The position numbers were made by a program, and so were the translations under genes. From positions 620,001-684,000 of the forward strand of contig NZ_PJNH01000001.1 in the NCBI RefSeq assembly GCF_002844535.1: a DNA stretch of 64,000 nucleotides, read 5' to 3'. The first letter of the stretch is position 1. Every line of letters begins with the position of its first letter. Of this stretch, positions 1 through 64,000 are shown one piece after another. Under the pieces are notes generated by a model. That model was not told the DNA's origin, did not search any database, and saw only the letters and a list, made by a program, of their open reading frames with translations. This stretch comes from Halalkalibacillus sediminis. Its GTDB lineage: Bacteria > Bacillota > Bacilli > Bacillales > Alkalibacillaceae.

Positions 1-215
1 AGCTCTTCAAGGTGTTTACCCTTCAATCTCAATGTGCAATCAGTATTTTCAATTAATTCCTCCAAAAGTTCTACACGATTTTGTTCGAATTTAACACTAT
101 AGTTTTCTTCTTGATCTTTAATTTCAAATCCATAAAACGCATTTAGACTTGATAAGTGTGTAGGATTTGAATTCATAGCTTCTACTAAACGTGTTAGTTT
201 TTCATGAATGGACAT
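1..215 (-). CDS. SCP2 sterol-binding-like domain protein (C-terminus outside window)
   Basis: The reading frame starts with ATG at 215, behind a strong Shine-Dalgarno stretch (GGGGGAG), and runs off the left edge of the window after about 71 codons. The visible part contains YGFEIKDQEENYSVKF and then a TDCTLRLKGKHLEEL segment, which resembles the N-terminal half of small SCP2-like lipid-binding domains found as stand-alone proteins in Bacillaceae. Such domains hold hydrophobic ligands in a tunnel; the ligand here cannot be told. The family call rests on pattern recognition of a fragment, so it is tentative. It is divergent from the next gene. Confidence 0.6.
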   Translation of the reverse strand, partial: MSIHEKLTRLVEAMNSNPTHLSSLNAFYGFEIKDQEENYSVKFEQNRVELLEELIENTDCTLRLKGKHLEE

Positions 216-279
216 ATCTCTCCCCCTAAAAATAAATACTTATTCTAATATATCAAAAATCCTCTGCATTGTACGAAAT

Positions 280-305
280 GTTTTCTTTAAAGAATTCAAG
301 GGTAT
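280..305 (+). promoter_or_regulatory. Candidate sigma-B promoter
   Basis: GTTTTC (280-285), a 14-nt spacer and GGGTAT (300-305) fit the general stress sigma-B pattern (GTTTAA, 13-15 nt, GGGTAT) with two mismatches in the upstream box. The downstream box also overlaps TATAAT (303-308), so sigma-A use is possible. It lies about 40 nt before the start codon of the small membrane protein gene. Confidence 0.45.
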
Positions 306-345
306 AATATTTTTATTATCAGTAATTTCAAGAGAGGTGATATCA

Positions 346-492
346 ATGCTTTGGACGATTGTAGCCATTATATTAGTAATTTGGTTAATTGGGTTTTTAT
401 TAGACGTTGCAGGAGGTCTAATTCACTTACTATTACTCATCGCTGGTATTGTATTTATCTTCCAATTAATTAGTGGTAAACGAAAACTTTAG
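346..492 (+). CDS. Small lmo0937-family (DUF5670-like) membrane protein
   Basis: The 48-residue product begins MLWTIVAIILVIWLIGF and consists almost wholly of two hydrophobic segments (about residues 4-20 and 24-40) separated by a short GG turn, ending in basic GKRKL. This is the pattern of the lmo0937 family of tiny membrane proteins in Listeria and Bacillaceae, whose function is not known. The ATG at 346 follows AGAGAGGTGA at a good distance; a longer frame from 208 is not needed. The promoter-like boxes upstream look like sigma-B, which would fit a stress-induced membrane peptide. That is an inference. Confidence 0.75.
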   Translation: MLWTIVAIILVIWLIGFLLDVAGGLIHLLLLIAGIVFIFQLISGKRKL

Positions 493-495
493 ATG

Positions 496-552
496 AAAGG
501 TCCCTAGTTCGCTGTAACGGGTTCAGTAACGGGAGAGAAAACAATAAATAAC
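496..552. repeat. Left arm of imperfect inverted repeat
   Basis: The reverse complement of this stretch aligns with 1529-1586. Exact blocks are GTTATT, GTTTTCTCTCCC and ACTGAACCCGTTA, followed by a shared GGGAC. The 8-mer AGTTCGCT lies in the same orientation in both arms although everything around it is inverted. The arms enclose about 1 kb with the DUF4362 lipoprotein gene. Confidence 0.7.
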
Positions 553-557
553 ACACT

Positions 558-600
558 AAAAAGGAGTGCAATTCGCATAGCGTTTCGTACTCCTTTTTTT
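558..600 (+). terminator. Rho-independent terminator
   Basis: AAAAAGGAGT (558-567) pairs with ACTCCTTTTT (589-598) around an imperfectly paired interior, followed by a T run. It ends the transcript of the small membrane protein gene. Confidence 0.75.
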
Positions 601-670
601 ATTGATATAACAACATTTATCTGTTTTTAACACCCAGATTGACACAGTAATTAGCAACCCTTTTAACAGA

Positions 671-697
671 TGTACATAAATTTATGTACAGTGTACA
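671..697. promoter_or_regulatory. Perfect 20-bp palindrome with extra half-site (putative operator)
   Basis: 671-690 reads TGTACATAAATTTATGTACA, a perfect dyad, and a third TGTACA follows one base later (692-697). Such symmetry is typical of a dimeric repressor site, but no regulator could be assigned. It lies about 250 bp before the DUF4362 lipoprotein start. Confidence 0.45.
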
Positions 698-830
698 TTT
701 AAGGTGTGAAAACAAGTGTTAAAAGCTATGTTAATTCAAATATGATATGGGATGCCAATAATGAGTTGTTCTATTTTTTTGGAAAGGTTTTCTGAAATTT
801 CATGTTAAAATATAGATAGAAAAACAGAAT

Positions 831-866
831 GTGCTTATTCAACTAACGAAGCAGTTTAGTTCAACA
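831..866. repeat. Dispersed palindromic repeat, copy 1
   Basis: Contains CAACTAACGAAGCAGTTTAG with dyad symmetry ACTAA/TTTAGT. The second copy at 1378-1415 has the same orientation and shares GTG-TTA-TC-ACTAACG and TTTAGTT. Short elements of this look are scattered in Bacillaceae intergenic regions. Confidence 0.55.
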
Positions 867-942
867 GCAATATTTTGAAACTAATAAAGTTTTAACTCGT
901 CTAATTCGATAAACAGATTTAAATTATGGAGGGGGTAAAATT

Positions 943-1350
943 GTGAGGGGATATTTAATACTCGTATTTATAATACTTTTACCAATGTTAATTGCCTGTC
1001 AACAAGTGAGAGAAGGAGATGTCACGGTCAATCAAGGTGGAGAAATAAGCAATTTAAATGAATTTAATAACTTCATTGAAAATGTTGAAAATGAAGATAA
1101 AGACACAGTACGCATAGTAAGATATACTACTGAAGGGGACCCTATATTCCTTACTTTAGAGTATAACGGAGAAGATATTAAATACACTTATGATAATTCA
1201 CAAGATGAATATGCAGGTTCTGATAAAGGAGAAAAAAGCACAACTTGTGCAAATCTTGAAAGTAGCAACACTGAAGATGGAATTGAGTACCATTTAAGCG
1301 ACTGCTCCTCTGATTTTGGAAATTACTTTAACTTTAAAATCCCAAAATAA
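943..1350 (+). CDS. DUF4362-like lipoprotein
   Basis: A 135-residue secreted lipoprotein. The GTG start follows a strong GGAGGGGG ribosome site. The N-terminus has a basic start, a hydrophobic core and a lipobox LIAC with the lipidated Cys near residue 19. The mature part has the DUF4362 pattern: DVTVNQGGEISNL near the start, VRIVRYTTEGDPIF in the middle, and DNSQDEYAG, STTC and a late Cys before a phenylalanine-rich end. Two conserved Cys could form a disulfide. The function of the family is unknown. The gene stands alone between direct and inverted repeats with its own terminator, which suggests an independently acquired accessory gene. Confidence 0.75.
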   Translation: MRGYLILVFIILLPMLIACQQVREGDVTVNQGGEISNLNEFNNFIENVENEDKDTVRIVRYTTEGDPIFLTLEYNGEDIKYTYDNSQDEYAGSDKGEKSTTCANLESSNTEDGIEYHLSDCSSDFGNYFNFKIPK

Positions 1351-1377
1351 ATTTCTCGCTATATTAAAAACAAAAAG

Positions 1378-1415
1378 TGTTTACTCCACTAACGGGTGCT
1401 TTAGTTGAAGAAGGA
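1378..1415. repeat. Dispersed palindromic repeat, copy 2
   Basis: Contains CCACTAACGGGTGCTTTAGT with dyad symmetry ACTAA/TTTAGT. It is in the same orientation as copy 1 at 831-866, so the two copies form direct repeats around the lipoprotein gene. Confidence 0.55.
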
Positions 1416-1434
1416 AATTAAATATCACGTTAAA

Positions 1435-1466
1435 AAAACGCTCAGAATATTTTCTGAGCGTTTTAG
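1435..1466 (+). terminator. Rho-independent terminator
   Basis: AAAACGCTCAGAA and TTCTGAGCGTTTT form a perfect 13-bp stem with a 4-nt loop, ending in T residues. It terminates the DUF4362 lipoprotein transcript. Confidence 0.85.
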
Positions 1467-1528
1467 TTTGCTATTTATAATGCGAAATGGGGTGCGAAAT
1501 GTACACAAATTATTGTGTTATTTCTAAT

Positions 1529-1586
1529 GTTATTAGCAGTTTTCTCTCCCAAAACTGAACCCGTTAAGTTCGCTGGGGACTCTTTT
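1529..1586. repeat. Right arm of imperfect inverted repeat
   Basis: Partner of 496-552 (see that entry). Apart from this arm, the repeat copy at 1378-1415, the terminator and the msrA promoter, the 1351-1671 gap holds nothing recognisable. Confidence 0.7.
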
Positions 1587-1605
1587 TAATTTGAGTGCTC
1601 TTTCA

Positions 1606-1634
1606 TTTATTATTGATAGAAAGATTGATATAAT
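1606..1634 (+). promoter_or_regulatory. Candidate sigma-A promoter of msrA
   Basis: TATAAT at 1629-1634 with a weak TTTATT box 17 nt upstream (1606-1611). The start codon of msrA is 38 nt downstream. Confidence 0.45.
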
Positions 1635-1671
1635 ACGATTTCAATCTTATACATATAAAGAGGTGTATCCC

Positions 1672-2202
1672 ATGACAAATAACAATAAATCTGTTGCGAC
1701 CTTTGCAGGAGGGTGCTTTTGGTGTATGGTCAAACCATTCGACCAGTGGGAAGGCGTGTACTCTGTAATTTCAGGCTATACTGGTGGTGAAATAAAAAAT
1801 CCATCTTATGAACAGATAAAAACAGGAAATACTGGACACCGTGAATCCGTACAAATCACTTACGACCCTGAAAGAATCAGTTATGAAACAATCCTTGATC
1901 TATATTGGACGCAAATAGACCCGACCGATCCAGATGGTCAGTTCCAAGACCGAGGTCCACAATATCAAACAGCCATTTTTTATCATGATGAAGATCAGAG
2001 AATGCTCGCTGAAAAAAGCAAAGAAGAACTACAAAAAAGTGACCGTTTCAATCAACCGATTGTTACTGAAATATTGGAAGCATCAGACTTCTACCCTGCT
2101 GAAGAATATCATCAAGACTTTTATATAAAGAATCCAGAAGAATATAAAAAAGACCGTGAACAATCTGGCAGAGACGAGTTCATTGAAAGGAACTGGAAGT
2201 AA
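1672..2202 (+). CDS. msrA: Peptide methionine sulfoxide reductase MsrA
   Basis: A 176-residue single-domain MsrA that reduces the S-epimer of methionine sulfoxide in proteins, using thioredoxin in the cytoplasm. The GCFWC signature places the catalytic Cys at residue 15. It is followed by the conserved SGYTGG and TGHRESVQITYDP segments and the YHQDFY tail motif. Translation is set at ATG 1672 behind AGAGGTG; a longer upstream frame has no ribosome site. It stands alone with its own promoter and terminator. A second MsrA domain is fused to MsrB at 12680-13636, so this gene is a paralogue that may serve a different stress condition. Confidence 0.93.
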   Translation: MTNNNKSVATFAGGCFWCMVKPFDQWEGVYSVISGYTGGEIKNPSYEQIKTGNTGHRESVQITYDPERISYETILDLYWTQIDPTDPDGQFQDRGPQYQTAIFYHDEDQRMLAEKSKEELQKSDRFNQPIVTEILEASDFYPAEEYHQDFYIKNPEEYKKDREQSGRDEFIERNWK

Positions 2203-2226
2203 AAAAGCAATAATTTATGTAAATGG

Positions 2227-2257
2227 AGCACCTAACAATCGTTCAGGTGCTTGTTTT
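2227..2257 (+). terminator. Rho-independent terminator of msrA
   Basis: AGCACCT (2227-2233) pairs with AGGTGCT (2245-2251), followed by TGTTTT. Confidence 0.75.
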
Positions 2258-2373
2258 ATGTAGATGATTACATTTCTGAAAGACTCTGATTAAAGTTCAA
2301 TGTTGATATTGGGTTCAAAAATACCCTCCCATTAGAATGTAAGATTTGTTTAATAATACTGACCTTCTAAACA

Positions 2374-2799
2374 TTACTCTACTAATTTTAGAGTGATTTC
2401 TTCTTTCCGTTTAGTGTTCTGTTCCCCTTCTCTCCATTCAAATATAACGAAAATATCGTAACCCATTTCGTTTAAATTCCAAAACCTGTAATTTCCAAAA
2501 GACATCTCCACTGTATCGTTGTTGGAAAGTTCCCCAGTATTTTTTGATACCATCGCTCTATCACCGTTATTATCCATTTTAATCACGGAAGATCTTATAT
2601 CATTTTCCCCTATGTAGGTAAAAATCGCATTTGCCTCTTCATAAATACCATTTGTTTCTTGAGCTAACTCACCATTAAGTGTTACCAACCATTTTTTCGA
2701 TTCACCTTCGAAAGTAAACCCCCGTTGGCTACCTTCACTTGTACAACCAGATAATATGAAAACAATAAACGTAAATAACATTATAACTTTGACCTTCAT
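2374..2799 (-). CDS. Uncharacterised lipoprotein
   Basis: A 141-residue protein with a classical lipoprotein signal: MKVKVIMLFTFIVFILSGC, with the lipidated Cys at residue 19. The mature domain is beta-rich, with SKKWLVTLNGELAQE near its start and alternating hydrophobic strands to the end, suggesting a small extracytoplasmic beta-sandwich. I do not recognise a named family. The start follows a good TAGGAGGAA site. It is monocistronic and convergent with msrA. A role at the outer face of the membrane is implied only by the signal. Confidence 0.75.
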   Translation of the reverse strand: MKVKVIMLFTFIVFILSGCTSEGSQRGFTFEGESKKWLVTLNGELAQETNGIYEEANAIFTYIGENDIRSSVIKMDNNGDRAMVSKNTGELSNNDTVEMSFGNYRFWNLNEMGYDIFVIFEWREGEQNTKRKEEITLKLVE

Positions 2800-2913
2800 A
2801 TTATATTCCTCCTAAGAAACTCGACCCTTACTTAATATATATTCAATTGTCTAATATTCTTACTCATACAGTTGTTGTATTTAATGTTGATAAAGAAAAA
2901 TGGAGAGACTCCT

Positions 2914-2975
2914 AAAAAAAGTAGCCCAATTAAGAGGTACAGATCATTGTACTCTCAAAACTGTGCTACTTTTTT
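2914..2975 (-). terminator. Rho-independent terminator of the S9 peptidase gene
   Basis: Read on the minus strand, AAGTAGC and GCTACTT close a long imperfect hairpin that also contains paired GAGAGTACA/TGTACCTC, followed by a T run. It lies just after the stop codon at 2985. Confidence 0.8.
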
Positions 2976-2984
2976 ATGGACTTT

Positions 2985-4973
2985 CTATGCTAAATAATCG
3001 TCGAACCAACCTGTTATATGGTTGAGACGCTCAATTCTCAAATTAGGTTTTCCTGTTCTGGATAAGTTGTGATCCGACTCTGGGAATCGAACAAACTTGG
3101 TTTGCTTTTTCTGATATTTGAGAGCGATATATAACTGTTCTGCTTGTTCTACTGGACAGCGGAAATCTCGTTCGTTATGAATAATTAGTAAAGGTGTCTG
3201 CATTTGATCCACATATGCAATCGGTGAATGCTTCCACATTTTTTCAACATCATTGAACTTCGCTTGGATTTGCCAGTCTGTAAAGTAGTATCCAATATCA
3301 CTCACACCTCTGAAGCTGATCCAGTTTGATATGCTTCGTTGTGTGACGGCTGCTTTAAAGCGGTTTGTATGGCCAATGATCCAGTTAGTCATGAACCCAC
3401 CATAACTTCCTCCGGTCACACCTAAGCGATTTTCATCAATCCAAGGATTTTGCTCTAGGATATAATCCACGCCGTTCATTATATCCAAGTAGTCTCCGTT
3501 ACCATAATCCCCTCTAACAGCATCTACGAATTCTTGACCATAACTATGACTTCCTCTTGGGTTCACATACAATACAGCATAGCCTTTAGCTGCGATAACT
3601 TGCATTTCATGGAAAAACGTATTTGCATAAAATGCGTGTGGTCCCCCGTGGATATTAACAACCATTGGGTACTTTTCTCCATCTTTGTATCCCGCAGGCT
3701 TCATAAACCAACCGTGAACCTTCCATCCATCTTTGCTTGTATATTCAATCGTTTCTGGTTCGACTAGATCAACAGAATCTAAATATTCCTCATTGACATT
3801 TGATACTTGTGTCAACTCTCCATTTGTAACATCTAAAGTATAAATTTCACTTGGATTTGTTAATGTACTTATAGTAAGTACAGCTTTTTGACCTGAAGCC
3901 AGATCGAAACCATTTATATGCAGATTGTCTTGAAGTGCTGGATAGAGTTCACCATCAAGGTTGCCATAATATAAGTGCACACTCCCTTGATTTGATACTG
4001 GGAAGTAGAAATCTTTATCACTGCTCCATACTGCTCCTTGGAGAACAGTTTGTTGTAAGAAGTCTCCTACTACATAATCACCCACTGGTGCATCAAGTGA
4101 CTCAGTCAGACAAGTAGTAATCTTGTTATCCAAGTCATAATGATAAAGTTCTGCATGAGTAGCATTCTCATATTCTCTTCCCATATGAACAAATAATAAA
4201 TGTTTTCCATCTGGAGATTGGGTGAATGATGAAGCATACCCCTCATCCGTAGGTAGCTCCTCAGATGTTTTATCTTCTAAGTTATAAAAGTAAATGTTCT
4301 GGTTGAAATTGAAGTCTTGGTCTCTTTTCTCATCTGTTGAATAAATAAATTTCTTACCATCGGATAACCAAGTTTGGAAAATATAATTCTTTTCACCCTG
4401 TAATAGAACCTCAGATTCCTCAGACTCTAAGTCCAACAACTTGATTTGTTGGAACTTCACTTCAAGCAACCCGGCGCTGTCAGCTTTATATTTCATGCGT
4501 TCGATAACAGTCGGCTTCGGAAAGTCTTTATCATCTTCATCCTTCTCTTCTTCTTCATCATTAGATTGTAATTTTTCAAGAGTAATAGAAGATTGATATG
4601 CGAGCTTATTGCCATTTGGCGAAAAGGCTGCTTGACTTATTCCTGAGTCCTCGTCAGTCACCTGCTTAGCTTCTCCACCGAAACGCGGAAGAATGAAAGC
4701 TTGATTCTTCTCTTCTCTATTTGATAGGAAAAGAATCTTATTACCATCTGCTGACCACCTAGGTTGAGTGACGGTTTCCTTACCGAATGTTAATTGTTGG
4801 GTTTCATTTGATTCTAGGTTTAAAAGAAATAAATTAGAAATGTACTTATTTTTCTTTTCGTCTATAGTCGTTTGAATAAAAAGAGCTTCTTTACCATTTG
4901 GTGATACTCTTGGATCCGTAACGGATTTCAGTTCGAAAAGGTCATCAGTTTTTGTAAATCGTTTAGTAGACAT
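2985..4973 (-). CDS. S9 family prolyl oligopeptidase / acylaminoacyl peptidase-like
   Basis: A 662-residue two-domain serine peptidase without a signal peptide, so probably cytoplasmic. The N-terminal two-thirds carries WD40/PD40-like propeller repeats (DPRVSPNGKEALF, PRWSADGNKILFLS, AAFSPNGNKLAY). The C-terminal alpha/beta-hydrolase domain has the nucleophile in GGSYGG (Ser523), the acid in NERDFRCP (Asp603) and the base in SDHNL (His635). It should cleave oligopeptides, releasing dipeptides or N-acylated residues; substrate preference cannot be read from sequence. It is closest in layout to B. subtilis YuxL. An acidic linker DEEEEKDEDDKD lies near residue 145. It is monocistronic with a GGAGGAAAC ribosome site. 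Confidence 0.88.
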   Translation of the reverse strand: MSTKRFTKTDDLFELKSVTDPRVSPNGKEALFIQTTIDEKKNKYISNLFLLNLESNETQQLTFGKETVTQPRWSADGNKILFLSNREEKNQAFILPRFGGEAKQVTDEDSGISQAAFSPNGNKLAYQSSITLEKLQSNDEEEEKDEDDKDFPKPTVIERMKYKADSAGLLEVKFQQIKLLDLESEESEVLLQGEKNYIFQTWLSDGKKFIYSTDEKRDQDFNFNQNIYFYNLEDKTSEELPTDEGYASSFTQSPDGKHLLFVHMGREYENATHAELYHYDLDNKITTCLTESLDAPVGDYVVGDFLQQTVLQGAVWSSDKDFYFPVSNQGSVHLYYGNLDGELYPALQDNLHINGFDLASGQKAVLTISTLTNPSEIYTLDVTNGELTQVSNVNEEYLDSVDLVEPETIEYTSKDGWKVHGWFMKPAGYKDGEKYPMVVNIHGGPHAFYANTFFHEMQVIAAKGYAVLYVNPRGSHSYGQEFVDAVRGDYGNGDYLDIMNGVDYILEQNPWIDENRLGVTGGSYGGFMTNWIIGHTNRFKAAVTQRSISNWISFRGVSDIGYYFTDWQIQAKFNDVEKMWKHSPIAYVDQMQTPLLIIHNERDFRCPVEQAEQLYIALKYQKKQTKFVRFPESDHNLSRTGKPNLRIERLNHITGWFDDYLA

Positions 4974-5130
4974 AGTTTCCTCCTAGAATTTCTTTTAATA
5001 GATTGAAAGAATATAATTTTGACTTCCAGCTTTAATAACTGAAAGAATTTCCTGAATTTATAAACTTTTGAAGTTATAAATTATAAGTTGAAGCAAATCT
5101 TTAAAATTGTCAAATAATTATAACTAAAAA

Positions 5131-5166
5131 ACAAAGCGCCTCGACCATTAGTCAATTGACGCTTTA
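5131..5166 (-). terminator. Weak terminator-like hairpin after dynA
   Basis: Read on the minus strand, AAAGCG and CGCTTT pair around the dynA stop codon and are followed by TGTTTTTT. The stem is short and imperfect, so the call is tentative. Confidence 0.4.
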
Positions 5167-8100
5167 TTGGATACTTCCTGTAAAAGGTTCCGGTACTTAG
5201 CAATTAATTCATCATTTTCAAAGAAAGATTTCTTAGACTGTATTAACCTGGTTTGTTCCTCTAAAATTTCTTCATATGCTTCTGATATTGACTTTTCGAA
5301 CTTCTGTTCATATGCTTTAATGAAAATCTCTTCAAAGAGCTGAGTCATATCTTTCACTTCACTATCAATCAGCTGGCTTAATTGTTCAAATAAGTCTTTT
5401 ATTTCTTGATTTTCGAAAAAACTTTTCTTGTCTTTGAATACGCTAGCTACCTGAGTTAATTTTTCCTCATTTAAATTGGAGAAAATCTTAGGTGGCTCAA
5501 TCGAGTCAACTTCTTCTGCTTCGAAATAAAATGCAGAGAAACTCGTGTTTTGTTCAACATAAGAATTTGCATCCTCAACAAACGATTTTTTAGCCCGATT
5601 GAAAGTAGCATCTAACAGAATATTGGTTGATTGGAACTCATTACTTAAGTTTTGTTCCAATTTAATAATCATCTGTTTGATCGCTTGTCTTACTTCAGTT
5701 CTACCTTTTTTGCCATTGGATTCGATGGTCGCAGGATTGATGGATTCCTTCATATAATCAGTTAACTGAATAAGTGTACGTTCATGAACGTAGTGATTCA
5801 ACTCTTTAGTTTGTTGATGGATTTCATTGAAATAAACAGTCAAATCTACTGATTCGTACCACTCTTTAAATCTAGCTTGATCATTTTTCATTTCATTGAG
5901 AATTTCTGCTTGTCTTTCTTTATCTTGAGTGGACTCCTCAAGAATTTTTTTCAAGAAGCTTTTCAACTTATCCATTTCAAACCGGATTCTTGAGGTAAGC
6001 AACATTTTTGCATCGTTTTGAATAAAGTCATCAAATCTATTAAAGAATGGCACTTGATTGGATTTCTTCTCCCCACTCAATAACTGCTTACTAGAAACCG
6101 GATATACTGCAGGATTTGTAATTTGGTATTGATTCAATTGTTGTTCTAAATAAGTTTGAACCTGCTTAAGTTCTTCGTCTGATTCTGCTAAATCGGCCGC
6201 ATTCAAGATAAAGAACATCTTATCCATTGAAAAGCTGTTCTGTACTCTTCCTAATCGAAGTAAAAATTCCCTATCAGCTCTGGCAAATGCGTGATTATAG
6301 TAATTGACGTAAATAATGAGATCTGAGTGCTTTACATAGTGCATGGAAACATTCGTATGTCTCGCATGGACAGAATCAGCACCAGGTGTATCAACAAGTG
6401 TTACACCTTGTCTCGTCAGTTCGCAGTCGTAGTAAAGCTCAATTTCTTCAACAAAACAAGAAACAGTTTCATCCGTTACGTATGTTGAGTAATTCTGTAT
6501 ATTTACTTGAATCTCTTCACCTAAACGTTCTTTTGAACGAGAATATCCCTGGAAGAATGCATTCACATATGAAGCTTCAGATTTAGATAACTTATCTTCA
6601 AGTTTGTGCCATTTCTTCTGTAAGAACCGATACATTCCAACAAGACTGTCAGATGGCTGATCCTTAACAGGTTCTAATATCTTCTCAAGCTGCTGTTGCA
6701 TTACTTCCTCTGACTTGAAAGATACGATAACTTCTTTATGAGAATGATCAATATTGGGCGGACAGATCTTATTTATGGCTGCAGTAGTCGGGTTTGGAGA
6801 CACAGGTAATAGTTCTTCCCCAATCCAAGCGTTAGCAAATGAAGATTTACCTGCACTGAATGCCCCAAATAAAGCAACAGTGAACTCCATTTGTTCATAT
6901 TGATTAATCTTCTGATCGATTGTTTCATAAAAATGACTTAGTTGCTCCGTTGATTTCATTTGATCTTTAAGGTAACGAGCTTGTTGCACAAGAGCGTCAG
7001 GGTCCCTATTGCCAGAGAGTTCCTCCCTCTCCCCTTGACTTTGCTTAGTAAACTCGTCTTTCGGTTGTTTACTGTTTTCTAAAATATAATTCAGATCAAC
7101 TTGTTTATACTCACTGTTAATTCGCTCAATGTAAGTATTAATTTCTTTTTCTTCAGTAGCCTTAGTATCGAATGTCAGATCGTTTAATCGATCTAAAAAC
7201 TCTTCTTTTTGTCGCGTGTTTTGATCGATTGTCTCAGCTTTACCAATTTTACTCCGGATTTCATTTAGAACAGTCTTGCGCTCTTCAATTTGAGACTCCA
7301 ACTGCAAGCCGAGTTGATCGCCGATTTTCTTAATTACTGGACTAAGATCATTTTTGATTTCTCGAACACAGTATTGTTGCAAGTCTTGTGTGAAACGCAG
7401 GACATAATCAGAATTAATCTCAGCTGACGGATTTAAAACGGTTTTTAAATCTGCTCCATTCAGGGAAAATTTAAAATCTTGAATTTCCTGGACGATTACT
7501 GAGTCTTTAATCACATATTCTTTTATGTAGCCCATGAAGAATTCACGAATGTGCCAAACCATTTCTGACTGGATCCGTTCATTGATCTTATTAAGAAATT
7601 GAGACTCACGGAGTTCTTTTTCCTCTTCAGTCTTTTTCTTCGAAGTGAATAAAGAGCCGACTTTAAATTTGTGGTGATTCGACTCCAACCATTTTTCGGC
7701 AAGCTCTCTTGTATCGAATGTCATCAAATAAGCATTCTGTAATAAATTCGAGACTTCGGAATGCATTTTCTTGGCAGCTGATTTTTTGAATTCCTCTAAT
7801 TCCTCAATGGCACTCAAAATTTCCTGCTCTTCAGTTTTAAGTGTGTCTAATGATACCTCAAAAGAATACTCCTCAACTTCAAAACGAGTATCTACGTATT
7901 CACTAATACACTTCTTAACTTCGTGTTGAGTTCTTTTATCAATAATAGCTCTTTTATTTGCCATTACTGAATCCAACTTTGAAATTAAGTCATTTACTTC
8001 ATTTCTAGGGTGATCGTCACTTTTTAAAGTAGTAAAATAGATCGAATCTGGCTTCAAGCCCCACTCATCACAACTGTCGTATAGTGCTTGTTTATATACC

Positions 8101-8729
8101 TCGAATGGAAGCTCACTTTCATTATGTTTATCCACCTGGTTAACTACGATTGTGTAAGGCACTTGATTATCTTCTAGCCTACTTAAAAATTCAAAATTGA
8201 TTTCCGATTGCACATGGTTATAGTCCATAATGTAAACGAAATAATCGATTAAATGAATACTAGCTAATGTGCGATCGTATTCTTCGTCATCAGAAGAATC
8301 AATGCCTGGTGTATCCATGAATGATACATTTTCATCCAATCGTTTCAATGGTTTTTGGATGGTCACTGTACGGACATCTTGACCATTTTTTGAGAGTGCA
8401 TGTATTTGATCCACATGTAAATGATCCTGTTCAATATAATTTCCATCATTCAGCTGGTACCTTACTAATTCATCACCACTTGAAATTTCTACGATATTTG
8501 CACTTGTCGGTATTGGACTCGATGGAAGTAATTGCTCTCCTAGTAAATAGTTGATCATAGAAGATTTACCTGCAGAAAAATGACCTGTAAACCCGATGGT
8601 CATCTTATCGTCCGACCATTTTTGATATATTTGGGCGATCTTATGCAAAGTACTTTCATCACTTTGTTTATTCAGTTCTTTATAAAGGTTATTGAAATTG
8701 ATCGTTTCTTTTTTTACAGTAGTAGCCAT
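5148..8729 (-). CDS. dynA: Bacterial double dynamin DynA
   Basis: At 1193 residues this has the length and layout of B. subtilis DynA (YpbR), a fusion of two dynamin-like GTPases that tethers and fuses membranes and protects against membrane damage. GTPase 1 has its P-loop GHFSAGKSS near 49-57, DTPG near 139-142 and NQVDK near 197-201. GTPase 2 has a P-loop GAFSAGKSS near 620 and DTPGADS near 780. Both are followed by long charged coiled-coil stretches. Both P-loops are intact, so both heads should bind GTP. No transmembrane helix is visible; membrane contact would be through the helical stalk or paddle. The ribosome site is weak (GGAAG). The next gene upstream, on the same strand, encodes a diguanylate cyclase. 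Confidence 0.93.
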   Translation of the reverse strand: MATTVKKETINFNNLYKELNKQSDESTLHKIAQIYQKWSDDKMTIGFTGHFSAGKSSMINYLLGEQLLPSSPIPTSANIVEISSGDELVRYQLNDGNYIEQDHLHVDQIHALSKNGQDVRTVTIQKPLKRLDENVSFMDTPGIDSSDDEEYDRTLASIHLIDYFVYIMDYNHVQSEINFEFLSRLEDNQVPYTIVVNQVDKHNESELPFEVYKQALYDSCDEWGLKPDSIYFTTLKSDDHPRNEVNDLISKLDSVMANKRAIIDKRTQHEVKKCISEYVDTRFEVEEYSFEVSLDTLKTEEQEILSAIEELEEFKKSAAKKMHSEVSNLLQNAYLMTFDTRELAEKWLESNHHKFKVGSLFTSKKKTEEEKELRESQFLNKINERIQSEMVWHIREFFMGYIKEYVIKDSVIVQEIQDFKFSLNGADLKTVLNPSAEINSDYVLRFTQDLQQYCVREIKNDLSPVIKKIGDQLGLQLESQIEERKTVLNEIRSKIGKAETIDQNTRQKEEFLDRLNDLTFDTKATEEKEINTYIERINSEYKQVDLNYILENSKQPKDEFTKQSQGEREELSGNRDPDALVQQARYLKDQMKSTEQLSHFYETIDQKINQYEQMEFTVALFGAFSAGKSSFANAWIGEELLPVSPNPTTAAINKICPPNIDHSHKEVIVSFKSEEVMQQQLEKILEPVKDQPSDSLVGMYRFLQKKWHKLEDKLSKSEASYVNAFFQGYSRSKERLGEEIQVNIQNYSTYVTDETVSCFVEEIELYYDCELTRQGVTLVDTPGADSVHARHTNVSMHYVKHSDLIIYVNYYNHAFARADREFLLRLGRVQNSFSMDKMFFILNAADLAESDEELKQVQTYLEQQLNQYQITNPAVYPVSSKQLLSGEKKSNQVPFFNRFDDFIQNDAKMLLTSRIRFEMDKLKSFLKKILEESTQDKERQAEILNEMKNDQARFKEWYESVDLTVYFNEIHQQTKELNHYVHERTLIQLTDYMKESINPATIESNGKKGRTEVRQAIKQMIIKLEQNLSNEFQSTNILLDATFNRAKKSFVEDANSYVEQNTSFSAFYFEAEEVDSIEPPKIFSNLNEEKLTQVASVFKDKKSFFENQEIKDLFEQLSQLIDSEVKDMTQLFEEIFIKAYEQKFEKSISEAYEEILEEQTRLIQSKKSFFENDELIAKYRNLLQEVSNKASID

Positions 8730-8759
8730 TATAATCTTCCAATCTGAATGTTTCTAAAT

Positions 8760-9815
8760 CTATCGCTCAAATGTTTCATCGAAAACAGCACGATTTTTCC
8801 CATTTTCTTTTGCATAATAAAGGTTACGGTCAGCGCGTTTGAGCATAGATTGTTTTGTATCAGTTGATTGATATTTAGTCACACCATAACTCAATGTAAT
8901 CTGGTAATCTTTTAACTCAGGAATCATTTGAACACTTTGTTCGAAATGTTGGTTCCAATTTTTGATTTGTTTTTCTAAAGCTGACTTTTCCGTTTCAAAT
9001 AAAATGATCGAGAATTCTTCTCCTCCGTAGCGGAAACAATATCCTTGGCTTTTAGGTAGATTCGTTTTAAATGTATTTCCTAATGTATATAACACTTGGT
9101 CACCTAGTGTGTGTCCAAATCGATCATTAACTTGTTTAAAATCATCAATATCAATCATCATCATTGAAATATTTTTTTGAGTTGAAGTAAGTTTTTCCAA
9201 TGTGTTCTGAAAAGAACGGTGGTTATATAAATCAGTTACATAATCCTTTAACGATTGATCTTGATAATTCATTTTATCTTGATAGTGAAGTCGTTCGCGA
9301 TAAGCAAGAACGCCTGCAAAAAAACCGATAATTATGAAAAACATCGTATTGAATGCGAACTCCCACACTAGTGAAAACTGATAAAATTGCTCGAGGCCTA
9401 TTCCGATTGCTGCATATCCAAGCGCTGACGCTACAATAGAAAAAGATAAGCCCTTTACACTCCAATAGATTGTAGCATGCATAATTAGCAGAAAAACAAC
9501 TGGAACAAAAGGACTCTCGATACCACCTGAAAGTGCAATCAGCCACATAATAGCTATGTAATCACAAATTATTCCGAACTTCATAATGTTTCGCTGAATA
9601 CGTTCACGCTTCAATCTGAAAAACAAAAAAACTTGCGTCATGAACATATAGCAAAAAGCAAATACAATCAAATAGAAAAATGTATTGGTATTAAAGTTCA
9701 ACTGACTAGAAAAAGGTTCCAAGTAGAATAATGCTGCTGAAATAGCTAAAAAGAGCCAACGGATAATCGAAAATAGCTGCTCTGTTTGAAAATCGTTCAT
9801 ATATATCTTTGTCAT
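8760..9815 (-). CDS. Membrane-bound diguanylate cyclase (GGDEF)
   Basis: A 351-residue protein with about five or six transmembrane helices in residues 15-165, then a GGDEF domain (about 195-345) that makes c-di-GMP from two GTP. The active-site motif is RYGGEEF near residue 264. MIDIDDFKQVNDRFGH supplies the metal-binding Asp and the substrate site. The membrane part has no recognised sensor name. ATG 9815 is preferred because it follows AAGGGAG at 8 nt; a 20-codon longer frame would run into the leader element at 9852-9974. That leader ends in a terminator-like hairpin, so expression is probably attenuated. No EAL or HD-GYP phosphodiesterase is seen nearby. Confidence 0.9.
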   Translation of the reverse strand: MTKIYMNDFQTEQLFSIIRWLFLAISAALFYLEPFSSQLNFNTNTFFYLIVFAFCYMFMTQVFLFFRLKRERIQRNIMKFGIICDYIAIMWLIALSGGIESPFVPVVFLLIMHATIYWSVKGLSFSIVASALGYAAIGIGLEQFYQFSLVWEFAFNTMFFIIIGFFAGVLAYRERLHYQDKMNYQDQSLKDYVTDLYNHRSFQNTLEKLTSTQKNISMMMIDIDDFKQVNDRFGHTLGDQVLYTLGNTFKTNLPKSQGYCFRYGGEEFSIILFETEKSALEKQIKNWNQHFEQSVQMIPELKDYQITLSYGVTKYQSTDTKQSMLKRADRNLYYAKENGKNRAVFDETFER

Positions 9816-9851
9816 ATGTCTTCTCCCTTGATTGTGAAAAATAAGTTTCAT

Positions 9852-9974
9852 GAGAAAAACTTGGCTTTTCGCCAAGTCCTAATGGCGAAAGCCTTTGTTT
9901 TTCACATACTTTAACCCTTTAATAAAGTTAAACATTCTTAAAGTAAAATAAAAACTCGCCATCCAGCGAGTTTT
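9852..9974 (-). ncRNA. Candidate structured leader / attenuator, copy A
   Basis: Read on the minus strand (the sense of the diguanylate cyclase mRNA), the element has four parts. First is a hairpin with a 9-bp stem (9951-9974). Second is a stem UACUUUAA/UUAAAGUA enclosing CUUU-AUU-AAAG. Third is GGCUUUCGCCA (9883-9893). Fourth is ACUUGGC-GAAAA-GCCAAGU (9859-9877), followed by UUUUUC, which is a textbook intrinsic terminator. The third part can instead pair with UGGCGAAAAGCC of the fourth, making an antiterminator. A second copy at 40411-40531 is about 90% identical in the first 61 bp and keeps the pairings. I do not recognise it as a named riboswitch. Confidence 0.6.
9951..9974. terminator. 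Bidirectional terminator-like hairpin
   Basis: AAAACTCGC and GCGAGTTTT form a 9-bp stem around CATCCA, with A and T tracts on both sides. It could end transcription from the ferredoxin gene and is also the distal hairpin of leader copy A. Confidence 0.65.
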
Positions 9975-10028
9975 GGCGGCCTATGTATAGTACACTAATT
10001 AGTCCTATTTGACTTTGCTAGCGCTTAT

Positions 10029-10060
10029 TTAAAAAGAGGCTGAATACAGTGCACTCAGCC
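10029..10060 (-). terminator. Terminator of the ferredoxin gene
   Basis: On the minus strand GGCTGA and TCAGCC pair around a 10-nt loop and are followed by TCTTTTT. Confidence 0.75.
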
Positions 10061-10073
10061 CCTACTTTATGAA

Positions 10074-10310
10074 TTACTCTTGGAAAAATTTACGATTAAT
10101 TTCAATGTATTTCTCTTCTTCTTCTGGTAGTTCATCCTCATGATAGATTGCTTCTACAGGGCAGACAGCTTCGCATGCTCCACAATCAATACAAATATCT
10201 GGATCGATATAGAACATATCTTTTCCTTCTTCTATACAATCAACCGGACAAACTTCAACGCATTCGCCAGCTTTTTCATCTTTACATGGTGACGTGATTA
10301 CAAATGCCAA
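10074..10310 (-). CDS. 7Fe-type ferredoxin
   Basis: A 78-residue soluble electron carrier. The N-terminal MAFVITSPC and the spacing C-x7-C-x3-C-x3-CIEE point to a 3Fe-4S or modified cluster site. CIDCGACEAVCP is a complete 4Fe-4S ligand set. The acidic C-terminus ends in a helix. The start is set at TTG 10310, because GGAGGG lies the right distance upstream and the resulting N-terminus matches the family; a longer frame to 10328 would cover the ribosome site. It is monocistronic. The partner enzymes cannot be told from the context. Confidence 0.88.
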   Translation of the reverse strand: MAFVITSPCKDEKAGECVEVCPVDCIEEGKDMFYIDPDICIDCGACEAVCPVEAIYHEDELPEEEEKYIEINRKFFQE

Positions 10311-10456
10311 AAGTAAACCCTCCTTCATATTATAACTATATGGTTATCATACCATTAAATAAAAAGAAACTCCAAATGAATATGCATATGATTTTACGAA
10401 TTATAAGGAGAATTTTTGACATTTTGAGTTGAACTTTGCAAAAGGAGTAGATAAAA

Positions 10457-11644
10457 ATGATCATTAAGATCCAACCAGGCACCACGATGTACAATATTGC
10501 TGTAGCTTTTCAACTACCACTCGGAATCGTAATTGCCTCTAATCCAAACAAAGACCCAAATAATTTGTCCATCGGGGATACTCTCCAAATTCCAGGGTAT
10601 CAAGCTGATACTCGTTTAATTAATGCTGGCGATACCTATTGGTCCATTAGTCAACAAGAAAATACTGATATAAACCAATTGAGATTGGCTAATCAATACT
10701 CGCCAGAAAATTTACCTATAGGGCGTAACCTTAATATACCTAAAATGGTCAGAGGGACGATCGTACAAACAGATCGAATTTATTCATCTTCATTGATGGA
10801 AGAACATCTTAAGGAGCTTGTGGAAGTATATCCATTCTTAGATCTACGTGTGATTGGGCAGTCCGTAATGGGTAAGCCAATCTATGAAGTCAGGGTGGGA
10901 AGTGGCTCCAAATTGGTTCATGTGAATGGGTCATTCCATGCCAATGAAGCAATTACCACTAGTGTGATCATGAAGTTTATCGAAGAGTATGCCGAAGCTA
11001 TAACAACCAATGAACCTATACGAGGTAACAATATGATGAATTACTTTGAGAATGTAACCCTCTCCCTTGTACCGATGGTGAATCCAGATGGAGTTGATTT
11101 GCTTGCTGAAGGAGTTCCAAGTGAACAAGAGTACAGAGATTTGGCACTAGAGATCAATAACAATAGCACTGATTTCAGCGGATGGAAAGCCAATATTAGA
11201 GGAGTAGATTTGAATAATCAATACCCCGCTAATTGGCAAATTGAACAAAACAGAAAGCCTAAACAGCCATCACCACGAGATTTTCCTGGAAACGCACCAT
11301 TAACTGAACCAGAAGCAATCGCAATGGCAGAACTGGTTGGCAGGGAAAATTTTGATCGCGTTCTAGCTTTGCACACACAAGGGCAAGTTATATTTTGGGG
11401 ATATGAAGGTCTCGAGCCACCAGAATCTCAGGAAATCGTTTCTGAATACAGTAGAGTGAGTAGCTTTGCCCCTATTAGATATGTCGATAGTCATGCTGGG
11501 TTTAAAGATTGGTTCATTCAAGAATTTCGTCTTCCAGGTTTTACAGTTGAGCTTGGAAAAGGAGTCAATCCATTACCTTTTAACCAATTTGACGAAATGT
11601 ATGAACAAATGCTCGGTATCTTTCTTGCGAACAGTTACATTTAA
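10457..11644 (+). CDS. LysM-containing M14 zinc peptidase (gamma-D-glutamyl-meso-DAP peptidase type)
   Basis: A 395-residue protein with two LysM peptidoglycan-binding repeats (about 1-45 and 50-97), each ending in a NIP/QIP-type motif, followed by an M14 carboxypeptidase fold. The zinc ligands appear as His161 and Glu164 in SFHANE and His306 in LHTQGQ. The catalytic Glu is Glu365 in TVELGKG. This is the architecture of Lysinibacillus ENP I and B. subtilis YqgT, which cut the gamma-D-Glu-meso-DAP bond of cell-wall peptides. No signal peptide is seen, as in those relatives. The ATG follows AAAGGAGTAG. A role in sporulation or wall recycling is inferred from the family. Confidence 0.88.
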   Translation: MIIKIQPGTTMYNIAVAFQLPLGIVIASNPNKDPNNLSIGDTLQIPGYQADTRLINAGDTYWSISQQENTDINQLRLANQYSPENLPIGRNLNIPKMVRGTIVQTDRIYSSSLMEEHLKELVEVYPFLDLRVIGQSVMGKPIYEVRVGSGSKLVHVNGSFHANEAITTSVIMKFIEEYAEAITTNEPIRGNNMMNYFENVTLSLVPMVNPDGVDLLAEGVPSEQEYRDLALEINNNSTDFSGWKANIRGVDLNNQYPANWQIEQNRKPKQPSPRDFPGNAPLTEPEAIAMAELVGRENFDRVLALHTQGQVIFWGYEGLEPPESQEIVSEYSRVSSFAPIRYVDSHAGFKDWFIQEFRLPGFTVELGKGVNPLPFNQFDEMYEQMLGIFLANSYI

Positions 11645-11677
11645 AATTCAGAAAATTAAAGCTGTATAAGGGGATAT

Positions 11678-11706
11678 AAAAGCAGTAGCAATTTCGCTAC
11701 TGCTTA
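11678..11706. terminator. Bidirectional terminator
   Basis: AAAAGCAGTAGC pairs with GCTACTGCTT around ATTTC, between convergent genes (M14 peptidase and mhqD-like). Confidence 0.75.
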
Positions 11707-11712
11707 CGTCTA

Positions 11713-12315
11713 TTAGTATAATTTTTCATACCATCTTTTAGCTTCATCTACTTCATTTTTAGTTAATTGATGTCCTTGGTTATCCCAAAATAATTCTACC
11801 TTTGCACCTGATTGTTCTAATAGGTCTTTCAAGTCTTTAGATTCTTGAGGTGAACAAATGGGATCATTCTCCCCTGCCGCAATGAAAACTGGTGTTTCAT
11901 GTTGTTCCGGAAGATCGATTCCTCTCCTAGGGACCATCGGGTGGTGTAGGATCGCAGCCTTCAACACCTTTTCATAATGAAAAAGTAAGCTTCCGGCAAT
12001 GTTCGCACCATTTGAATAACCGATTGCTATCACATTGTTTCTATCAAATCCATATTCTTGACTCTTTTCATCTAAGAAATCTTTTAATTCTTCCGTACGT
12101 TCGATGAGATCCTCTTCATCGAAAACTCCTTCGCGTAGTCTCTTGAAAAAACGAGGCATACCATTTTCACTCACATTACCACGAACACTAAGTACATGAG
12201 CATCAGGATCAATCATTTCAGCAAGTGGGAGAAGGTCTTTTTCGGTTCCACCTGTCCCGTGTAACAATAGAAATGTAGGTTTGCCTTCTTTTCCTTCTTG
12301 GAATATGTGATGCAT
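11713..12315 (-). CDS. mhqD: MhqD-like alpha/beta hydrolase
   Basis: A 200-residue carboxylesterase-like hydrolase. HGTGGTEKD forms the oxyanion region, GYSNGANIA carries the nucleophilic Ser, AGENDPICSP the Asp and GHQLT the His. The segments DAHVLSVRGNVSENGMPRFF and LHHPMVPRRGI match B. subtilis MhqD, an MhqR-controlled hydrolase in hydroquinone and catechol resistance. The ATG at 12315 is chosen because AAGGGATG lies at the right distance; a 15-codon longer frame lacks a ribosome site. No mhq dioxygenase or MhqR regulator is next to it, so the quinone-stress role is by family only. Confidence 0.85.
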   Translation of the reverse strand: MHHIFQEGKEGKPTFLLLHGTGGTEKDLLPLAEMIDPDAHVLSVRGNVSENGMPRFFKRLREGVFDEEDLIERTEELKDFLDEKSQEYGFDRNNVIAIGYSNGANIAGSLLFHYEKVLKAAILHHPMVPRRGIDLPEQHETPVFIAAGENDPICSPQESKDLKDLLEQSGAKVELFWDNQGHQLTKNEVDEAKRWYEKLY

Positions 12316-12391
12316 GAAAATCATCCCTTCAAAAATAATATGATTATATCTTGAATTCAAACTAATTATAGCTTTTGAATTCTCTCAGGTC

Positions 12392-12430
12392 AAAAAAGCA
12401 GCTTTCACTAGATAATGAAAGCTGCCTTTA
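12392..12430 (-). terminator. Terminator of the DUF6501 gene
   Basis: AAAAAGCAGCTTTCA and TGAAAGCTGCCTTT form a strong stem with A/T tracts on both sides, so it may work in both directions. Confidence 0.8.
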
Positions 12431-12434
12431 AATG

Positions 12435-12638
12435 TTATTTTTCTTCGAAATATTCTTTGTAAAAGCCACCCATTTTCCCGGTGTCATCTACTACGAAATA
12501 GAATTCATCAGATTCATTTTTAACATCATATACCTTACCAGGTGTTAGCACATTCTCGACTGTGAATTTCTTTGCATCCACATGCACACAAGTGATCTGT
12601 TTCGTCGTTGGATTATCATACCAAGTTTTATGAATCAT
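12435..12638 (-). CDS. Small DUF6501-like protein
   Basis: A 67-residue soluble protein, MIHKTWYDNPTTKQITCVHV at the start, then LTPGKVYDVKNESDEFYFVV and a GGFYKEYF end. This looks like the small SH3-like beta-barrel family DUF6501 of Bacillaceae; the function is unknown. It has its own terminator and sits 41 nt downstream of msrAB, so it could be cotranscribed with it. The family name is from memory of the pattern and should be taken as moderate. Confidence 0.7.
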   Translation of the reverse strand: MIHKTWYDNPTTKQITCVHVDAKKFTVENVLTPGKVYDVKNESDEFYFVVDDTGKMGGFYKEYFEEK

Positions 12639-12679
12639 CTTTCTCTTCCCTTCATTATCTTAATCAATCGTTTGATTTG

Positions 12680-13636
12680 TTATTCGAACAACACTTTATA
12701 TTTTCCGTAACCCTTTTCTTCTAGCTCGTCTTTCGGGATGAACTTCAGGGCAGCGGAATTAATACAATATCTCATGCCGCCTTCCTCTTTAGGTCCATCG
12801 TCAAAGACATGTCCAAGATGAGAGTTTGCGTAATTGCTTCGAACCTCTATTCTTCGCATACCAAGTGAGGTGTCCATATGTTCTTCCACTTCAGCAATGG
12901 GCTTAGTAAAGCTTGGCCAACCACAACCCGCGTCATACTTATCGGTTGATGAAAAAAGTGGTTCACCGCTGACGATATCAACGTATATGCCGTCCTCTTC
13001 GTGATCCCAGTATTCATTCTTATAAGGTGTTTCGGTCGCATCTTCCTGCGTGACCTTATACTGAATGTCAGTTAGTTGCTCACGGAGTTGTTCAACATCA
13101 GCTTTGTTATTCTTCCAGTGTTTATCAATAAATCCTTTTCTTCCAGAACCTTTTTTATATAGTTTATAATGAAATGAATTCTTTTTATAATAATCTTGGT
13201 GTTCATCTTCAGCCCTGTAAAAAGGTTTTGCCTCTTCGATTTCAACTACAATATCATCTTTGAACTTTCCACTTTCCTGTAGTGCTTGCTTAGATTTTTC
13301 AGCCATAGATTTTTGTTCTTCGTCATGATAAAAAATCACAGGCTTGTATGATCCACCTCTGTCATTGAACTGACCGGAGTCATCTGTAGGATCAATCTGT
13401 TGCCAATAAACTTCTAGAAGCTTTTCGTAAGGAAATATATCAGGATCATACGTGATTTGTACTGCTTCAACATGTCCCGTTGTTTCTGAACAGACTTCTC
13501 TGTATGTCGGGTTCTCAGTATGTCCTCCTGTGTATCCAGATGTGATTTCATGTATTCCTGGTCTACGGTCGAAAGGCTCAACCATACACCAGAAACATCC
13601 ACCTGCGAATGTTGCTACTTTTAACTGCTCTGACAT
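12680..13636 (-). CDS. msrAB: Bifunctional methionine sulfoxide reductase MsrA-MsrB
   Basis: A 318-residue fusion. The MsrA half (1-170) has GCFWC with catalytic Cys14 and reduces S-sulfoxides. The MsrB half (about 178-318) has CGWPSF and the catalytic Cys291 in RYCINSAAL and reduces R-sulfoxides. The MsrB half lacks the paired CxxC zinc motifs, so it is the zinc-free type. ATG 13636 is used because a GTG three codons earlier overlaps the AAAGGG ribosome site. The fusion differs from the separate msrA and msrB of B. subtilis. Together with the solo MsrA at 1672 the window encodes two MsrA domains. Confidence 0.95.
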
Positions 13637-13659
13637 AATAGACACCCTTTCTATTTAAA

Positions 13660-14142
13660 TCATATATAGAGTTTCGGAGCAGGAACTTCATTACCCTTTT
13701 TTGGTGATTCTTTTTTATAAGAGGGTTTTGCATTCTTTACTTCTTCATTTGGAGCTGTCTGCGATTCTTTATCAGACGCTGTCTGTGATTCTTCATCAGA
13801 AACACTTTCACCACTCTGATCGTCTTGCTCCATCATAATTTTCACCATATCAATAAACATAGGTGCATTCTTAATCATTGGTCCATATTGCTTTACATAA
13901 GGTGTGACCTGCTGAACCAATTGTAACCCTTTTTGAACGTGATTTAAAGTTTGGTGAAAGGTGCTATAGGTCGACGGTGAATACATTGCACCAAACTTTG
14001 AAGGTTGTTGCATCAATAGTGAACTTTGTGGTCGTCGTCCTAGGAACCGACCAACGATGTTTTGAATTCCACTTGGTCGCTTCCCCAGTTGCGCTGGTGG
14101 TTGAAATCTGTACATTTGTTGATTTTGATAAGGGTCAAACAT
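13660..14142 (-). CDS. YppG/YqfQ-like protein
   Basis: A 160-residue protein with a Gln/Pro/Arg-rich N-terminus (residues 1-45), a helical core with PYVKQYGPMIKNAPMFIDM, and a low-complexity acidic Ser/Glu/Gln tail containing a tandem SQTASDKESQTAP repeat before a Lys-rich end. The YGP-KN-P core is typical of the YppG and YqfQ (VrrA) families of Bacillaceae; the function is not established. It lies 23 nt upstream of msrAB in the same direction, so cotranscription is likely. The position fits yppG of B. subtilis, but the sequence could be either family. Confidence 0.6.
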   Translation of the reverse strand: MFDPYQNQQMYRFQPPAQLGKRPSGIQNIVGRFLGRRPQSSLLMQQPSKFGAMYSPSTYSTFHQTLNHVQKGLQLVQQVTPYVKQYGPMIKNAPMFIDMVKIMMEQDDQSGESVSDEESQTASDKESQTAPNEEVKNAKPSYKKESPKKGNEVPAPKLYI

Positions 14143-14219
14143 GTCTTAACGCCTCCTTATATGTATACTATAAGTTACGTTATAGACATAGCTCACGTAT
14201 AGGCTACTGCTCGTATAAT

Positions 14220-14882
14220 TTATATACACCATTCGATTGGAGAAATTCCATGCTCGAGTAGATATTCATTAGTCTTTGAGAAAGGCTTACTTCCAAAGAA
14301 ACCTCTATGAGCAGAAAGAGGGCTAGGATGAGGACTATGTAAAATGACATGACGGTTTTGGTCGATCATATTACTTTTTTTCAAAGCTTGTTTCCCCCAT
14401 AAAATAAAAACAAGATGATTTCTCTCGTTATTTAATTGCTGTATCGCATAGTCCGTGAAACTCTCCCAGCCGATCGAACGATGGGAGTTCGCCTGATGGG
14501 CTTCAACTGTTAAAACGGTGTTTAATAACAATACCCCTTGTCTTGCCCATTTTGTGAGATCACCATGTCTAGGAGCTGGGCAACCCAAATCATTTTGCAA
14601 CTCCTTGAATATGTTTCTTAAAGATGGTGGTATATTCATTCTTGGTGGAACGGAAAAACTTAACCCATTCGCTTGCCCAGGCCCATGGTAAGGATCTTGT
14701 CCTAAGATGACCACTTTAGTTTCATTGAAAGGCGTTTCATTGAAGGCTCTAAACACCTGCTCTTTTATTGGATAGATTTCTTTTTCTTCATATTGACTAT
14801 CAATTGAATGAATCATTCGCTGGAAATACTCTTTACTGATTTCGGGCTGTAAATACTTTTTCCAGTCGGTGACGATCCCCAA
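14220..14882 (-). CDS. ung: Uracil-DNA glycosylase (family 1)
   Basis: A 220-residue enzyme that removes uracil from DNA and starts base-excision repair. The water-activating loop GQDPYHG has Asp63. FSVPP, the uracil-binding stretch LVFILWGKQA and the minor-groove loop HPSPLSAHRGFFGS with its catalytic His are all present. The length matches the family. The gene is followed on the same strand by the YppG-like gene after a 77-nt gap. Confidence 0.96.
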   Translation of the reverse strand: MGIVTDWKKYLQPEISKEYFQRMIHSIDSQYEEKEIYPIKEQVFRAFNETPFNETKVVILGQDPYHGPGQANGLSFSVPPRMNIPPSLRNIFKELQNDLGCPAPRHGDLTKWARQGVLLLNTVLTVEAHQANSHRSIGWESFTDYAIQQLNNERNHLVFILWGKQALKKSNMIDQNRHVILHSPHPSPLSAHRGFFGSKPFSKTNEYLLEHGISPIEWCI

Positions 14883-14968
14883 AATTATTTCCCCCTCGCC
14901 ATTCGATTATTTCCCGGGAAAGCGCATGATAACAGTGCTTTCGACACTATTTCGTCCATCGTTTGTCG

Positions 14969-15217
14969 TTAATTGACACTTTGGAGCGAAACCAGGTGAT
15001 AATGGCAAATTGTCTTTCCTTCTTCAATAGTTAATTTGACAATTTTCGCGGTACCAATTTGGTCTGATTCAGGTTTTCTCATGATTTTTATTGGTTCAAG
15101 TATAGGGAAAATTTTATATCCTTCGAATTCGATCTCGAATAAATCAGTTTCTTCATTAATTCTTCTTTCTTTACCGTGCGTAACAATTTTCCATTCCATC
15201 ATAAATGGTTGAGCCAT
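14969..15217 (-). CDS. DUF2584 family protein
   Basis: An 82-residue soluble protein with MEWKIVTHGKERRI near the start, then EGYKIFPILEPIKIMRK, IGTAKIVKLT and a HYHLVSL end. This order matches the small beta-rich DUF2584 family of Bacillaceae, whose function is unknown. The start follows GAGGTGATTAA. It is divergent from the yolD gene; the shared intergenic region carries the LexA-type site. The roughly 86 nt between this gene and ung show nothing notable. Confidence 0.75.
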   Translation of the reverse strand: MAQPFMMEWKIVTHGKERRINEETDLFEIEFEGYKIFPILEPIKIMRKPESDQIGTAKIVKLTIEEGKTICHYHLVSLQSVN

Positions 15218-15287
15218 TTAATCACCTCATTTTGTAAATGGTTTATTTAAATTTTACCTTAATCTAAATCGAAAATCGAACATATTC

Positions 15288-15316
15288 TTGTTTAAGAACA
15301 TTTGTTCGTATATAAT
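15288..15316 (+). promoter_or_regulatory. Sigma-A promoter overlapped by a LexA (SOS) box
   Basis: TTGTTT (15288-15293), a 17-nt spacer and TATAAT (15311-15316) form a good sigma-A promoter. Inside the spacer, GAACATTTGTTCG (15296-15308) matches the Bacillus LexA site (CGAAC, four bases, GTTCG) except for its first base. A second, weaker CGAACATATTC half-site starts at 15277. LexA bound here would block RNA polymerase until DNA damage. Confidence 0.75.
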
Positions 15317-15334
15317 AGTGGTGAGGTGATTGAA

Positions 15335-15658
15335 ATGCATAATGATCGTGGCAGTATTAAGTGGACCTCGATGATGTTGCCAGAACATGTATCAGCTATC
15401 CAAAAGATGTGGAAAGAAGACACCTACCAACCTCCCCCATCATTGGATGAGCAAGAACTGGAATTGCTGAATGAGAATTTAGAAAAAGCAATAGATGAAG
15501 AACTAAAAGTAAAAATCATTCGATATTCAAACGGGAAATACAGTTCTTATGAGGGCAGTGTCGAAAGGTATGAAGCCATCAAGAAAGAATTGATCATTCG
15601 TAATAGCTCCCAATCCTTTAACCTCCCCCTCCATCAAATTGTAGACATCCGTATTTAA
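15335..15658 (+). CDS. YolD-like protein
   Basis: A 107-residue protein with the YolD signature: NDRGSIKWTSMMLPEHV at the N-terminus, an acidic helical middle and a final RIVDI-like strand (HQIVDIRI). YolD proteins are usually encoded next to a Y-family DNA polymerase (UvrX/YqjW type) and are DNA-damage induced. The ATG follows GAGGTGATTGAA. No polymerase gene is adjacent, so this is an orphan yolD. The LexA-type site in its promoter supports SOS control. The molecular function of YolD is not established. Confidence 0.85.
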   Translation: MHNDRGSIKWTSMMLPEHVSAIQKMWKEDTYQPPPSLDEQELELLNENLEKAIDEELKVKIIRYSNGKYSSYEGSVERYEAIKKELIIRNSSQSFNLPLHQIVDIRI

Positions 15659-15728
15659 TGAAATTGCCTATACAAAGCTTACTATCCCAGCATACGATAT
15701 GAATGAAATGACGATAGGAGGTATGAGA

Positions 15729-15812
15729 ATGAGCAATTACTATGGTGGCTTTACACTAATTGTCGTTTTATTTATCCTGTTAGTTATCGTTGGAAGTGCC
15801 TACGTTTGCTAG
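15729..15812 (+). CDS. YjcZ-family sporulation peptide
   Basis: A 27-residue peptide, MSNYYGGFTLIVVLFILLVI followed by VGSAYVC and a stop. The aromatic Gly-Gly start followed by one hydrophobic helix is the pattern of the YjcZ family of tiny sporulation-associated membrane peptides in Bacillus. ATG 15729 follows AGGAGG at 7 nt; an in-frame ATG two codons earlier is too close to the ribosome site. A strong terminator lies 24 nt after the stop. The C-terminal Cys is notable. The role in the spore is by family only. Confidence 0.85.
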   Translation: MSNYYGGFTLIVVLFILLVIVGSAYVC

Positions 15813-15835
15813 ATACCATCAACGATTAGCATGAA

Positions 15836-15866
15836 AAAAGGCCGGGAGTATATCTCCCGGCCTTTT
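15836..15866. terminator. Strong bidirectional terminator
   Basis: AAAAGGCCGGGAG and CTCCCGGCCTTTT form a GC-rich stem with a short loop, serving the convergent yjcZ-like and yozE genes. Confidence 0.9.
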
Positions 15867-15871
15867 GTGTA

Positions 15872-16084
15872 TTAATTATTATAGTCATCCCATACATCGT
15901 CAAAGGTTTGTAAAGCCTCAGGAAAAGGACTGTTCAATTCTAGATATCTGCTCAGTTCATCATAATCAGTTTCTTGTTTTGGAAAATCATGATCATTGAA
16001 CATCCAATCAGCTAACCTTTTTCTTGGATCATCCTTATCTTTAACCCCACGGTATTGCAACATGTAATGGTAAAATGGCTTCAT
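15872..16084 (-). CDS. yozE: YozE family protein (UPF0346)
   Basis: A 70-residue protein with the YozE layout: FYHYMLQYR at the start, ADWMFNDHDFPKQETDYDELSRYLE in the middle, and TFDDVWDDY at the end. YozE has a SAM-like helical fold and may bind nucleic acid or protein; no reaction is known. It lies 17 nt downstream of tatC and could share its transcript. The call is by the conserved FPK-T-DY and AL-TFD motifs. Confidence 0.88.
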   Translation of the reverse strand: MKPFYHYMLQYRGVKDKDDPRKRLADWMFNDHDFPKQETDYDELSRYLELNSPFPEALQTFDDVWDDYNN

Positions 16085-16101
16085 CCAATCCCCCTAGTAC
16101 C

Positions 16102-16854
16102 TTATGATTCTTCGTGTAATTGCTTCAGTTTTTTAATTTTTCTTCTATAAACGATTCCCGAAAGCGTAATCGAAATTTCGTACAACAAGATTAATGGAGC
16201 TGCAACGATCAATTGCAGAATAAAATCAGGTGGTGAAAGCATTGTACCTAGAATAACCAGGACTAGGTAAGCATACTTCCTGAATTTTTTCATAACTTGT
16301 GGGTTGAGCATCCCTAAACTTGTAAGGAACATCGCGATTAATGGGACCTCGAAAAAGAAAGCGAATGGAATGGTCATTTGCAAGACAAATCGAAAGTAGT
16401 TTTTCGCAGTGAACATTTCATTCACGAGTCCATCACTTAGTCCTAATAAGAATTCGAGGACTAGATCTTTGATGACAATATATCCAAAACCTACTCCTAC
16501 AGCGAATAGAATGAATATGATCGGTATGTATAAAGCGCTGACTCTTTTTTCATGCTTAGTTAACGCAGGACTTATGAACAACCATAGTTGAAATGCTAAA
16601 AATGGAAGTCCCCCGAACAAACCGGCGATCGTTGCTATCATTAAATAAACCCAAACGATTTCAAACGGACCAAGAACATTCAATTCAAATGAAACATCGC
16701 CTTCAATAAATTGATAAATATCACTGGCAAAATAAAAGCCAACAGCGAAAAAGAGCGCGAATATGACAAAACTCCAAATCAACCGTCCACGCAGTTCACC
16801 TAAATGTTCTGTCCAGTGCATTTCATCCGGGTTGCTGTATTTATTACTAGACAT
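16102..16854 (-). CDS. tatC: Twin-arginine translocase TatC
   Basis: A 250-residue polytopic membrane protein with six predicted helices. The N-terminal WTEHLGELRGRLIWS holds the conserved Glu and Arg of the twin-arginine-binding site. KNYFRFVL in the middle and TPPDF-like SPPDFILQ near the end match TatC. It recognises folded substrates with SRRxFLK signals together with TatA. ATG 16854 is chosen behind AAAAGGATGAG; the six earlier codons overlap the ribosome site. It follows the two tatA genes in the same direction. The Rieske subunit QcrA at 54581 is an obvious substrate. Confidence 0.96.
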   Translation of the reverse strand: MSSNKYSNPDEMHWTEHLGELRGRLIWSFVIFALFFAVGFYFASDIYQFIEGDVSFELNVLGPFEIVWVYLMIATIAGLFGGLPFLAFQLWLFISPALTKHEKRVSALYIPIIFILFAVGVGFGYIVIKDLVLEFLLGLSDGLVNEMFTAKNYFRFVLQMTIPFAFFFEVPLIAMFLTSLGMLNPQVMKKFRKYAYLVLVILGTMLSPPDFILQLIVAAPLILLYEISITLSGIVYRRKIKKLKQLHEES

Positions 16855-16907
16855 AAAACTCATCCTTTTCATAAAAGAAGATGTAAGGGGGTCACCTTAC
16901 ACCTTGA

Positions 16908-17111
16908 TTACGATTGATTGTTATTATTTTTATCGTTTGACTTCTGATCTGAAGAATCATCAGATATCAAATCATTTGTCGCTTTTTTAAACTCTCGTAA
17001 TGAAGATCCAAACGCTTTACCAATTTCGGGAAGCTTGGCTGGCCCGAAAACGATTAAAGCTACGAGTACGATTAAAATAAGCCCAGGTACTCCAATTCCA
17101 CCTAAACCCAT
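16908..17111 (-). CDS. tatA: TatA-family translocase subunit
   Basis: A 67-residue protein with one membrane helix ([14 protein letters not shown]), the FGP hinge ([10 protein letters not shown]) and an amphipathic helix [14 protein letters not shown], ending in a polar Asp/Ser/Asn tail. This is the TatA channel-forming subunit. It lies 53 nt before tatC. Low-GC Gram-positives use TatA for both TatA and TatB functions. Confidence 0.94.
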
Positions 17112-17169
17112 AAAATCACTCCAATGATGTTAGTATAGTAAAAACTCGGAGATGAACTTCAAATCATTA

Positions 17170-17355
17170 TTAACGGTGATCGATTGTCTTTTTATTATCA
17201 GATTCATCGTCATCAGATGTTAAACCTTTGGTCGAGTGCTTGAATTCTTTCAACGATTGACCTATAGCTTGCCCAAGTTCAGGCAATTTTTTAGGACCGA
17301 ATATAATAAGTACGATGAGTACGATTAAGATTAAACCTGGAATTCCTATATTCAT
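17170..17355 (-). CDS. tatA: Second TatA-family subunit
   Basis: A 61-residue paralogue of the neighbouring TatA: membrane helix [14 protein letters not shown], hinge [10 protein letters not shown] and amphipathic helix [17 protein letters not shown] 17355 follows GTAGGTG; a longer frame to 17421 adds an unrelated N-terminus with no ribosome site. The two tatA copies are about 58 nt apart and of similar sequence, pointing to tandem duplication. Whether one copy acts as TatB cannot be told. Confidence 0.92.
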
Positions 17356-17453
17356 GATAACACCTACCATTTCTTCACAGTAACTTATCTTTATTTTCGC
17401 CGATTTGTCCACATTTTGCAAACATAAAATGAGACTGTTACAAAACGTTCACT

Positions 17454-17936
17454 TTATTTTCGTTCAAAAATATAAAAAGTGTGTTCATGTTCGTTTTTTT
17501 CATCAACAACACCCTCTTCCTCTTCGATCAGTCGCCAATCGCCGAGGTCAAATTGAGGGAAGAAAGTATCACCATCAAATGACTCGTGGATCTGAGACAT
17601 GTATAGTCGGTCCGCCTGAGGTAAAGCTATTTCAAATAGTTGGGCGCCACCTATAATGAAAACCTCTTCGTTTCTTTGGAAATAAGGATCAAGCTCTTTC
17701 CAAGAGTGAACGATTTCGCACCCATCCACTTTGAAGTCTTTATCTCGAGTCAAGATGATATTCTCTCTCTTAGGTAATGGTCTTCCAATTGATTCGAATG
17801 TTTTTCTTCCCATTATAACTGGTGAACCTGAAGTCACTCTTTTAAAAAACTTCAAATCATTCGGTAAGTGCCAAGGCATTCCATTTTCAGAGCCTATAAC
17901 ACGATGCTGATCCATTGCCCAAATTAATGAAATCAT
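17454..17936 (-). CDS. dfrA: Dihydrofolate reductase
   Basis: A 160-residue NADPH-dependent enzyme that reduces dihydrofolate to tetrahydrofolate. It starts MISLIWAMDQHRVIGSENGMPWHLPNDL with the substrate-binding Asp of LPNDLKFFK. VIMGRKTFESIGRPLP and FIIGGAQLFE are the cofactor-binding motifs. It lies 15 nt downstream of thyA in the same direction, forming the usual thyA-dfrA pair in which DHFR regenerates the folate consumed by ThyA. The ribosome site GGAGGAAAC is strong. No resistance-type change can be judged from this sequence alone. Confidence 0.96.
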   Translation of the reverse strand: MISLIWAMDQHRVIGSENGMPWHLPNDLKFFKRVTSGSPVIMGRKTFESIGRPLPKRENIILTRDKDFKVDGCEIVHSWKELDPYFQRNEEVFIIGGAQLFEIALPQADRLYMSQIHESFDGDTFFPQFDLGDWRLIEEEEGVVDEKNEHEHTFYIFERK

Positions 17937-17951
17937 TAGGTTTCCTCCATT

Positions 17952-18908
17952 CTAAACTGCGATAGGTGCTTTAATCGATGGGTGTGGTTGGTAGTCGTTC
18001 AACGCAACGTCATTCACATCGAAATCAAACACTGAATCCTTTTCTCTATTCAAAGTTATTGTAGGTGCAGATTTGATATCACGTTGTAGCTGCTCATTCA
18101 CTTGATCAAAATGATTATGATAGATATGTGCGTCCCCTAGAGTATGCACGAATGTGCCCACTTCTAGTCCACATTCATGTGCAATCAAATGAGTCAGTAA
18201 CGCATAGCTAGCAATATTGAACGGAACGCCGAGAAAAATATCTGCACTTCTCTGGTATAGCTGACAAGATAATTTTCCATCATCCACATAGAACTGAAAA
18301 AGTGTATGACATGGTGGTAGAGCCATAGTTTCAATCTCTGGTGGGTTCCACGCTGAAACGATCAGTCTTCTAGATTCTGGTTTGTTCTTTATGTTTTCAA
18401 TGACATCACTGATTTGATCAATCGTTTGCCCACGGCTGTCTTCCCAGTCACGCCACTGTTTGCCATACACATCCCCTAAATGGCCATACTTCTCAGCAAA
18501 TACGTCATCTTCTATTATTTTTTTCTTGAATATTTCCATTTGCTTTTGATACTCAGCATTAAAAGCTTCATCCTGTTGAGCCCTTAAACCAAAGTCTTTC
18601 ATATCGGGTCCTTCGTATTCTTCACTTTCTACCCAGTTCTTAAAAGCCCACTCATTCCAAATGTTATTGTTATGTAAAAGCAAGTAACGAATATTGGTGT
18701 CACCTTTCAAGAACCAAAGCAGTTCGCTGACGATTAATTTAAATGGTACCCGTTTTGTTGTAAGTAAAGGAAACCCTTCATTTAAATCAAACTTCATTTG
18801 ATGCCCAAAAATTGACCTTGTCCCTGTTCCTGTCCGATCTCCACGATCAGAACCAGCATTTAGAACTGTTCGACACAAATCCAAATATTGTTGCTCATTT
18901 GTCCCCAT
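17952..18908 (-). CDS. thyA: Thymidylate synthase
   Basis: A 318-residue enzyme that methylates dUMP to dTMP with methylene-tetrahydrofolate. The phosphate-binding RTGTGT near residue 24, the nucleophile Cys200 in [21 protein letters not shown] and the C-terminal [11 protein letters not shown] are present. Its length is that of the Lactobacillus casei type, which carries an insertion of about 50 residues (here around 85-140) that the 264-residue enzymes lack. It is first in a pair with dfrA. Confidence 0.97.
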
Positions 18909-19025
18909 ACTTACACCTCATCCGCATATTTGTTAAGCCTATTCTACCAAAAATAACGCATCAAGCATAGTTCGATTCTTCAGGACATATATTTGTAAAA
19001 TCACAAAGGATGAAAGGTGATTACT

Positions 19026-20108
19026 ATGCGACGAAAGAAAACAGTAAGACCATTTTTGCTGAGTACGATGGCCGGAAGTTTAGCATTAAGCTCTCCTCTA
19101 GCTTTTTCTGTCCCAGTCGATGCAGAAGCAAAAACTCAACTTATAGAATTAAAACAAATGAAATATGGCGACCATCATGAATCAGTAATACACCTAAAAG
19201 AGAAGCTGAAATTCATCCAATACTATTCTGGTGAAGTTGATGAAGAATATGATGTGATGACCCAACATGCTGTACTTCGTTTTCAGAAGCATTATGGCTT
19301 GAAAGAAACCGGGGTGACAAATGAGAGCACAATTCTAAAAATCGAAGAAGTTGAAAAAGATTACCATATAAATCAAATCGAATCTTATGCTGAAAACCTG
19401 AAGCTCGGGACGAAATCACCTGAAGCAAAGAGCATACAGAGATCGTTAGCGTATTTCGGAGTTTATCAAGCAGAAATTGACGGGATTGTCGGTCCTAAGA
19501 CGAAGCGTGGATTGGAAAGAATGAACGACATTTTTAAATTGGACTTATCTCTTGAAAATCTGCAGCCCGTGGTTACAATTGCGGAAAACAAACCACAAGA
19601 GCAAGAAACCCACGAGCCGGAAGCTTCAACTCATAATGATACAGTTGAGCCCACTGTTGTCGAAGAGCAAAAAGAAGAAGAAACTGAAGAAGTTGAGGAA
19701 GAAGAGACTGAAGAAGAAAAATCTGAAATTCAACAGGTCGCTTCTACAACGGCTGACACTAGTGTGGTTGGAACGGCAAGAAACCTAGTTGGTGTACCTT
19801 ATGTATGGGGAGGAACTACAACTAGTGGCTTTGATTGTAGCGGGTATCTTCAATTCGTTTACAAACAACACGGGATCTCTATACCAAGGACAGTGAGTGA
19901 CATATGGAACGCTACATCAGCAGTATCAGCACCAAGTGTAGGAAACCTGGTCTTTTTTGAAACGTATAAACCCGGCCCATCTCACGCAGGAATTTATTTA
20001 GGAAATGGCCAGTTTATCCATGCTGGAACAAGTACTGGTGTCACGATCAGTAATTTAAACGAATCATATTGGAGTTCACGTTATTTAGGCTCAAGAACAT
20101 TGAATTAG
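19026..20108 (+). CDS. NlpC/P60 cell-wall DL-endopeptidase with peptidoglycan-binding repeats
   Basis: A 360-residue secreted protein. Residues 1-36 form a signal peptide with a basic start (MRRKKTVRP) and a VDAEAK cleavage region. Two PG_binding_1 repeats follow (about 45-100 and 125-165; IHLKEKLKFIQYY and SIQRSLAYFGVY). Then comes a Glu/Thr-rich linker (about 190-240) and a C-terminal NlpC/P60 domain. The catalytic Cys271 is in FDCSGYLQ and His320 in SHAGIYLG. It should cut the D-Glu-meso-DAP bond of peptidoglycan stems. ATG 19026 follows AAAGGTGATT; a GTG three codons earlier overlaps that site. Its stop codon overlaps the convergent DUF72 gene. Confidence 0.92.
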   Translation: MRRKKTVRPFLLSTMAGSLALSSPLAFSVPVDAEAKTQLIELKQMKYGDHHESVIHLKEKLKFIQYYSGEVDEEYDVMTQHAVLRFQKHYGLKETGVTNESTILKIEEVEKDYHINQIESYAENLKLGTKSPEAKSIQRSLAYFGVYQAEIDGIVGPKTKRGLERMNDIFKLDLSLENLQPVVTIAENKPQEQETHEPEASTHNDTVEPTVVEEQKEEETEEVEEEETEEEKSEIQQVASTTADTSVVGTARNLVGVPYVWGGTTTSGFDCSGYLQFVYKQHGISIPRTVSDIWNATSAVSAPSVGNLVFFETYKPGPSHAGIYLGNGQFIHAGTSTGVTISNLNESYWSSRYLGSRTLN

Positions 20109-20953
20109 TCAAATAAACCAATTTGCTTCGGGTTAAGTTGATCATATTCTATGTCTAATAAGTCAATTAATTGCTTAGCATTATGATATGCATCCCCTCC
20201 CGAATTGTTGTTAAACAGAATGGTTATATCATTAACTTCTTTTTCAAGGTGGTGTATTCTCGTACACCACTCTTTTAATTCATTTTCAGAGTAATTGTAT
20301 AGAAAACGGACACTTCTCCAATTTGATTGACCATTGTTATTCCAACCATGAACATTTCTGCCGTGGAACCTAATAATAGCTTGATCTGGATGGGTTGTAG
20401 TATTAATAATTGGAACAGATCCTTTACCTGCTTGTGGTTCATCACAAATGGAATGAATCCACTGATAATCATACATGAATCTTAACGTCTCATGCTCTAA
20501 ATTACCTTCGAACCACGAACGGTTTCTGAATTCAAGTGCTAATGGATAGCCTTCAAATTGCTGCCTTAAAAATTTGAGCTTCTGAACATGTGCCTTAGAA
20601 GCATCAAACCATGGTGGAAATTGAAATAGTAAACACTGAAGTTGATTCTTATCAATCAAAGGTTGAATTCCATCTTTATAATTTTTGATCATTTCCTTTA
20701 TTTCTTTTCTAGTGTAGGTTTTTCTATCATGACCTGTAAAAGCTTGAAATGCTTTAACTACGAAAGTAAATGTGCTTGGAGTCTGCTCTATCCATTTTGA
20801 GTACTGATGTGGCGAAATGATGGAATAAAAAGCGCTATCCACTTCTACAGTTGGAAAGTGAGAGGCGTAAGTAGCCAATTTATTTCTTGTGGACTTTTCC
20901 AGTGAATGAATTGCCGGGTGATCTCCCCATCCAGTTAATCCAATACGTATCAT
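20105..20953 (-). CDS. DUF72 family protein (YunF-like)
   Basis: A 282-residue cytoplasmic protein. It begins MIRIGLTGWGDHP and continues with YASHFPTVEVDSAFYSIISP, FVVKAFQAFTGH, LLFQFPPWF, ALEFRNRSWF, IRFHGRN and ILFNNNSGGDA. These are the conserved blocks of the DUF72 TIM-barrel family, called YunF in B. subtilis. The conserved polar residues suggest an enzyme, but no reaction is established. Its 3' end overlaps the NlpC/P60 gene by 4 bp, convergently. There is no partner gene in an operon. Confidence 0.88.
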   Translation of the reverse strand: MIRIGLTGWGDHPAIHSLEKSTRNKLATYASHFPTVEVDSAFYSIISPHQYSKWIEQTPSTFTFVVKAFQAFTGHDRKTYTRKEIKEMIKNYKDGIQPLIDKNQLQCLLFQFPPWFDASKAHVQKLKFLRQQFEGYPLALEFRNRSWFEGNLEHETLRFMYDYQWIHSICDEPQAGKGSVPIINTTTHPDQAIIRFHGRNVHGWNNNGQSNWRSVRFLYNYSENELKEWCTRIHHLEKEVNDITILFNNNSGGDAYHNAKQLIDLLDIEYDQLNPKQIGLFD

Positions 20954-20997
20954 AGAAGTTTCTCCTTATTTAAAATTCAACGATTATTGTGTCTGGC

Positions 20998-21026
20998 TTG
21001 ACGCTACAGCTTGTATTAAGTATACT
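20998..21026 (+). promoter_or_regulatory. Sigma-A promoter of the cold-shock gene
   Basis: TTGACG (20998-21003), a 17-nt spacer and TATACT (21021-21026). Transcription would start near 21033, giving a leader of about 165 nt, as is usual for cold-shock mRNAs. Confidence 0.75.
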
Positions 21027-21200
21027 GGAAGTGCAATAAAGATGTGAAGTATCATAATGAAATCGGGTAACTTCTTTAGAAGTGAAGATTGAATTTTTTG
21101 TGGTCCTTCATTTCTATTCGAGTTACTTTTTTTAATTTCTTCTCATTTTTTATTGTGAATAAACACCTGCGGGTGAAAGTTTTTAGGAGGCTTTTTTAAG

Positions 21201-21401
21201 ATGCAAAACGGCGTAGTAAAATGGTTTAACGCAGAAAAAGGTTATGGTTTCATTCAAGTTGAAGGTGGAGACGATGTATTCGTACACTATTCAGCTATTG
21301 ACGAAGAAGGATTCAAATCATTAGACGAAGGTCAAGAAGTTGAGTTCGAAATCGTTGAAGGCGATCGTGGACCTCAAGCTTCTAACGTTACTAAAAAATA
21401 A
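21201..21401 (+). CDS. Cold-shock protein (CspA/CspB family)
   Basis: A 66-residue single-domain RNA chaperone that binds single-stranded nucleic acids. RNP1 is KGYGFI and RNP2 is DVFVHY, both intact, with the usual VKWFNAEKG start and acidic surface. The AGGAGG ribosome site is strong. The long leader and dedicated terminator fit a highly expressed cold-induced gene. Which Csp paralogue it matches (B, C or D) cannot be settled here. Confidence 0.96.
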
Positions 21402-21415
21402 ATGATCTACCTTTT

Positions 21416-21447
21416 CGGCAGTCACTAATAAGTGGCTGCCGTATTTT
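21416..21447 (+). terminator. Terminator of the cold-shock gene
   Basis: CGGCAG and CTGCCG close a stem that continues with CACT/AGTG, followed by TATTTTGTTTT. Confidence 0.8.
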
Positions 21448-21525
21448 GTTTTGGAGTCTTTTACGAAAATAAAAATTTTTGTTGCGTTCCGAACTCATTT
21501 CTTATAAGATGTTCATGTTGTGTCA

Positions 21526-21565
21526 AACGCAGTTCGCAAAATCCTGCGACATCAAAACTAAGGAG
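21526..21565 (+). promoter_or_regulatory. PreQ1-I riboswitch
   Basis: The stem CGCAG/CTGCG closes the loop TTCGCAAAATC and is followed by an A-rich tail ending AAAACTAAGGAG. Stem, loop and tail match the PreQ1 class I layout, in which the tail pairs back into the loop when the queuosine precursor is bound. The tail runs into the AAGGAG ribosome site of the transporter gene, so control is probably translational: ligand bound, ribosome site hidden. Confidence 0.82.
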
Positions 21566-21575
21566 AGTGGAACAA

Positions 21576-22253
21576 ATGAATAATGAAATACTTTGGGTAT
21601 TATTTGCGATCGTTAATTTCCTGATGCTTTTAGGGATTTATCGATTGTTTGGCAAAAGTGGTTTGCTCGTGTGGATCGGGATGTCTACAGTTGTTGCAAA
21701 CATTCAAGTGCTTAAGATGGTAGAACTTTTTGGAGTAACTGCTACTCTAGGAAACATCTTATATGGAACCATCTTTTTGGCTACAGATATTATCAATGAG
21801 AAATACGGTAAAAAGGAAGCGCGAAAAGCTGTATGGGTAGGTTTTTATACACTTTTATCAATGACGATCATTATGCAGATCGCATTACGATTCCAACCTG
21901 CAGAAAGTGATATGGTTAATGAATCATTAAAGACTTTGTTTGACTTGGTACCTCAGGTAGCAATAGGAAGTCTATTAGCTTATATCGTGAGTCAAAACGC
22001 AGACGTATGGATTTTCTCTAAACTGAAACAAAAGTTTTCGTCTGATAAATATTTATGGCTGAGGAACAATGGAAGTTCGATGTTGAGCCAATTACTTGAT
22101 ACATCAATCTTTTGTGTCATAGCTTTTTGGGGATTACTTCTCAACGATATTGAAATTTGGCTACAAATATTTATTTCAACCTATTTAATAAAATTCATTG
22201 TATCTGCATTTGACACACCGTTTATGTATATCGCAAAACGAATGAAAAACTAG
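21576..22253 (+). CDS. Queuosine precursor transporter (YhhQ/DUF165 family)
   Basis: A 225-residue membrane protein with about six helices. It carries the VUT-1/DUF165 signature: LGNILYGTIFLATDIINEKYGKKEA near residue 62, and GSSMLSQLLDTSIFCVIAF later. The family imports queuosine precursors such as preQ0/preQ1 for tRNA modification. The PreQ1-type riboswitch directly upstream gives independent support for the substrate. ATG 21576 follows AAGGAGAGTGG; longer frames upstream cross the riboswitch and are not used. Queuosine biosynthesis genes are not in the window. Confidence 0.92.
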   Translation: MNNEILWVLFAIVNFLMLLGIYRLFGKSGLLVWIGMSTVVANIQVLKMVELFGVTATLGNILYGTIFLATDIINEKYGKKEARKAVWVGFYTLLSMTIIMQIALRFQPAESDMVNESLKTLFDLVPQVAIGSLLAYIVSQNADVWIFSKLKQKFSSDKYLWLRNNGSSMLSQLLDTSIFCVIAFWGLLLNDIEIWLQIFISTYLIKFIVSAFDTPFMYIAKRMKN

Positions 22254-22277
22254 CTCACTACTGAGCTAGTTTTTTTG
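22246..22277. terminator. Bidirectional terminator
   Basis: AAAAACTAGCTCA and TGAGCTAGTTTTTT form a strong stem that includes the transporter stop codon and also serves the convergent rhodanese gene. Confidence 0.85.
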
Positions 22278-23099
22278 TATCGTCGCAACTTCATTGGAGT
22301 CGTTTGTGATCCAATCGCTGAAACTACCTACATATAATTTTACGTTCCTGAAGCCTGCGAGCCACAAGGATATCACGTTAGGTGCAGCTGTTACCCCTGA
22401 ACCACAGTACACAATGATGTCACTAGCATCTTTTAAATCAGAGAAGTGATGCTTAAGTTCTTCTTCAGATTTTAATGTGCCATCATCTTTCTTCACATGA
22501 GTCCAATCATAATTCAAGGCGTTCGGAATATGACCTGCTTTTCGGTCGATCGGCTCTTTATGGCCTGCATACCGTTCAAAATTACGAGAATCGAGAAGTT
22601 TTACTTGCTCGTTTTCCTTCTTCGATTTGACTTCTTCTTGTTTTGCTATCATTGATTCATCGATTTGGACAGCACCGTAGTTTATAACTTCTTTACTTTG
22701 TGCCTTTGAGGATAGTGGCATATCTTCTTCTAACCATGCCTTCCATCCGCCATCTAACAAATAAATATTCTTATGGCCAATAAGTTTCATCATCCAAAAG
22801 AATCTGGAAGCAAACGCAAGGTTTTCGTCATAAACAATGATCGTTGTATTCTTCGTAATTCCCCTTTCCCCTAACTTAATGGTAAATTCATTTAGGTCAG
22901 GTAAAGGATGTCTACCTCCTGTCGCTCCTACTTCCCCACTTAAATCCTCTTCTAGATCAAAGTAAACAGAACCTGGTATATGCTCCTCTTCATAAGCCTT
23001 CCGTCCTGTAGTCGGATCTTGAAGAGAGAACCGACAATCAACGAATATAACATCCCCTTTTTCCAACCAATTAAAAGCTTCTTTAGTACTAATAATCAT
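22266..23099 (-). CDS. Two-domain sulfurtransferase (thiosulfate/3-mercaptopyruvate type)
   Basis: A 277-residue protein with two rhodanese domains. The N-terminal one (1-135) contains VIFVDCRFSL and HIPGSVYFDLEEDLSG and is non-catalytic in this family. The C-terminal one has the active loop YCGSGVTA with Cys232. The CGSGVT loop is the signature of mercaptopyruvate-type sulfurtransferases (SseA-like), although substrate use is not certain. Its start overlaps the end of the methyltransferase gene by 4 bp, which implies translational coupling with the polyketide cluster upstream. Confidence 0.9.
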   Translation of the reverse strand: MIISTKEAFNWLEKGDVIFVDCRFSLQDPTTGRKAYEEEHIPGSVYFDLEEDLSGEVGATGGRHPLPDLNEFTIKLGERGITKNTTIIVYDENLAFASRFFWMMKLIGHKNIYLLDGGWKAWLEEDMPLSSKAQSKEVINYGAVQIDESMIAKQEEVKSKKENEQVKLLDSRNFERYAGHKEPIDRKAGHIPNALNYDWTHVKKDDGTLKSEEELKHHFSDLKDASDIIVYCGSGVTAAPNVISLWLAGFRNVKLYVGSFSDWITNDSNEVATIQKN

Positions 23100-23620
23100 A
23101 TACTCTCCCCTTTTCTTACTTGATCAAAATTCAAAGATTTCTCCTCTAAAGGTATTCTTTTCGTCATCAACAATATGTGGGCGATTGGAAAGATTATTGC
23201 TGTGATATATGCTCCAAACATTAGTGGTATTACAATGAATTCACCGAAGACGATCCAGTAGTTCGGATGGCTGATCCACTTAAATGGGCCTTTTTGAACG
23301 AGTGGTTCAGAAGGTCGGATAATTACCTTTGTATTCCACCTTCTTCCTAGGGTTAAAAGTGTCCAAAAACGCAAAATCTGTAAAAATATAAACGTAAAGC
23401 CCAATATTAATGATGGTGAACTAAACAACCCTTCACCCATGTACAACCACTCAGCTATCAAGAAGATGAAAAAAAAGACATGAGTCATAACAATTAAAGG
23501 GTACCAGGGGTCAGGAATCAAAATCCCGCCTCGTTGCAACTGGAAACGTTCATTAGATTTAGCGACGATGAGCTCCCCGACTCTCAATAAAATTAGATAA
23601 AATAATATCCAGATTAACAT
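23096..23620 (-). CDS. bpsB: Isoprenylcysteine methyltransferase-like alkylpyrone O-methyltransferase
   Basis: A 174-residue membrane protein with about four helices and the ICMT signature in its second half: SEPLVQKGPFKWISHPNYWIVFGE, then FPIAHILLMTKRIPLEEKSL. In B. subtilis the equivalent YpbQ (BpsB) methylates alkylpyrones made by the type III polyketide synthase BpsA. Here it starts immediately after the synthase stop, keeping that pairing. Residues IPLEEKSL at the C-terminus bind SAM in this family. Confidence 0.85.
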   Translation of the reverse strand: MLIWILFYLILLRVGELIVAKSNERFQLQRGGILIPDPWYPLIVMTHVFFFIFLIAEWLYMGEGLFSSPSLILGFTFIFLQILRFWTLLTLGRRWNTKVIIRPSEPLVQKGPFKWISHPNYWIVFGEFIVIPLMFGAYITAIIFPIAHILLMTKRIPLEEKSLNFDQVRKGESI

Positions 23621-24673
23621 TTATACATACTCCATTAGTATAAGTTGTGAATGAAAACCAGGCCCTAAAGCACCCAGAATGTGTTTTGTACCAGATTCAA
23701 GATTCTCTTGCTGCATTTTTTCTAAAAGTACGAAGAGGACAGTCGGGGATGACATATTGCCAAAATTCTTTAAGATATTAAATGAATGTTCTAATGAATG
23801 TTCTTCCAGTATGCATTTACTGATTTCCTCCAGTACTTTCTTTCCACCTGGATGGAGGATGAACGAATCTATTTCTTGTAATGTAATCTTATTATCGGTT
23901 AAAAAGTTGTCTGAATGGTCTTTCCAAAATGTCTTGATCAAACTTGGAATCTTTTTTGAAAAAATGACATGAAAACCATCATCCTGGACATCCCAGCCCA
24001 TTATGTCCATAGATTCTCTTTTTGTTCTTGAACTGGCTTCAGTCATCTTAAATCCACCAGTACTTAGTGGATGCTCATCACCTAATAATAGAACAGCTGC
24101 AGCCCCATCGCCGAAAAGAGCTGCTCCAACAATATTAGTACTGTTTAACTCATCGATATGAAATGCTACAGAAGAAAGCTCTACACACACTAAAATAACA
24201 GCTTCAGTAGGATGTGCCTTTAAATAGTCGTTAACCCTCGCTAATCCGACTGCTCCTCCTGCACAACCCAACCCAAACATAGGGACCCTAACAATATTTT
24301 CGTTAAAAGAGCACCTATTCATCAGGTGTACATCAAGTGAGGGTGTTAGGATGCCCGTACTAGTAACTGTAAAAAGGGCATCTATTTCACTATGATCCAT
24401 TGATGCTGAGTTTAGACATCGATCAACTGCTTTGCTTGCCAAATCAATTCCTTTTGATTCAAACAATTCATTTCGTTCAGAAAAAGAATGTGGCTGCTCA
24501 AACCACTCTTGTGGAACGACGAAATATCTTGAAGTGATTTCAGCTTGGTCAAAGACTGTTACATATTTCTCGAGTCTTCTTTCTGCAATATTTGATTGTA
24601 TAAACTTCTTAGCCTCAGTTTGATGGATTGTATGAGGTGGTATAGCCGTACCCACACGATAAATGAATGACAA
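23621..24673 (-). CDS. bpsA: Type III polyketide synthase (alkylpyrone synthase)
   Basis: A 350-residue chalcone-synthase-like enzyme. The catalytic Cys137 lies in GLGCAGGAVGL. The conserved His is in FILHPGGKKVLEE and the Asn in NFGNMSSPTVLFVL. It condenses fatty acyl-CoA with malonyl-CoA, probably to alkylpyrones, as BpsA (BcsA) does in B. subtilis. The start is a TTG at 24673 behind AAGGAAG. It leads a tight cluster with the methyltransferase and rhodanese genes. The SDR gene upstream is 58 nt away, with a promoter-like TATAAT in between. Confidence 0.9.
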   Translation of the reverse strand: MSFIYRVGTAIPPHTIHQTEAKKFIQSNIAERRLEKYVTVFDQAEITSRYFVVPQEWFEQPHSFSERNELFESKGIDLASKAVDRCLNSASMDHSEIDALFTVTSTGILTPSLDVHLMNRCSFNENIVRVPMFGLGCAGGAVGLARVNDYLKAHPTEAVILVCVELSSVAFHIDELNSTNIVGAALFGDGAAAVLLLGDEHPLSTGGFKMTEASSRTKRESMDIMGWDVQDDGFHVIFSKKIPSLIKTFWKDHSDNFLTDNKITLQEIDSFILHPGGKKVLEEISKCILEEHSLEHSFNILKNFGNMSSPTVLFVLLEKMQQENLESGTKHILGALGPGFHSQLILMEYV

Positions 24674-24731
24674 GGGACAAAACTTCCTTTTTTCTTTTAT
24701 CGTGTACTTAAATAATGGATATTATACTATT

Positions 24732-25511
24732 TTAGAAACCGTAAATGGTCATTCCACCATCGACCATCAAAGCTTGTCCAGTCATGTAGTTACTTGCATC
24801 TGAAGCCAAAAACACTGCCGGACCAGCGATTTCTTCAAGCTTTCCTATTCTTTCAAGTGGTGTACGATCAACAATATCTTGGACATACTGTTCATTTTTT
24901 AATAATTCCTCTGTTAGGGCAGTCGGGAAATACCACGGTCCAATCGCGTTCACATTAATACCATATTTCCCCCACTCAAGAGATAACGTCTTCGTCATCT
25001 GAATAAGAGCAGCCTTTGTCATGGCATAAACCACTCCGGTTCTTAAGGCGGTCACCCCTCCAACAGATGAGATAGAAATAATTTTCCCTTTTGCTCCTCT
25101 TTCTTTTAAATTTCTAGCTACATATTGTGATAGAAATAAGGCGCTTTTCATATTAGTATCAATGATTTGAGACCATTCTTCCTCAGTAACATTGAGAGCC
25201 TCACTTCGTATGTTCATTCCAGCATTGTTGACCAATATATCAATCGGCATTGTTTCTTTCATCATGTCCAGCTTGGAAGTTATATTAGAAATATCTGTAA
25301 CAGATGATGCTACATATACTACTTTAACTTGATAATCATTCTGTATTTGTGTTTTTAAGTTACTCAAGTCCTCTTCAGAACGAGATACGATGACTAAATT
25401 AGCTCCCGCCTCAGCATAAGCAATCGTAATTGCGCGTCCAATTCCTTTTGTTGCTCCAGTAATGAGTGCTGTTTTTCCTTTTAAATCAAATGATGGCAAA
25501 TAAGATTCCAT
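24732..25511 (-). CDS. SDR-family oxidoreductase
   Basis: A 259-residue classical short-chain dehydrogenase. The cofactor motif is TGATKGIG (18-25), NNAG lies at 95-98, and the catalytic Ser149, Tyr162 and Lys166 (YAMTK) are present, with NAIGPWYFPT after them and the C-terminal MTGQALMVDGG. Position 38-43 (NLVIVS) followed by SRS suggests NADP preference, as in FabG-like members. The substrate is unknown. Its place just upstream of the polyketide genes could mean a role in the same pathway, but this is inference; gluconate 5-dehydrogenase-like enzymes look similar. Confidence 0.85.
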   Translation of the reverse strand: MESYLPSFDLKGKTALITGATKGIGRAITIAYAEAGANLVIVSRSEEDLSNLKTQIQNDYQVKVVYVASSVTDISNITSKLDMMKETMPIDILVNNAGMNIRSEALNVTEEEWSQIIDTNMKSALFLSQYVARNLKERGAKGKIISISSVGGVTALRTGVVYAMTKAALIQMTKTLSLEWGKYGINVNAIGPWYFPTALTEELLKNEQYVQDIVDRTPLERIGKLEEIAGPAVFLASDASNYMTGQALMVDGGMTIYGF

Positions 25512-25578
25512 AATTATTCTCCTCTCAAATACGAATAAAGCTATCCTTCCCTAGGAAAAGAATAGCTCATTATTTTTG

Positions 25579-27078
25579 TTACCAATTATAAATTTTATTG
25601 TATTTTTGATCTAGATATTTAACAAGATATTCTGGGTTCAATCCTTCCCCAGTAACGTCTTGTAATAAGTTTAATGGTTGTTTCATACTTCCATGACGGT
25701 GAATGTTGTCATTCAACCAGTTTTTGATTGGAGACAGATCACCAGAATGAATAACTTCTTCTAGATCAAGTGTTTTACGCATCGACTGCTCTAATTGAGC
25801 TCCGTACATATAGCCAAGTGCGTAGGATGGGAAATATCCAAAACCTCCGCTAGACCAATGCACATCTTGTAAAACTCCATCTGAATCATTCTTTGGCTCA
25901 ATTCCTAAATAATCTTTCATCTTCTGATTCCAAAGTTCAGGTAGATCTTTTACTTCAATTTCTTGATTGATCAAACCTTTTTCTAATTCATAACGAATCA
26001 TAATATGCAGGGCATACGTCATTTCATCAGCTTCTATTCTAATAAAGCCTGGCTTAACTTCATTGATTGAACGATAAAATTGGTTTTTGTCGATATTCTT
26101 GAAGCTTTCTGGAGCATGTTCTAAGAATAAATCGTAATTCTTATCCCAAAAAGCTTTGCTTCTACCAACAAAATTCTCCCAGAATAAAGATTGGGATTCA
26201 TGGATGCCCATAGAAGTAGCATTACATACTGGTGTACGGTACAGTTCAGGATCAAAGCCTTGTTCATATAAGGCGTGACCCCCTTCATGAATGGTACCGA
26301 AAACAGCCATTCGAAAGTCTTGTTCGTCGTAACGAGTTGTTACTCGGACATCATTAGGGTTGAGTCCTGTAGCAAATGGGTGAACCGTCTCATCCAACCG
26401 TCCAGCGTCAAAATCGTATCCCATCTGTTCTAACACTTTAAGGGAGAATTTTTCTTGCTGATCTTTTGGAAAATGAGACAAAATCAAATTCGGATCTGGC
26501 TTGTCTTCTGATTGATTGACTTTGTCTAAAAGATTTGTGAGGTTATTTCTTAATTCCGGAAATACTTTATCGAGTGTCTCTACTGTGACACCAGGTTCGT
26601 AATTATCAAGCAACGCATCATAGCGGTTATCTTTATATCCCCAATACTCTGCGAAGCGGATGTTGAAATCAACAATTTTCTCAAGGTAAGGACGGAAAGT
26701 TTCGAAGTCATTGTTCTCTCTTGCCTCTTCCCACACCGATTCTGCAGTAGAAGTTAATTGGACGTACTCGGTGAACTCATTGATTGGAATTTTTCTTGAT
26801 TTATTATATTCTTTTTCGCATTCATCAATGGATGCCTTGATAATTTTATTATCAGAGTTTCTAAGCTGATCGATATAGTTCTTCATTTCATCTGAAGTGC
26901 TTAACTCATGGACTTTTTGAGCAAGGAATGATAATGTTTCTGTTCGCTGAGCTACACCTTTTTTAGGAGCTTTCGTTCTAAGGTCCCAGCCAATCAAGCC
27001 AGCTGCTTCTTCATATGCTTCTATTTGTTTGTAAAATTGCAAAAAGTTTTGTTCCATTTCTGTATAGCTTTTTTCCAA
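25579..27078 (-). CDS. ypwA: M32 family metallocarboxypeptidase (YpwA-like)
   Basis: A 499-residue zinc carboxypeptidase. HEGGH at 264-268 provides the HExxH zinc motif, with ESQS following in HESQSLFWENFVGR. DLRTKAPKKG near the start and the C-terminal GYFPSYALGYMYGAQ are family blocks. It should trim C-terminal residues with broad specificity. The start is placed at TTG 27078, behind GTAGAGGTG, which gives the usual length of about 500; the longer frame to 27189 would add 37 residues translated from the end of rlmL in another frame. It lies 16 nt downstream of rlmL. Confidence 0.92.
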   Translation of the reverse strand: MEKSYTEMEQNFLQFYKQIEAYEEAAGLIGWDLRTKAPKKGVAQRTETLSFLAQKVHELSTSDEMKNYIDQLRNSDNKIIKASIDECEKEYNKSRKIPINEFTEYVQLTSTAESVWEEARENNDFETFRPYLEKIVDFNIRFAEYWGYKDNRYDALLDNYEPGVTVETLDKVFPELRNNLTNLLDKVNQSEDKPDPNLILSHFPKDQQEKFSLKVLEQMGYDFDAGRLDETVHPFATGLNPNDVRVTTRYDEQDFRMAVFGTIHEGGHALYEQGFDPELYRTPVCNATSMGIHESQSLFWENFVGRSKAFWDKNYDLFLEHAPESFKNIDKNQFYRSINEVKPGFIRIEADEMTYALHIMIRYELEKGLINQEIEVKDLPELWNQKMKDYLGIEPKNDSDGVLQDVHWSSGGFGYFPSYALGYMYGAQLEQSMRKTLDLEEVIHSGDLSPIKNWLNDNIHRHGSMKQPLNLLQDVTGEGLNPEYLVKYLDQKYNKIYNW

Positions 27079-27094
27079 GTTAGACACCTCTACT

Positions 27095-28225
27095 TTATTT
27101 TTTACCGAAATATTGATGGTAGTCTGTTTTAATGAAGCCGTTGAAAAGTTTGCGTTTCTTCGTGGCTTTAGCTCCATAACATTTCTCAAAATAAGGGTAA
27201 GCGGTCATAATATATACACTCCATTTAGGGTAATCCTTCATGACTTTACCTAGATCACGATAGGTTTGTTCAACTACGTTCTTATCCCCTATTCGTTCAC
27301 CATATGGAGGGTTACCGACTAGGTACCCAATTTCGTCAGATGGACGCAAGTCTCGAACTTGCATTTGTTTAAAATCAATAAGATCACCAAGACCAGCTTC
27401 AATTGCATTTGCTTTTGCCATCTCAATCGCTCGATGGTCAATATCGGAACCAAGGATATTCAATGGTTGATCATAATTAGCAAGATCTTCTGCTTCTTCC
27501 CAGGCTTGATCCCATACACTACGCGGCAACAAATCCCAGTTTTCAGAGTCAAATTCACGGTTGAATCCTGGAGCAATATTTTGACCGATCAAAGCGGCTT
27601 CAATAGCAATTGTACCTGAACCAGTAAAAGGATCGACAAATGCATGCTCTGGTGTCCAGTTTGTCAGTTTGACTAAAGCAGCAGCAAGAGTTTCTTTCAA
27701 AGGTGCATCGCCTTGATGCGCTCGATAGCCGCGCTTATGCAAGCCTGTACCTGAACTGTCAATAGTCAGTGTCACTTTATCTTTTAAAATAGCGACCTCT
27801 ACTTTGTATTTATCCCCGTCTTCTTCAAGACGCCCACGTATGCCGTATGATTCTTGAAGTTTTGATACAATTGCCTTTTTGACAATCGATTGGCAGTCAG
27901 GGACGGAATAAAGCTTTGATTTATGAGATTTACCCACTACATGTATAAATGCATCTCTAGGTATCCATTGGTCCCACGGCAAAGCTTTTGTCCCTTCAAA
28001 TAAGTCTTCAAAAGAAAACGCATCAAATTCACCCATGAGTAACTTGACACGATCTGCCGTACGGAGCCAAAGATTTGTTCGAGCTATACCTGATAGGTCA
28101 GCTTCGAACTGTACTTTTCCGTTGTCTGTTTGTATTTGGGAATAACCTAAGCTTTTAACTTCATCTTTTACGATAGATTCTAGTCCCATTGCTGCGGTTG
28201 CGATTAATGTAACTTTAGAGGTCAA
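27095..28225 (-). CDS. RlmL/YpsC-like 23S rRNA guanine-N2 methyltransferase
   Basis: A 376-residue class I RNA methyltransferase. The N-terminal THUMP domain (about 45-155) is followed by the SAM-binding domain with DPFTGSGTIAIEAAL, LGSDIDHRAIEMA and the catalytic NPPYGERI near residue 300. It matches the YpsC family related to E. coli RlmL, which methylates 23S rRNA. The start is a TTG at 28225 behind GAAGGGATG. It lies directly downstream of rnpB, as in B. subtilis. The exact rRNA position modified cannot be read from sequence. Confidence 0.9.
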   Translation of the reverse strand: MTSKVTLIATAAMGLESIVKDEVKSLGYSQIQTDNGKVQFEADLSGIARTNLWLRTADRVKLLMGEFDAFSFEDLFEGTKALPWDQWIPRDAFIHVVGKSHKSKLYSVPDCQSIVKKAIVSKLQESYGIRGRLEEDGDKYKVEVAILKDKVTLTIDSSGTGLHKRGYRAHQGDAPLKETLAAALVKLTNWTPEHAFVDPFTGSGTIAIEAALIGQNIAPGFNREFDSENWDLLPRSVWDQAWEEAEDLANYDQPLNILGSDIDHRAIEMAKANAIEAGLGDLIDFKQMQVRDLRPSDEIGYLVGNPPYGERIGDKNVVEQTYRDLGKVMKDYPKWSVYIMTAYPYFEKCYGAKATKKRKLFNGFIKTDYHQYFGKK

Positions 28226-28304
28226 TTGAAGTCATCCCTTCAAAACTATATTAATATATCTTTAGGTTAACTATAATAACATTATGTAAACAAGGCATAA
28301 AAAG

Positions 28305-28702
28305 AGTGACCTGGAAGTGTTTGGTAAGCCATGTTCTGTACTTTAGTACTACAAACGGTGGTCAACCTCGTACGCCAGTAGTAATCATCTATCTACAAGC
28401 AATAGCTTGTCCTTCTGCACAGTTCATTTTCTTGCAGAAAGTGCCCCTACCTTATTTTGGGTTGCTCACTCGTGGGGTTTACCGCGTTCCACATTGATCG
28501 TTTCCGAGTCAATTTCGTCTCTGTGGCACATTAAAGGTAATCGAACCATATCAAAAGACTTAGGTTCTTTCCCTGCCGTTAGCCAACGAAGGCTACCTTG
28601 ACTTATGACTTCGTCAAGCACGAACACTACAAGCATCTCAGCTTGTGTGAGCATGGACTTTCCTCTCTGTTAACCAGAGCGATTACTTCAACACTTCCAA
28701 AT
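28305..28702 (-). ncRNA. rnpB: RNase P RNA, class B
   Basis: Read on the minus strand, the conserved core is plain: GAGGAAAGTCCATGCTC near the 5' end, GTAGTGTTCGTGC, the loop AACGGCAGGGAAA, GTGGAACGCGGTAAACCCC, then GTAGATAGATGATTACTACTGG, and GTACAGAACATGGCTTAC near the 3' end. Terminal GGAAGTGTT (28698-28690) and AACACTTCC (28321-28313) pair as helix P1. This is the Bacillus (type B) catalytic RNA that matures tRNA 5' ends. The place between gpsB and rlmL is the B. subtilis one. Open frames crossing it are not genes. Ends are given to within a few bases. Confidence 0.96.
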
Positions 28703-28759
28703 TCTAATTATGCCTGAACTCATGATTATAGCATATTTTCGAATGAAAATCTTTGTCAT

Positions 28760-29053
28760 TTATTGGTCGGAATATTTTCTCCCGAAAACAGCCTTTTCTA
28801 AGTTAGAAAGACGTTGTAATACATCATAGTTCACTTGACTTCTCGCCTGACCATTACTAGAGCTAGAAGTAGATTTAGCTGCCTTCAATCTCTCCACTTC
28901 TTCACTCAACCTAGATATTTCCTCATGGAATGTTTCATAATCTTGTATGACTACATCTAGAAACTCATCGACTTCATCTTGGTTGTACCCTCTCATAGAA
29001 GTTTTAAATTCCTTATCTAAAATTTGCTGACTGTCATAGTTCAATTTTTTCAA
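28760..29053 (-). CDS. gpsB: Cell-division regulator GpsB
   Basis: A 97-residue coiled-coil protein of the DivIVA family. The N-terminal membrane-binding and PBP-binding domain has [24 protein letters not shown] and a coiled coil (about 35-60). A Ser/Asn linker leads to the short C-terminal trimerisation region [14 protein letters not shown]. GpsB shuttles PBP1 between division and elongation sites. PonA (PBP1) is encoded about 3.4 kb away. The start is a TTG at 29053 with a perfect AGGAGG. It follows ypsA after 12 nt in the same direction, as in B. subtilis. Confidence 0.95.
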
Positions 29054-29065
29054 GTTAACAACCTC

Positions 29066-29629
29066 CTATATCCATTCATCGTTCTCTTCTGTCATTTCCC
29101 GTGCCATATCTTCTAAATCAAATGATGATAAAACAATCAATTCGTAGGGGTTCATTTCTTGGTACGATCGTACTAAGTCATAAAAATATTTTGGTGAGCC
29201 CCCGTACTCCTCTTCAAAAACCATTAGGCAAGCATCCGTTTTTTCAATCATCCATCGATTTTTCATAACATATTGTTTCGGACTCTCATATGGTTTGTTC
29301 GTCAACACTTGGAAAAAATCAGCTTGATCACACATCTGTCGGTAAATAGTTTGACGATCTTCTTTCCATATCTTCTCTTGGTCTTTAAATGGTGGAATCA
29401 AGGCAATCTTAATAGGATATTCGTTCTTCAAGTCTTGTACGACATCGAAGCCCCATGCTTCAATACCCATTTGGCCTGAAACAACTATCCACTCTAAACC
29501 TTCTTCGATTAATTGAATTAGTTTTTTTCTAATGGCATTTTTAATGACAAGAACTTTTTGATCCTCGTCACTAAATATATTCAATTCGTGTGGTTTATAA
29601 CCAGTAATATACAAAGATTTTATTTCCAT
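29066..29629 (-). CDS. ypsA: YpsA family protein (DUF1273, SLOG fold)
   Basis: A 187-residue protein with the YpsA pattern: LYITGYKPHELNIF at the start, GLEWIVVSGQMGIEAWGFD (the glycine-rich nucleotide-binding part of the SLOG fold), then ALIPPF, KPYESPKQYVMKNRWMIEKTDACLMVF and GSPKYFY. YpsA is linked to cell-division control and oxidative stress in Firmicutes; its ligand is not settled. There is no Shine-Dalgarno sequence before ATG 29629. Instead TATACT (29641-29636) lies 6 nt upstream, just after a terminator, so the mRNA may be leaderless. gpsB follows directly. Confidence 0.9.
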   Translation of the reverse strand: MEIKSLYITGYKPHELNIFSDEDQKVLVIKNAIRKKLIQLIEEGLEWIVVSGQMGIEAWGFDVVQDLKNEYPIKIALIPPFKDQEKIWKEDRQTIYRQMCDQADFFQVLTNKPYESPKQYVMKNRWMIEKTDACLMVFEEEYGGSPKYFYDLVRSYQEMNPYELIVLSSFDLEDMAREMTEENDEWI

Positions 29630-29643
29630 ATGTATAGTATACC

Positions 29644-29670
29644 AAAAAAGAGCTAGTAAGTACTAGCTCT
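29644..29670 (-). terminator. Terminator of cdd
   Basis: Read on the minus strand, AGAGCTAGT and ACTAGCTCT form a 9-bp stem with a 4-nt loop and are followed by TTTTTT. Confidence 0.85.
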
Positions 29671-29701
29671 GTGGGAATTTCACCAAAAATGGTAAGCGGT
29701 T

Positions 29702-30112
29702 TTATTTTTCTTGACCATCCATTAGATCTTGAGGATCAAAACTAAATGGTAAAAGTTCTTGGACACTCGTTTCTTGTGTTTCCATGTCTTTATTACTGAT
29801 GATCACTTTCATATCTTGATCGAAAAACTCACTCATCACTTGTCTGCATGAGCCACATGGTGGCACGGGCCTTTTAGTGTTAGCTATAACTGCCAAAGCT
29901 TCAAATTCCCTTTCCCCTTCAGAAATAGCTTTGAATATGGCTACTCTTTCTGCACAACATGCAACTGGATAGGCTGCGTTTTCAATATTACATCCTTTAT
30001 ATAACTTACCGTTTTTTGTTAAGAGTACTGCTCCTACAGGAAATTTGGAATAAGGTACATAAGCTTGATCCAACATTTCTTTCGCTGCCGACACTAGCTC
30101 TTCGCTCTTCAT
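29702..30112 (-). CDS. cdd: Cytidine deaminase
   Basis: A 136-residue zinc enzyme that deaminates cytidine and deoxycytidine in pyrimidine salvage. Zinc ligands are Cys53 in CCAERVAIF (with the catalytic Glu55) and Cys86 and Cys89 in PPCGSCRQ. The three-Cys set is the small tetrameric type. KGCNIENAAYPV binds the nucleoside; the residues between AAY and CAER are less usual than in B. subtilis. It has its own terminator and lies downstream of yppE. Confidence 0.95.
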   Translation of the reverse strand: MKSEELVSAAKEMLDQAYVPYSKFPVGAVLLTKNGKLYKGCNIENAAYPVACCAERVAIFKAISEGEREFEALAVIANTKRPVPPCGSCRQVMSEFFDQDMKVIISNKDMETQETSVQELLPFSFDPQDLMDGQEK

Positions 30113-30143
30113 TGTTGCTCCCCCTTGTAATGCCTGTTCTTCT

Positions 30144-30494
30144 CTATTTGTTCGTCTGATCGAGTATAATATCTAAATTATATAGGACCGAGTGATATAA
30201 TTCCATGAAACGTTTCTTTCGTACATCATGAAAGAAGCTATGAAGCATTAAAATCTCCAAATTATCTTTAGTGTTCTCTATTTGATTTGGGAACAATGGG
30301 ATTTGATGAACAATCGATTGGGCATCAGTTTCCCACTTTTCTATTCTTTCAAATAGTGGAATTGTGATTTCCTTGATTTCTTCAAAGTCATCGTGGTTCT
30401 TTCGATCGTATTTCTTTCCGTTCAAGTATCTATCAATCGAGTCCTCTAATATATTATTTTTCAACTCAGTAGTCAGCCGTAAAAATTCTTCCAT
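30144..30494 (-). CDS. yppE: YppE family protein (DUF1798)
   Basis: A 116-residue all-helical protein with the YppE pattern: EFLRLTTELKNNI near the start, FERIEKWETDAQ in the middle, and LEILMLHSFFHDVRKKRFMELYHSVLYNLD at the end. It forms a small helical bundle in B. subtilis; its function is unknown. ATG 30494 is used since a GTG three codons earlier sits on the AGGTGA ribosome site. The position next to yppC matches B. subtilis. Confidence 0.85.
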   Translation of the reverse strand: MEEFLRLTTELKNNILEDSIDRYLNGKKYDRKNHDDFEEIKEITIPLFERIEKWETDAQSIVHQIPLFPNQIENTKDNLEILMLHSFFHDVRKKRFMELYHSVLYNLDIILDQTNK

Positions 30495-30547
30495 TAATTT
30501 CACCTAGCTTTCGTTACTAATGTATCATGAATTCTTACGGCTAGCTA

Positions 30548-30667
30548 TCATTTCTTGTTGATTCCCTTAGAAAGATCGTCCATTCTCTTTCTTAATTGAT
30601 TCAACTGATTTTCCAATCCGATGAGCGAATGAATCAACTGATGCTTTCCTACTTTATCTTTTTGCAT
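30548..30667 (-). CDS. Small hypothetical coiled-coil protein, 39 aa
   Basis: A short frame missed by length cut-offs. ATG 30667 follows a near-perfect AGGAGGAGACGTT ribosome site. The product begins MQKDKVGKHQLIHSLIGLEN and continues with a heptad-like QLNQLRKRMDDLSKG stretch, ending KK. The strong ribosome site, the sensible length and its place between yppE and yppC, in the same direction, support expression. In B. subtilis a small yppD gene occupies this place, but similarity to it could not be checked. No function can be given. Confidence 0.6.
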   Translation of the reverse strand: MQKDKVGKHQLIHSLIGLENQLNQLRKRMDDLSKGINKK

Positions 30668-30788
30668 AACGTCTCCTCCTAGTATCTGATAAAGTAGAGA
30701 TTAGACAAGTAAACCTTAATACCTTCAAGTAAGACAAAACAAGAAGAATACTAACAAAAGAAGTTAAGAAAACTCTTTATTCGACAAT

Positions 30789-31721
30789 CTAATTTTTAAC
30801 TCTTTCCACCATTCGTATTTTGTTGCGTTTTTGATAAAAGGATCGGTCTAGCTGATCAGGATTCTTCATCGCCTCATCTTTAAACCATTTCTTCTTAATT
30901 CTTTTTTGTGTGGACCAATCCACTTGATTATAATCCAGATGATGGACTGTATAATGATATACTTTCTCAAGAGGTAGATTAGAAAAGTGTTGTTGGTCCA
31001 TATATTGCTCATACTCATAGCGACTTCCAGTAACCTCTGTATTTACGGCGAAATCCTTAATCAAAGGATACAAATATGGATAAAACAATAGATTCGCTAT
31101 TTTTTTCCCAATAGAAATCCTATGATTCAAATTGCGAAACCTTGAAATGAAAGTACCATAGACTCTCCCTCGTCTCGTCGGTAACAAAACAGCATTAAGA
31201 TGAAGAAGATCTTGTGACATGAACGTCATCTTATGGAAAACTTTTTCTTCGTAGGGGTAATGGGTCATAATAGGCTTTTCGATTATATTTTGTTCATTGA
31301 CAATTTGTGCGTACATAAGCTTATCAAGAGATTGCTTTTGATAGAAATCATACCAAATGTCTTCCATGAATTTAGATACGTGAAAATACTTCAATAAAAA
31401 GAAAAGTGGTGTTTTATTCTCTTTCGAAAGCTTATAGATTAGTAACTGGGGATAAGCATCCTGGAATATATACCAATTGATATTTTCAAATGTCAGGTAT
31501 AGTGACTTGCGCTCATGTTCTGGTAGTAAGCCTCTATACGTGTGAGATTGCAAATCACACATATTGTATCCTGCATTTCTTGAGACCATGCTGGCTAACA
31601 ATGCCCATTTAACTTCAGGAATTTCTTTATAGAAGTTTTGATAAGCTTTTGTTCGGGTAATATTGTTCTGATTGTGCTTATGGGTTTCTTCTCTTATATA
31701 ATCAACAATCAACGGAAACAT
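30789..31721 (-). CDS. yppC: YppC family protein (DUF2515)
   Basis: A 310-residue soluble protein with DUF2515 features: NITRTKAYQNFYKEIPEVKWALLASMVSRNAGYNM in the first quarter, ENINWYIFQDAYPQLLIY, and LPTRRGRVYGTFISRFRNLNHRI. No catalytic motif or transmembrane segment is recognised. It is divergent from recU. Function unknown; in B. subtilis the gene is also beside recU-ponA. Confidence 0.82.
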   Translation of the reverse strand: MFPLIVDYIREETHKHNQNNITRTKAYQNFYKEIPEVKWALLASMVSRNAGYNMCDLQSHTYRGLLPEHERKSLYLTFENINWYIFQDAYPQLLIYKLSKENKTPLFFLLKYFHVSKFMEDIWYDFYQKQSLDKLMYAQIVNEQNIIEKPIMTHYPYEEKVFHKMTFMSQDLLHLNAVLLPTRRGRVYGTFISRFRNLNHRISIGKKIANLLFYPYLYPLIKDFAVNTEVTGSRYEYEQYMDQQHFSNLPLEKVYHYTVHHLDYNQVDWSTQKRIKKKWFKDEAMKNPDQLDRSFYQKRNKIRMVERVKN

Positions 31722-31816
31722 TTTGTCAGTCCTTTTTGTCCTTCAATTTGTCATAGTATATCCAATTTCACATGTTTTAAAATTTGATATAATAGTTCTG
31801 ATAGGAGGAATTCGAT

Positions 31817-32443
31817 TTGAACTATCCAAAAGGAAGCATTAAACGCTCCCAATCTGTTCAATCTCCCAAAGCTTCACCTAAGAGCCCTAAGCAATATGGG
31901 AACCGAGGTATGACCCTCGAAAAAGAAATCGTCGAATCGAATAGTTATTATTTAGAGTCAGGTAAAGCTGTTATCCATAAAAAGCCTACCCCCATTCAGG
32001 TAGTGCAAGTCGATTACCCTAAGCGTAGCGCTGCTGTTATAAAAGAAGCCTATTATCAACGGCCTTCTACAACTGACTTTAATGGCGTTTATAATGGTTT
32101 ATATATTGATTTTGAAGCAAAGGAGACAAAGAACAAGAACTCATTACCATTTTCAAATATTCATGAGCATCAGGTGAATCATATGCTTCAAGTGGAGCAA
32201 CAAGGTGGTATCAGTTTTTTTATCATCAGATTCACTAGCAGAAATGAAACTTTTTTGTTGCCCATACGTCCCTTTATAGAGGTGTGGAATCAACAATTTG
32301 ATGGAAAGAGAAAATCACTTTCCTATACATTCATTAAAGAAAGCGGTTATTTAATTCCTTTTACATTTCAAGCAAAAGTTAATTATATTGATGTCATTGA
32401 CCGCGTTTATATAACTGGAGGAGATCACGATGAGTCAAAATGA
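31817..32443 (+). CDS. recU: Holliday junction resolvase RecU
   Basis: A 208-residue endonuclease that resolves Holliday junctions in recombination and chromosome segregation. It begins MNYPKGSIKRSQS, with GNRGMTLEKEIVESN, the substrate loop TTDFNGVYNGLYIDFEAKET (which holds the catalytic Asp and the E-x-K pair) and GGISFFIIRF. The start is a TTG at 31817 behind AGGAGGAATTCGAT. Its end overlaps ponA by 14 bp, the conserved recU-ponA operon that couples recombination and wall synthesis genes. Confidence 0.95.
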   Translation: MNYPKGSIKRSQSVQSPKASPKSPKQYGNRGMTLEKEIVESNSYYLESGKAVIHKKPTPIQVVQVDYPKRSAAVIKEAYYQRPSTTDFNGVYNGLYIDFEAKETKNKNSLPFSNIHEHQVNHMLQVEQQGGISFFIIRFTSRNETFLLPIRPFIEVWNQQFDGKRKSLSYTFIKESGYLIPFTFQAKVNYIDVIDRVYITGGDHDESK

Positions 32444-35078
32444 GACGAAAAGTCGTAAAGCAATTAAAGAAAGCAAGAAAAAAGATAAGAAATTTCCTTG
32501 GAAAAAAGTATTATTATCTGCACTAATAGTAGGATTAATTGGATTCATAACTGTTGCAAGTATTTTCATGTATTACATCAGTGATGCACCAAGCTTGAAT
32601 GCTGATGAATTACAAGTACCAGCATCTACTACCATCCTAGACCGAGATGGTGAAGAAATCGCTGAACTCGGTTCTCAAAAACGTATTATGATTCAATACG
32701 ACGATATTTCTCCTTTATTGGAAGATGCAGTACTAGCAACTGAGGACGCACGTTTCTATGAACATAGCGGTGTTGACTTGAGAAGAATTGGAGCAGCAGT
32801 CATTGCCAACGTTACAGATGGCTTCGGTTCTCAAGGTGCAAGTACAATCACTCAACAGGTCATCAAAGGAGCTTTCCTTACAGATGACAAGCAAGTTAAA
32901 CGTAAAGTCCAGGAACAATATTTAGCATTTAAACTAGAACAAAGATACAGCAAAGAAGAAATTTTGACGATGTACTTAAACAGAATTTACTACGGAAATA
33001 ATTTTTATGGTGTCGCAAAGGCTTCTGAGGCTTACTTTGGGAAAGAGGATTTGAGTGAATTGACGTTAGCTGAGGCTGCACTTTTAGCAGGCCTACCACA
33101 AAGACCAAGCGCATATAATCCTTATACGAATCCTGATTTAGCTGAAGAACGAAGAAATACCGTTCTGAACTTAATGGTTCACCACGATAAGATTACTGAG
33201 GAAGAAGCTGAAGAGGCTAAAGAAGTTGCAGTATCAGATATGATCCAACAAAATTATGAGTCAGAAATTCCTTATGATTCTTTTATAGAAAGAGTATTAG
33301 AAGAAACTGAGGATGAGCTTGGAGAAGAAATAGACATCTATACTTCTGGCTTAACGATTCATACTACATTGGACCAGAAAGCTCAACAACAAGCTGAACT
33401 TTTATTAAGTCAAGACAGTCCAATTAACTTCGGTGATAATGAACTGGAAGCAGGAATTGCTGCTGTTGATACTAAAACAGGTGAAATTTTAGCTCTTGGC
33501 GGTGGCCGTAACAAAGCTGATGGAATTGGGGCAGGTTTGAATTATGCTACTAATCCAAATGGTCGACAGCCTGGTTCTGCAATTAAACCTATACTAGCTT
33601 ATGGCCCAGCAATAGAAAATGAACAATGGTCAACTTATCATCAAATCAATGATGAAGAATATAGTTTTGAAAATGAAGATGATCCAATCAGTAACGCGGG
33701 CAGGGGTTATCTTGGTTGGATGTCCATGAGAGAAGCTCTTTATCGCTCTCATAACGTACCAGCGGTAAAAGCATTTCAAGAGATAGGAGCTGGTCCTGCT
33801 AGTGAATTCGCTGAAGGTCTTGGCCTATCCACAGAAGAAGGCCTATATGACTCAGATTCAATTGGTGGAGGTAACCTACAAACTAACCCATTAGAGATGG
33901 CTGGTGCATATACTGCTTTTGGTAATGAGGGAATGTACACTGAACCATATTCTGTAAGAAAAATAGAATTCAGTGATGGAGAAGAATTGGAATTGAACCA
34001 TGAATCTACTGTTGCCATGTCAGATTCTACTGCCTATATGATTACAGACATGCTGAAAGATGTCATCACTAACCCTAACGGTACAGGTCAATCTGCTGCA
34101 GTAAGTGGCTTACCTATTGCCGGAAAAACAGGTACAACTAACGATGATCATGACTCTTGGTTCGCAGGTTACTCTACGAACTACACAATTTCTGTTTGGA
34201 CTGGGTATTCTCAACCTGATTCAATACCTCAGGCCTCAAAATCTGTGCCGCAGAAAATATTCAGTTCATTAATGGGGCATATGTCTGAAGGTGTTGAGAC
34301 TAGTGATTTTACGATGCCTGATTCAGTAGTTGAAGTTGATGTTGAAAAAGGTTCAAGACCAGCTGCTTTACCGAGTGAATATACTCCTGAAAGCGAAATT
34401 GTTACCGAGCTATTTGTCAGTGGATATGAACCGAGTGAAACATCTGAAGTTTATGATCAAGTTGGATCACCACAGAACTTTAATGCTGAATTCGTACCTG
34501 AAGAACAAATCATCAATTTATCTTGGAGTCCTCCTTCTGAGGAAGATCGAGAATTTGAATATGAACTAAGCGTATCGGTTGATGATAGTGAAATGCAAAC
34601 CATCACTACCACCTCAGATACTGAAATGGTTTTCGATGAAATTTCTATGGGCTCGACTTACACGTTTGAATTAGTGGCAGTTGATGCATCTAGTGAAGAT
34701 AATCGAAGTGAACCAGTTTCAAATTCTGTTGAAATCCCTGAAGAAGATTCAGATTTCTGGGACGAATTCTTCGGTGATGATGAAGAAGAGGAAGATAAAG
34801 AAAAAGAAAAAGAGGAAGATAAAGAAAAAGAGGAAGATAAAAAAGAAAAGCAAGACGAAGAAAACCAAGAAGATGAAGACCAAGGAAGTGGAGACGGTGA
34901 CGGTTCCGACAATGAGGAAGATGACGGAAGCGGTGACGGCAGTAGTGACGGGTCTGATGATGGAAGTACCGAAGATAGCACAGACACCGAAGATGATGGA
35001 ACGTCGGGTGACGATTCAGAAGGTGATGACACTACTTCTCAAGAACCAGACGCTGAAACCGATGACAGTGAGGAATAA
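32430..35078 (+). CDS. ponA: Class A penicillin-binding protein PBP1
   Basis: An 882-residue bifunctional peptidoglycan synthase. A cytoplasmic basic stretch is followed by a membrane helix (about 27-50). The glycosyltransferase domain has the catalytic Glu105 in TEDARFYEHSGVD and GASTITQQ. The transpeptidase domain has SxxK with Ser383 (GSAIKP), SHN, and KTGT at 566-569. After it come a fibronectin type III domain (about 685-770) and a very acidic Glu/Lys then Asp/Ser/Gly-rich tail of about 110 residues. The tail is much more acidic than in B. subtilis PonA and fits life in salt. It overlaps recU and has a strong terminator. Confidence 0.95.
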   Translation: MSQNETKSRKAIKESKKKDKKFPWKKVLLSALIVGLIGFITVASIFMYYISDAPSLNADELQVPASTTILDRDGEEIAELGSQKRIMIQYDDISPLLEDAVLATEDARFYEHSGVDLRRIGAAVIANVTDGFGSQGASTITQQVIKGAFLTDDKQVKRKVQEQYLAFKLEQRYSKEEILTMYLNRIYYGNNFYGVAKASEAYFGKEDLSELTLAEAALLAGLPQRPSAYNPYTNPDLAEERRNTVLNLMVHHDKITEEEAEEAKEVAVSDMIQQNYESEIPYDSFIERVLEETEDELGEEIDIYTSGLTIHTTLDQKAQQQAELLLSQDSPINFGDNELEAGIAAVDTKTGEILALGGGRNKADGIGAGLNYATNPNGRQPGSAIKPILAYGPAIENEQWSTYHQINDEEYSFENEDDPISNAGRGYLGWMSMREALYRSHNVPAVKAFQEIGAGPASEFAEGLGLSTEEGLYDSDSIGGGNLQTNPLEMAGAYTAFGNEGMYTEPYSVRKIEFSDGEELELNHESTVAMSDSTAYMITDMLKDVITNPNGTGQSAAVSGLPIAGKTGTTNDDHDSWFAGYSTNYTISVWTGYSQPDSIPQASKSVPQKIFSSLMGHMSEGVETSDFTMPDSVVEVDVEKGSRPAALPSEYTPESEIVTELFVSGYEPSETSEVYDQVGSPQNFNAEFVPEEQIINLSWSPPSEEDREFEYELSVSVDDSEMQTITTTSDTEMVFDEISMGSTYTFELVAVDASSEDNRSEPVSNSVEIPEEDSDFWDEFFGDDEEEEDKEKEKEEDKEKEEDKKEKQDEENQEDEDQGSGDGDGSDNEEDDGSGDGSSDGSDDGSTEDSTDTEDDGTSGDDSEGDDTTSQEPDAETDDSEE

Positions 35079-35086
35079 AGTACAAG

Positions 35087-35119
35087 AAAAGGCTGACGCT
35101 ATTAGCGTCAGCCTTTTTT
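35087..35119. terminator. Strong terminator after ponA
   Basis: AAAAGGCTGACGC pairs with GCGTCAGCCTTTTTT around TATTA. It can also serve the convergent nth gene. Confidence 0.9.
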
Positions 35120-35145
35120 ACATATCGGAGTATTATGAAAAAACA

Positions 35146-35802
35146 TTATACCATTTCTAATTTTTTCATTCTCTTCTTACCCTCTCTACAAATTTCTAGA
35201 AGCGGGCAAGAAGGACAATCTGGATTTCTAGCTTTACAATGGTATCTTCCAAAGAATATCATGCGATGATGGGTATCGCTCCATTCATCTTCGGGAATTT
35301 TCTTCATTAAAGTTTTTTCTACTTCTAATACAGAATCTTTCCACCGACAGAACCCTAATCTCTTGGAGACCCTCTCGACATGAGTATCGACAGCAATGGC
35401 AGGCATTCCGAAAGAAACAGACATGACAACATTGGCTGTTTTCCTCCCCACCCCTGCAAGATTAACTAACTGTTGATAATCATTAGGGACTTCACCATCA
35501 TACTTTTCGATTAAGTCTCTACATAATTTCTGAATGTTTTTCGCTTTATTTCTATATAGTCCAATCCGTCTAATATCATTTTGAACTTCTTCTAGATCCA
35601 CAGCTACAAAGTCTTCAGGAGTTTTGTACTTTTCAAATAGACCGGGAGTCACTTTGTTAACCAATGCATCAGTTGCCTGTGCAGACAAGACTACTGCTAT
35701 CAACAGTTCGAATTCATTTGAATGAGTCAGTTCACATTCAGCATCTGGGTACATTCTTTCAAGGTTATCTAATATAAATCGAATATCCTTTTTCGTCAAC
35801 AT
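35146..35802 (-). CDS. nth: Endonuclease III
   Basis: A 218-residue DNA glycosylase/AP lyase for oxidised pyrimidines. The helix-hairpin-helix has LAGVGRKTANVV with the catalytic Lys121, followed by DTHVERVSKRLG with Asp139. The C-terminal CKARNPDCPSCPLLEIC gives the four Cys of the 4Fe-4S cluster. It lies 16 nt downstream of dnaD, the order seen in B. subtilis. Confidence 0.96.
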   Translation of the reverse strand: MLTKKDIRFILDNLERMYPDAECELTHSNEFELLIAVVLSAQATDALVNKVTPGLFEKYKTPEDFVAVDLEEVQNDIRRIGLYRNKAKNIQKLCRDLIEKYDGEVPNDYQQLVNLAGVGRKTANVVMSVSFGMPAIAVDTHVERVSKRLGFCRWKDSVLEVEKTLMKKIPEDEWSDTHHRMIFFGRYHCKARNPDCPSCPLLEICREGKKRMKKLEMV

Positions 35803-35818
35803 CGATTGATCATCCCCT

Positions 35819-36487
35819 CTATTCTTCTAACCAATTGTAATAAACTGATGTGTCTCTCTTTTTGACTGGCTCCTGCTGTTTGTTTGCTTGATGGTTATTG
35901 GTGGATTTTTTAGCGTCTTTGACACTTCTTATCCCTTTCTTTTTCCATTCATTCAATATTCGATCTATATATCTGAAATTCAACTTTCCCATTAACACAG
36001 ATTCTCTAAGAGCAGTCTTGATTAGTGAAGGATTAAATCGGTCTTCATCTAACCAGTGACTGATCGTTTCTATTTCAATCGGTGAAAGCGCCCTTCCAAA
36101 CTCTTGTTCAAAAAGACTGAACAATTTCCCCTCTTCTTCTTTTGAATTAGAACTACCTTCCTGGTTGTATAGTTTCTCAATAAGTGGTTGGAGAGAATAC
36201 CACTCTTGGGTCACTTTGTTCTCATCTTCGAAATGGCTAATTGAAAGGCATCCCTGATTCTTTAACTTCCTTAATATATTTGAGACTTCGTTAGTATTTA
36301 TGGTCATATTCTCTGCCAATTGATCGAATGATGGAAGTAGTTCATCCTGTTGCTGAAAAGAGAGAATCTGGATAATCACCATCATATCTGTTTCTGTTAA
36401 ATCTAACGAGCTATAAGATTTGATAAGTTTCGTTGGAACATTCAATTGTTCAACTAACATTTGCTGATAAGAGAATGGTAAGCTCAT
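35819..36487 (-). CDS. dnaD: DNA replication initiation protein DnaD
   Basis: A 222-residue primosomal protein that works with DnaB and DnaI to load the helicase in Firmicutes. The N-terminal winged-helix part (1-100) begins LPFSYQQMLVEQLNVPTKLI. The C-terminal DnaD domain (about 128-195) has FGRALSPIEIETISHWLDED and FRYIDRILNEWKKKGI, which ends in the YxxxI-type DNA-binding motif. A Lys/Asn-rich tail follows. The gene lies between asnS and nth. Confidence 0.94.
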   Translation of the reverse strand: MSLPFSYQQMLVEQLNVPTKLIKSYSSLDLTETDMMVIIQILSFQQQDELLPSFDQLAENMTINTNEVSNILRKLKNQGCLSISHFEDENKVTQEWYSLQPLIEKLYNQEGSSNSKEEEGKLFSLFEQEFGRALSPIEIETISHWLDEDRFNPSLIKTALRESVLMGKLNFRYIDRILNEWKKKGIRSVKDAKKSTNNHQANKQQEPVKKRDTSVYYNWLEE

Positions 36488-36512
36488 TTTTAACTCCCCT
36501 TTTTATGTAAAT

Positions 36513-36539
36513 AAGGATGACCAATGATTGGTCATCCTT
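36513..36539. terminator. Perfect 12-bp hairpin between asnS and dnaD
   Basis: AAGGATGACCAA and TTGGTCATCCTT pair around TGA, the tightest hairpin in the window. The T tract is short in both directions, so it may be a terminator of asnS, a partial attenuator before dnaD, or an mRNA-stabilising element. Confidence 0.65.
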
Positions 36540-36545
36540 TCTTGT

Positions 36546-37838
36546 TTAAGGATACAGACGATTTAATAGACGTGGGAATGGGATGGTTTCTCTAATATGT
36601 TCAATCCCAGAGATCCATGCTACCGTTCGTTCTAAACCAAGGCCGAATCCTGAATGTGGTACGCTACCATACTCTCTTAGTTGTAAGTACCATTGGTAGG
36701 CAGGCCCTGTTAAATCATGTTCTTCGTAGCGTTGCTTCATTAAATCCAAATCGTCAATTCTCTCAGAACCACCAATAATTTCACCATAGCCTTCTGGTGC
36801 AATCAAGTCTGCACATAGAGCAACATTTGGATTATTAGGGTCTGGTTTCATATAGAAAGCTTTGATTTCAAGTGGAAAATGTGTAATGAACACTGGTTTA
36901 TCATAACTTTCGGCAATAGCAGTTTCATGTGGTGCGCCGAAATCATCTCCCCATTGAATATCATCAAAACCTTTTTCGTGTAAGAATTCAATCGCTTCAT
37001 CGTATGTGATTCTTGGAAAAGGAGCTTTGATGTTCTCCAATTTTGATGTGTCACGTTCTAGCGTGTTTAATTCAATCTTGCAGTTTTTTAGTACCGATTG
37101 AACTACGTGAGATACATACTGTTCTTGAACTTCTAAACTATCATCATGATCCATGAATGCCATTTCGGGTTCGATCATCCAGAACTCGATCAAGTGTCTT
37201 CTAGTTTTAGACTTCTCCGCTCGGAATGTAGGTCCAAATGAAAAAACTCTACCCAATGCCATTGCAGCAGCTTCCATGTATAGCTGCCCACTTTGTGAAA
37301 GATAAGCATCTTCATCAAAGTACTTAGTGTGGAACAATTCTGTGGTACCTTCTGCGGAAGCACCAGTAAGAATTGGTGGATCTACCTTGACGAAACCTTC
37401 TTGATTAAAGAATTCGTATGTAGCTCGTATGATTTCATTACGTACTTTCATGATTGCATGCTGCTTACTCGATCTTAACCAGAGATGGCGATGATCCATC
37501 AAAAATTCTGTACCGTGTTCTTTCGGAGTGATTGGGTAATCCACTGCTTCTTGGATTAATTCAACCTTTTCGACCTGCATTTCATATCCTAAAGGGCTTC
37601 TAGTATCTTCAACAATATTCCCAGTTACATAGAGTGAAGATTCCTGAGTCAACTTTTTGGATAAATCGAACGTCTCTTCATCTACCTGAGCTTTAACGAC
37701 AACTCCTTGTATGAAGCCTGTCCCATCTCTTAATTGCAAGAATGCGATTTTACCACTCGACCGTTTATTATGAAGCCATGCTCCGATTGTAACTGTTTCA
37801 TTAACGTGCTTATGGACATTAGCTATTGTAGTTTTCAT
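36546..37838 (-). CDS. asnS: Asparaginyl-tRNA synthetase
   Basis: A 430-residue class IIb synthetase that charges tRNA(Asn). The N-terminal OB-fold (about 14-100; [24 protein letters not shown]) binds the anticodon. Class II motif 2 is [21 protein letters not shown] and motif 3 is [13 protein letters not shown] near the C-terminus. The length fits AsnRS rather than AspRS. It lies 21 nt downstream of aspB in the same direction. No T-box leader is visible. Confidence 0.95.
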
Positions 37839-37859
37839 TTTTGCTCCTCCTTACTAGTA

Positions 37860-39044
37860 TTAAACTGAATATTTTTCTACGAATTTTTTAATTCTCTTTG
37901 CTGCTTCTTCTAATTGATCGAGAGAAGTCGCGTAAGACAAACGAACATTATCTTCCGAGCCAAATCCGGATCCTGGTACGATAGCCACTTTTTCCTCTTC
38001 TAACAATTGTTTTACCCATTCATCGACTGAATCGAAAGGTGATTGATTAACAATCTTACTTACGTTAGGAAATAAATAGAAAGCTCCTTGTGGTTTTACA
38101 CAAGATAGATTAGGGATTTCCATCATCCAATCGTAAAGCTTATTCAGCCTTTCTTCAAAAGCTTCTTTCATACGTTCAATTTCTTCCTCTGAGTTAGTAT
38201 AAGCTGCAATTGCAGCATGCTGTGAGATTGACGTCGGGTTTGATGTAGAGTGTGAAGCCAAATTAGTCATAGCTTTAATGATCGTTTCATTACCTGCTGC
38301 ATAGCCAATCCTCCACCCTGTCATTGAGTGAGATTTACTTACACCATTGATGATGATTGTATGATTCTTAAGCTCCTCAGATATCTCAGCAATAGATTGA
38401 TGATTGTCATTACCATAAATCAACTTTTCATAAATCTCATCTGAAACAATCCAGAGGTTATGTTTAATGGCTATTTCGCCTAAAGCCTCTAGTTCATCTT
38501 TTGTATAAAGAACCCCAGTTGGGTTACTTGGAGAATTGATAATGATTGCTTTTGTCTGATCTGTAATCGATTCTTCCAACTGCTCAGGAGTTATTTTAAA
38601 GTTATTGTCTTCAGAACCTTTGACATATACAGGTTGCCCTTCAGCTAATTTGATCTGTTCTGGATAACTTACCCAATAAGGTACTGGAACAATTACTTCA
38701 TCTCCGCGATTTAAAAGAACTTGGAATAATGTAAACAATGCGTGCTTGGCCCCAATAGTAACTATTATTTCATTTCTATTGAAAACCAGTGATTGATCAC
38801 GCTTGAATTTATCAATAATTGCGTCTTTCAATTCTGGTAGTCCACCGCTTGGTGTATATTTTGTCAGTCCTTGGTCCATTGCATTTTTAGCGGCGTCTAA
38901 AATATACTCCGGAGTATTGAAATCAGGCTCCCCAGCACCTAAACCAATTACATCATGACCGTCTTCTTTTAAAGCTTTTGCTTTAGATGTAATTGCAAGT
39001 GTAGTCGATGGTGTTAAAGATTCTACGCGATCTGCTAATTCCAT
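37860..39044 (-). CDS. aspB: Aspartate aminotransferase
   Basis: A 394-residue class I PLP aminotransferase that interconverts aspartate and oxaloacetate using glutamate. The PLP Lys237 lies in NGVSKSHSMTGWRIGY. Other motifs are GAGEPDF, YTPSGGLPELK, NSPSNPTG and SDEIYEKLIY, with the substrate-binding Arg in VRLSYA near the end. ATG 39044 follows AGGAGAGTGACTTTC. The aspB-asnS order matches B. subtilis and supplies aspartate/asparagine metabolism. With hisC absent from the aro cluster, AspB could take part in aromatic transamination, but this is inference. Confidence 0.94.
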   Translation of the reverse strand: MELADRVESLTPSTTLAITSKAKALKEDGHDVIGLGAGEPDFNTPEYILDAAKNAMDQGLTKYTPSGGLPELKDAIIDKFKRDQSLVFNRNEIIVTIGAKHALFTLFQVLLNRGDEVIVPVPYWVSYPEQIKLAEGQPVYVKGSEDNNFKITPEQLEESITDQTKAIIINSPSNPTGVLYTKDELEALGEIAIKHNLWIVSDEIYEKLIYGNDNHQSIAEISEELKNHTIIINGVSKSHSMTGWRIGYAAGNETIIKAMTNLASHSTSNPTSISQHAAIAAYTNSEEEIERMKEAFEERLNKLYDWMMEIPNLSCVKPQGAFYLFPNVSKIVNQSPFDSVDEWVKQLLEEEKVAIVPGSGFGSEDNVRLSYATSLDQLEEAAKRIKKFVEKYSV

Positions 39045-39064
39045 GAAAGTCACTCTCCTCTAGT

Positions 39065-39592
39065 TCAATTTTTACTAAATGAAATGGAATCATATAATTC
39101 TCCAGTTTCGAACTTGAATGTTTGAAAATAGTAGCGTGACTGATTAGTGTATATGATTTCCCATACAAATTGCTCGTTCATTTTTCCAGGAACGATTTGT
39201 TTTAAGTCACAATCACTACATGATTCACGCCATTCATCCAACATTTCTTTCTCAGTCAGTCCATTAGACTGCTCTACCCAATCAATAGTTGAATCCGCTT
39301 CTTCCTCTATTGGAACAAAAACAATCAAGCCGTTGTCTGATTCATCTTCACCAAATACTGTGACATATGAATGTTCTGCATTAAATGTTCGAGTATCAGA
39401 AGCCTCAGTAAGTGGTGTTTCTTTTAATGCAACTTCGATTGCTTCATCTCCTTGAGTTTGAGCCTCGCCTTGTACATCATTAAATATAAAAATAAATATG
39501 GAAATCGTTGCTATTACCAGTATTATCAAAAAGGCGACAATACTATATATGAGATTTCGCACAGTAAAAATTGAATTAAACAATTCTTTCAT
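39065..39592 (-). CDS. ypmB: YpmB family membrane-anchored protein
   Basis: A 175-residue protein with an N-terminal anchor helix (about 15-37, VRNLIYSIVAFLIILVI) and an extracytoplasmic domain of the YpmB type, ending FVWEIIYTNQSRYYFQTFKFETGELYDSISF. Such domains resemble PepSY-like beta modules; no function is established. Two Cys in CSDC near residue 133 are notable. The first ATG has its ribosome site only two bases away; a TTG three codons on is an alternative start. It precedes aspB, as in B. subtilis. Confidence 0.82.
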   Translation of the reverse strand: MKELFNSIFTVRNLIYSIVAFLIILVIATISIFIFIFNDVQGEAQTQGDEAIEVALKETPLTEASDTRTFNAEHSYVTVFGEDESDNGLIVFVPIEEEADSTIDWVEQSNGLTEKEMLDEWRESCSDCDLKQIVPGKMNEQFVWEIIYTNQSRYYFQTFKFETGELYDSISFSKN

Positions 39593-39667
39593 CCTTTTCG
39601 TCGATCAATTCCGCTTTATTAAGTATAACAATTTTTCAGGTAGAATTGTTATTGAACTCATGTTTTT

Positions 39668-40393
39668 TCATGAATTATCTTGTCGTTCTAAAAATAGATC
39701 GTATCTTTCATCACGAATTTCTACATGAATCGAGAGGTTTTTCTGTAAATAATAACTATCCACCCACTCTTGGTGAAGTAGCTCATCCACTTCACGGTTA
39801 TTTTTTTGTTGATCAATGATAGCAACTTCAGGGTCTAACTGTTGAATATCTTCTGTAAAGTGAGACCCTATGGAGTGACTGCCTAAGTAAAGTAAATGTA
39901 CCTTTTGGGGTAACTCGAGGCTTTTTATAGGTGAAAAATACCAAAAGCTTTTAAACGAACCGTTTGTAATAGCAAAATTCTTATTTCCACCATCATTAAT
40001 AATCTTAATTGTATAACCATTTTCTAACGTAATATTCTCGGGTTCATTTACTAAATCGAACGATGAATTTTTTGAGCATACCTCTGAATTCGAGGAATTA
40101 GTTGAGTATATTGTTTGTATTTCAAAGTTGAGTTCCTCTAGGGTTTCACAATCTTTCTCTTTTAAGTTCAAAGCTAATAATCCTATAACTGGCTGTTTTT
40201 CTTTACTCATGACCTTTTTTAAAGAATCAACATTCATTTGTTTATCAAGTGGGATTGCAAATAAACCATTCTCGAATTGAAGTACCGCCCAATCATCGTC
40301 AAATGCTGGAGAGAATACAATTTCATCGGCTTCCACAGGCCATCCGATGAAAAGTGTCATTACAACAAGCAAGGCAGAGGATAATTTTCTCAT
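39668..40393 (-). CDS. Secreted degenerate ComEC/metallo-beta-lactamase-like protein
   Basis: A 241-residue protein with a signal peptide (MRKLSSALLVVMTLFIGWPVEA). The order of segments resembles the ComEC extracellular MBL domain: FENGLFAIPLD where iLIDtG is expected, GLLALN where LTH is expected, KNFAITNGSFKSFWYFSPI, and LLYLGSHSIGSHFTEDIQQLDPEVAIID in place of the vpHHGS-PkvaIIs block. The metal-binding HxHxDH motif is not present, so a nuclease function is unlikely. The call is tentative. The 5' leader carries the second copy of the structured element seen upstream of the diguanylate cyclase. In B. subtilis ypmA occupies the place between dinG and ypmB. Confidence 0.45.
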   Translation of the reverse strand: MRKLSSALLVVMTLFIGWPVEADEIVFSPAFDDDWAVLQFENGLFAIPLDKQMNVDSLKKVMSKEKQPVIGLLALNLKEKDCETLEELNFEIQTIYSTNSSNSEVCSKNSSFDLVNEPENITLENGYTIKIINDGGNKNFAITNGSFKSFWYFSPIKSLELPQKVHLLYLGSHSIGSHFTEDIQQLDPEVAIIDQQKNNREVDELLHQEWVDSYYLQKNLSIHVEIRDERYDLFLERQDNS

Positions 40394-40410
40394 TTGATTC
40401 CATCCTTATT

Positions 40411-40531
40411 GAGAAAAACCTGGCTTATCGCCAAGTTCTAATAGCGAAAGCCTTAGTTTTCACATACTTTAGTCCTTTTGAAAAGATAATCAATCTTTAA
40501 GTATTAGAAAAACTTGCCTGTCAGCAAACCT
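40411..40531 (-). ncRNA. Candidate structured leader / attenuator, copy B
   Basis: Second copy of the element at 9852-9974, in the same sense relative to its gene and ending 18 nt before the ComEC-like start. The terminator hairpin ACUUGGC-GAUAA-GCCAGGU (40436-40418) keeps pairing through a G-U change, and UUUUUC follows. The alternative partner GGCUUUCGCUA (40452-40442) keeps pairing with UGGCGAUAAGCC through a second G-U. The inner CUUU-UCA-AAAG hairpin has a changed loop and an unchanged stem. These compensated changes favour an RNA structure over a plain DNA repeat. Confidence 0.6.
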
Positions 40532-40599
40532 CGTGCAGTAACTCTTTGTCAACAAGTACTTCTAACTTAAGATAAACTACCTTTTAGCTTTTGTAATGA

Positions 40600-43287
40600 T
40601 CAATTATTATATGTTACCCAATTTTTTGCATCTTGAATGATATGGTCGGTATTTTCATGAGTAATAGGTAAATCCGGTAAAGATTTAACGAAATGCTTAC
40701 CGTAACTCTTTTTCATCATTCTTTGATCTAACACAAACAAAATTCCTCGATCTTCATTATTTCTAATCAAACGCCCGTACGCCTGTCTGAATCGCAAAAT
40801 AGCTTGTGGTAAAGCCAGATGGTAGAAAGGGTTTTTATCTTGATCATGGTACCAATTGGCTTTTGCTCTTAACACTGGATGATTCGGCGGGTCGAAAGGC
40901 AATCGGACAAGAATTATGACTTTTAGGCTTTCGCCAGAAATATCGACACCTTCCCAAAAAGAATTTGTTCCCAACAAAACTGCGTGCTCACTTCGTTCGA
41001 ACATTTTCTTCAACTTATCTTTACTACCTGTACTAATTCCTTGCGATAAAACGTCAAATGAATTTACTGATAGCATTGATTTTAATTCGTAATGAACGTC
41101 ATTCAACATTTCGTATGAAGTAAAGAGCACAATCGCTTTATCATTTACTTCATCTAATATTTTTTTAGTAAATCGAGCTATTTCAGATGCATACTTCTTT
41201 GGATTCGAATGTATAACATTCGGAAAATCATTCGGTACGTATATCCTGGTTTGCTCCTGTAATTTATAATCAGCTGGTATTGTGACTTTCTTAATATCTT
41301 CTTCCAGCCCTAATGGCTCAAGAAAAGTAGAATAAGATTGATTTGTCTTCAATGTTGCACTTGTAAATATGGTGGATTTTCGATTCTTATTTTCAAACAA
41401 CCCTTGCATGTATGGTTTGAGAACCATAGGTTGAAGGTTGATTTGAACAGCATTCTTGGCACCATCTTGATCAATCTCTATCCAACGAATAGCCATGTGA
41501 TCCTCTTGAAAAAACAATTCAAGGACGTTTAGCATTTTTTTAAGGCGTTCCATCAGTTGAATGTGGAATATTTTAGTCCGTTCTCGACTTTTTATTTGCC
41601 CGGCCATCGTTCGTATTAATTTTTGACAAGCAGCTACGAATTCACTAAAGGACTGTTTGATTGGGCCTTGTTGAAATAAAGAAAGATGCTCTTCATCTAA
41701 AAATAATTGAAACTTTCCTGTATCTGATAATTCGTTATCACTTTCGTGTAGAAAATCTACAGCTTCATATACATTTCTAAAAAATTCATCCGCTTGTGCT
41801 TTAGCTTGTTCTACTTCTATAAAATCCTGAAAACGACTTATACTTCCTAATAAATCCACTAAACCAACGTAATCGATTTTCTTAGCAAGTTGATTTCTTG
41901 CGACATTCTCAAAATGATGAGCTTCATCAATAATCATATATGGATAATCGAGCATGTCGACGGAATCTTTACGATCAGGATTTAGCAAAAATGCATGGTT
42001 CACAACTACTACATTTGCCTGCTTTGCTTCTTGCTCAGCTAAATGATAATAAGAAGATCGCTCCTCCTCTTTATTCCCAGCGTCATCCCCAGAAATAAAG
42101 GGCCAAATATGTTCGCCTTTGGTAGGTAGTTGTAACTCTTCCCGATCACCCGTTTTAGTTTCGGTCAACCAGACTAGAATGATTGACAATGACAAGATGA
42201 TGTCATAGTTAGAATGGATTGGGTAAGTTTCGAGAAAAAGTCTCAACCTTTCTAAATTGATATAGTGGGATGAGCTTTTCAAGAGCGAAACTTGGATCGG
42301 TAATTCTGTACTTTCTGCTATCTTCATCCAGTCTTTTACAATAATTTGATTTTGTAGTTGTATCGTTTGGGTACTTATCACTACCTGCTCTTTATTCCTT
42401 AAAGAGAAATAAGTTGCTGGAAGTAGATATCCAATGGTCTTACCCATCCCCGCTTCTGCTTCTATAGCAGCATTCTGGTTATTTTGGAAAGAGTGATAAA
42501 TCTCATTCGCCATCTGAATTTGACCAGTACGTGCCTCATTTGGTTCTTGATTAAAGAATTGACCAACAAATTCGTCAAAAGATAACTGGATATCCACATC
42601 AGGTTGTGTAGGTTGGTCGATTCTCTTCACTGCAAACCCATTTTGTAGAATGAGATTATGATCACTTTCATATTTATACCTTTTCTCTTCAATCATGTCG
42701 TCAAGAACCCATTCAAAGTCACTATCATACTGCTGAGAAAATGAGAGCAGTTGTTGCAGTGTTTCTAGAGGAAGCTTGTCTAAACGATTCATGATTTCTA
42801 GGAATAATAATCCCGTTACATAAGCATCAGATAACGCCCTATGAGGAGAAAAGTGTTCTATATGTAAATAAGATGTTAGTTCTGATAATTTGTATCCATC
42901 TGCAAAAGGAAGAAAAATACGAGACAGCTCTACTGTATCTATCGTTGGGCATTCTAATCCCGAATAACCATTCCTTAATAAGGCATCATTTAAAAAATCA
43001 TAATCAAACTTAGCATTATGAGCGATGAAATAGCGGTCTTCGAAGAATGGCATGATATCAGCTAGAACTTCTTGAATGGTTGGTGCATTTTTAACATCTT
43101 CATTCGTCAAACCTGTTAAACGGCTGATGAAAGGAGGAATCGAGTGTGTAGGACGAACCTTAGTCGAGTATTCATCGACAATTTGGTCATTATCGATGAC
43201 AACAAGTCCCACTTCAATGATTTCATCCCCACGCTTTGGTGAGTGTCCAGTAGTTTCTAGGTCTAATACTACATATCGATTCAACAT
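40600..43287 (-). CDS. dinG: DinG-family helicase with N-terminal DnaQ-like exonuclease
   Basis: An 895-residue protein of the Firmicutes DinG type. The N-terminal DEDDh exonuclease domain (about 1-170) has VVLDLETTG with Asp9 and Glu11. The XPD/DinG-like helicase follows, with Walker A AEAGMGKT near 277-285, the DEAH box IIDEAHHFENVA, and later GTNSFWEGVDISG and RFRQAYGRLIR. The four Fe-S Cys of E. coli DinG are not seen, in keeping with Gram-positive members that have 3'-5' exonuclease activity. ATG 43287 follows AAGAGGAGG. It lies downstream of panD beyond a terminator; no LexA box was seen upstream. Confidence 0.93.
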   Translation of the reverse strand: MLNRYVVLDLETTGHSPKRGDEIIEVGLVVIDNDQIVDEYSTKVRPTHSIPPFISRLTGLTNEDVKNAPTIQEVLADIMPFFEDRYFIAHNAKFDYDFLNDALLRNGYSGLECPTIDTVELSRIFLPFADGYKLSELTSYLHIEHFSPHRALSDAYVTGLLFLEIMNRLDKLPLETLQQLLSFSQQYDSDFEWVLDDMIEEKRYKYESDHNLILQNGFAVKRIDQPTQPDVDIQLSFDEFVGQFFNQEPNEARTGQIQMANEIYHSFQNNQNAAIEAEAGMGKTIGYLLPATYFSLRNKEQVVISTQTIQLQNQIIVKDWMKIAESTELPIQVSLLKSSSHYINLERLRLFLETYPIHSNYDIILSLSIILVWLTETKTGDREELQLPTKGEHIWPFISGDDAGNKEEERSSYYHLAEQEAKQANVVVVNHAFLLNPDRKDSVDMLDYPYMIIDEAHHFENVARNQLAKKIDYVGLVDLLGSISRFQDFIEVEQAKAQADEFFRNVYEAVDFLHESDNELSDTGKFQLFLDEEHLSLFQQGPIKQSFSEFVAACQKLIRTMAGQIKSRERTKIFHIQLMERLKKMLNVLELFFQEDHMAIRWIEIDQDGAKNAVQINLQPMVLKPYMQGLFENKNRKSTIFTSATLKTNQSYSTFLEPLGLEEDIKKVTIPADYKLQEQTRIYVPNDFPNVIHSNPKKYASEIARFTKKILDEVNDKAIVLFTSYEMLNDVHYELKSMLSVNSFDVLSQGISTGSKDKLKKMFERSEHAVLLGTNSFWEGVDISGESLKVIILVRLPFDPPNHPVLRAKANWYHDQDKNPFYHLALPQAILRFRQAYGRLIRNNEDRGILFVLDQRMMKKSYGKHFVKSLPDLPITHENTDHIIQDAKNWVTYNN

Positions 43288-43314
43288 AATCCTCCTCTTA
43301 ACCGTCCTCCAAAA

Positions 43315-43349
43315 ATATGAAAAAATAACCCCCATGGAATGGGAGGTTA
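43315..43349 (-). terminator. Terminator of the panBCD operon
   Basis: On the minus strand, AACCTCCCAT and ATGGGGGTT pair around TCC and are followed by ATTTTTTC. The stem overlaps the panD stop codon. Confidence 0.75.
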
Positions 43350-43730
43350 TAGAACTGTCATTGGTGTTTCTTCTGCTAAAAGTTGTTCGACTTCATTTCT
43401 CTCGTTCATGATAGCTACACGTGGTTGATGAGAGGCAAGCTCTTCTCTTGATAGCATTGCATATGAAATGACAATGATCGTGTCTCCCACTTGAACTCTT
43501 CTTGCCGCAGCACCATTCAAACAAAATACGCCACTGTTTCTTTCGCCAGCAATCACGTATGTTTCCAAACGTTCACCATTATTATTATTAACTATTTGTA
43601 CTTTCTCATTAGCTAAAATTCCTACCTGATCGAGTATGTCTTCATCAATAGTTATACTTCCCACATAGTTCAGGTTTGCTTCAGTAACTGTAGCGCGGTG
43701 AATTTTTGCGTTCATCATAGTTCGAAACAT
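43347..43730 (-). CDS. panD: Aspartate 1-decarboxylase
   Basis: A 127-residue pyruvoyl enzyme that makes beta-alanine for pantothenate. Self-cleavage occurs between Gly24 and Ser25 in NYVGSIT, creating the pyruvoyl group. [22 protein letters not shown] and [19 protein letters not shown] are conserved. It is the last gene of panB-panC-panD, starting directly after the panC stop. Confidence 0.97.
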
Positions 43731-44609
43731 CTAATCACCTCCGTACTTAAATTGGCCGTTTGGATGCAATATCACATTATCAATTAGTCTTGCGTACTGA
43801 TATTTAACGGCAACCGCAATTATTATATCATGATTCTTCACGTTGTCACTCTTTAATTCTGGATAGGTCAAACAATCAATATAGTCTATTTCCCCACTTA
43901 TTCTATTTTGGAGAAAATCATTTACTGTATTAATTACTTGCTCCCTTGTCCATTCGTTATCATTCATTAATTCTTCTCGTCCTCGAAGTAATGACCGATA
44001 GATATTTGCAGCCTCTTCTCTTTCAGCAGGATTAAGATTGACGTTTCTGCTGCTTTTGGCTAGTCCACTATCTTCTCTGACAGTCGGGACTGGAACTAAT
44101 TTAATATCAAAATTCAAGTCATTTATCAAAGAATCTACCACCGCCACTTGTTGCGCGTCTTTCAACCCGAAGAATGTATGGGTTGGACGAATAATATTGA
44201 ATAGTTTACTTAAAACCGTTAGAACTCCTTCAAAGTGTCCTGGCCTAGTAGCCCCACAAAGGACATCACCACGATCGACCAAGTTCATTTGAATAGCCGG
44301 TGATTTAGGGTACATATCATCAACTGACGGGTAAAAGATGGCATCCACCCCGGCTTCAGATAAAATTTTCTCATCTCTTTCAAAGTCTCGAGGGTATTTT
44401 TCCAAATCTGTCGCCTGATTGAATTGCAATGGGTTTACAAAGACGCTGACAACAACAAATGTCGTATCTTTCTTGGCTTGTTCCACTAATGCAAGATGAC
44501 CTTCATGAAGAAAGCCCATTGTTGGAACGAAACCAATTGTATTCTTACTCAATCGCTGCTCTTCTGATACTTCATTCATTTCTTTGATCGAACGAATTAC
44601 TTTCATCAT
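43731..44609 (-). CDS. panC: Pantothenate synthetase
   Basis: A 292-residue ATP-dependent ligase joining pantoate and beta-alanine. [15 protein letters not shown] carries the HxGH-type ATP motif, with [29 protein letters not shown] and the KMSKS-like [10 protein letters not shown]. The start ATGATG overlaps the panB stop as ATGA, indicating coupled translation. Confidence 0.97.
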
Positions 44610-45439
44610 GAACCACCGTATAAACCTTTCAAAGCGTCCTCGTCAATCGAGTATGTGTGTTCTTCAGAGGGGAAGGTGCCTTTTTTAACCTCTTCAACAT
44701 ATTTTTCTATTGATTCTTTAGAAGAATTATTCAAATCACCATAAGGTTTGACGAATTTAGCTAAGCGTTCTACTCCATATTGTAAGAGGTCGTGATAAAC
44801 CAATACTTGTCCATCACACTCAGCACCTGCACCTATTCCTATAGTTGGAATCTTGATTTTATCGGTTATAACTGCTGCTAGTTTAGATGGCACGCACTCT
44901 AGCACTAATGAAATAGCTCCAGCCTCTTGGACAGCTATAGCATCGTTTAGTAAACGTTCGGCTTCCTCTTCAGATTTACCTTGGACACGATATCCTCCTA
45001 AAACGTTAAACGTCTGAGGAGTTAAACCGACATGGGCAACCACCGGAATCCCGGCCTTGGTAAGTAGTTCTATGGTAGGAGCGACATCTTTTCCTCCTTC
45101 AAGCTTAAGAGCTTGAGCACCCGTCTCCTGAAAAATCCTTTTCGCATTCTTTAATGTATCCTCTTTAGACACATTGAAAGACATGAAAGGCATATCGATC
45201 ACTGTGAATGTATCCGGTGCTCCACGTCTTACTGCTTTACCGTGATGAATCATATCATCAACAGTAACAGGAATCGTTGAATCATACCCTAAAACAACCA
45301 TCCCTAAGCTATCCCCGACTAAAATCATATCTATTTCAGCTTCGGCACTTAGTTTTGCAGATGGATAATCGTATGCAGTAATCATCGTGATTTTTTCATT
45401 TTCTTGTTTCATCTTTGAAAAAGTTCTTCGAGTCTTCAT
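44606..45439 (-). CDS. panB: 3-methyl-2-oxobutanoate hydroxymethyltransferase
   Basis: A 277-residue TIM-barrel enzyme that makes ketopantoate with methylene-tetrahydrofolate. [45 protein letters not shown] and [15 protein letters not shown] are family blocks with the Mg-binding Asp residues. It is the first gene of panBCD, behind AAGGAGG, and follows birA by 12 nt. Confidence 0.97.
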
Positions 45440-45451
45440 ATCGACTCCTCC

Positions 45452-46423
45452 TTACCATAGGATCTCAGCAGAGTATAATACGTGCTGTTTATCATCCTTA
45501 TCCTTTACTACCATAGCACCATCTTCATGGATCCCAATGAGTTTAGCTTTCCATGTTGTATTAGTCCTCACATCCAACCATTCATTCATTCGATATGCTT
45601 TAGATTCCCATTCGCTCTTAATATGTTTGAACCCTTCTGAGATAAATGTATCATATTTTCTCTCCAGATGAAGGAGTAGTCCCTGAAAGACGTCGTTGAT
45701 ATTTTGTTCCTCCCCTAGTTCGATCCTAAGTGAAGTAGCTTTGTGCTGGACGCTTTCATGTAAATCTCGAATGTCATGATTAACATTCAGTCCAATACCC
45801 ACTATTATGTATTCTACACTGTCATGTTCTGCTTGCATTTCAGTCAGTATTCCAGACAACTTTAGTCCCTTGATAAATATATCGTTAGGCCATTTGATTT
45901 TAACATCTAAACCCAAACCTTCTAAATACTCAGCAATTGCAACCGCAGCAACCAATGTAAATTGAGTCGCTTTTTTGGGTGCAAGGTTTTTAGGGCGAAA
46001 AATAGAACTGAACCATAAGCCATAACCTTCCTTGGAATCCCAGTAGCGCTTCATTCTACCTCTACCAGCTGTCTGCTCTCCAGCTACGACTACTGAACCA
46101 TGAGGGGCCCCGTCACGAGCCATATCATGACCAACGATTTGAGTAGAAGTTACAGTAGGTTCATATACCAATTGATGGCCAAGCCACTCGGTGTTCAAAC
46201 CCCATTGTAATGAATCCAAGGATAAAGAATTAGGTGTAGAAATGATTCGGTAGCCTTTGTTTGTAACCCCTTCAATAAGGTAACCCTGCTTTTTTAATTC
46301 ATTCATATGTTTCCAAATCGCAGAACGGGATATATTTAGTCGCTTTGATAACTCTTGGCCAGAAATATATTGATCTTTTGATTCAGCTAGGAGGTCGATT
46401 AGTTGCTTTCTTGTTTGCTCCAT
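45452..46423 (-). CDS. birA: Biotin--protein ligase / biotin repressor BirA
   Basis: A 323-residue bifunctional protein. The N-terminal helix-turn-helix (about 5-60; GQELSKRLNISRSAIWKHMNELKKQG) binds DNA. The ligase domain has AGRGRMKRYWDS, the biotinyl-AMP loop, and KIKWPNDIFIKGLKLSGIL, and a C-terminal SH3-like part. It biotinylates acetyl-CoA carboxylase and pyruvate carboxylase and probably represses biotin genes. Its start lies 25 nt inside the end of cca, in another frame, so the two are cotranscribed. Confidence 0.96.
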   Translation of the reverse strand: MEQTRKQLIDLLAESKDQYISGQELSKRLNISRSAIWKHMNELKKQGYLIEGVTNKGYRIISTPNSLSLDSLQWGLNTEWLGHQLVYEPTVTSTQIVGHDMARDGAPHGSVVVAGEQTAGRGRMKRYWDSKEGYGLWFSSIFRPKNLAPKKATQFTLVAAVAIAEYLEGLGLDVKIKWPNDIFIKGLKLSGILTEMQAEHDSVEYIIVGIGLNVNHDIRDLHESVQHKATSLRIELGEEQNINDVFQGLLLHLERKYDTFISEGFKHIKSEWESKAYRMNEWLDVRTNTTWKAKLIGIHEDGAMVVKDKDDKQHVLYSAEILW

Positions 46424-47607
46424 ATTTTCACCTGTTTTCTTATATCTTCTTTATTATTTGATAACTGATTTTGTAAGATGGAGTTCTCTATTCTGTCCAT
46501 ATAATCCCCCACCCATTTACCACGTTTAGCTCCAGGGAACCAATCTATTAGATCTTTACCAGTAATCATTAATTCATCCCTACTTTTAATAGGTAACGAG
46601 TAGTACTGTTGTTGTATTTCGTTAAAATCATAGGTTCTTCCCTCAATCAATTCAATAAGAGAAAGTAATGGATGTAAATGTACAGCCTTGGTTTCATATA
46701 GAACATAAGAGCTCAATCCATCTTTTATATATAGATTATACAGTTCTATTTGAAGGCTGGCCTCTCTTTTAATTGAATTTGATAACTTATAACTTTTAGC
46801 CCACATTTTTAACGAAAAATTCGATTGTAATAAATGTAGAAATGCGAAAATTGTACCAGCGCTATTGATCGGACGATTTACTTTCTGTTGAACATCATGA
46901 ATTAGGGTTTCACTTTCCATAAAAACGGGCAAGGCGAGCCAGAGGTTAGAATTATTTAGGTACGATAAACCGTTTTTAACACTTTGTCCCTGAAACATTT
47001 TGATTAGTTCTACTGAGACCCTTTCCACTGAAACTTTACCTAAAAGTGGATTTAAACCCTTTATTGCATCAAGCGTATAAGTATCAATATCGAACCCTAA
47101 TTGACTTGAGAATCTGATTCCTCGTAACATCCGAAGGGGATCTTCTGTGAATCTTTCCATAGCATTCCCGACCGTTTGTATGATCTTGTTGTCCAAATCC
47201 TTCTTACCTTCAAAAGGATCGATTAACTCTCCATTTCTATCCATAGCGATGGCATTAATGGTAAAATCCCGTCTACTTAAATCCTCAATGATATCTCTTA
47301 CAAATTCTACATGTGAAGGGTGTCGGAAATCATCATACATCCCTTCGGTTCGGAAAGTAGTGATTTCAAATGAATGTTCTCCATCCAATACTAGTATTGT
47401 TCCATGCTCAATACCGATTGGTACAGTCCGCTCAAATATCAATTGCATTTCACCAGGTGTAGCGTCGGTAGCTAAATCAATATCTCCGACTTGTTTGCCT
47501 GATAGAAGATCTCGGACAGCTCCTCCGACGAAATAGCATTGAAATCCTTGTTGTATCAATGCATCTATGACATTATAGGCATGTGTGAAAGGTTCTTTTA
47601 ACATCAT
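46399..47607 (-). CDS. cca: CCA tRNA nucleotidyltransferase
   Basis: A 402-residue class II enzyme that adds CCA to tRNA 3' ends. GGAVRD at 28-33, the catalytic DID at 42-44, and RRDFTINAIAMD and EDPLRMLRGIRFSSQLGF are plain. The Gram-positive form lacks an HD domain. It lies between bshA and birA, with short gaps or overlaps, in the conserved dapB-mgsA-bshA-cca-birA operon. Confidence 0.96.
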   Translation of the reverse strand: MMLKEPFTHAYNVIDALIQQGFQCYFVGGAVRDLLSGKQVGDIDLATDATPGEMQLIFERTVPIGIEHGTILVLDGEHSFEITTFRTEGMYDDFRHPSHVEFVRDIIEDLSRRDFTINAIAMDRNGELIDPFEGKKDLDNKIIQTVGNAMERFTEDPLRMLRGIRFSSQLGFDIDTYTLDAIKGLNPLLGKVSVERVSVELIKMFQGQSVKNGLSYLNNSNLWLALPVFMESETLIHDVQQKVNRPINSAGTIFAFLHLLQSNFSLKMWAKSYKLSNSIKREASLQIELYNLYIKDGLSSYVLYETKAVHLHPLLSLIELIEGRTYDFNEIQQQYYSLPIKSRDELMITGKDLIDWFPGAKRGKWVGDYMDRIENSILQNQLSNNKEDIRKQVKIWSKQESN

Positions 47608-47619
47608 TTTCCCTCACCA

Positions 47620-48747
47620 CTATGTAAAGAGTCCATCGTATAGCTCCTCATATTGTTTTACGATTGTTTTTGAATCAAAATTTTCAGTAACATAACTTTT
47701 GGCATGAGTTGAAAAATCTTTCCACAATTTATCATCATTCAGAAGATTAATTGCTTTGTTCGCTATATCATCGACGTCACCTAAACTACAAATATAACCA
47801 TTTTTCCCATCCTGGATAACTTCAGGAATCCCCCCAATATTCGTTCCGATCGAAGGTATGCCTTGAGCCATGGCTTCTAAAAGTACCAAACCGAAACTTT
47901 CTTTTTCAGATAAAAGTAACTTCAGATCACTTATTGTGAGGAGGTCTTGAATATTATCCTGTCTACCCATGAAAATGACTTGATCATCTAACCCTAACTC
48001 TCGGATTAAACTACGCATATTCGAATACTCAGGTCCGTCTCCCACTAAAAGTAACTTAGAAGGAACTTTTTTTTGAATTAGAAAGAAAGATTGAATGACG
48101 TCCTCTACTCTTTTAACTTTGCGGAAATTCGATATATGAATAATCACTTTCTCTTCAGGAAGTATCCCTAAATTCTCTTTTAAACGGCTCGGAGATTCTA
48201 TCGACGGATCAACTTGGTCAATAAAGTTGTGAATGACTTCAATCGGTTTCTCTGTATTGAAGACCTCCTTAGTTTGTTTCCGCAAGCTTTCAGACACTGC
48301 CGTTACCCCGTCTGATTCTTCAATTGCAAAGCAAATCATGTTTTGGAGGCTTTGGTCTATTCCAAGCACAGTTATATCTGTACCGTGAAGCGTAGTCACA
48401 ATCTTTACTTCTCTTTTCGCCATTTGTTTTGCAATGATTGAACATATTGCATGTGGCATTGCATAATGTGCGTGGATAATATCAAGTTCTTCTCGATCTA
48501 TGACTTCAGCGATTTTATTCGCTAAAGAAAGGTCATAAGGTGGGTGTTTAAACACCGGATAATTGGCAACTTCCACTTCATGAAAATAAATATTCGCATA
48601 TAGTCTTTTGAGTCGAAAGGGCATGGTGGTTGATATGAAATGAACTTCGTATCCCTTTTCCGCTAGATTGATTCCGAGTTCGGTAGCAACGACTCCTGAA
48701 CCTCCAACAGTAGGGTAACAGACGATTCCAACTTTTTTATTCATCAT
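47620..48747 (-). CDS. bshA: Bacillithiol glycosyltransferase BshA
   Basis: A 375-residue GT4 retaining glycosyltransferase that joins UDP-GlcNAc and L-malate in the first step of bacillithiol synthesis. [42 protein letters not shown] and [18 protein letters not shown] (donor-binding) are conserved. Its start overlaps mgsA by 11 bp. In B. subtilis the deacetylase gene bshB1 lies between mgsA and bshA; here it is missing. Confidence 0.95.
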
Positions 48748-49153
48748 AGTTCACCGTTGATTCCTTGATCGAACGCCAATTCAACCATCCTTGTTCTAGT
48801 CCACGAACGATAATTTCTGCAGAAGCGACATTTGTAGCTAATGGGACTTTATAAACATCACATAGTCTTAATAACGCGGACACATCAGGTTCATGTGGCT
48901 GCGCCGTTAAAGGATCTCGGAAAAAGATGACGACATCAATTTCGTTATCAGAAATTTTTGCCCCGATTTGTTGGTCTCCACCTAGTGGTCCAGATTGAAA
49001 TCTATGGACTTCAAGTTCTATTTCTTCATTAATCAATTTACCTGTTGTACCAGTAGCGAATAGTTGATGTTTTGAAAATATATTTTTATATGCTGTGATG
49101 AAATTCAGTAAGTTTCTTTTTTTCTTATCATGTGCAATTAGTGCAATATTCAT
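48737..49153 (-). CDS. mgsA: Methylglyoxal synthase
   Basis: A 138-residue enzyme that turns dihydroxyacetone phosphate into methylglyoxal and phosphate, a bypass of lower glycolysis. [19 protein letters not shown] (phosphate binding), [12 protein letters not shown] with the catalytic Asp60, [14 protein letters not shown] and NVASAE are conserved. It lies between dapB and bshA. Confidence 0.96.
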
Positions 49154-49161
49154 TTTGACAC

Positions 49162-49965
49162 CTACTCCATCAAATTTTCTAATCCGTAGACGTATTCATC
49201 CATATCTATTATTTGTTCAACTGCAAAATGTACACCACTCATAAATGACTCACGATCCATCGAGTCATGTTTAATCGTTAATGTCTGTCCACTTTGACCA
49301 AATACAACTTCCTGGTGAGCGATTAACCCAGGGAGCCTCATGCTATGAATTCGAAAACCATCAAATTCTGCGCCTCGTGCACCTTCGATTGTTTCTTTTT
49401 CATCTGGGTGACCTTGATTGATACTTTCTCTGACCTGCTTGATCATTTGAGCAGTTTTCACTGCAGTACCTGATGGTGCATCAAGTTTCTTGTCATGATG
49501 CTTCTCAATAATTTCAACATTGTTAAAATATTTTGCTGCCATTTGAGAGAACTTCATCATGAGCACAGCTCCTATTGCAAAGTTCGGAGCGATGATAATC
49601 CCTGTTTGTTGCTTATTACTCAGTTCCTTCAACTCGCCTAATTGATCCTCACTGAAGCCAGAAGTACCCACTACAGGACGGATATTGTTAAGTAAAGCCT
49701 GTTTTGTATGTTCAAAGCCTACTTCAGGATTTGTAAGTTCGATTAAGACGTCAGCGTTAAGACGTTCAAACGCTTCATTCGAATTTGTATAAATCGGTGC
49801 ATCCAATTCACTAGTATTGTCTATATCTTTGATGTTTTTACCATCATGTTTCCTATCGATACATCCTACTAATTGGAAGTTTTCAGTTCTTTCTATCAGC
49901 TTCAAAGCTTCTGACCCCATTTTACCACGTGGTCCAGCAAGAATTATATTGATTGTTTCTTTCAT
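49162..49965 (-). CDS. dapB: 4-hydroxy-tetrahydrodipicolinate reductase
   Basis: A 267-residue NAD(P)H-dependent reductase of the lysine/diaminopimelate pathway. The cofactor motif GPRGKMG lies at 12-18. [23 protein letters not shown] and the catalytic [15 protein letters not shown] (His and Lys) are present. Its ATG overlaps the ypjD stop by one base. The product feeds both lysine and cell-wall DAP. Confidence 0.97.
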
Positions 49966-50309
49966 TATTCATTCTCCTCTTCTTTTAACGTCCAACGATT
50001 TTGATCCCTGGTCTCGATTTTACTCATGCTGATTTCAAACGCTTCGTTTAAATCAATATCTAATGAGTTGGCAAATGTGATAAGTACAAAGAATAAGTCG
50101 CCTAGCTCATCCTCGATTCTCTTTTCTTTTTCAGTTTTCTTCTTAGGTTTTTCTCCATAGAGGTGGTTCACTTCTCGTGATAATTCACCTAGTTCTTCTG
50201 CTAAGCGTAGAATCATCGTCGTTGGTGAAAAGTACCCCTCTTCAAATTGACTAATGAAACGATCCACTCTTTCTTGAGCTTGTACAATTGTATGGTTTTC
50301 TGCTTCCAT
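49965..50309 (-). CDS. ypjD: MazG-like nucleotide pyrophosphohydrolase (YpjD)
   Basis: A 114-residue all-alpha NTP pyrophosphatase. The metal-binding pattern LAEELGELSREVNHLYGE (ExxE) and EKRIEDELGDLFFVLITFANSLDIDL (ExxD) is intact. It may clean up non-canonical nucleotides; the substrate is not set by sequence. ATG 50309 follows AAAGGTG; a GTG three codons earlier is within the site. It is the first gene of the dapB-mgsA-bshA-cca-birA operon. Confidence 0.92.
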   Translation of the reverse strand: MEAENHTIVQAQERVDRFISQFEEGYFSPTTMILRLAEELGELSREVNHLYGEKPKKKTEKEKRIEDELGDLFFVLITFANSLDIDLNEAFEISMSKIETRDQNRWTLKEEENE

Positions 50310-50448
50310 CGGTTCCACACCTTTATTTCAGTCTATCTTCATGTTAGCTAAATCGCCTTCATTTGACAAATCTTTCATCTGCTTATTGCACCTTTTTATA
50401 GTGTTGACTATAATATGTTGAGGAATTATTTACAGGGGGAGGATCTAC

Positions 50449-51318
50449 ATGCTTTTCGGAATGAAATTAAAAAATATCATTTTTATCTTAATCGGCTCAG
50501 CTATTTTCTCTTTTGGTATTGTTAATTTTAATATGCAAAACAACTTGGCTGAGGGTGGCTTCACGGGGATTACGCTATTATTATACTTCATGTTTTCACT
50601 GGATCCAGGTATCATGAATTTGGTTCTCAATATACCTATCTTCATGATCGGTTGGCGACTACTTGGGATGACAACTTTTCTTTATACTGTACTGGGGACT
50701 TTCGCTGTCTCCATATTCTTATGGGTTTTTCAAATCTATTCATTCGATTTTTCTCTAAGAAATGACATGACTCTCGCTGCATTGTTTGCAGGGACATTCA
50801 TTGGTGTTGGATTGGGAATTATTTTTCGGTATGGAGGCACTACCGGAGGTGTAGATATTATTGCTCGTCTGGTGCATAAATATGCTGGATGGAGTATGGG
50901 ACGAACAATGTTCTTATTCGATGCAGTTGTTATTCTCTCTTCTATAGTCTTGTATTTACGTCCAATTGAAGGAATGTATACTTTAGTTGCCGTATTTATC
51001 GGAGCTCGTGTGATTGACTTCATACAAGAAGGTGCATATGCAGCTCGTGGAGCAACCATCATATCTGATCACAGCCATTCATTATCCAAAGGGATCATGG
51101 AACAAATGGATCGGGGAGTTACCATATTAAATGGAAGCGGAAGTTTCACAGGCGAAAAGCGTGAAGTGCTTTATTGCGTGGTCGGTAAAAACGAAATCGT
51201 AAAACTTAAAAACATTATCAGCGATATAGATCCTCATGCATTCGTTGCTGTCTCATCCGTTCACGATGTTCTTGGAGAGGGATTTACACTCGATGAAAAT
51301 AAAAAACCTTTGATGTAA
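50449..51318 (+). CDS. YitT/DUF161 family membrane protein (YpjC-like)
   Basis: A 289-residue protein with about five transmembrane helices in residues 8-205 and a C-terminal DUF2179 cytoplasmic domain (about 220-275; EKREVLYCVVGKNEIVKLKNIISDIDPHAFVAVSSVHDVLGEGF). GGTTGGVDIIARL is the family signature between helices. The function is not established. It sits where ypjC lies in B. subtilis, next to ypjD, but on the opposite strand to its neighbours. The ribosome site GGGGGAGG is strong. Confidence 0.88.
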   Translation: MLFGMKLKNIIFILIGSAIFSFGIVNFNMQNNLAEGGFTGITLLLYFMFSLDPGIMNLVLNIPIFMIGWRLLGMTTFLYTVLGTFAVSIFLWVFQIYSFDFSLRNDMTLAALFAGTFIGVGLGIIFRYGGTTGGVDIIARLVHKYAGWSMGRTMFLFDAVVILSSIVLYLRPIEGMYTLVAVFIGARVIDFIQEGAYAARGATIISDHSHSLSKGIMEQMDRGVTILNGSGSFTGEKREVLYCVVGKNEIVKLKNIISDIDPHAFVAVSSVHDVLGEGFTLDENKKPLM

Positions 51319-51434
51319 TAAGAAAAATCCAAACGCCCCCTTAGTAATAATATTGACTGAAGCTGATGTTCTCAGATAAAGAGAACTGAGGTGAGTGTAC
51401 AAACCTTTCAAATTACAACAATAAAGAGCTAATT

Positions 51435-51477
51435 AAAAAAAGCAGGTTTCCTTTCAAAAGGAAAACCTGCTTTTTTG
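51435..51477. terminator. Strong bidirectional terminator
   Basis: AAAAAGCAGGTTT and AAACCTGCTTTTTT pair with an inner CCTTT/AAAGG, between the convergent YitT-like and zinc protease genes. The 51319-51434 stretch shows nothing else. Confidence 0.9.
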
Positions 51478-51478
51478 A

Positions 51479-52156
51479 TTATTCATTATTCATGAAAAGG
51501 AAGATAAATCTACCTAACTCCATCAATGCCACGACTGTAGCAGCAACGTATGTCAGTGCTGCAGCATTCAAAACTTTTTTGGTCTCTTTATGTTCAGCAC
51601 TTCCGATGATTCCAGATGAAACGAGCTGATTCATCGCCCGGTTAGAGGCATCGAACTCGACCGGAAGAGTAACGATTTGGAATAAAACCGCAAAGCCCAT
51701 CAAACCGATTGCTAGTAAGTAGAGTTCACCCATTTGCAATATAATACCAGCAAATATTAAGAAGTAAGAAAGGTTTGAACCTAGGCTTGCGACTGGTACT
51801 AACGTACTTCTAAATCTCAGAAATGCGTATTCTTCAGCATCTTGAATGGCATGTCCAACTTCATGCGCTGCAATGGCTGAAGCAGCTTGAGAAGGTTCAT
51901 GGAAGTTATGTGAAGATAAGCGGACTACTTTTTTTCTCGGATCATAATGATCGGAGAGAAAACCTTTCGTCTCTTCTACTCTAACATCATATATTCCATT
52001 TTCTTGAAGAATTCGTCTAGCGACTTCAGCCCCTGGAATCCCGGATGAATTGGGTTTCTTCATATGTTTTTTGTAAGTTGTTTTTACTTTACGATTTGCT
52101 AATAAAGGAAGTATAAGCAAAACTGCAAAATATATAATAATCGTCTCAATGCCCAT
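51479..52156 (-). CDS. YugP family membrane zinc metallopeptidase
   Basis: A 225-residue membrane protein. Helices lie near 3-20, 122-160 and 200-220. HEVGH at 98-102 is the zinc site, in AASAIAAHEVGHAIQDAE, with PVEFDASNRA farther on. This is the DUF2324/YugP peptidase family. The substrate is unknown. It occupies the space between ypjB and ypjC relative to B. subtilis, where no such gene is found. Confidence 0.88.
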   Translation of the reverse strand: MGIETIIIYFAVLLILPLLANRKVKTTYKKHMKKPNSSGIPGAEVARRILQENGIYDVRVEETKGFLSDHYDPRKKVVRLSSHNFHEPSQAASAIAAHEVGHAIQDAEEYAFLRFRSTLVPVASLGSNLSYFLIFAGIILQMGELYLLAIGLMGFAVLFQIVTLPVEFDASNRAMNQLVSSGIIGSAEHKETKKVLNAAALTYVAATVVALMELGRFIFLFMNNE

Positions 52157-52196
52157 GTTTATTCACCTCTACTGTCTCATTCTTCTCAACTTAATT

Positions 52197-52385
52197 TTAT
52201 TCAAGCTCTTGGTCTTCGTCAATTTTTTTAGCTCGATTAGCTGTACTATGATATTTTCTCCATGCTACATAAGTTAATGTGACAATAATGAAGAATGATA
52301 TGGTCAAAATGGTATAAATTAAGTTCGGATTTGGGATTTGTCCATATACTATAAACAATTGAAGATGCAGTGTTTGAAGAATCAC
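52197..52385 (-). CDS. Short YpjB-position membrane peptide (possible ypjB remnant)
   Basis: A 62-residue protein with one membrane helix (about 22-43, LIYTILTISFFIIVTLTYV) followed by AWRKYHSTANRAKKI and an acidic end. The GTG start has a good AAAGGAG site, so it is probably translated. The gene is exactly where ypjB lies in B. subtilis (between ypjA and ypjC). Full YpjB is about 260 residues, with a single helix and a basic stretch at its C-terminus, which is what remains here. It may be a 5'-deleted ypjB rescued by a new start; only 37 bp separate it from ypjA. An unrelated small protein cannot be excluded. Confidence 0.5.
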   Translation of the reverse strand: MILQTLHLQLFIVYGQIPNPNLIYTILTISFFIIVTLTYVAWRKYHSTANRAKKIDEDQELE

Positions 52386-52421
52386 TGTGATTACTCCTTT
52401 ACATCTAGATATAGTATATGT

Positions 52422-53006
52422 TTATGTTGTTTTTCTAGAACGGTGAGGCTTATATCCGAATCGAAATACTAAATAGATTGAAAATAGGCTTAACCAAAAA
52501 GTGAAATAGCCAATATGGTCCATATATTCACTCAGAGATCCATAAGATGGCATCATTCCATAAACATAATCAATTACATCGTTATGGAGGGTCCATATTG
52601 CAGCGAATATCAAATGCCTTTTCCCTATTCGATAAAACGGTGAATATAACAATCCCTGAATCGCCATGGCGCCATGAGAAACAATTAGCATCAAGGCAGG
52701 TGCAGTGATATTCCCAGTCTCCATGAACGTCAATATATTCATGATTACTGCCCAAACTCCGTATTTGAATAAAGTCAACATCGCCAGTGCTTCAAAGTAT
52801 TTAAAATTCTTGTTTAACAGAAACCCTACTAATACAACTACAAAAAATAATGATGCTGTCGGGCTGTCAGGTACAAAAATAAGAAATATGGCTGGAGTTT
52901 CTATCAACTGATGCTCATACCATATATATCCATAAATTGTGCCAAGTGTATTTATTATTAGTAAGAGCCATAGTATGCTTTTTTGCATCAATAGTTGTTT
53001 GATCAT
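52422..53006 (-). CDS. ypjA: YpjA family membrane protein (DUF1405)
   Basis: A 194-residue protein with about six transmembrane helices. WYEHQLIETPAIFLIFVPDSPTASLFF, FKYGVWAVIMNI, SHGAMAIQGLLY and LHNDVIDYVYGMMPSYGSL are conserved DUF1405 blocks with buried polar residues. The function is unknown. It lies downstream of qcrC beyond a terminator, as in B. subtilis. ATG 53006 is chosen at the better distance from AGAGGG. Confidence 0.88.
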   Translation of the reverse strand: MIKQLLMQKSILWLLLIINTLGTIYGYIWYEHQLIETPAIFLIFVPDSPTASLFFVVVLVGFLLNKNFKYFEALAMLTLFKYGVWAVIMNILTFMETGNITAPALMLIVSHGAMAIQGLLYSPFYRIGKRHLIFAAIWTLHNDVIDYVYGMMPSYGSLSEYMDHIGYFTFWLSLFSIYLVFRFGYKPHRSRKTT

Positions 53007-53030
53007 CTTCAATCCCTCTAATGTCTAAGA

Positions 53031-53060
53031 AAAAAGCTGACCATTACAGTCAGCTTTTTA
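53031..53060 (-). terminator. Terminator of the qcr operon
   Basis: AAAAAGCTGA and TCAGCTTTTTA pair around CCATTACAG with T tracts in both directions. Confidence 0.85.
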
Positions 53061-53071
53061 CTTCAATTATT

Positions 53072-53872
53072 TTAATGTCCGCCACCGTCTTCTTGCTCTT
53101 TTGCTTTTTCGTTAACAGAGACGATAAATTCAGCTAGCTGAGTCAATTCTTCATCAGAACCTTCAAATTGTCCTGCTGGCATATCTCCAATACCATTGAC
53201 TGCGATGTCTTTAATTGCATCAACACCATGTGGGATACCGATTAATGAAGGACCAACGTCAGGTACTCCGTTTAAATCTCCACCATGACAACTCATGCAA
53301 TTATCTTCGAAAACAGCATAGCCGGGATCTTCTTCATCGATTTCAACCTGAACAGCATTTTCAATCGAATATTGTTCACGTTCTTCCCAATCTACGGCAG
53401 CAACTGATTCATAAGTCAACCAAATCGTAGCTGCAATACCTAGTAACATAAGGCCAGTAGAAATCGGACGACGTGTAGGCTTTCTTTCAGGTCCTTTGTC
53501 TAAGAAAGGAGCTAACAGTAAAGCACCAAACGCTAGACCTGGGATGATTACTGTACCGAATACGACATAATCGGCAGCAGCATATTTATACTTTAATAAT
53601 TCATATAAGAAAAGAAAATACCAGTCTGGTAATGGTATATAAGATGCGTTATTCGGATCCGCCTGTTGCTCTAACGGTGAAGGAGCGTAAGCCACTAGAC
53701 ATAAGAACCCGATCAAGAATACCGCACCTACTAGCCATTCTTTTAATAAAAAGTTTGGCCAGAAAGCTTCTGTTCTACCAGGAAAGGCAGAGTAATCTTT
53801 AGGTATATTTCGGTTCGATTTCTCAGGTACCCGAGAATCACCGACAAATTTCATTCCTTTACCTCTATGCAC
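53072..53872 (-). CDS. qcrC: Menaquinol:cytochrome c reductase, cytochrome b/c subunit QcrC
   Basis: A 266-residue fusion typical of Bacillus. The N-terminal part corresponds to subunit IV (three helices; PLPDWYFLFLYELLKYKY). The C-terminal extracytoplasmic cytochrome c domain has CMSCH at 192-196 for covalent haem and Met231 in GDMPAGQ as axial ligand. It passes electrons from the complex to cytochrome c. It is the last gene of qcrABC. Confidence 0.97.
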   Translation of the reverse strand: MHRGKGMKFVGDSRVPEKSNRNIPKDYSAFPGRTEAFWPNFLLKEWLVGAVFLIGFLCLVAYAPSPLEQQADPNNASYIPLPDWYFLFLYELLKYKYAAADYVVFGTVIIPGLAFGALLLAPFLDKGPERKPTRRPISTGLMLLGIAATIWLTYESVAAVDWEEREQYSIENAVQVEIDEEDPGYAVFEDNCMSCHGGDLNGVPDVGPSLIGIPHGVDAIKDIAVNGIGDMPAGQFEGSDEELTQLAEFIVSVNEKAKEQEDGGGH

Positions 53873-53901
53873 AGTGTTCCCTCCTTTAAATTAAATATGG
53901 T

Positions 53902-54576
53902 TTATAGTGGTCCAGAAATACCTTGACGACGAATCATGATAAAGTGCGCACCCATTAATGCAAATAGGCCGGCAGGTAAAAAGAATACATGAATCGCAAA
54001 GAATCTCGTAAGGGTCTGTGCACCAACTATGTTAGGGTCACCTGCAAGCAAGATTTTCAAATCTGTTCCAATATAAGGGACACTTTCAGCAATTTCTAAA
54101 CCAACCTGAGTAGCGAAAAATGCTTTGTTATCCCAAGGAAGTAGATATCCTGTGAAACCTAAACCTAACATGATGAAAAATAACAATACTCCTACAACCC
54201 AGTTTAATTCACGAGGCTTTTTATAAGCACCTTGGAAGAATACTCGTAATGTATGTAGGAAAATCATTACGATTACTACACTAGCTCCCCAGTGGTGCAT
54301 GCCACGTACGATTTGACCATGAGCCACTTGCGATTGCAAATAGTTAACAGACTGCCATGCGTTCTCAATATCTGGAACGTAGTACATCGTTAAAAACATA
54401 CCTGACAAAACTTGAATGACTGTCACGAAGAACGTCAGTCCACCAAAACAGTAAACGAAAGCTGAGAAGTGATGGGCAGGGTTAACGTGTTCGGGTACTT
54501 CGTGATCAGCGATATCACGCCATATTGGAGTGATATCCATACGTTCATCTATCCAATCATATACTCGTTGTAACAT
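53902..54576 (-). CDS. qcrB: Menaquinol:cytochrome c reductase, cytochrome b6 subunit QcrB
   Basis: A 224-residue cytochrome b with four helices. The haem-binding His residues lie in RGMHHWGA and RFFAIHVFFLP. Cys43 (FVYCFGG) is the residue that binds the extra c-type haem in this family. LLPWDNKAFFATQVG is the quinol-site region. It lies between qcrA and qcrC. Confidence 0.97.
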   Translation of the reverse strand: MLQRVYDWIDERMDITPIWRDIADHEVPEHVNPAHHFSAFVYCFGGLTFFVTVIQVLSGMFLTMYYVPDIENAWQSVNYLQSQVAHGQIVRGMHHWGASVVIVMIFLHTLRVFFQGAYKKPRELNWVVGVLLFFIMLGLGFTGYLLPWDNKAFFATQVGLEIAESVPYIGTDLKILLAGDPNIVGAQTLTRFFAIHVFFLPAGLFALMGAHFIMIRRQGISGPL

Positions 54577-54580
54577 TTTA

Positions 54581-55168
54581 CTATGCCCCCCCTCTCGCTT
54601 GTGCTCTTGGACTTAAGAATAACGTGCCATCTTGTACTCTAGTTTCGTACGCAGGTAATGGAGCGGTAGGTGGAGTACCTGGAATATTAACACCTTTTTC
54701 GTCATATCGTCCATTATGACAAGGACAGAAAAATTCGTTTTCATATTCTGGATTGGAATCCCAGCCAACTGTACAACCTAAGTGCGTACATACGGGAGAC
54801 AAGGCAAGAATCTCATCTTCACCACTTCTGAAAATCCACGCTACTCGCGTAACTTTTGTTTCATACCAACCATCTTTTTGGTCAACTTGGAATTCTTTCT
54901 TTTGCGGTGTTTCTGTAATGTCATCTACACTCATGACAGAGATGAAGTCACCACCTGATTCTGCTTGTAGTAAAGGATCAACAGCAAAACCTAACATTGG
55001 CGCAACCATCGCTGCACCCATAAACCCGCCTACACCAGTTAATGTATAGTTAAGAAACTGACGACGAGATACAGAGTTTTTAGTTGGATTCACTACTTCT
55101 TCTTCTACTTCTTCATGTAGGCCTTCTGCATTTTCTGAAGGGCCATTATTTTTCTTTTCTTCTGACAT
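54581..55168 (-). CDS. qcrA: Menaquinol:cytochrome c reductase, Rieske subunit QcrA
   Basis: A 195-residue Rieske 2Fe-2S protein. An acidic cytoplasmic N-terminus leads to a twin-arginine signal anchor SRRQFL (34-39) with a following hydrophobic stretch. The cluster ligands are Cys127/His129 (CTHLGC, with Cys132) and Cys148/His151 (CPCHNG, with Cys150 for the disulfide). Export of the folded domain needs the Tat pathway encoded at 16-17 kb. ATG 55168 follows GAGGGGGGAG; the longer frame upstream crosses the promoter and is rejected. Confidence 0.96.
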   Translation of the reverse strand: MSEEKKNNGPSENAEGLHEEVEEEVVNPTKNSVSRRQFLNYTLTGVGGFMGAAMVAPMLGFAVDPLLQAESGGDFISVMSVDDITETPQKKEFQVDQKDGWYETKVTRVAWIFRSGEDEILALSPVCTHLGCTVGWDSNPEYENEFFCPCHNGRYDEKGVNIPGTPPTAPLPAYETRVQDGTLFLSPRAQARGGA

Positions 55169-55232
55169 AATTCTCCCCCCTCTATTCATTTGATGACAAC
55201 GAATAGGGTAATTTAAAAACACATTTATTAGG

Positions 55233-55261
55233 ACAATACAATCATAGCGTAATCTTTTCAA
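55233..55261 (-). promoter_or_regulatory. Candidate sigma-A promoter of qcrABC
   Basis: On the minus strand, TTGAAA (55261-55256), a 17-nt spacer and TATTGT (55238-55233). It would give a leader of about 60 nt before qcrA. Confidence 0.45.
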
Positions 55262-55304
55262 CATTTCAATATAAACCATAGATTCGCTATAAAAATGTCA
55301 TAAT

Positions 55305-55769
55305 TTAATTGGACCAGCTTTCTTTTATCAATTGAAGAACTTCTTCTACTTGTGCTTGAATTAATTGTTGCTTGTCTACTTGATTAAGATTACCTTCTTT
55401 TATACTTGGTATCCAAAGTAAGTCTGCATCAAATTCCTTCACCTTTTTCCTCCACTGAGAATCAAAGGTCAGGAGAAACACATGATTGAAAGGTTGACTT
55501 TGGACGTGTTCGATTTGCTGATCAAGATTTTGCTTCTCTTCTTCTATTTTTGCGTCTTTCAAGTAGTAATATTCAGGGATTAGAAAAATTCTTCCTTTTA
55601 ATTCTTTTTCTATTTGAGTGGTAAAAACATCCATCACTTCTTTTTGGAAAGAAAGTTTCTGAATATCTTCATCTGAAGAAAATGAATAAGGTATAAGTGG
55701 AATGATCGCTGTATCAATATATTCTTTTGCTTGTACGTACTGTTCGGCATCATTGAAATTCCATTTCAT
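55305..55769 (-). CDS. ypiF: YpiF family protein (DUF2487)
   Basis: A 154-residue soluble protein. It begins MKWNFNDAEQYVQAKEYIDTAIIPLIP and contains GRIFLIPEYYYLKD and FNHVFLLTFDSQWRKK, which mark DUF2487. Function unknown. ATG 55769 follows TGGAGGTATTCAAA; the earlier ATG overlaps that site. It lies between ypiB and qcrA, as in B. subtilis, where ypiA-ypiB-ypiF precede the qcr genes. Confidence 0.87.
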   Translation of the reverse strand: MKWNFNDAEQYVQAKEYIDTAIIPLIPYSFSSDEDIQKLSFQKEVMDVFTTQIEKELKGRIFLIPEYYYLKDAKIEEEKQNLDQQIEHVQSQPFNHVFLLTFDSQWRKKVKEFDADLLWIPSIKEGNLNQVDKQQLIQAQVEEVLQLIKESWSN

Positions 55770-55790
55770 TTTGAATACCTCCATTCAGGA

Positions 55791-56345
55791 CTAATTGAAG
55801 TTCTTATCTTCTCTAGACAGTTTTTCAATTTCTTTACTCCACTTCAGAAATGCTTCTTTATCATTACAATCAAGAGCATCATCGATTTTTTGGAGTAAAT
55901 CACTTTTCTTACTTTCAAAATCCATTTCAGTCCATAACTTCTCTAAAGATTGATAGTCTTCATTCTTCATATAATAATCGTCAGGTAGATATGGGTTATC
56001 TTCTAATACTTCAGCATACTCTGTCGTTTGACGTATACCCGGAAATTTCAACTCGACATACATAAGCTCGTCAGTGTTTAAACGGACGTCGTGGAATGCT
56101 TTATCTACATCCGTAGTAACGATATGCTCTTTATAGAAACGAAAAGGTCTACTGTCAGAATCATCGACTGATATGATTAGGCTCCTGTGACACAAATGTG
56201 CTTCATAGACAAATCGAATTTTTTCCAAAAGATGATCCCTCTTAATCAAATATTCCAGTAGCCAAGTGATTTCTCGCTGCTTCATGTCATACTCATCCAG
56301 GAACCACTCAATCATTCCGCGTTTCTGATTGATGGTGACATCCAT
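55791..56345 (-). CDS. ypiB: YpiB family protein (UPF0302, IDEAL domain)
   Basis: A 184-residue protein. The UPF0302 core has EWFLDEYDMKQREITWLLEYLI, and the C-terminal IDEAL domain has LLQKIDDALDCNDKEAFLKWSKEI. Its biochemical function is not known. It starts 9 nt after ypiA and precedes ypiF, all in one direction. Confidence 0.9.
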   Translation of the reverse strand: MDVTINQKRGMIEWFLDEYDMKQREITWLLEYLIKRDHLLEKIRFVYEAHLCHRSLIISVDDSDSRPFRFYKEHIVTTDVDKAFHDVRLNTDELMYVELKFPGIRQTTEYAEVLEDNPYLPDDYYMKNEDYQSLEKLWTEMDFESKKSDLLQKIDDALDCNDKEAFLKWSKEIEKLSREDKNFN

Positions 56346-56354
56346 TCAGCTCAC

Positions 56355-57611
56355 CTACTTTCCTTCATCCATTCTACCTAAAAACTCTTGTACCTCTTCA
56401 TCTTCAGGCTCAATTTTTAAATAATCAATTAAGACAGGTTTAGCCTTTTCATGTTCACCTTCTTCTATAAGGAAGAAACCGTATTCCCTAAGAAACTTCG
56501 AGTGATCTTTAAATGAAGGGTAGGCTTTTTCAAAGAGTTCTTTAGACTTATCGAATTCTTCAAGTTCATTAAATATTTTAGCTCCGTACCAATTCACGAC
56601 TTCAGGATAACCCTCGTATTTCATTAATTCTTCTACGAGTTCCTGAGCTTGTTCCCATTTCTCTTGCTCAAAGAATAAGGTGATCAATTCTTCTATGGCA
56701 TCTTCATAACCAGGGTCGATCGCGATTGATTGTTGTAAGTAGTCCTCAGCTTGTTCATAACGATCCAGTCTGAGAGCGATCATTGCAATGGTATAGAATA
56801 GTTCCTTATTATGCTTGTCTTTATTAATACCTTTGACAAGAATATCGTAAGCTTCTGGGAGTGCGCCTTCTGCTTCATAGGCCTTTGCGAGATAAGGATA
56901 TACACTTGTGTATTCTGGATCCAAATCAAGTAGTTGATTCCAAGAATGGACGGAGATATCATAACGTTCCAATTGATAAGCAGTATAACCGTACTTGAAT
57001 AAAGCATCAGGAGTTTCTAACTTGATTTGTTGGAAATACTTTAATGCTTCTTCCCAATTCCCTACTGAGGACAGGCACTCAGCTAATCTCTCTTTCACAT
57101 CGACAAAAGTGAATTCATCTTGATGCTTAATAACTTTTTCATAAAAAGGAATCGCCTTTTGGTATTCTCCATTAGAGAAAGAAAGTTCAGCTAAAGCGAA
57201 ATCAATGATAGGTTCTTCTGGCTCAATATCTTTTGCTTCAAAAAGCTTTTGTTCTGCTACTTCAAAAAGTCCTTGGGTTTGATATAGATCGGCTAGCTGA
57301 ACCAATGCCGGAACATAAGCTGGTTCACTGGGATCTATTTCGTGTAAAACTTCAAGAACAGCTTCATCATCATTCAAGTCTGTATATATTTCAGCTAATG
57401 AAAGACGGATCTCGTGTTCATGAGGATGATGGACCAGCATGTCCTCATAAATCATTTTTGCGTCATTTAATAGTCCCCATTCATGGAATATTTCCGCTAT
57501 CACTAATCGTTCTTCATCATTAGCCTCGTGGGTATATGATTGTAATTTTTTAATTGCCTCATCAAAATGGCCATCCTTTGATAAGTGCATCGCTTGTTCT
57601 ATAACTTCCAT
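56355..57611 (-). CDS. ypiA: TPR-repeat protein YpiA
   Basis: A 418-residue soluble protein made of about ten tetratricopeptide repeats from the first residue to the last. Recognisable units include LYQTQGLFEVAEQKLFEAKDIEP, ALAELSFSNGEYQKAIPFYEKVI and YTAYQLERYDISVHSWNQLLDLDP. No signal or enzyme domain is present, so it is a scaffold or partner-binding protein. It is strongly acidic, in keeping with a halotolerant proteome. It heads the ypiA-ypiB-ypiF group and follows aroA. Confidence 0.92.
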   Translation of the reverse strand: MEVIEQAMHLSKDGHFDEAIKKLQSYTHEANDEERLVIAEIFHEWGLLNDAKMIYEDMLVHHPHEHEIRLSLAEIYTDLNDDEAVLEVLHEIDPSEPAYVPALVQLADLYQTQGLFEVAEQKLFEAKDIEPEEPIIDFALAELSFSNGEYQKAIPFYEKVIKHQDEFTFVDVKERLAECLSSVGNWEEALKYFQQIKLETPDALFKYGYTAYQLERYDISVHSWNQLLDLDPEYTSVYPYLAKAYEAEGALPEAYDILVKGINKDKHNKELFYTIAMIALRLDRYEQAEDYLQQSIAIDPGYEDAIEELITLFFEQEKWEQAQELVEELMKYEGYPEVVNWYGAKIFNELEEFDKSKELFEKAYPSFKDHSKFLREYGFFLIEEGEHEKAKPVLIDYLKIEPEDEEVQEFLGRMDEGK

Positions 57612-57668
57612 TTATAAATCCTCCAATATTAATCTCCAACAAATAATATCATTAATTTGATACACACA

Positions 57669-58952
57669 CTAATTTCTAAGTGTGTCCATGTCTTCCCAAA
57701 AGCCTGGATAGGAAATTTGAATACATTCTTCATCATCTATTTCTAAAGTACTTTCACAAATTAATGAAGCGATCGCGCCCATCATGGCAATGCGATGGTC
57801 ACCTCTGGAATTGATTTTCCCACCTTTTAGACTAGCTTTACCTCTAATAGTAACATCATTTTCTCTACTAGATACAGTAACACCTAATGAAGAAAGAGTA
57901 TCAACTATAGCTTGGACACGATCAGTTTCTTTATATCTCAATTCTTCAATATGTTGAATGGTGAATTCACCTTCAACTTGTGATGCGACTAATGCTAATA
58001 AAGGAATTTCATCAATAAAGGTAGCTACTTCCTCTCTATTGATGGTAGTCGGGGTTAAATCTGGAGAATATTCAACTTCAATTGTTCCTATAGGTTCTGA
58101 GCCTTCGTGATGAGTGGTTTCAATATTAATACGGGCATTCATTCGTTTAAGTATTTCAATGAACCCAGTCCGTGTCGGGTTAAGACCGACGTCATTTAAT
58201 GTAATCTTACTTCCAGGAGTAATAACCGCACCTGCGATCCAAAAAGCAGCTGACGATATATCTCCAGGTACTTTTAAGTTATTAGCAGCATATAGCGATT
58301 GAGGTCCTTTCACCTTTATCATGGAACCGTCTGTAAAGATGTCCGTCTCAAAAGCTGGAAGCATTCTTTCTGTGTGATCTCTGGTTATATTATCCTGATG
58401 AACAACGGTTTCGCCATCACTTAACAATCCTGCAAGTATAATTGCAGACTTCACTTGGGCACTATCAACTGGTAAACGATAGGTTATTCCTGAAAGGTGG
58501 CTCCCCTTTATTGTTATCGGTAGCTTATGATTAGCGCTTTCAATCATTGCTCCCATTTGACTTAGAGGATCTATTACTCGGTTCATTGGTCTTTTAGTTA
58601 AAGATTCATCACCTGTCAAAACGGTTTGAAAAGGTAATGCGGCCAGAATTCCTGTAATTAATCTTGCGGTCGTCCCAGAGTTCCCCATATACAAAGGATG
58701 ATCAGGGCGCTTGAATGATTTCCACCCATCACTAGTAACCTTGACGTTATGATCATTGATAGTAATTTCAGTGCCTAGGGTTCTGAAAGCATCCATTGTA
58801 CGGTAACAATCTTCTGATAACAGCATATTTTCTATTGTGGTTTCCCCTTGTGCAATAGAAGCAAACATGATTGCCCGATGAGAAATCGACTTATCCCCCG
58901 GTACTTGAAGAGTTCCTGTTAGTGGTTGTTGTCTTTGATTAAGAATCTTCAT
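57669..58952 (-). CDS. aroA: 5-enolpyruvylshikimate-3-phosphate synthase
   Basis: A 427-residue enzyme (named aroE in B. subtilis) for the sixth shikimate step. GDKSISHRAIMFASIAQGET near the start binds phosphoenolpyruvate. Other motifs are GNSGTTARLITG, DSAQVKSAIILAGL, SSAAFWIAGA and the C-terminal GDHRIAM. The ATG at 58952 lies one base after the aroB stop, so no room is left for the trp and tyr genes that sit between them in B. subtilis. The 96-101-type loop GNSGTT looks like class II, glyphosate-tolerant enzymes, but this is uncertain. Confidence 0.96.
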   Translation of the reverse strand: MKILNQRQQPLTGTLQVPGDKSISHRAIMFASIAQGETTIENMLLSEDCYRTMDAFRTLGTEITINDHNVKVTSDGWKSFKRPDHPLYMGNSGTTARLITGILAALPFQTVLTGDESLTKRPMNRVIDPLSQMGAMIESANHKLPITIKGSHLSGITYRLPVDSAQVKSAIILAGLLSDGETVVHQDNITRDHTERMLPAFETDIFTDGSMIKVKGPQSLYAANNLKVPGDISSAAFWIAGAVITPGSKITLNDVGLNPTRTGFIEILKRMNARINIETTHHEGSEPIGTIEVEYSPDLTPTTINREEVATFIDEIPLLALVASQVEGEFTIQHIEELRYKETDRVQAIVDTLSSLGVTVSSRENDVTIRGKASLKGGKINSRGDHRIAMMGAIASLICESTLEIDDEECIQISYPGFWEDMDTLRN

Positions 58953-58953
58953 T

Positions 58954-60051
58954 CTATACAACCTCGTCTTTCATTAGTTTCAAATAGCTTTCTAGGTGCC
59001 TTCGAACTACATCACTGTCTAAATTCATAGAATACGGTTTTCCTATTGATTCGAGTAAAACGAAACTTATATTATGCTCAGAATTCTTTTTATCTCTTTG
59101 CATTTGGTACAACCATTCATCTAATTTACTCTCACGAGGAATCAGTTGGAAATTTAACTTTCTTATCCACGCGATTATTGAATCGTTGAATAGTTGATTT
59201 TCTTGTCCATTCATTTGATCAGATAGGTAAAGTGCGAATAGCATCCCCATCATGACACATTCGCCATGTCTCAACTCGGAATCTTTTGAAGAGGCTTCAA
59301 TGGCATGCCCCCATGTATGTCCGAGATTCAAATATCGACGAATGCTCTTCTCATATTCATCTGTCTGTACATATCGTTTTTTAATTAGAATAGATTCAGC
59401 CAATATATTGATAAATTCTTTATCTTTAAAATTAATACTTTCACTCATATCATTCTTTATCGTTGTAAGAAAATCCTTGGATTCAATGAAACCATGTTTC
59501 ACCATTTCAGCAAAACCAGAACGTAATTCTCTATCATTCAACGTATTGAAAGTGTCGACATCATAAATAACTAATTCAGGTGAATAAAATTGACCGATCA
59601 AATTTTTAGTGCCGTCAAAATTGATCGCTACTTTACCCCCGATACTGCTATCGTGAGCTAATAAAGTCGTAGGCATTTGAATAAATCCAATACCTCTCAT
59701 ATAAGTGGAAGCTACAAACCCAACTAAGTCACCAATCATGCCACCACCTAGTGCTATCAGAGCAGAATGGCGATCAAACCCTTTTTCAATCAGCTTGCTC
59801 TGGATTTCCTCGAACTGATGAAGTGATTTTGATAGCTCACCTGCTGGAACGATCAATTCTTCAACTTCAAAATATGGTTCTAAGGATTTTCGTACATCAT
59901 CCAAATAGAGTTTAGCAACATTTTCATCAGTAATAATCGCTACTTTACTGTATGAAAATTCTTTCAGAAAACCTCCCGATTGATGTCTAATATCTTTTCC
60001 GACATGAATTTGATAATTACGTTCCTTGGAACTTACCGAGATAGTATTCAT
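58954..60051 (-). CDS. aroB: 3-dehydroquinate synthase
   Basis: A 365-residue NAD- and zinc-dependent enzyme for the second shikimate step. ALGGGMIGDLVGFVASTYMRGIGFIQMPTTLLA is the cofactor signature. The zinc ligands appear as Glu in GFAEMVKHG and His in LNLGHTWGHAIE. The start overlaps the aroC stop by one base and the end touches aroA, so aroC-aroB-aroA form one operon. Confidence 0.96.
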   Translation of the reverse strand: MNTISVSSKERNYQIHVGKDIRHQSGGFLKEFSYSKVAIITDENVAKLYLDDVRKSLEPYFEVEELIVPAGELSKSLHQFEEIQSKLIEKGFDRHSALIALGGGMIGDLVGFVASTYMRGIGFIQMPTTLLAHDSSIGGKVAINFDGTKNLIGQFYSPELVIYDVDTFNTLNDRELRSGFAEMVKHGFIESKDFLTTIKNDMSESINFKDKEFINILAESILIKKRYVQTDEYEKSIRRYLNLGHTWGHAIEASSKDSELRHGECVMMGMLFALYLSDQMNGQENQLFNDSIIAWIRKLNFQLIPRESKLDEWLYQMQRDKKNSEHNISFVLLESIGKPYSMNLDSDVVRRHLESYLKLMKDEVV

Positions 60052-61217
60052 TAAAATTCGCGAATCCTTTCTCTATATCTCTTCATTTCATCTTTAAGTT
60101 GATTGATAGTATCAGAAGTAAATTGATCTAAAATCGCTTGGGCAACTTCCCATGCTACAATATGCTCCATCACAACAGAGGCTGCAGGCACAGCACATGA
60201 ATCTGATCTCTCAATGCTTGCCTCAAAAGGTTCTTTCGTTTCAATATCAACGCTTTGCAGTGGTTTATATAGTGTTGGGATTGGTTTCATGACACCTTTA
60301 ACGATAATAGGCATCCCTGTGGTCATTCCACCTTCAAACCCTCCTAAGCGATTCGACTTTCTTTTGTAACCATCAGTAGAGTTGTAATAAATTTCATCGT
60401 GTGTTTCACTTCCACGTCGTTCAGCGGCTTCGAATCCGATTCCAAATTCAACACCTTTGAATGCATTGATACTGATGACACTCCCAGCAATTCTTCCGTC
60501 AAGCTTTCGGTCATAATGAACATGAGAACCAATACCGGAAGGCATACCTTCAACACAAACCTCTACTACACCGCCTATTGAGTCTCCATCTTTTTTCGCT
60601 TGATCAATAGCATCCATCATAGCCTTCTCTTTTGTAGAATCGAGCGTTCGAACGGGAGACAGGTTGGACATTTCAACTTTATCGTTGAATGTCATGGATG
60701 GTTGATCATCAGCTTCCACATCGTAAATTCGTTTGACGTAACCAACTACATCAACACCAATTTCCTTGAGGATTTTCTTTGCTACAGCACCTGCTGCTAC
60801 TCTTGCAGCTGTCTCTCTGGCTGAAGATCTTTCTAATACATTCCTCATGTCTCGGTGATCATATTTCAAACCACCATTCAAATCAGCATGACCTGGTCGA
60901 GGTTTTGAAATTTGTCTCTTGATCTCTTCATCACTTTCAATCGGCTCTTCGTCCATAATTTGCTTCCAGTGCTTGAAATCATCGTTCGTAATGATGAGTG
61001 AAATCGGAGACCCTAGAGTGTAGCCGTGTCTGACTCCGCTAGTGATTTCGACCAAGTCTTTTTCAATTTTCATTCTTCGTCCACGCCCATGTCCACCTTG
61101 ACGACGAATTAACGATTCGTTGATATCTTCTTTGGTTAACTGTAAATGAGCAGGTACACCTTCAACTATTGTTGTAAGTTGTTTTCCATGGGATTCTCCG
61201 GCTGTTAAATATCTCAT
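60051..61217 (-). CDS. aroC: Chorismate synthase
   Basis: A 388-residue FMN-dependent enzyme (aroF in B. subtilis) that makes chorismate, the last common step. [13 protein letters not shown] at the start, [43 protein letters not shown] and the C-terminal [13 protein letters not shown] are conserved. It follows cheR by about 11 nt in the same direction, as in B. subtilis. Confidence 0.97.
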
Positions 61218-61228
61218 ATTTGATCACC

Positions 61229-62008
<780 letters not shown>

Positions 62009-62091
62009 TTACTTCTCCCCTAGCTGATCCATGTCCTTCTATTATAATTCAGTTAGATGTCATATGCTATTGTTGTAGTTATGTAAAATAA

Positions 62092-62118
62092 AATCCCTGT
62101 GTATTATACACAGGGATT
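62092..62118 (-). terminator. Terminator of ndk
   Basis: AATCCCTGTGTAT and ATACACAGGGATT form a 12-13-bp stem with a minimal loop, followed on the minus strand by TTATTT. Confidence 0.8.
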
Positions 62119-62128
62119 GAATCTGAAA

Positions 62129-62575
62129 TTAGTAAGTCCACTTATCTGAATCTTTTTCATAAGAGATTAACTCTTTTGAATCAAAGAACAAGTCGATCTC
62201 TCTTGCAGCTGATTCTGGAGAGTCAGATCCGTGAATAACGTTTTTACCTACTGTTAGACCATAGTCACCACGGATTGTAGCAACATCAGATTCAGTCGGG
62301 TTAGTTGCACCCATCATTTTTCTTGCAGTAAGAATTACATTCTCACCTTCCCAAACCATAGCGAATACTGGTCCGGAAGTAATGAAACCAACCAATTCTC
62401 CGAAGAATGGCTTGTCCGAATGCTCACCATAATGAGTTTCTGCTAATTCAGTCGGAATCTGCATTAATTTTGCTCCAACTAATTTGAATCCTTTCTTTTC
62501 AAAACGTTCAACAATATCTCCAATCAAGTTACGTTGAACACCGTCTGGTTTTACCATAATAAATGTTCTTTCCAT
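62129..62575 (-). CDS. ndk: Nucleoside diphosphate kinase
   Basis: A 148-residue enzyme that balances NTP pools by phosphate transfer through a phosphohistidine. The active His115 is in [32 protein letters not shown] and [17 protein letters not shown] are conserved. ATG 62575 follows AGAGGTG; the longer frame adds three residues over the ribosome site. It lies between hepT and cheR, with its own terminator. Confidence 0.97.
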
Positions 62576-62668
62576 TATTAACACCTCTATTTAAATTTTA
62601 TTTAAGCCAAAAAAAGTTTATCAAAGTTCTAATGAAATTACAATTTGAATTTCTAATGTTTCTTCTAG

Positions 62669-63643
62669 TTACGTTTGCCTCTTACCTAAGTAATTTGCAA
62701 TCTGCTTTAGCGATTTCTTAGCACGTTGATCTGGCAAGAAGGATATTTCATGCAATGCTTTATCTAAATATTTACGACTCATTTGATAGGCTTGTTCAAT
62801 AGCTTCAGATTCCCTAATTTTAATAATTGTTTCATTTATATCAGCAGAATAGGCATCATTAGCAGGGTTATTGAAATAGGCTTTCACAGATTCATAAATA
62901 GACAGATCTTTAAATGCTAACAAAGTCGGTAAAGTTAAATTACCATTCATCAAATCACTACCGACTGGTTTGCCCAATTGCTTCTCAGTAGCTGTGAAAT
63001 CGAGTATATCATCGATGATTTGATAAGACATCCCTATGTAATACCCATACCGGAATAAGTGTTGTTGGACATTCTCAGAAGCGTTTGCAGCAACAGCACC
63101 TAATTGAGTACTTGTTGCGATTAATAAAGCTGTCTTTCTTTTAATTCGTTTAAAATATGTAAAACAGTTTTGATCGAGTGAATATTTATCTCTGATTTGT
63201 TCAATTTCACCTATACATAATTCATGGATGGCATTAGCCAAAAGGTTGTGTAATCGGTTGCCTTCAAATGGTTTTAAAAGTTCTAGAGTTCGTGCAAAAA
63301 CGTAATCCCCTGTGTACATAGCTGTTTTATTATTCCACTTAGCGTTCACAGTAGGTTTGCCCCTACGTATTGTCGAATGGTCGATCACGTCATCATGAAC
63401 TAGAGAAGCCATATGTATTAATTCTAAGGCAACTGCAACATCAATGATATTTTCTTGTGAATCGTCGCCAAACTTAGAGGATAGCAAGACAAATACAGGT
63501 CGTATTCTTTTACCACCTGCTTCAAGCAGATGATGAGAAGCAACCTGAATCATGGAACTCTCAGTTCGTGTAACTTCCTTGATCTGCTTTTCAATTTGTT
63601 GAATATCTTGACTGATATATGATAGTGCTGATTGTAATTTCAT
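62669..63643 (-). CDS. hepT: Heptaprenyl diphosphate synthase component II
   Basis: A 324-residue trans-prenyl synthase subunit that builds the C35 side chain of menaquinone-7 with HepS. First Asp-rich motif DDVID at 84-88, then RRGKPTVNAKW and GDYVFARTLELL, and the second motif IIDDILDFT near residue 210. The long-chain type fits its place beside menG. ATG 63643 follows AGGTGGAT. The window ends before hepS. Confidence 0.95.
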   Translation of the reverse strand: MKLQSALSYISQDIQQIEKQIKEVTRTESSMIQVASHHLLEAGGKRIRPVFVLLSSKFGDDSQENIIDVAVALELIHMASLVHDDVIDHSTIRRGKPTVNAKWNNKTAMYTGDYVFARTLELLKPFEGNRLHNLLANAIHELCIGEIEQIRDKYSLDQNCFTYFKRIKRKTALLIATSTQLGAVAANASENVQQHLFRYGYYIGMSYQIIDDILDFTATEKQLGKPVGSDLMNGNLTLPTLLAFKDLSIYESVKAYFNNPANDAYSADINETIIKIRESEAIEQAYQMSRKYLDKALHEISFLPDQRAKKSLKQIANYLGKRQT

Positions 63644-63674
63644 GATATCCACCTATTTTATGAGCGTTTTAAGG

Positions 63675-64000
63675 TTACTTTTTCGCTAAATGCATAGCAG
63701 CTGCGCCTAGTGCATAACTTTTCACTTGCACGGATTTAAATCCTGCGTCTAAAAACATTTTTCTTAACGTCTCTTTATCTGGAAACCCTTTAGTTGATTC
63801 ATGGAGCCATGCATATTCTTCGTAACTCTTAGCAAAAAGTTTCCCGAATAATGGCATGATATGTTTGAAATAAAAGAAATAAAGCTGTTTGTAAACTGGG
63901 AGAGTAGGTTGTGACGTTTCTAAACATACAACACTACCTCCAGGTTTGACTACTCTGTACATCTCTTTTATTACTTGCATATAATCAGGCACGTTTCTTA
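63675..64000 (-). CDS. menG: Demethylmenaquinone methyltransferase MenG (N-terminus outside window)
   Basis: The C-terminal 108 or so residues are present; the gene continues past the right edge. [29 protein letters not shown], the [30 protein letters not shown] region and a C-terminal [10 protein letters not shown] match the UbiE/MenG family, which makes the final methylation of menaquinone with SAM. Its position before hepT matches the hepS-menG-hepT operon. The in-frame ATG at 63992 is internal, not the start. Confidence 0.93.

Follow-up and report, generated by a model that had tools for sequence, protein, structure and literature searches.

A structured stretch upstream of a diguanylate cyclase gene in Halalkalibacillus sediminis, which had been proposed from its sequence alone to be one of two copies of a riboswitch or attenuator, belongs to a repeat of which that genome holds about 50 copies, and this repeat is most probably a widespread non-autonomous mobile element, made up of two hairpins over about 95-100 bp, that targets intrinsic terminators. 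Some 50 folded copies have landed behind the stop signals of other genes, which speaks for a small mobile element rather than for a dedicated switch. The element is shown to lie in one orientation at the ends of T-tracts, about half of the copies being in recognisable intrinsic terminators. The copy beside the cyclase gene (copy A) is probably a bystander there, or at most a weak barrier to read-through, and any effect that it has on that gene is probably incidental, with incidental termination among the possibilities.

Table 1 Features of copies A and B of the repeat. Positions are those of the window, i.e. the whole stretch of 64,000 nucleotides that was analysed; C1 marks positions on the contig.
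Feature	Position	Strand	Remarks
Copy A of the dispersed repeat	9851..9946	minus	Covariance-model match, 96 nt model length; the unit begins at 9946 and ends at 9851; C1:629851-629946
P1 hairpin of copy A	9906..9946	minus	Outer stem TACTTTAA/TTAAAGTA and nested hairpin
P2 hairpin of copy A	9851..9905	minus	A-tract GTGAAAAAC, bulged inner stem, T-tract GTTTTTCTCA
7-bp terminator-like hairpin, alternative to P2	9859..9877	minus	Without conservation across lineages
Terminator-like hairpin immediately 5' of copy A	9951..9974	minus	Presumed insertion target, outside the repeat
Copy B of the repeat	40410..40504	minus	C1:660410-660504

Copies of the repeat and their spread

The hairpins described in the sequence-only reading are confirmed, and the interpretation put on them is partly supported. 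The 7-bp hairpin ACTTGGC-GAAAA-GCCAAGT, followed by TTTTC, is present, as is the stem upstream of it with its nested hairpin, and the alternative pairing described as an antiterminator can also form, GGCTTTCGCCA being able to pair with TGGCGAAAAGCC over 11 pairs with one bulged base. The further hairpin noted upstream of these exists as well, but it is a separate terminator-like site and no part of the repeated unit (Table 1). Copy A lies 35 nt before the start of the cyclase gene (8760-9815, minus strand; GGDEF domain, E = 1.7e-35 in Pfam), while copy B, 83% identical to it over 110 bases (blastn), lies 16 nt before the start of another gene, which begins at 40393 and gave no Pfam match; on its other side copy B is flanked by a gene (40600-43335) that encodes an exonuclease domain and a helicase domain and is presumably DinG-like. 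A search of the minus strand across 9780-10460 gave no sigma-70-like promoter, so that transcripts reaching the cyclase gene may begin further upstream and cross the element. The sole Rfam match at gathering level within the window is a class B RNase P RNA at 28320-28694 (minus strand).

Recurrence of the repeat in its own genome is far beyond chance. A blastn search with copy A gave at least 41 matches at E <= 8.1e-6 (a lower bound, since only 40 of 70 candidates were scored), 40 of which cover at least 84 bases at 88-100% identity, the self-match included, while the remaining one lies opposite a copy, on its other strand. From 53 copies (alignment A1: 41 from this genome and 12 from others) a covariance model, R1, was made, and it gave 60 matches at E <= 0.1 in the 2.86 Mb genome when the best 150 of 1833 candidates were scored; 51 of these fall below 1e-4 and are the copies counted here, and seven of the other nine lie on the opposite strand of listed copies. 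A1 left out a palindrome artefact (L019:1546-1641), repeated copies and matches spanning less than some 56 positions of the consensus; ten of the 51 own copies are absent from it and from the context counts given below. The two copies originally proposed were thus a small part of the whole, and both counts bear out the dispersed repeat that the same reading had named as its alternative.

Beyond H. sediminis, R1 (a covariance model and genome search having been the check suggested at the outset) matches 48 of 299 sampled genomes of the order and 30 of 117 genera, and at E <= 1e-4 it matches nine of 398 genomes in a sample of the phylum, H. sediminis itself being included among both the 48 and the nine. 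Several genomes carry tens of copies. An exact pattern gave 83 stretches in the genome_contigs collection, with carriers in Salirhabdus, Metabacillus, Thalassobacillus, Brevibacillus, Virgibacillus, Gracilibacillus, Filobacillus, Tenuibacillus, Desulforamulus and others, and no match in viral_contigs. Two sets of copies from other genomes were carried forward: the order set of 77, a chosen part of the order-genome matches (five of 82 model matches were dropped, four on the opposite strand and L040), and the genome_contigs set of 80 listed out of the 83 stretches. The two share copies from Filobacillus, Salirhabdus and Bacillus taeanensis, and are therefore not independent.

Membership of a known RNA family was sought in several ways. 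At gathering threshold Rfam 15 places no family on the element in the window, c-di-GMP riboswitches included, in agreement with the initial view that it does not match the c-di-GMP-I consensus; a low-threshold scan of copy A gave weak, chance-like matches, the best at 21.2 bits against a threshold of 45 bits. Scans of 14 loci from other genomes listed a neighbouring T-box and a BsrC and nothing else, both of them lying off the element, and two own loci gave nothing. Bacillaceae-1 RNA, which we take to be characterised by RUCCU loops, here on the opposite strand, was considered for the element and occurs in neither the gathering nor the low-threshold listing. A search of the literature (open-licence papers) found no description of this repeat family.

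Folding and covariation

The repeat is defined by hairpin P1 (ATACTxxxx/xxxxAGTAT, with a variable loop) together with a long bulged hairpin, P2, that spans from an A-tract (AAGAAAAAC; in copy A GTGAAAAAC) to GTTTTTCTAA (in copy A CTCA). The median fold of P2 is -20.8 to -23.6 kcal/mol across three copy sets, and 134 of the 162 folds have a true 1-nt bulge on its 3' side, which in 65 of them has exactly six pairs above it and five below.

P1 and P2 covary between genomes. In A1, 92.3% of stem cells are paired, as against 36.7-52.5% when one arm is slid; nine pairs have changed on both sides, compared with 3.3 in shuffles, but slid arms also reach 7-14 such pairs, so that this second measure does not discriminate. 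Row by row, P1 could be compared in 170 of 198 copies (135 of them from other genomes) and P2 in 162. The inner sequences of P1 are exactly complementary across genomes (TTTAA/TTAAA, TATCA/TGATA, TGATA/TATCA, TATCT/AGATA), and perfect inner complements occur in 57 of the 135 rows from other genomes, where shuffles give a mean of 20.6 and a maximum of 32, although many of these rows are related. If only one copy per genome is taken (the first listed), the inner P1 pairs of 35 genomes score 0.743 against 0.615 in shuffles, and none of 5000 shuffles reaches the observed score, even though it is lowered by rows in which the P1 anchor is out of register. For the inner arms of P2 (34 genomes) the corresponding figures are -14.8 kcal/mol and, with the arms exchanged between genomes, -11.4 kcal/mol, again with 0 of 5000 shuffles, although in only nine of the 34 does a genome's own arm pair better than every other.

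The 7-bp terminator behaves differently from P1 and P2, showing no compensatory pairs and being 94.0% paired as against 94.2% in shuffles. With a stem of at least 6 it can form in 28 of the 35 own copies, in 30 of 67 in the order set and in 33 of 60 in the genome_contigs set, but in just three of the 19 order members that have a P2 other than the GGCTTTCGC type. Of the two pairings in the postulated terminator/antiterminator switch, then, it is not the case that both are conserved or covary: covariation is lacking, and the alternative is mostly gone where the sequence of P2 differs. What does hold is the observation that conservation reaches past the terminator, the element being structured and covarying between genera. 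It had also been suggested that many copies bearing no relation to gene starts and showing no covariation, or else an Rfam match, would reduce the motif to a mere repeat or a known family; the copies are indeed many and are not tied to gene starts, but they do covary and have no Rfam match.

Position, empty sites and turnover

T occupies 69-100% of each of the five positions 5' of the element, and a recognisable intrinsic terminator precedes it in 89 of 171 copies, as against three of 513 control windows (taken 60-120 nt beyond the element, and not all of them intergenic). The 171 are those among the 198 copies that have a recognisable start and enough flank. Set by set, the copies with a terminator that ends no more than 8 nt 5' of the element number 24 of 39 (own), 35 of 72 (order) and 30 of 60 (genome_contigs), with one each in 117, 216 and 180 control windows; an earlier count had given 24/41, 37/77 and 31/79, against 2/174, 5/305 and 3/444 random positions. 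The other 82 of the 171 have no terminator by the strict rule, though most have a T-tract, and some copies follow T-runs that read, by eye, as the 3' ends of coding sequences (L046, L085, L086). From terminator stem to element the median distance is 8-8.5 nt (range 6-15), bearing in mind that the strict rule itself confines this distance to roughly 5-17 nt; the element thus begins about where transcripts come to an end.

Gene context, assessed with a crude gene caller, agrees with a position set from the 5' side. The upstream gene is co-directional with the element in 150 of 198 cases, opposed in 38 and not called in ten; on the downstream side 129 copies have a gene that shares their direction, 60 have a convergent one and nine have none called. 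Gaps bearing the element (171) are tandem in 127 cases, convergent in 35 and divergent in nine, as against 214, 58 and 82 among 354 other gaps of at least 30 nt in the same loci, and this shortage of divergent gaps implies that copies avoid the space between two gene starts, just where leaders would be expected in number. The steady position before co-directional genes that would mark a dedicated cis-regulatory leader is not seen, and a signal-sensing attenuator controlling c-di-GMP synthesis, as first envisaged, finds no support in a position that follows the 5' T-tract or terminator and not the 3' start codon.

Several individual contexts may be recorded here. At about 1501-1591 of L086 the element lies between two genes, which we take to be purF and purM, and the upstream reading frame ends inside it. 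In L004:1147-1603 (C4:198201-198657) two copies lie about 360 bp apart, the second inside an apparent T-box leader, with GGGTGGTACCGCGG 3' of the copy (by eye), and in L074 a copy adjoins an Rfam T-box. Within Thalassobacillus the element is contained in a larger dispersed repeat of about 180-310 bp (L156, L163, L178, L180, L186, L198, L216); this was considered as an autonomous form, and is provisionally taken instead for a second repeat bearing an insertion.

At two sites, in a comparison unpolarised as to the ancestral state, the element is missing exactly at the terminator T-tract. At one of them M. niabensis has an intact terminator, GTAAGCTTTTTTTT, which runs straight into the flank that elsewhere is found 3' of the element, the filled counterparts being in M. 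halosaccharovorans and Bacillus sp. J37; a second clean empty site in Metabacillus, GGTCGGCTTTTTT, has the same arrangement. A target duplication of at least 3 bp is seen at neither site, with 0-2 nt left ambiguous by the T-tract. At a third site (L204) M. halosaccharovorans lacks the element and M. niabensis retains a remnant of it that is partly deleted, so that this may be a loss, while a fourth query (L224) proved to be filled in M. halosaccharovorans and to have no clear orthologous site in M. niabensis. Beside the element in Bacillus sp. J37, the stretches L204:4284-4519, 6324-6530 and 7437-7593 have many matches across related genomes and are apparently further dispersed repeats.

Between orthologous copies, divergence is about as rapid as in the adjacent DNA. 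Nine such pairs show differences at 44 of 870 positions within the element and at 42 of 1078 within the 120 nt of 3' flank; the pairs were chosen by an exact 25-base match within the element, which biases the element towards conservation, and two align poorly at their 5' ends. Of the 109 non-consensus stem cells among the H. sediminis copies, 78 disrupt pairing. Singletons number 38 in 68 stem columns and 34 in 28 unpaired columns, and this relative rarity in stems means that a weak constraint is possible. Taken together, the drift of resident copies and the covariation between lineages suggest that selection acts on propagating copies more than on each resident copy.

One genus (g39) stands somewhat apart, in that the element lies before the same permease gene, which we take to be OppB/DppB-like, in four genomes (G048, G090, G149, G174). 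By eye, the changes at loci L073, L084, L088 and L123 keep the inner P1 hairpin, and a second copy in G090 (L130), before a start that begins alike, probably has the same permease context. These copies may be putative recruited regulators.

Movement, rival explanations and known systems

If the repeat is indeed mobile, we infer that its folded strand, whether ssDNA or RNA, would be recognised by a mobility enzyme acting in trans, and that the A-tract between P1 and P2, which pairs with the element's own 3' T-tract, would also pair with the T-tract of the target, so explaining the choice of target. P2 and its T-tract may serve as a second terminator behind the first, in which case insertion would usually be tolerated. 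It is conceivable, as a more tentative proposal, that the repeat stands for a widespread class of mobile elements of under 100 nt in the Bacillota that use a transcription stop signal as their insertion address, by means of a folded RNA or ssDNA with an A-tract guide and with no target duplication. The guide would pair with the T-tract where the transcript is released, some enzyme would insert the element without duplicating the target, and each copy would supply a new terminator and hence a new landing site; tandem copies do occur (L115).

A number of observations count against the reading as a mobile element. No mobilising enzyme was found in searches for Y1 transposases and reverse transcriptases; the upstream gene points away in the 38 opposed cases; 82 of 171 copies have no strict terminator; singletons in the stems of own-genome copies are about half as frequent per column as in unpaired columns, a hint of some constraint; the own P2 arm is the best partner in nine of 34 genomes only; and in four genomes of a single genus the element has stayed before the same gene. 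A MITE of the DDE type does not account for the repeat, its ends, (G/A)TACT and CTAA/CTCA, not being mutually inverted and the two empty sites being free of a target-site duplication of 3 bp or more.

The rival that survives best, though we regard it as doubtful, is a derivative of IS200/IS605 or RAYT (Y1) elements, moved as ssDNA, with a Y1 transposase recognising the bulged hairpin. The lack of target duplication, the single orientation relative to a short 5' target, the presence of hairpins at both ends and the 1-nt bulge of P2 are all consistent with this, and Y1 genes occur in 12 of 15 other carriers examined (the counts cover carriers alone). Against it, Y1 transposases have no match in the H. 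sediminis genome, with its 51 copies, nor in carriers G002, G005 and G191, and a motif search placed the element near a Y1 gene in only one of 26 fetched loci (24 distinct places out of 63 matches), that one being in Salirhabdus, a many-copy genome; a mobiliser that has been lost, or that is encoded at a distance, may account for this. Elements of the Y1 type usually have a guide spacing between hairpin and element end, whereas P1 starts at the element's very end and leaves no room for one.

Less probable still is an accessory terminator or 3'-end element, perhaps of mobile origin, that hosts maintain to block read-through past leaky terminators or to protect mRNA ends. Its position behind terminators, the T-tract and stability of P2, the scarcity of singletons in stems and the copies kept before the OppB/DppB-like gene would suit such a role; orthologous copies that diverge at about the rate of their flanks, the many own-genome changes that break pairs and the clean absences beside an intact terminator argue the other way.

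The H. sediminis genome has two reverse transcriptases, L135:1346-2884 and L136:1036-2412 (C4), which match RVT_1 alone in Pfam, with no maturase domain, and which may be of the defence type. That at C4:47163 was considered as an autonomous partner of the nearby copy at C4:48566 and set aside, the copy lying outside the enzyme's island (by eye); at the borders of the first enzyme's island the 3' end of the methyltransferase-like gene beside it is repeated (by eye), and after the second comes an ORF of 214 aa that has hydrophobic stretches. It is unlikely, marginally more so than the accessory terminator, that an RNA-borne element is put into terminators in trans by a reverse transcriptase like those of group IIC introns, given that neither own enzyme has a maturase domain and that no Rfam group II ribozyme match was found in the window or in 16 scanned loci, even though group IIC introns are described as having the same terminator target (PMC4424553) and target duplication is absent here.

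A dedicated cis-regulatory attenuator or riboswitch of the cyclase and other genes, choosing between antiterminator and terminator, is very improbable: the distances of copies A and B from gene starts, the possibility of the 7-bp alternative in 28 of 35 own copies and transcripts that may cross the element would accord with it, but it is opposed by about 50 copies in one genome, by 60 of 198 copies that face a convergent downstream gene, by the rarity of divergent gaps, by a terminator pairing that lacks compensatory change and is possible in only three of 19 members with other P2 sequences, and by copies that diverge like their flanks.

Small structured repeats can pass for riboswitches, and this family has the kind of covariation that usually convinces, although its structure is seemingly selected for spreading and not for regulating a neighbouring gene. 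Should terminator-targeted insertion prove true, it would add to group IIC introns a second, very small element that uses terminators as safe sites, and the movement of non-autonomous bacterial repeats would become directly testable. Annotators, for their part, gain a model for a recurrent Bacillota element lacking from Rfam 15.

As a mobile element the repeat has its nearest analogue in kind in SPRITE of S. pneumoniae, which is set beside it here by description and not by sequence. SPRITE is described as an AT-rich dispersed repeat with the shape of a Rho-independent terminator (an 18-bp duplex and a T-rich tract), found in 30 copies, occurring in pneumococcus and S. mitis, enriched near the 3' ends of genes, having no known mobiliser and thought to be parasitic, and no comparable empty site figures in that description (PMC3049150). 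The two are alike in being small, terminator-shaped, present in tens of copies near gene 3' ends and of no known mobiliser; the repeat described here differs in its two hairpins, its many genera, its precise empty sites and its measured terminator target. Group IIC introns, for which insertion at intrinsic terminators is reported (PMC4424553; PMC7161350), share that target, but as described they are ribozymes, typically with a reverse transcriptase, while the present repeat is noncoding, under 100 nt long and without an Rfam group II match. BOX and RUP (PMC3049150) and bcr1-bcr18 of the B. cereus group (PMC3446304) are likewise intergenic, structured, mobile-like repeats, partly co-transcribed, and a BOX has also been located between two T-box leaders; BOX and RUP differ in having terminal inverted repeats and target duplications (PMC3049150), and a terminator target is not among the features described for any of the three in these accounts. 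Within the same phylum, the 74-bp stem-loop repeat Bhal-1 (type I) of Bacillus halodurans, with 36 copies (PMC2267715), could be related to the present repeat, to judge from its description.
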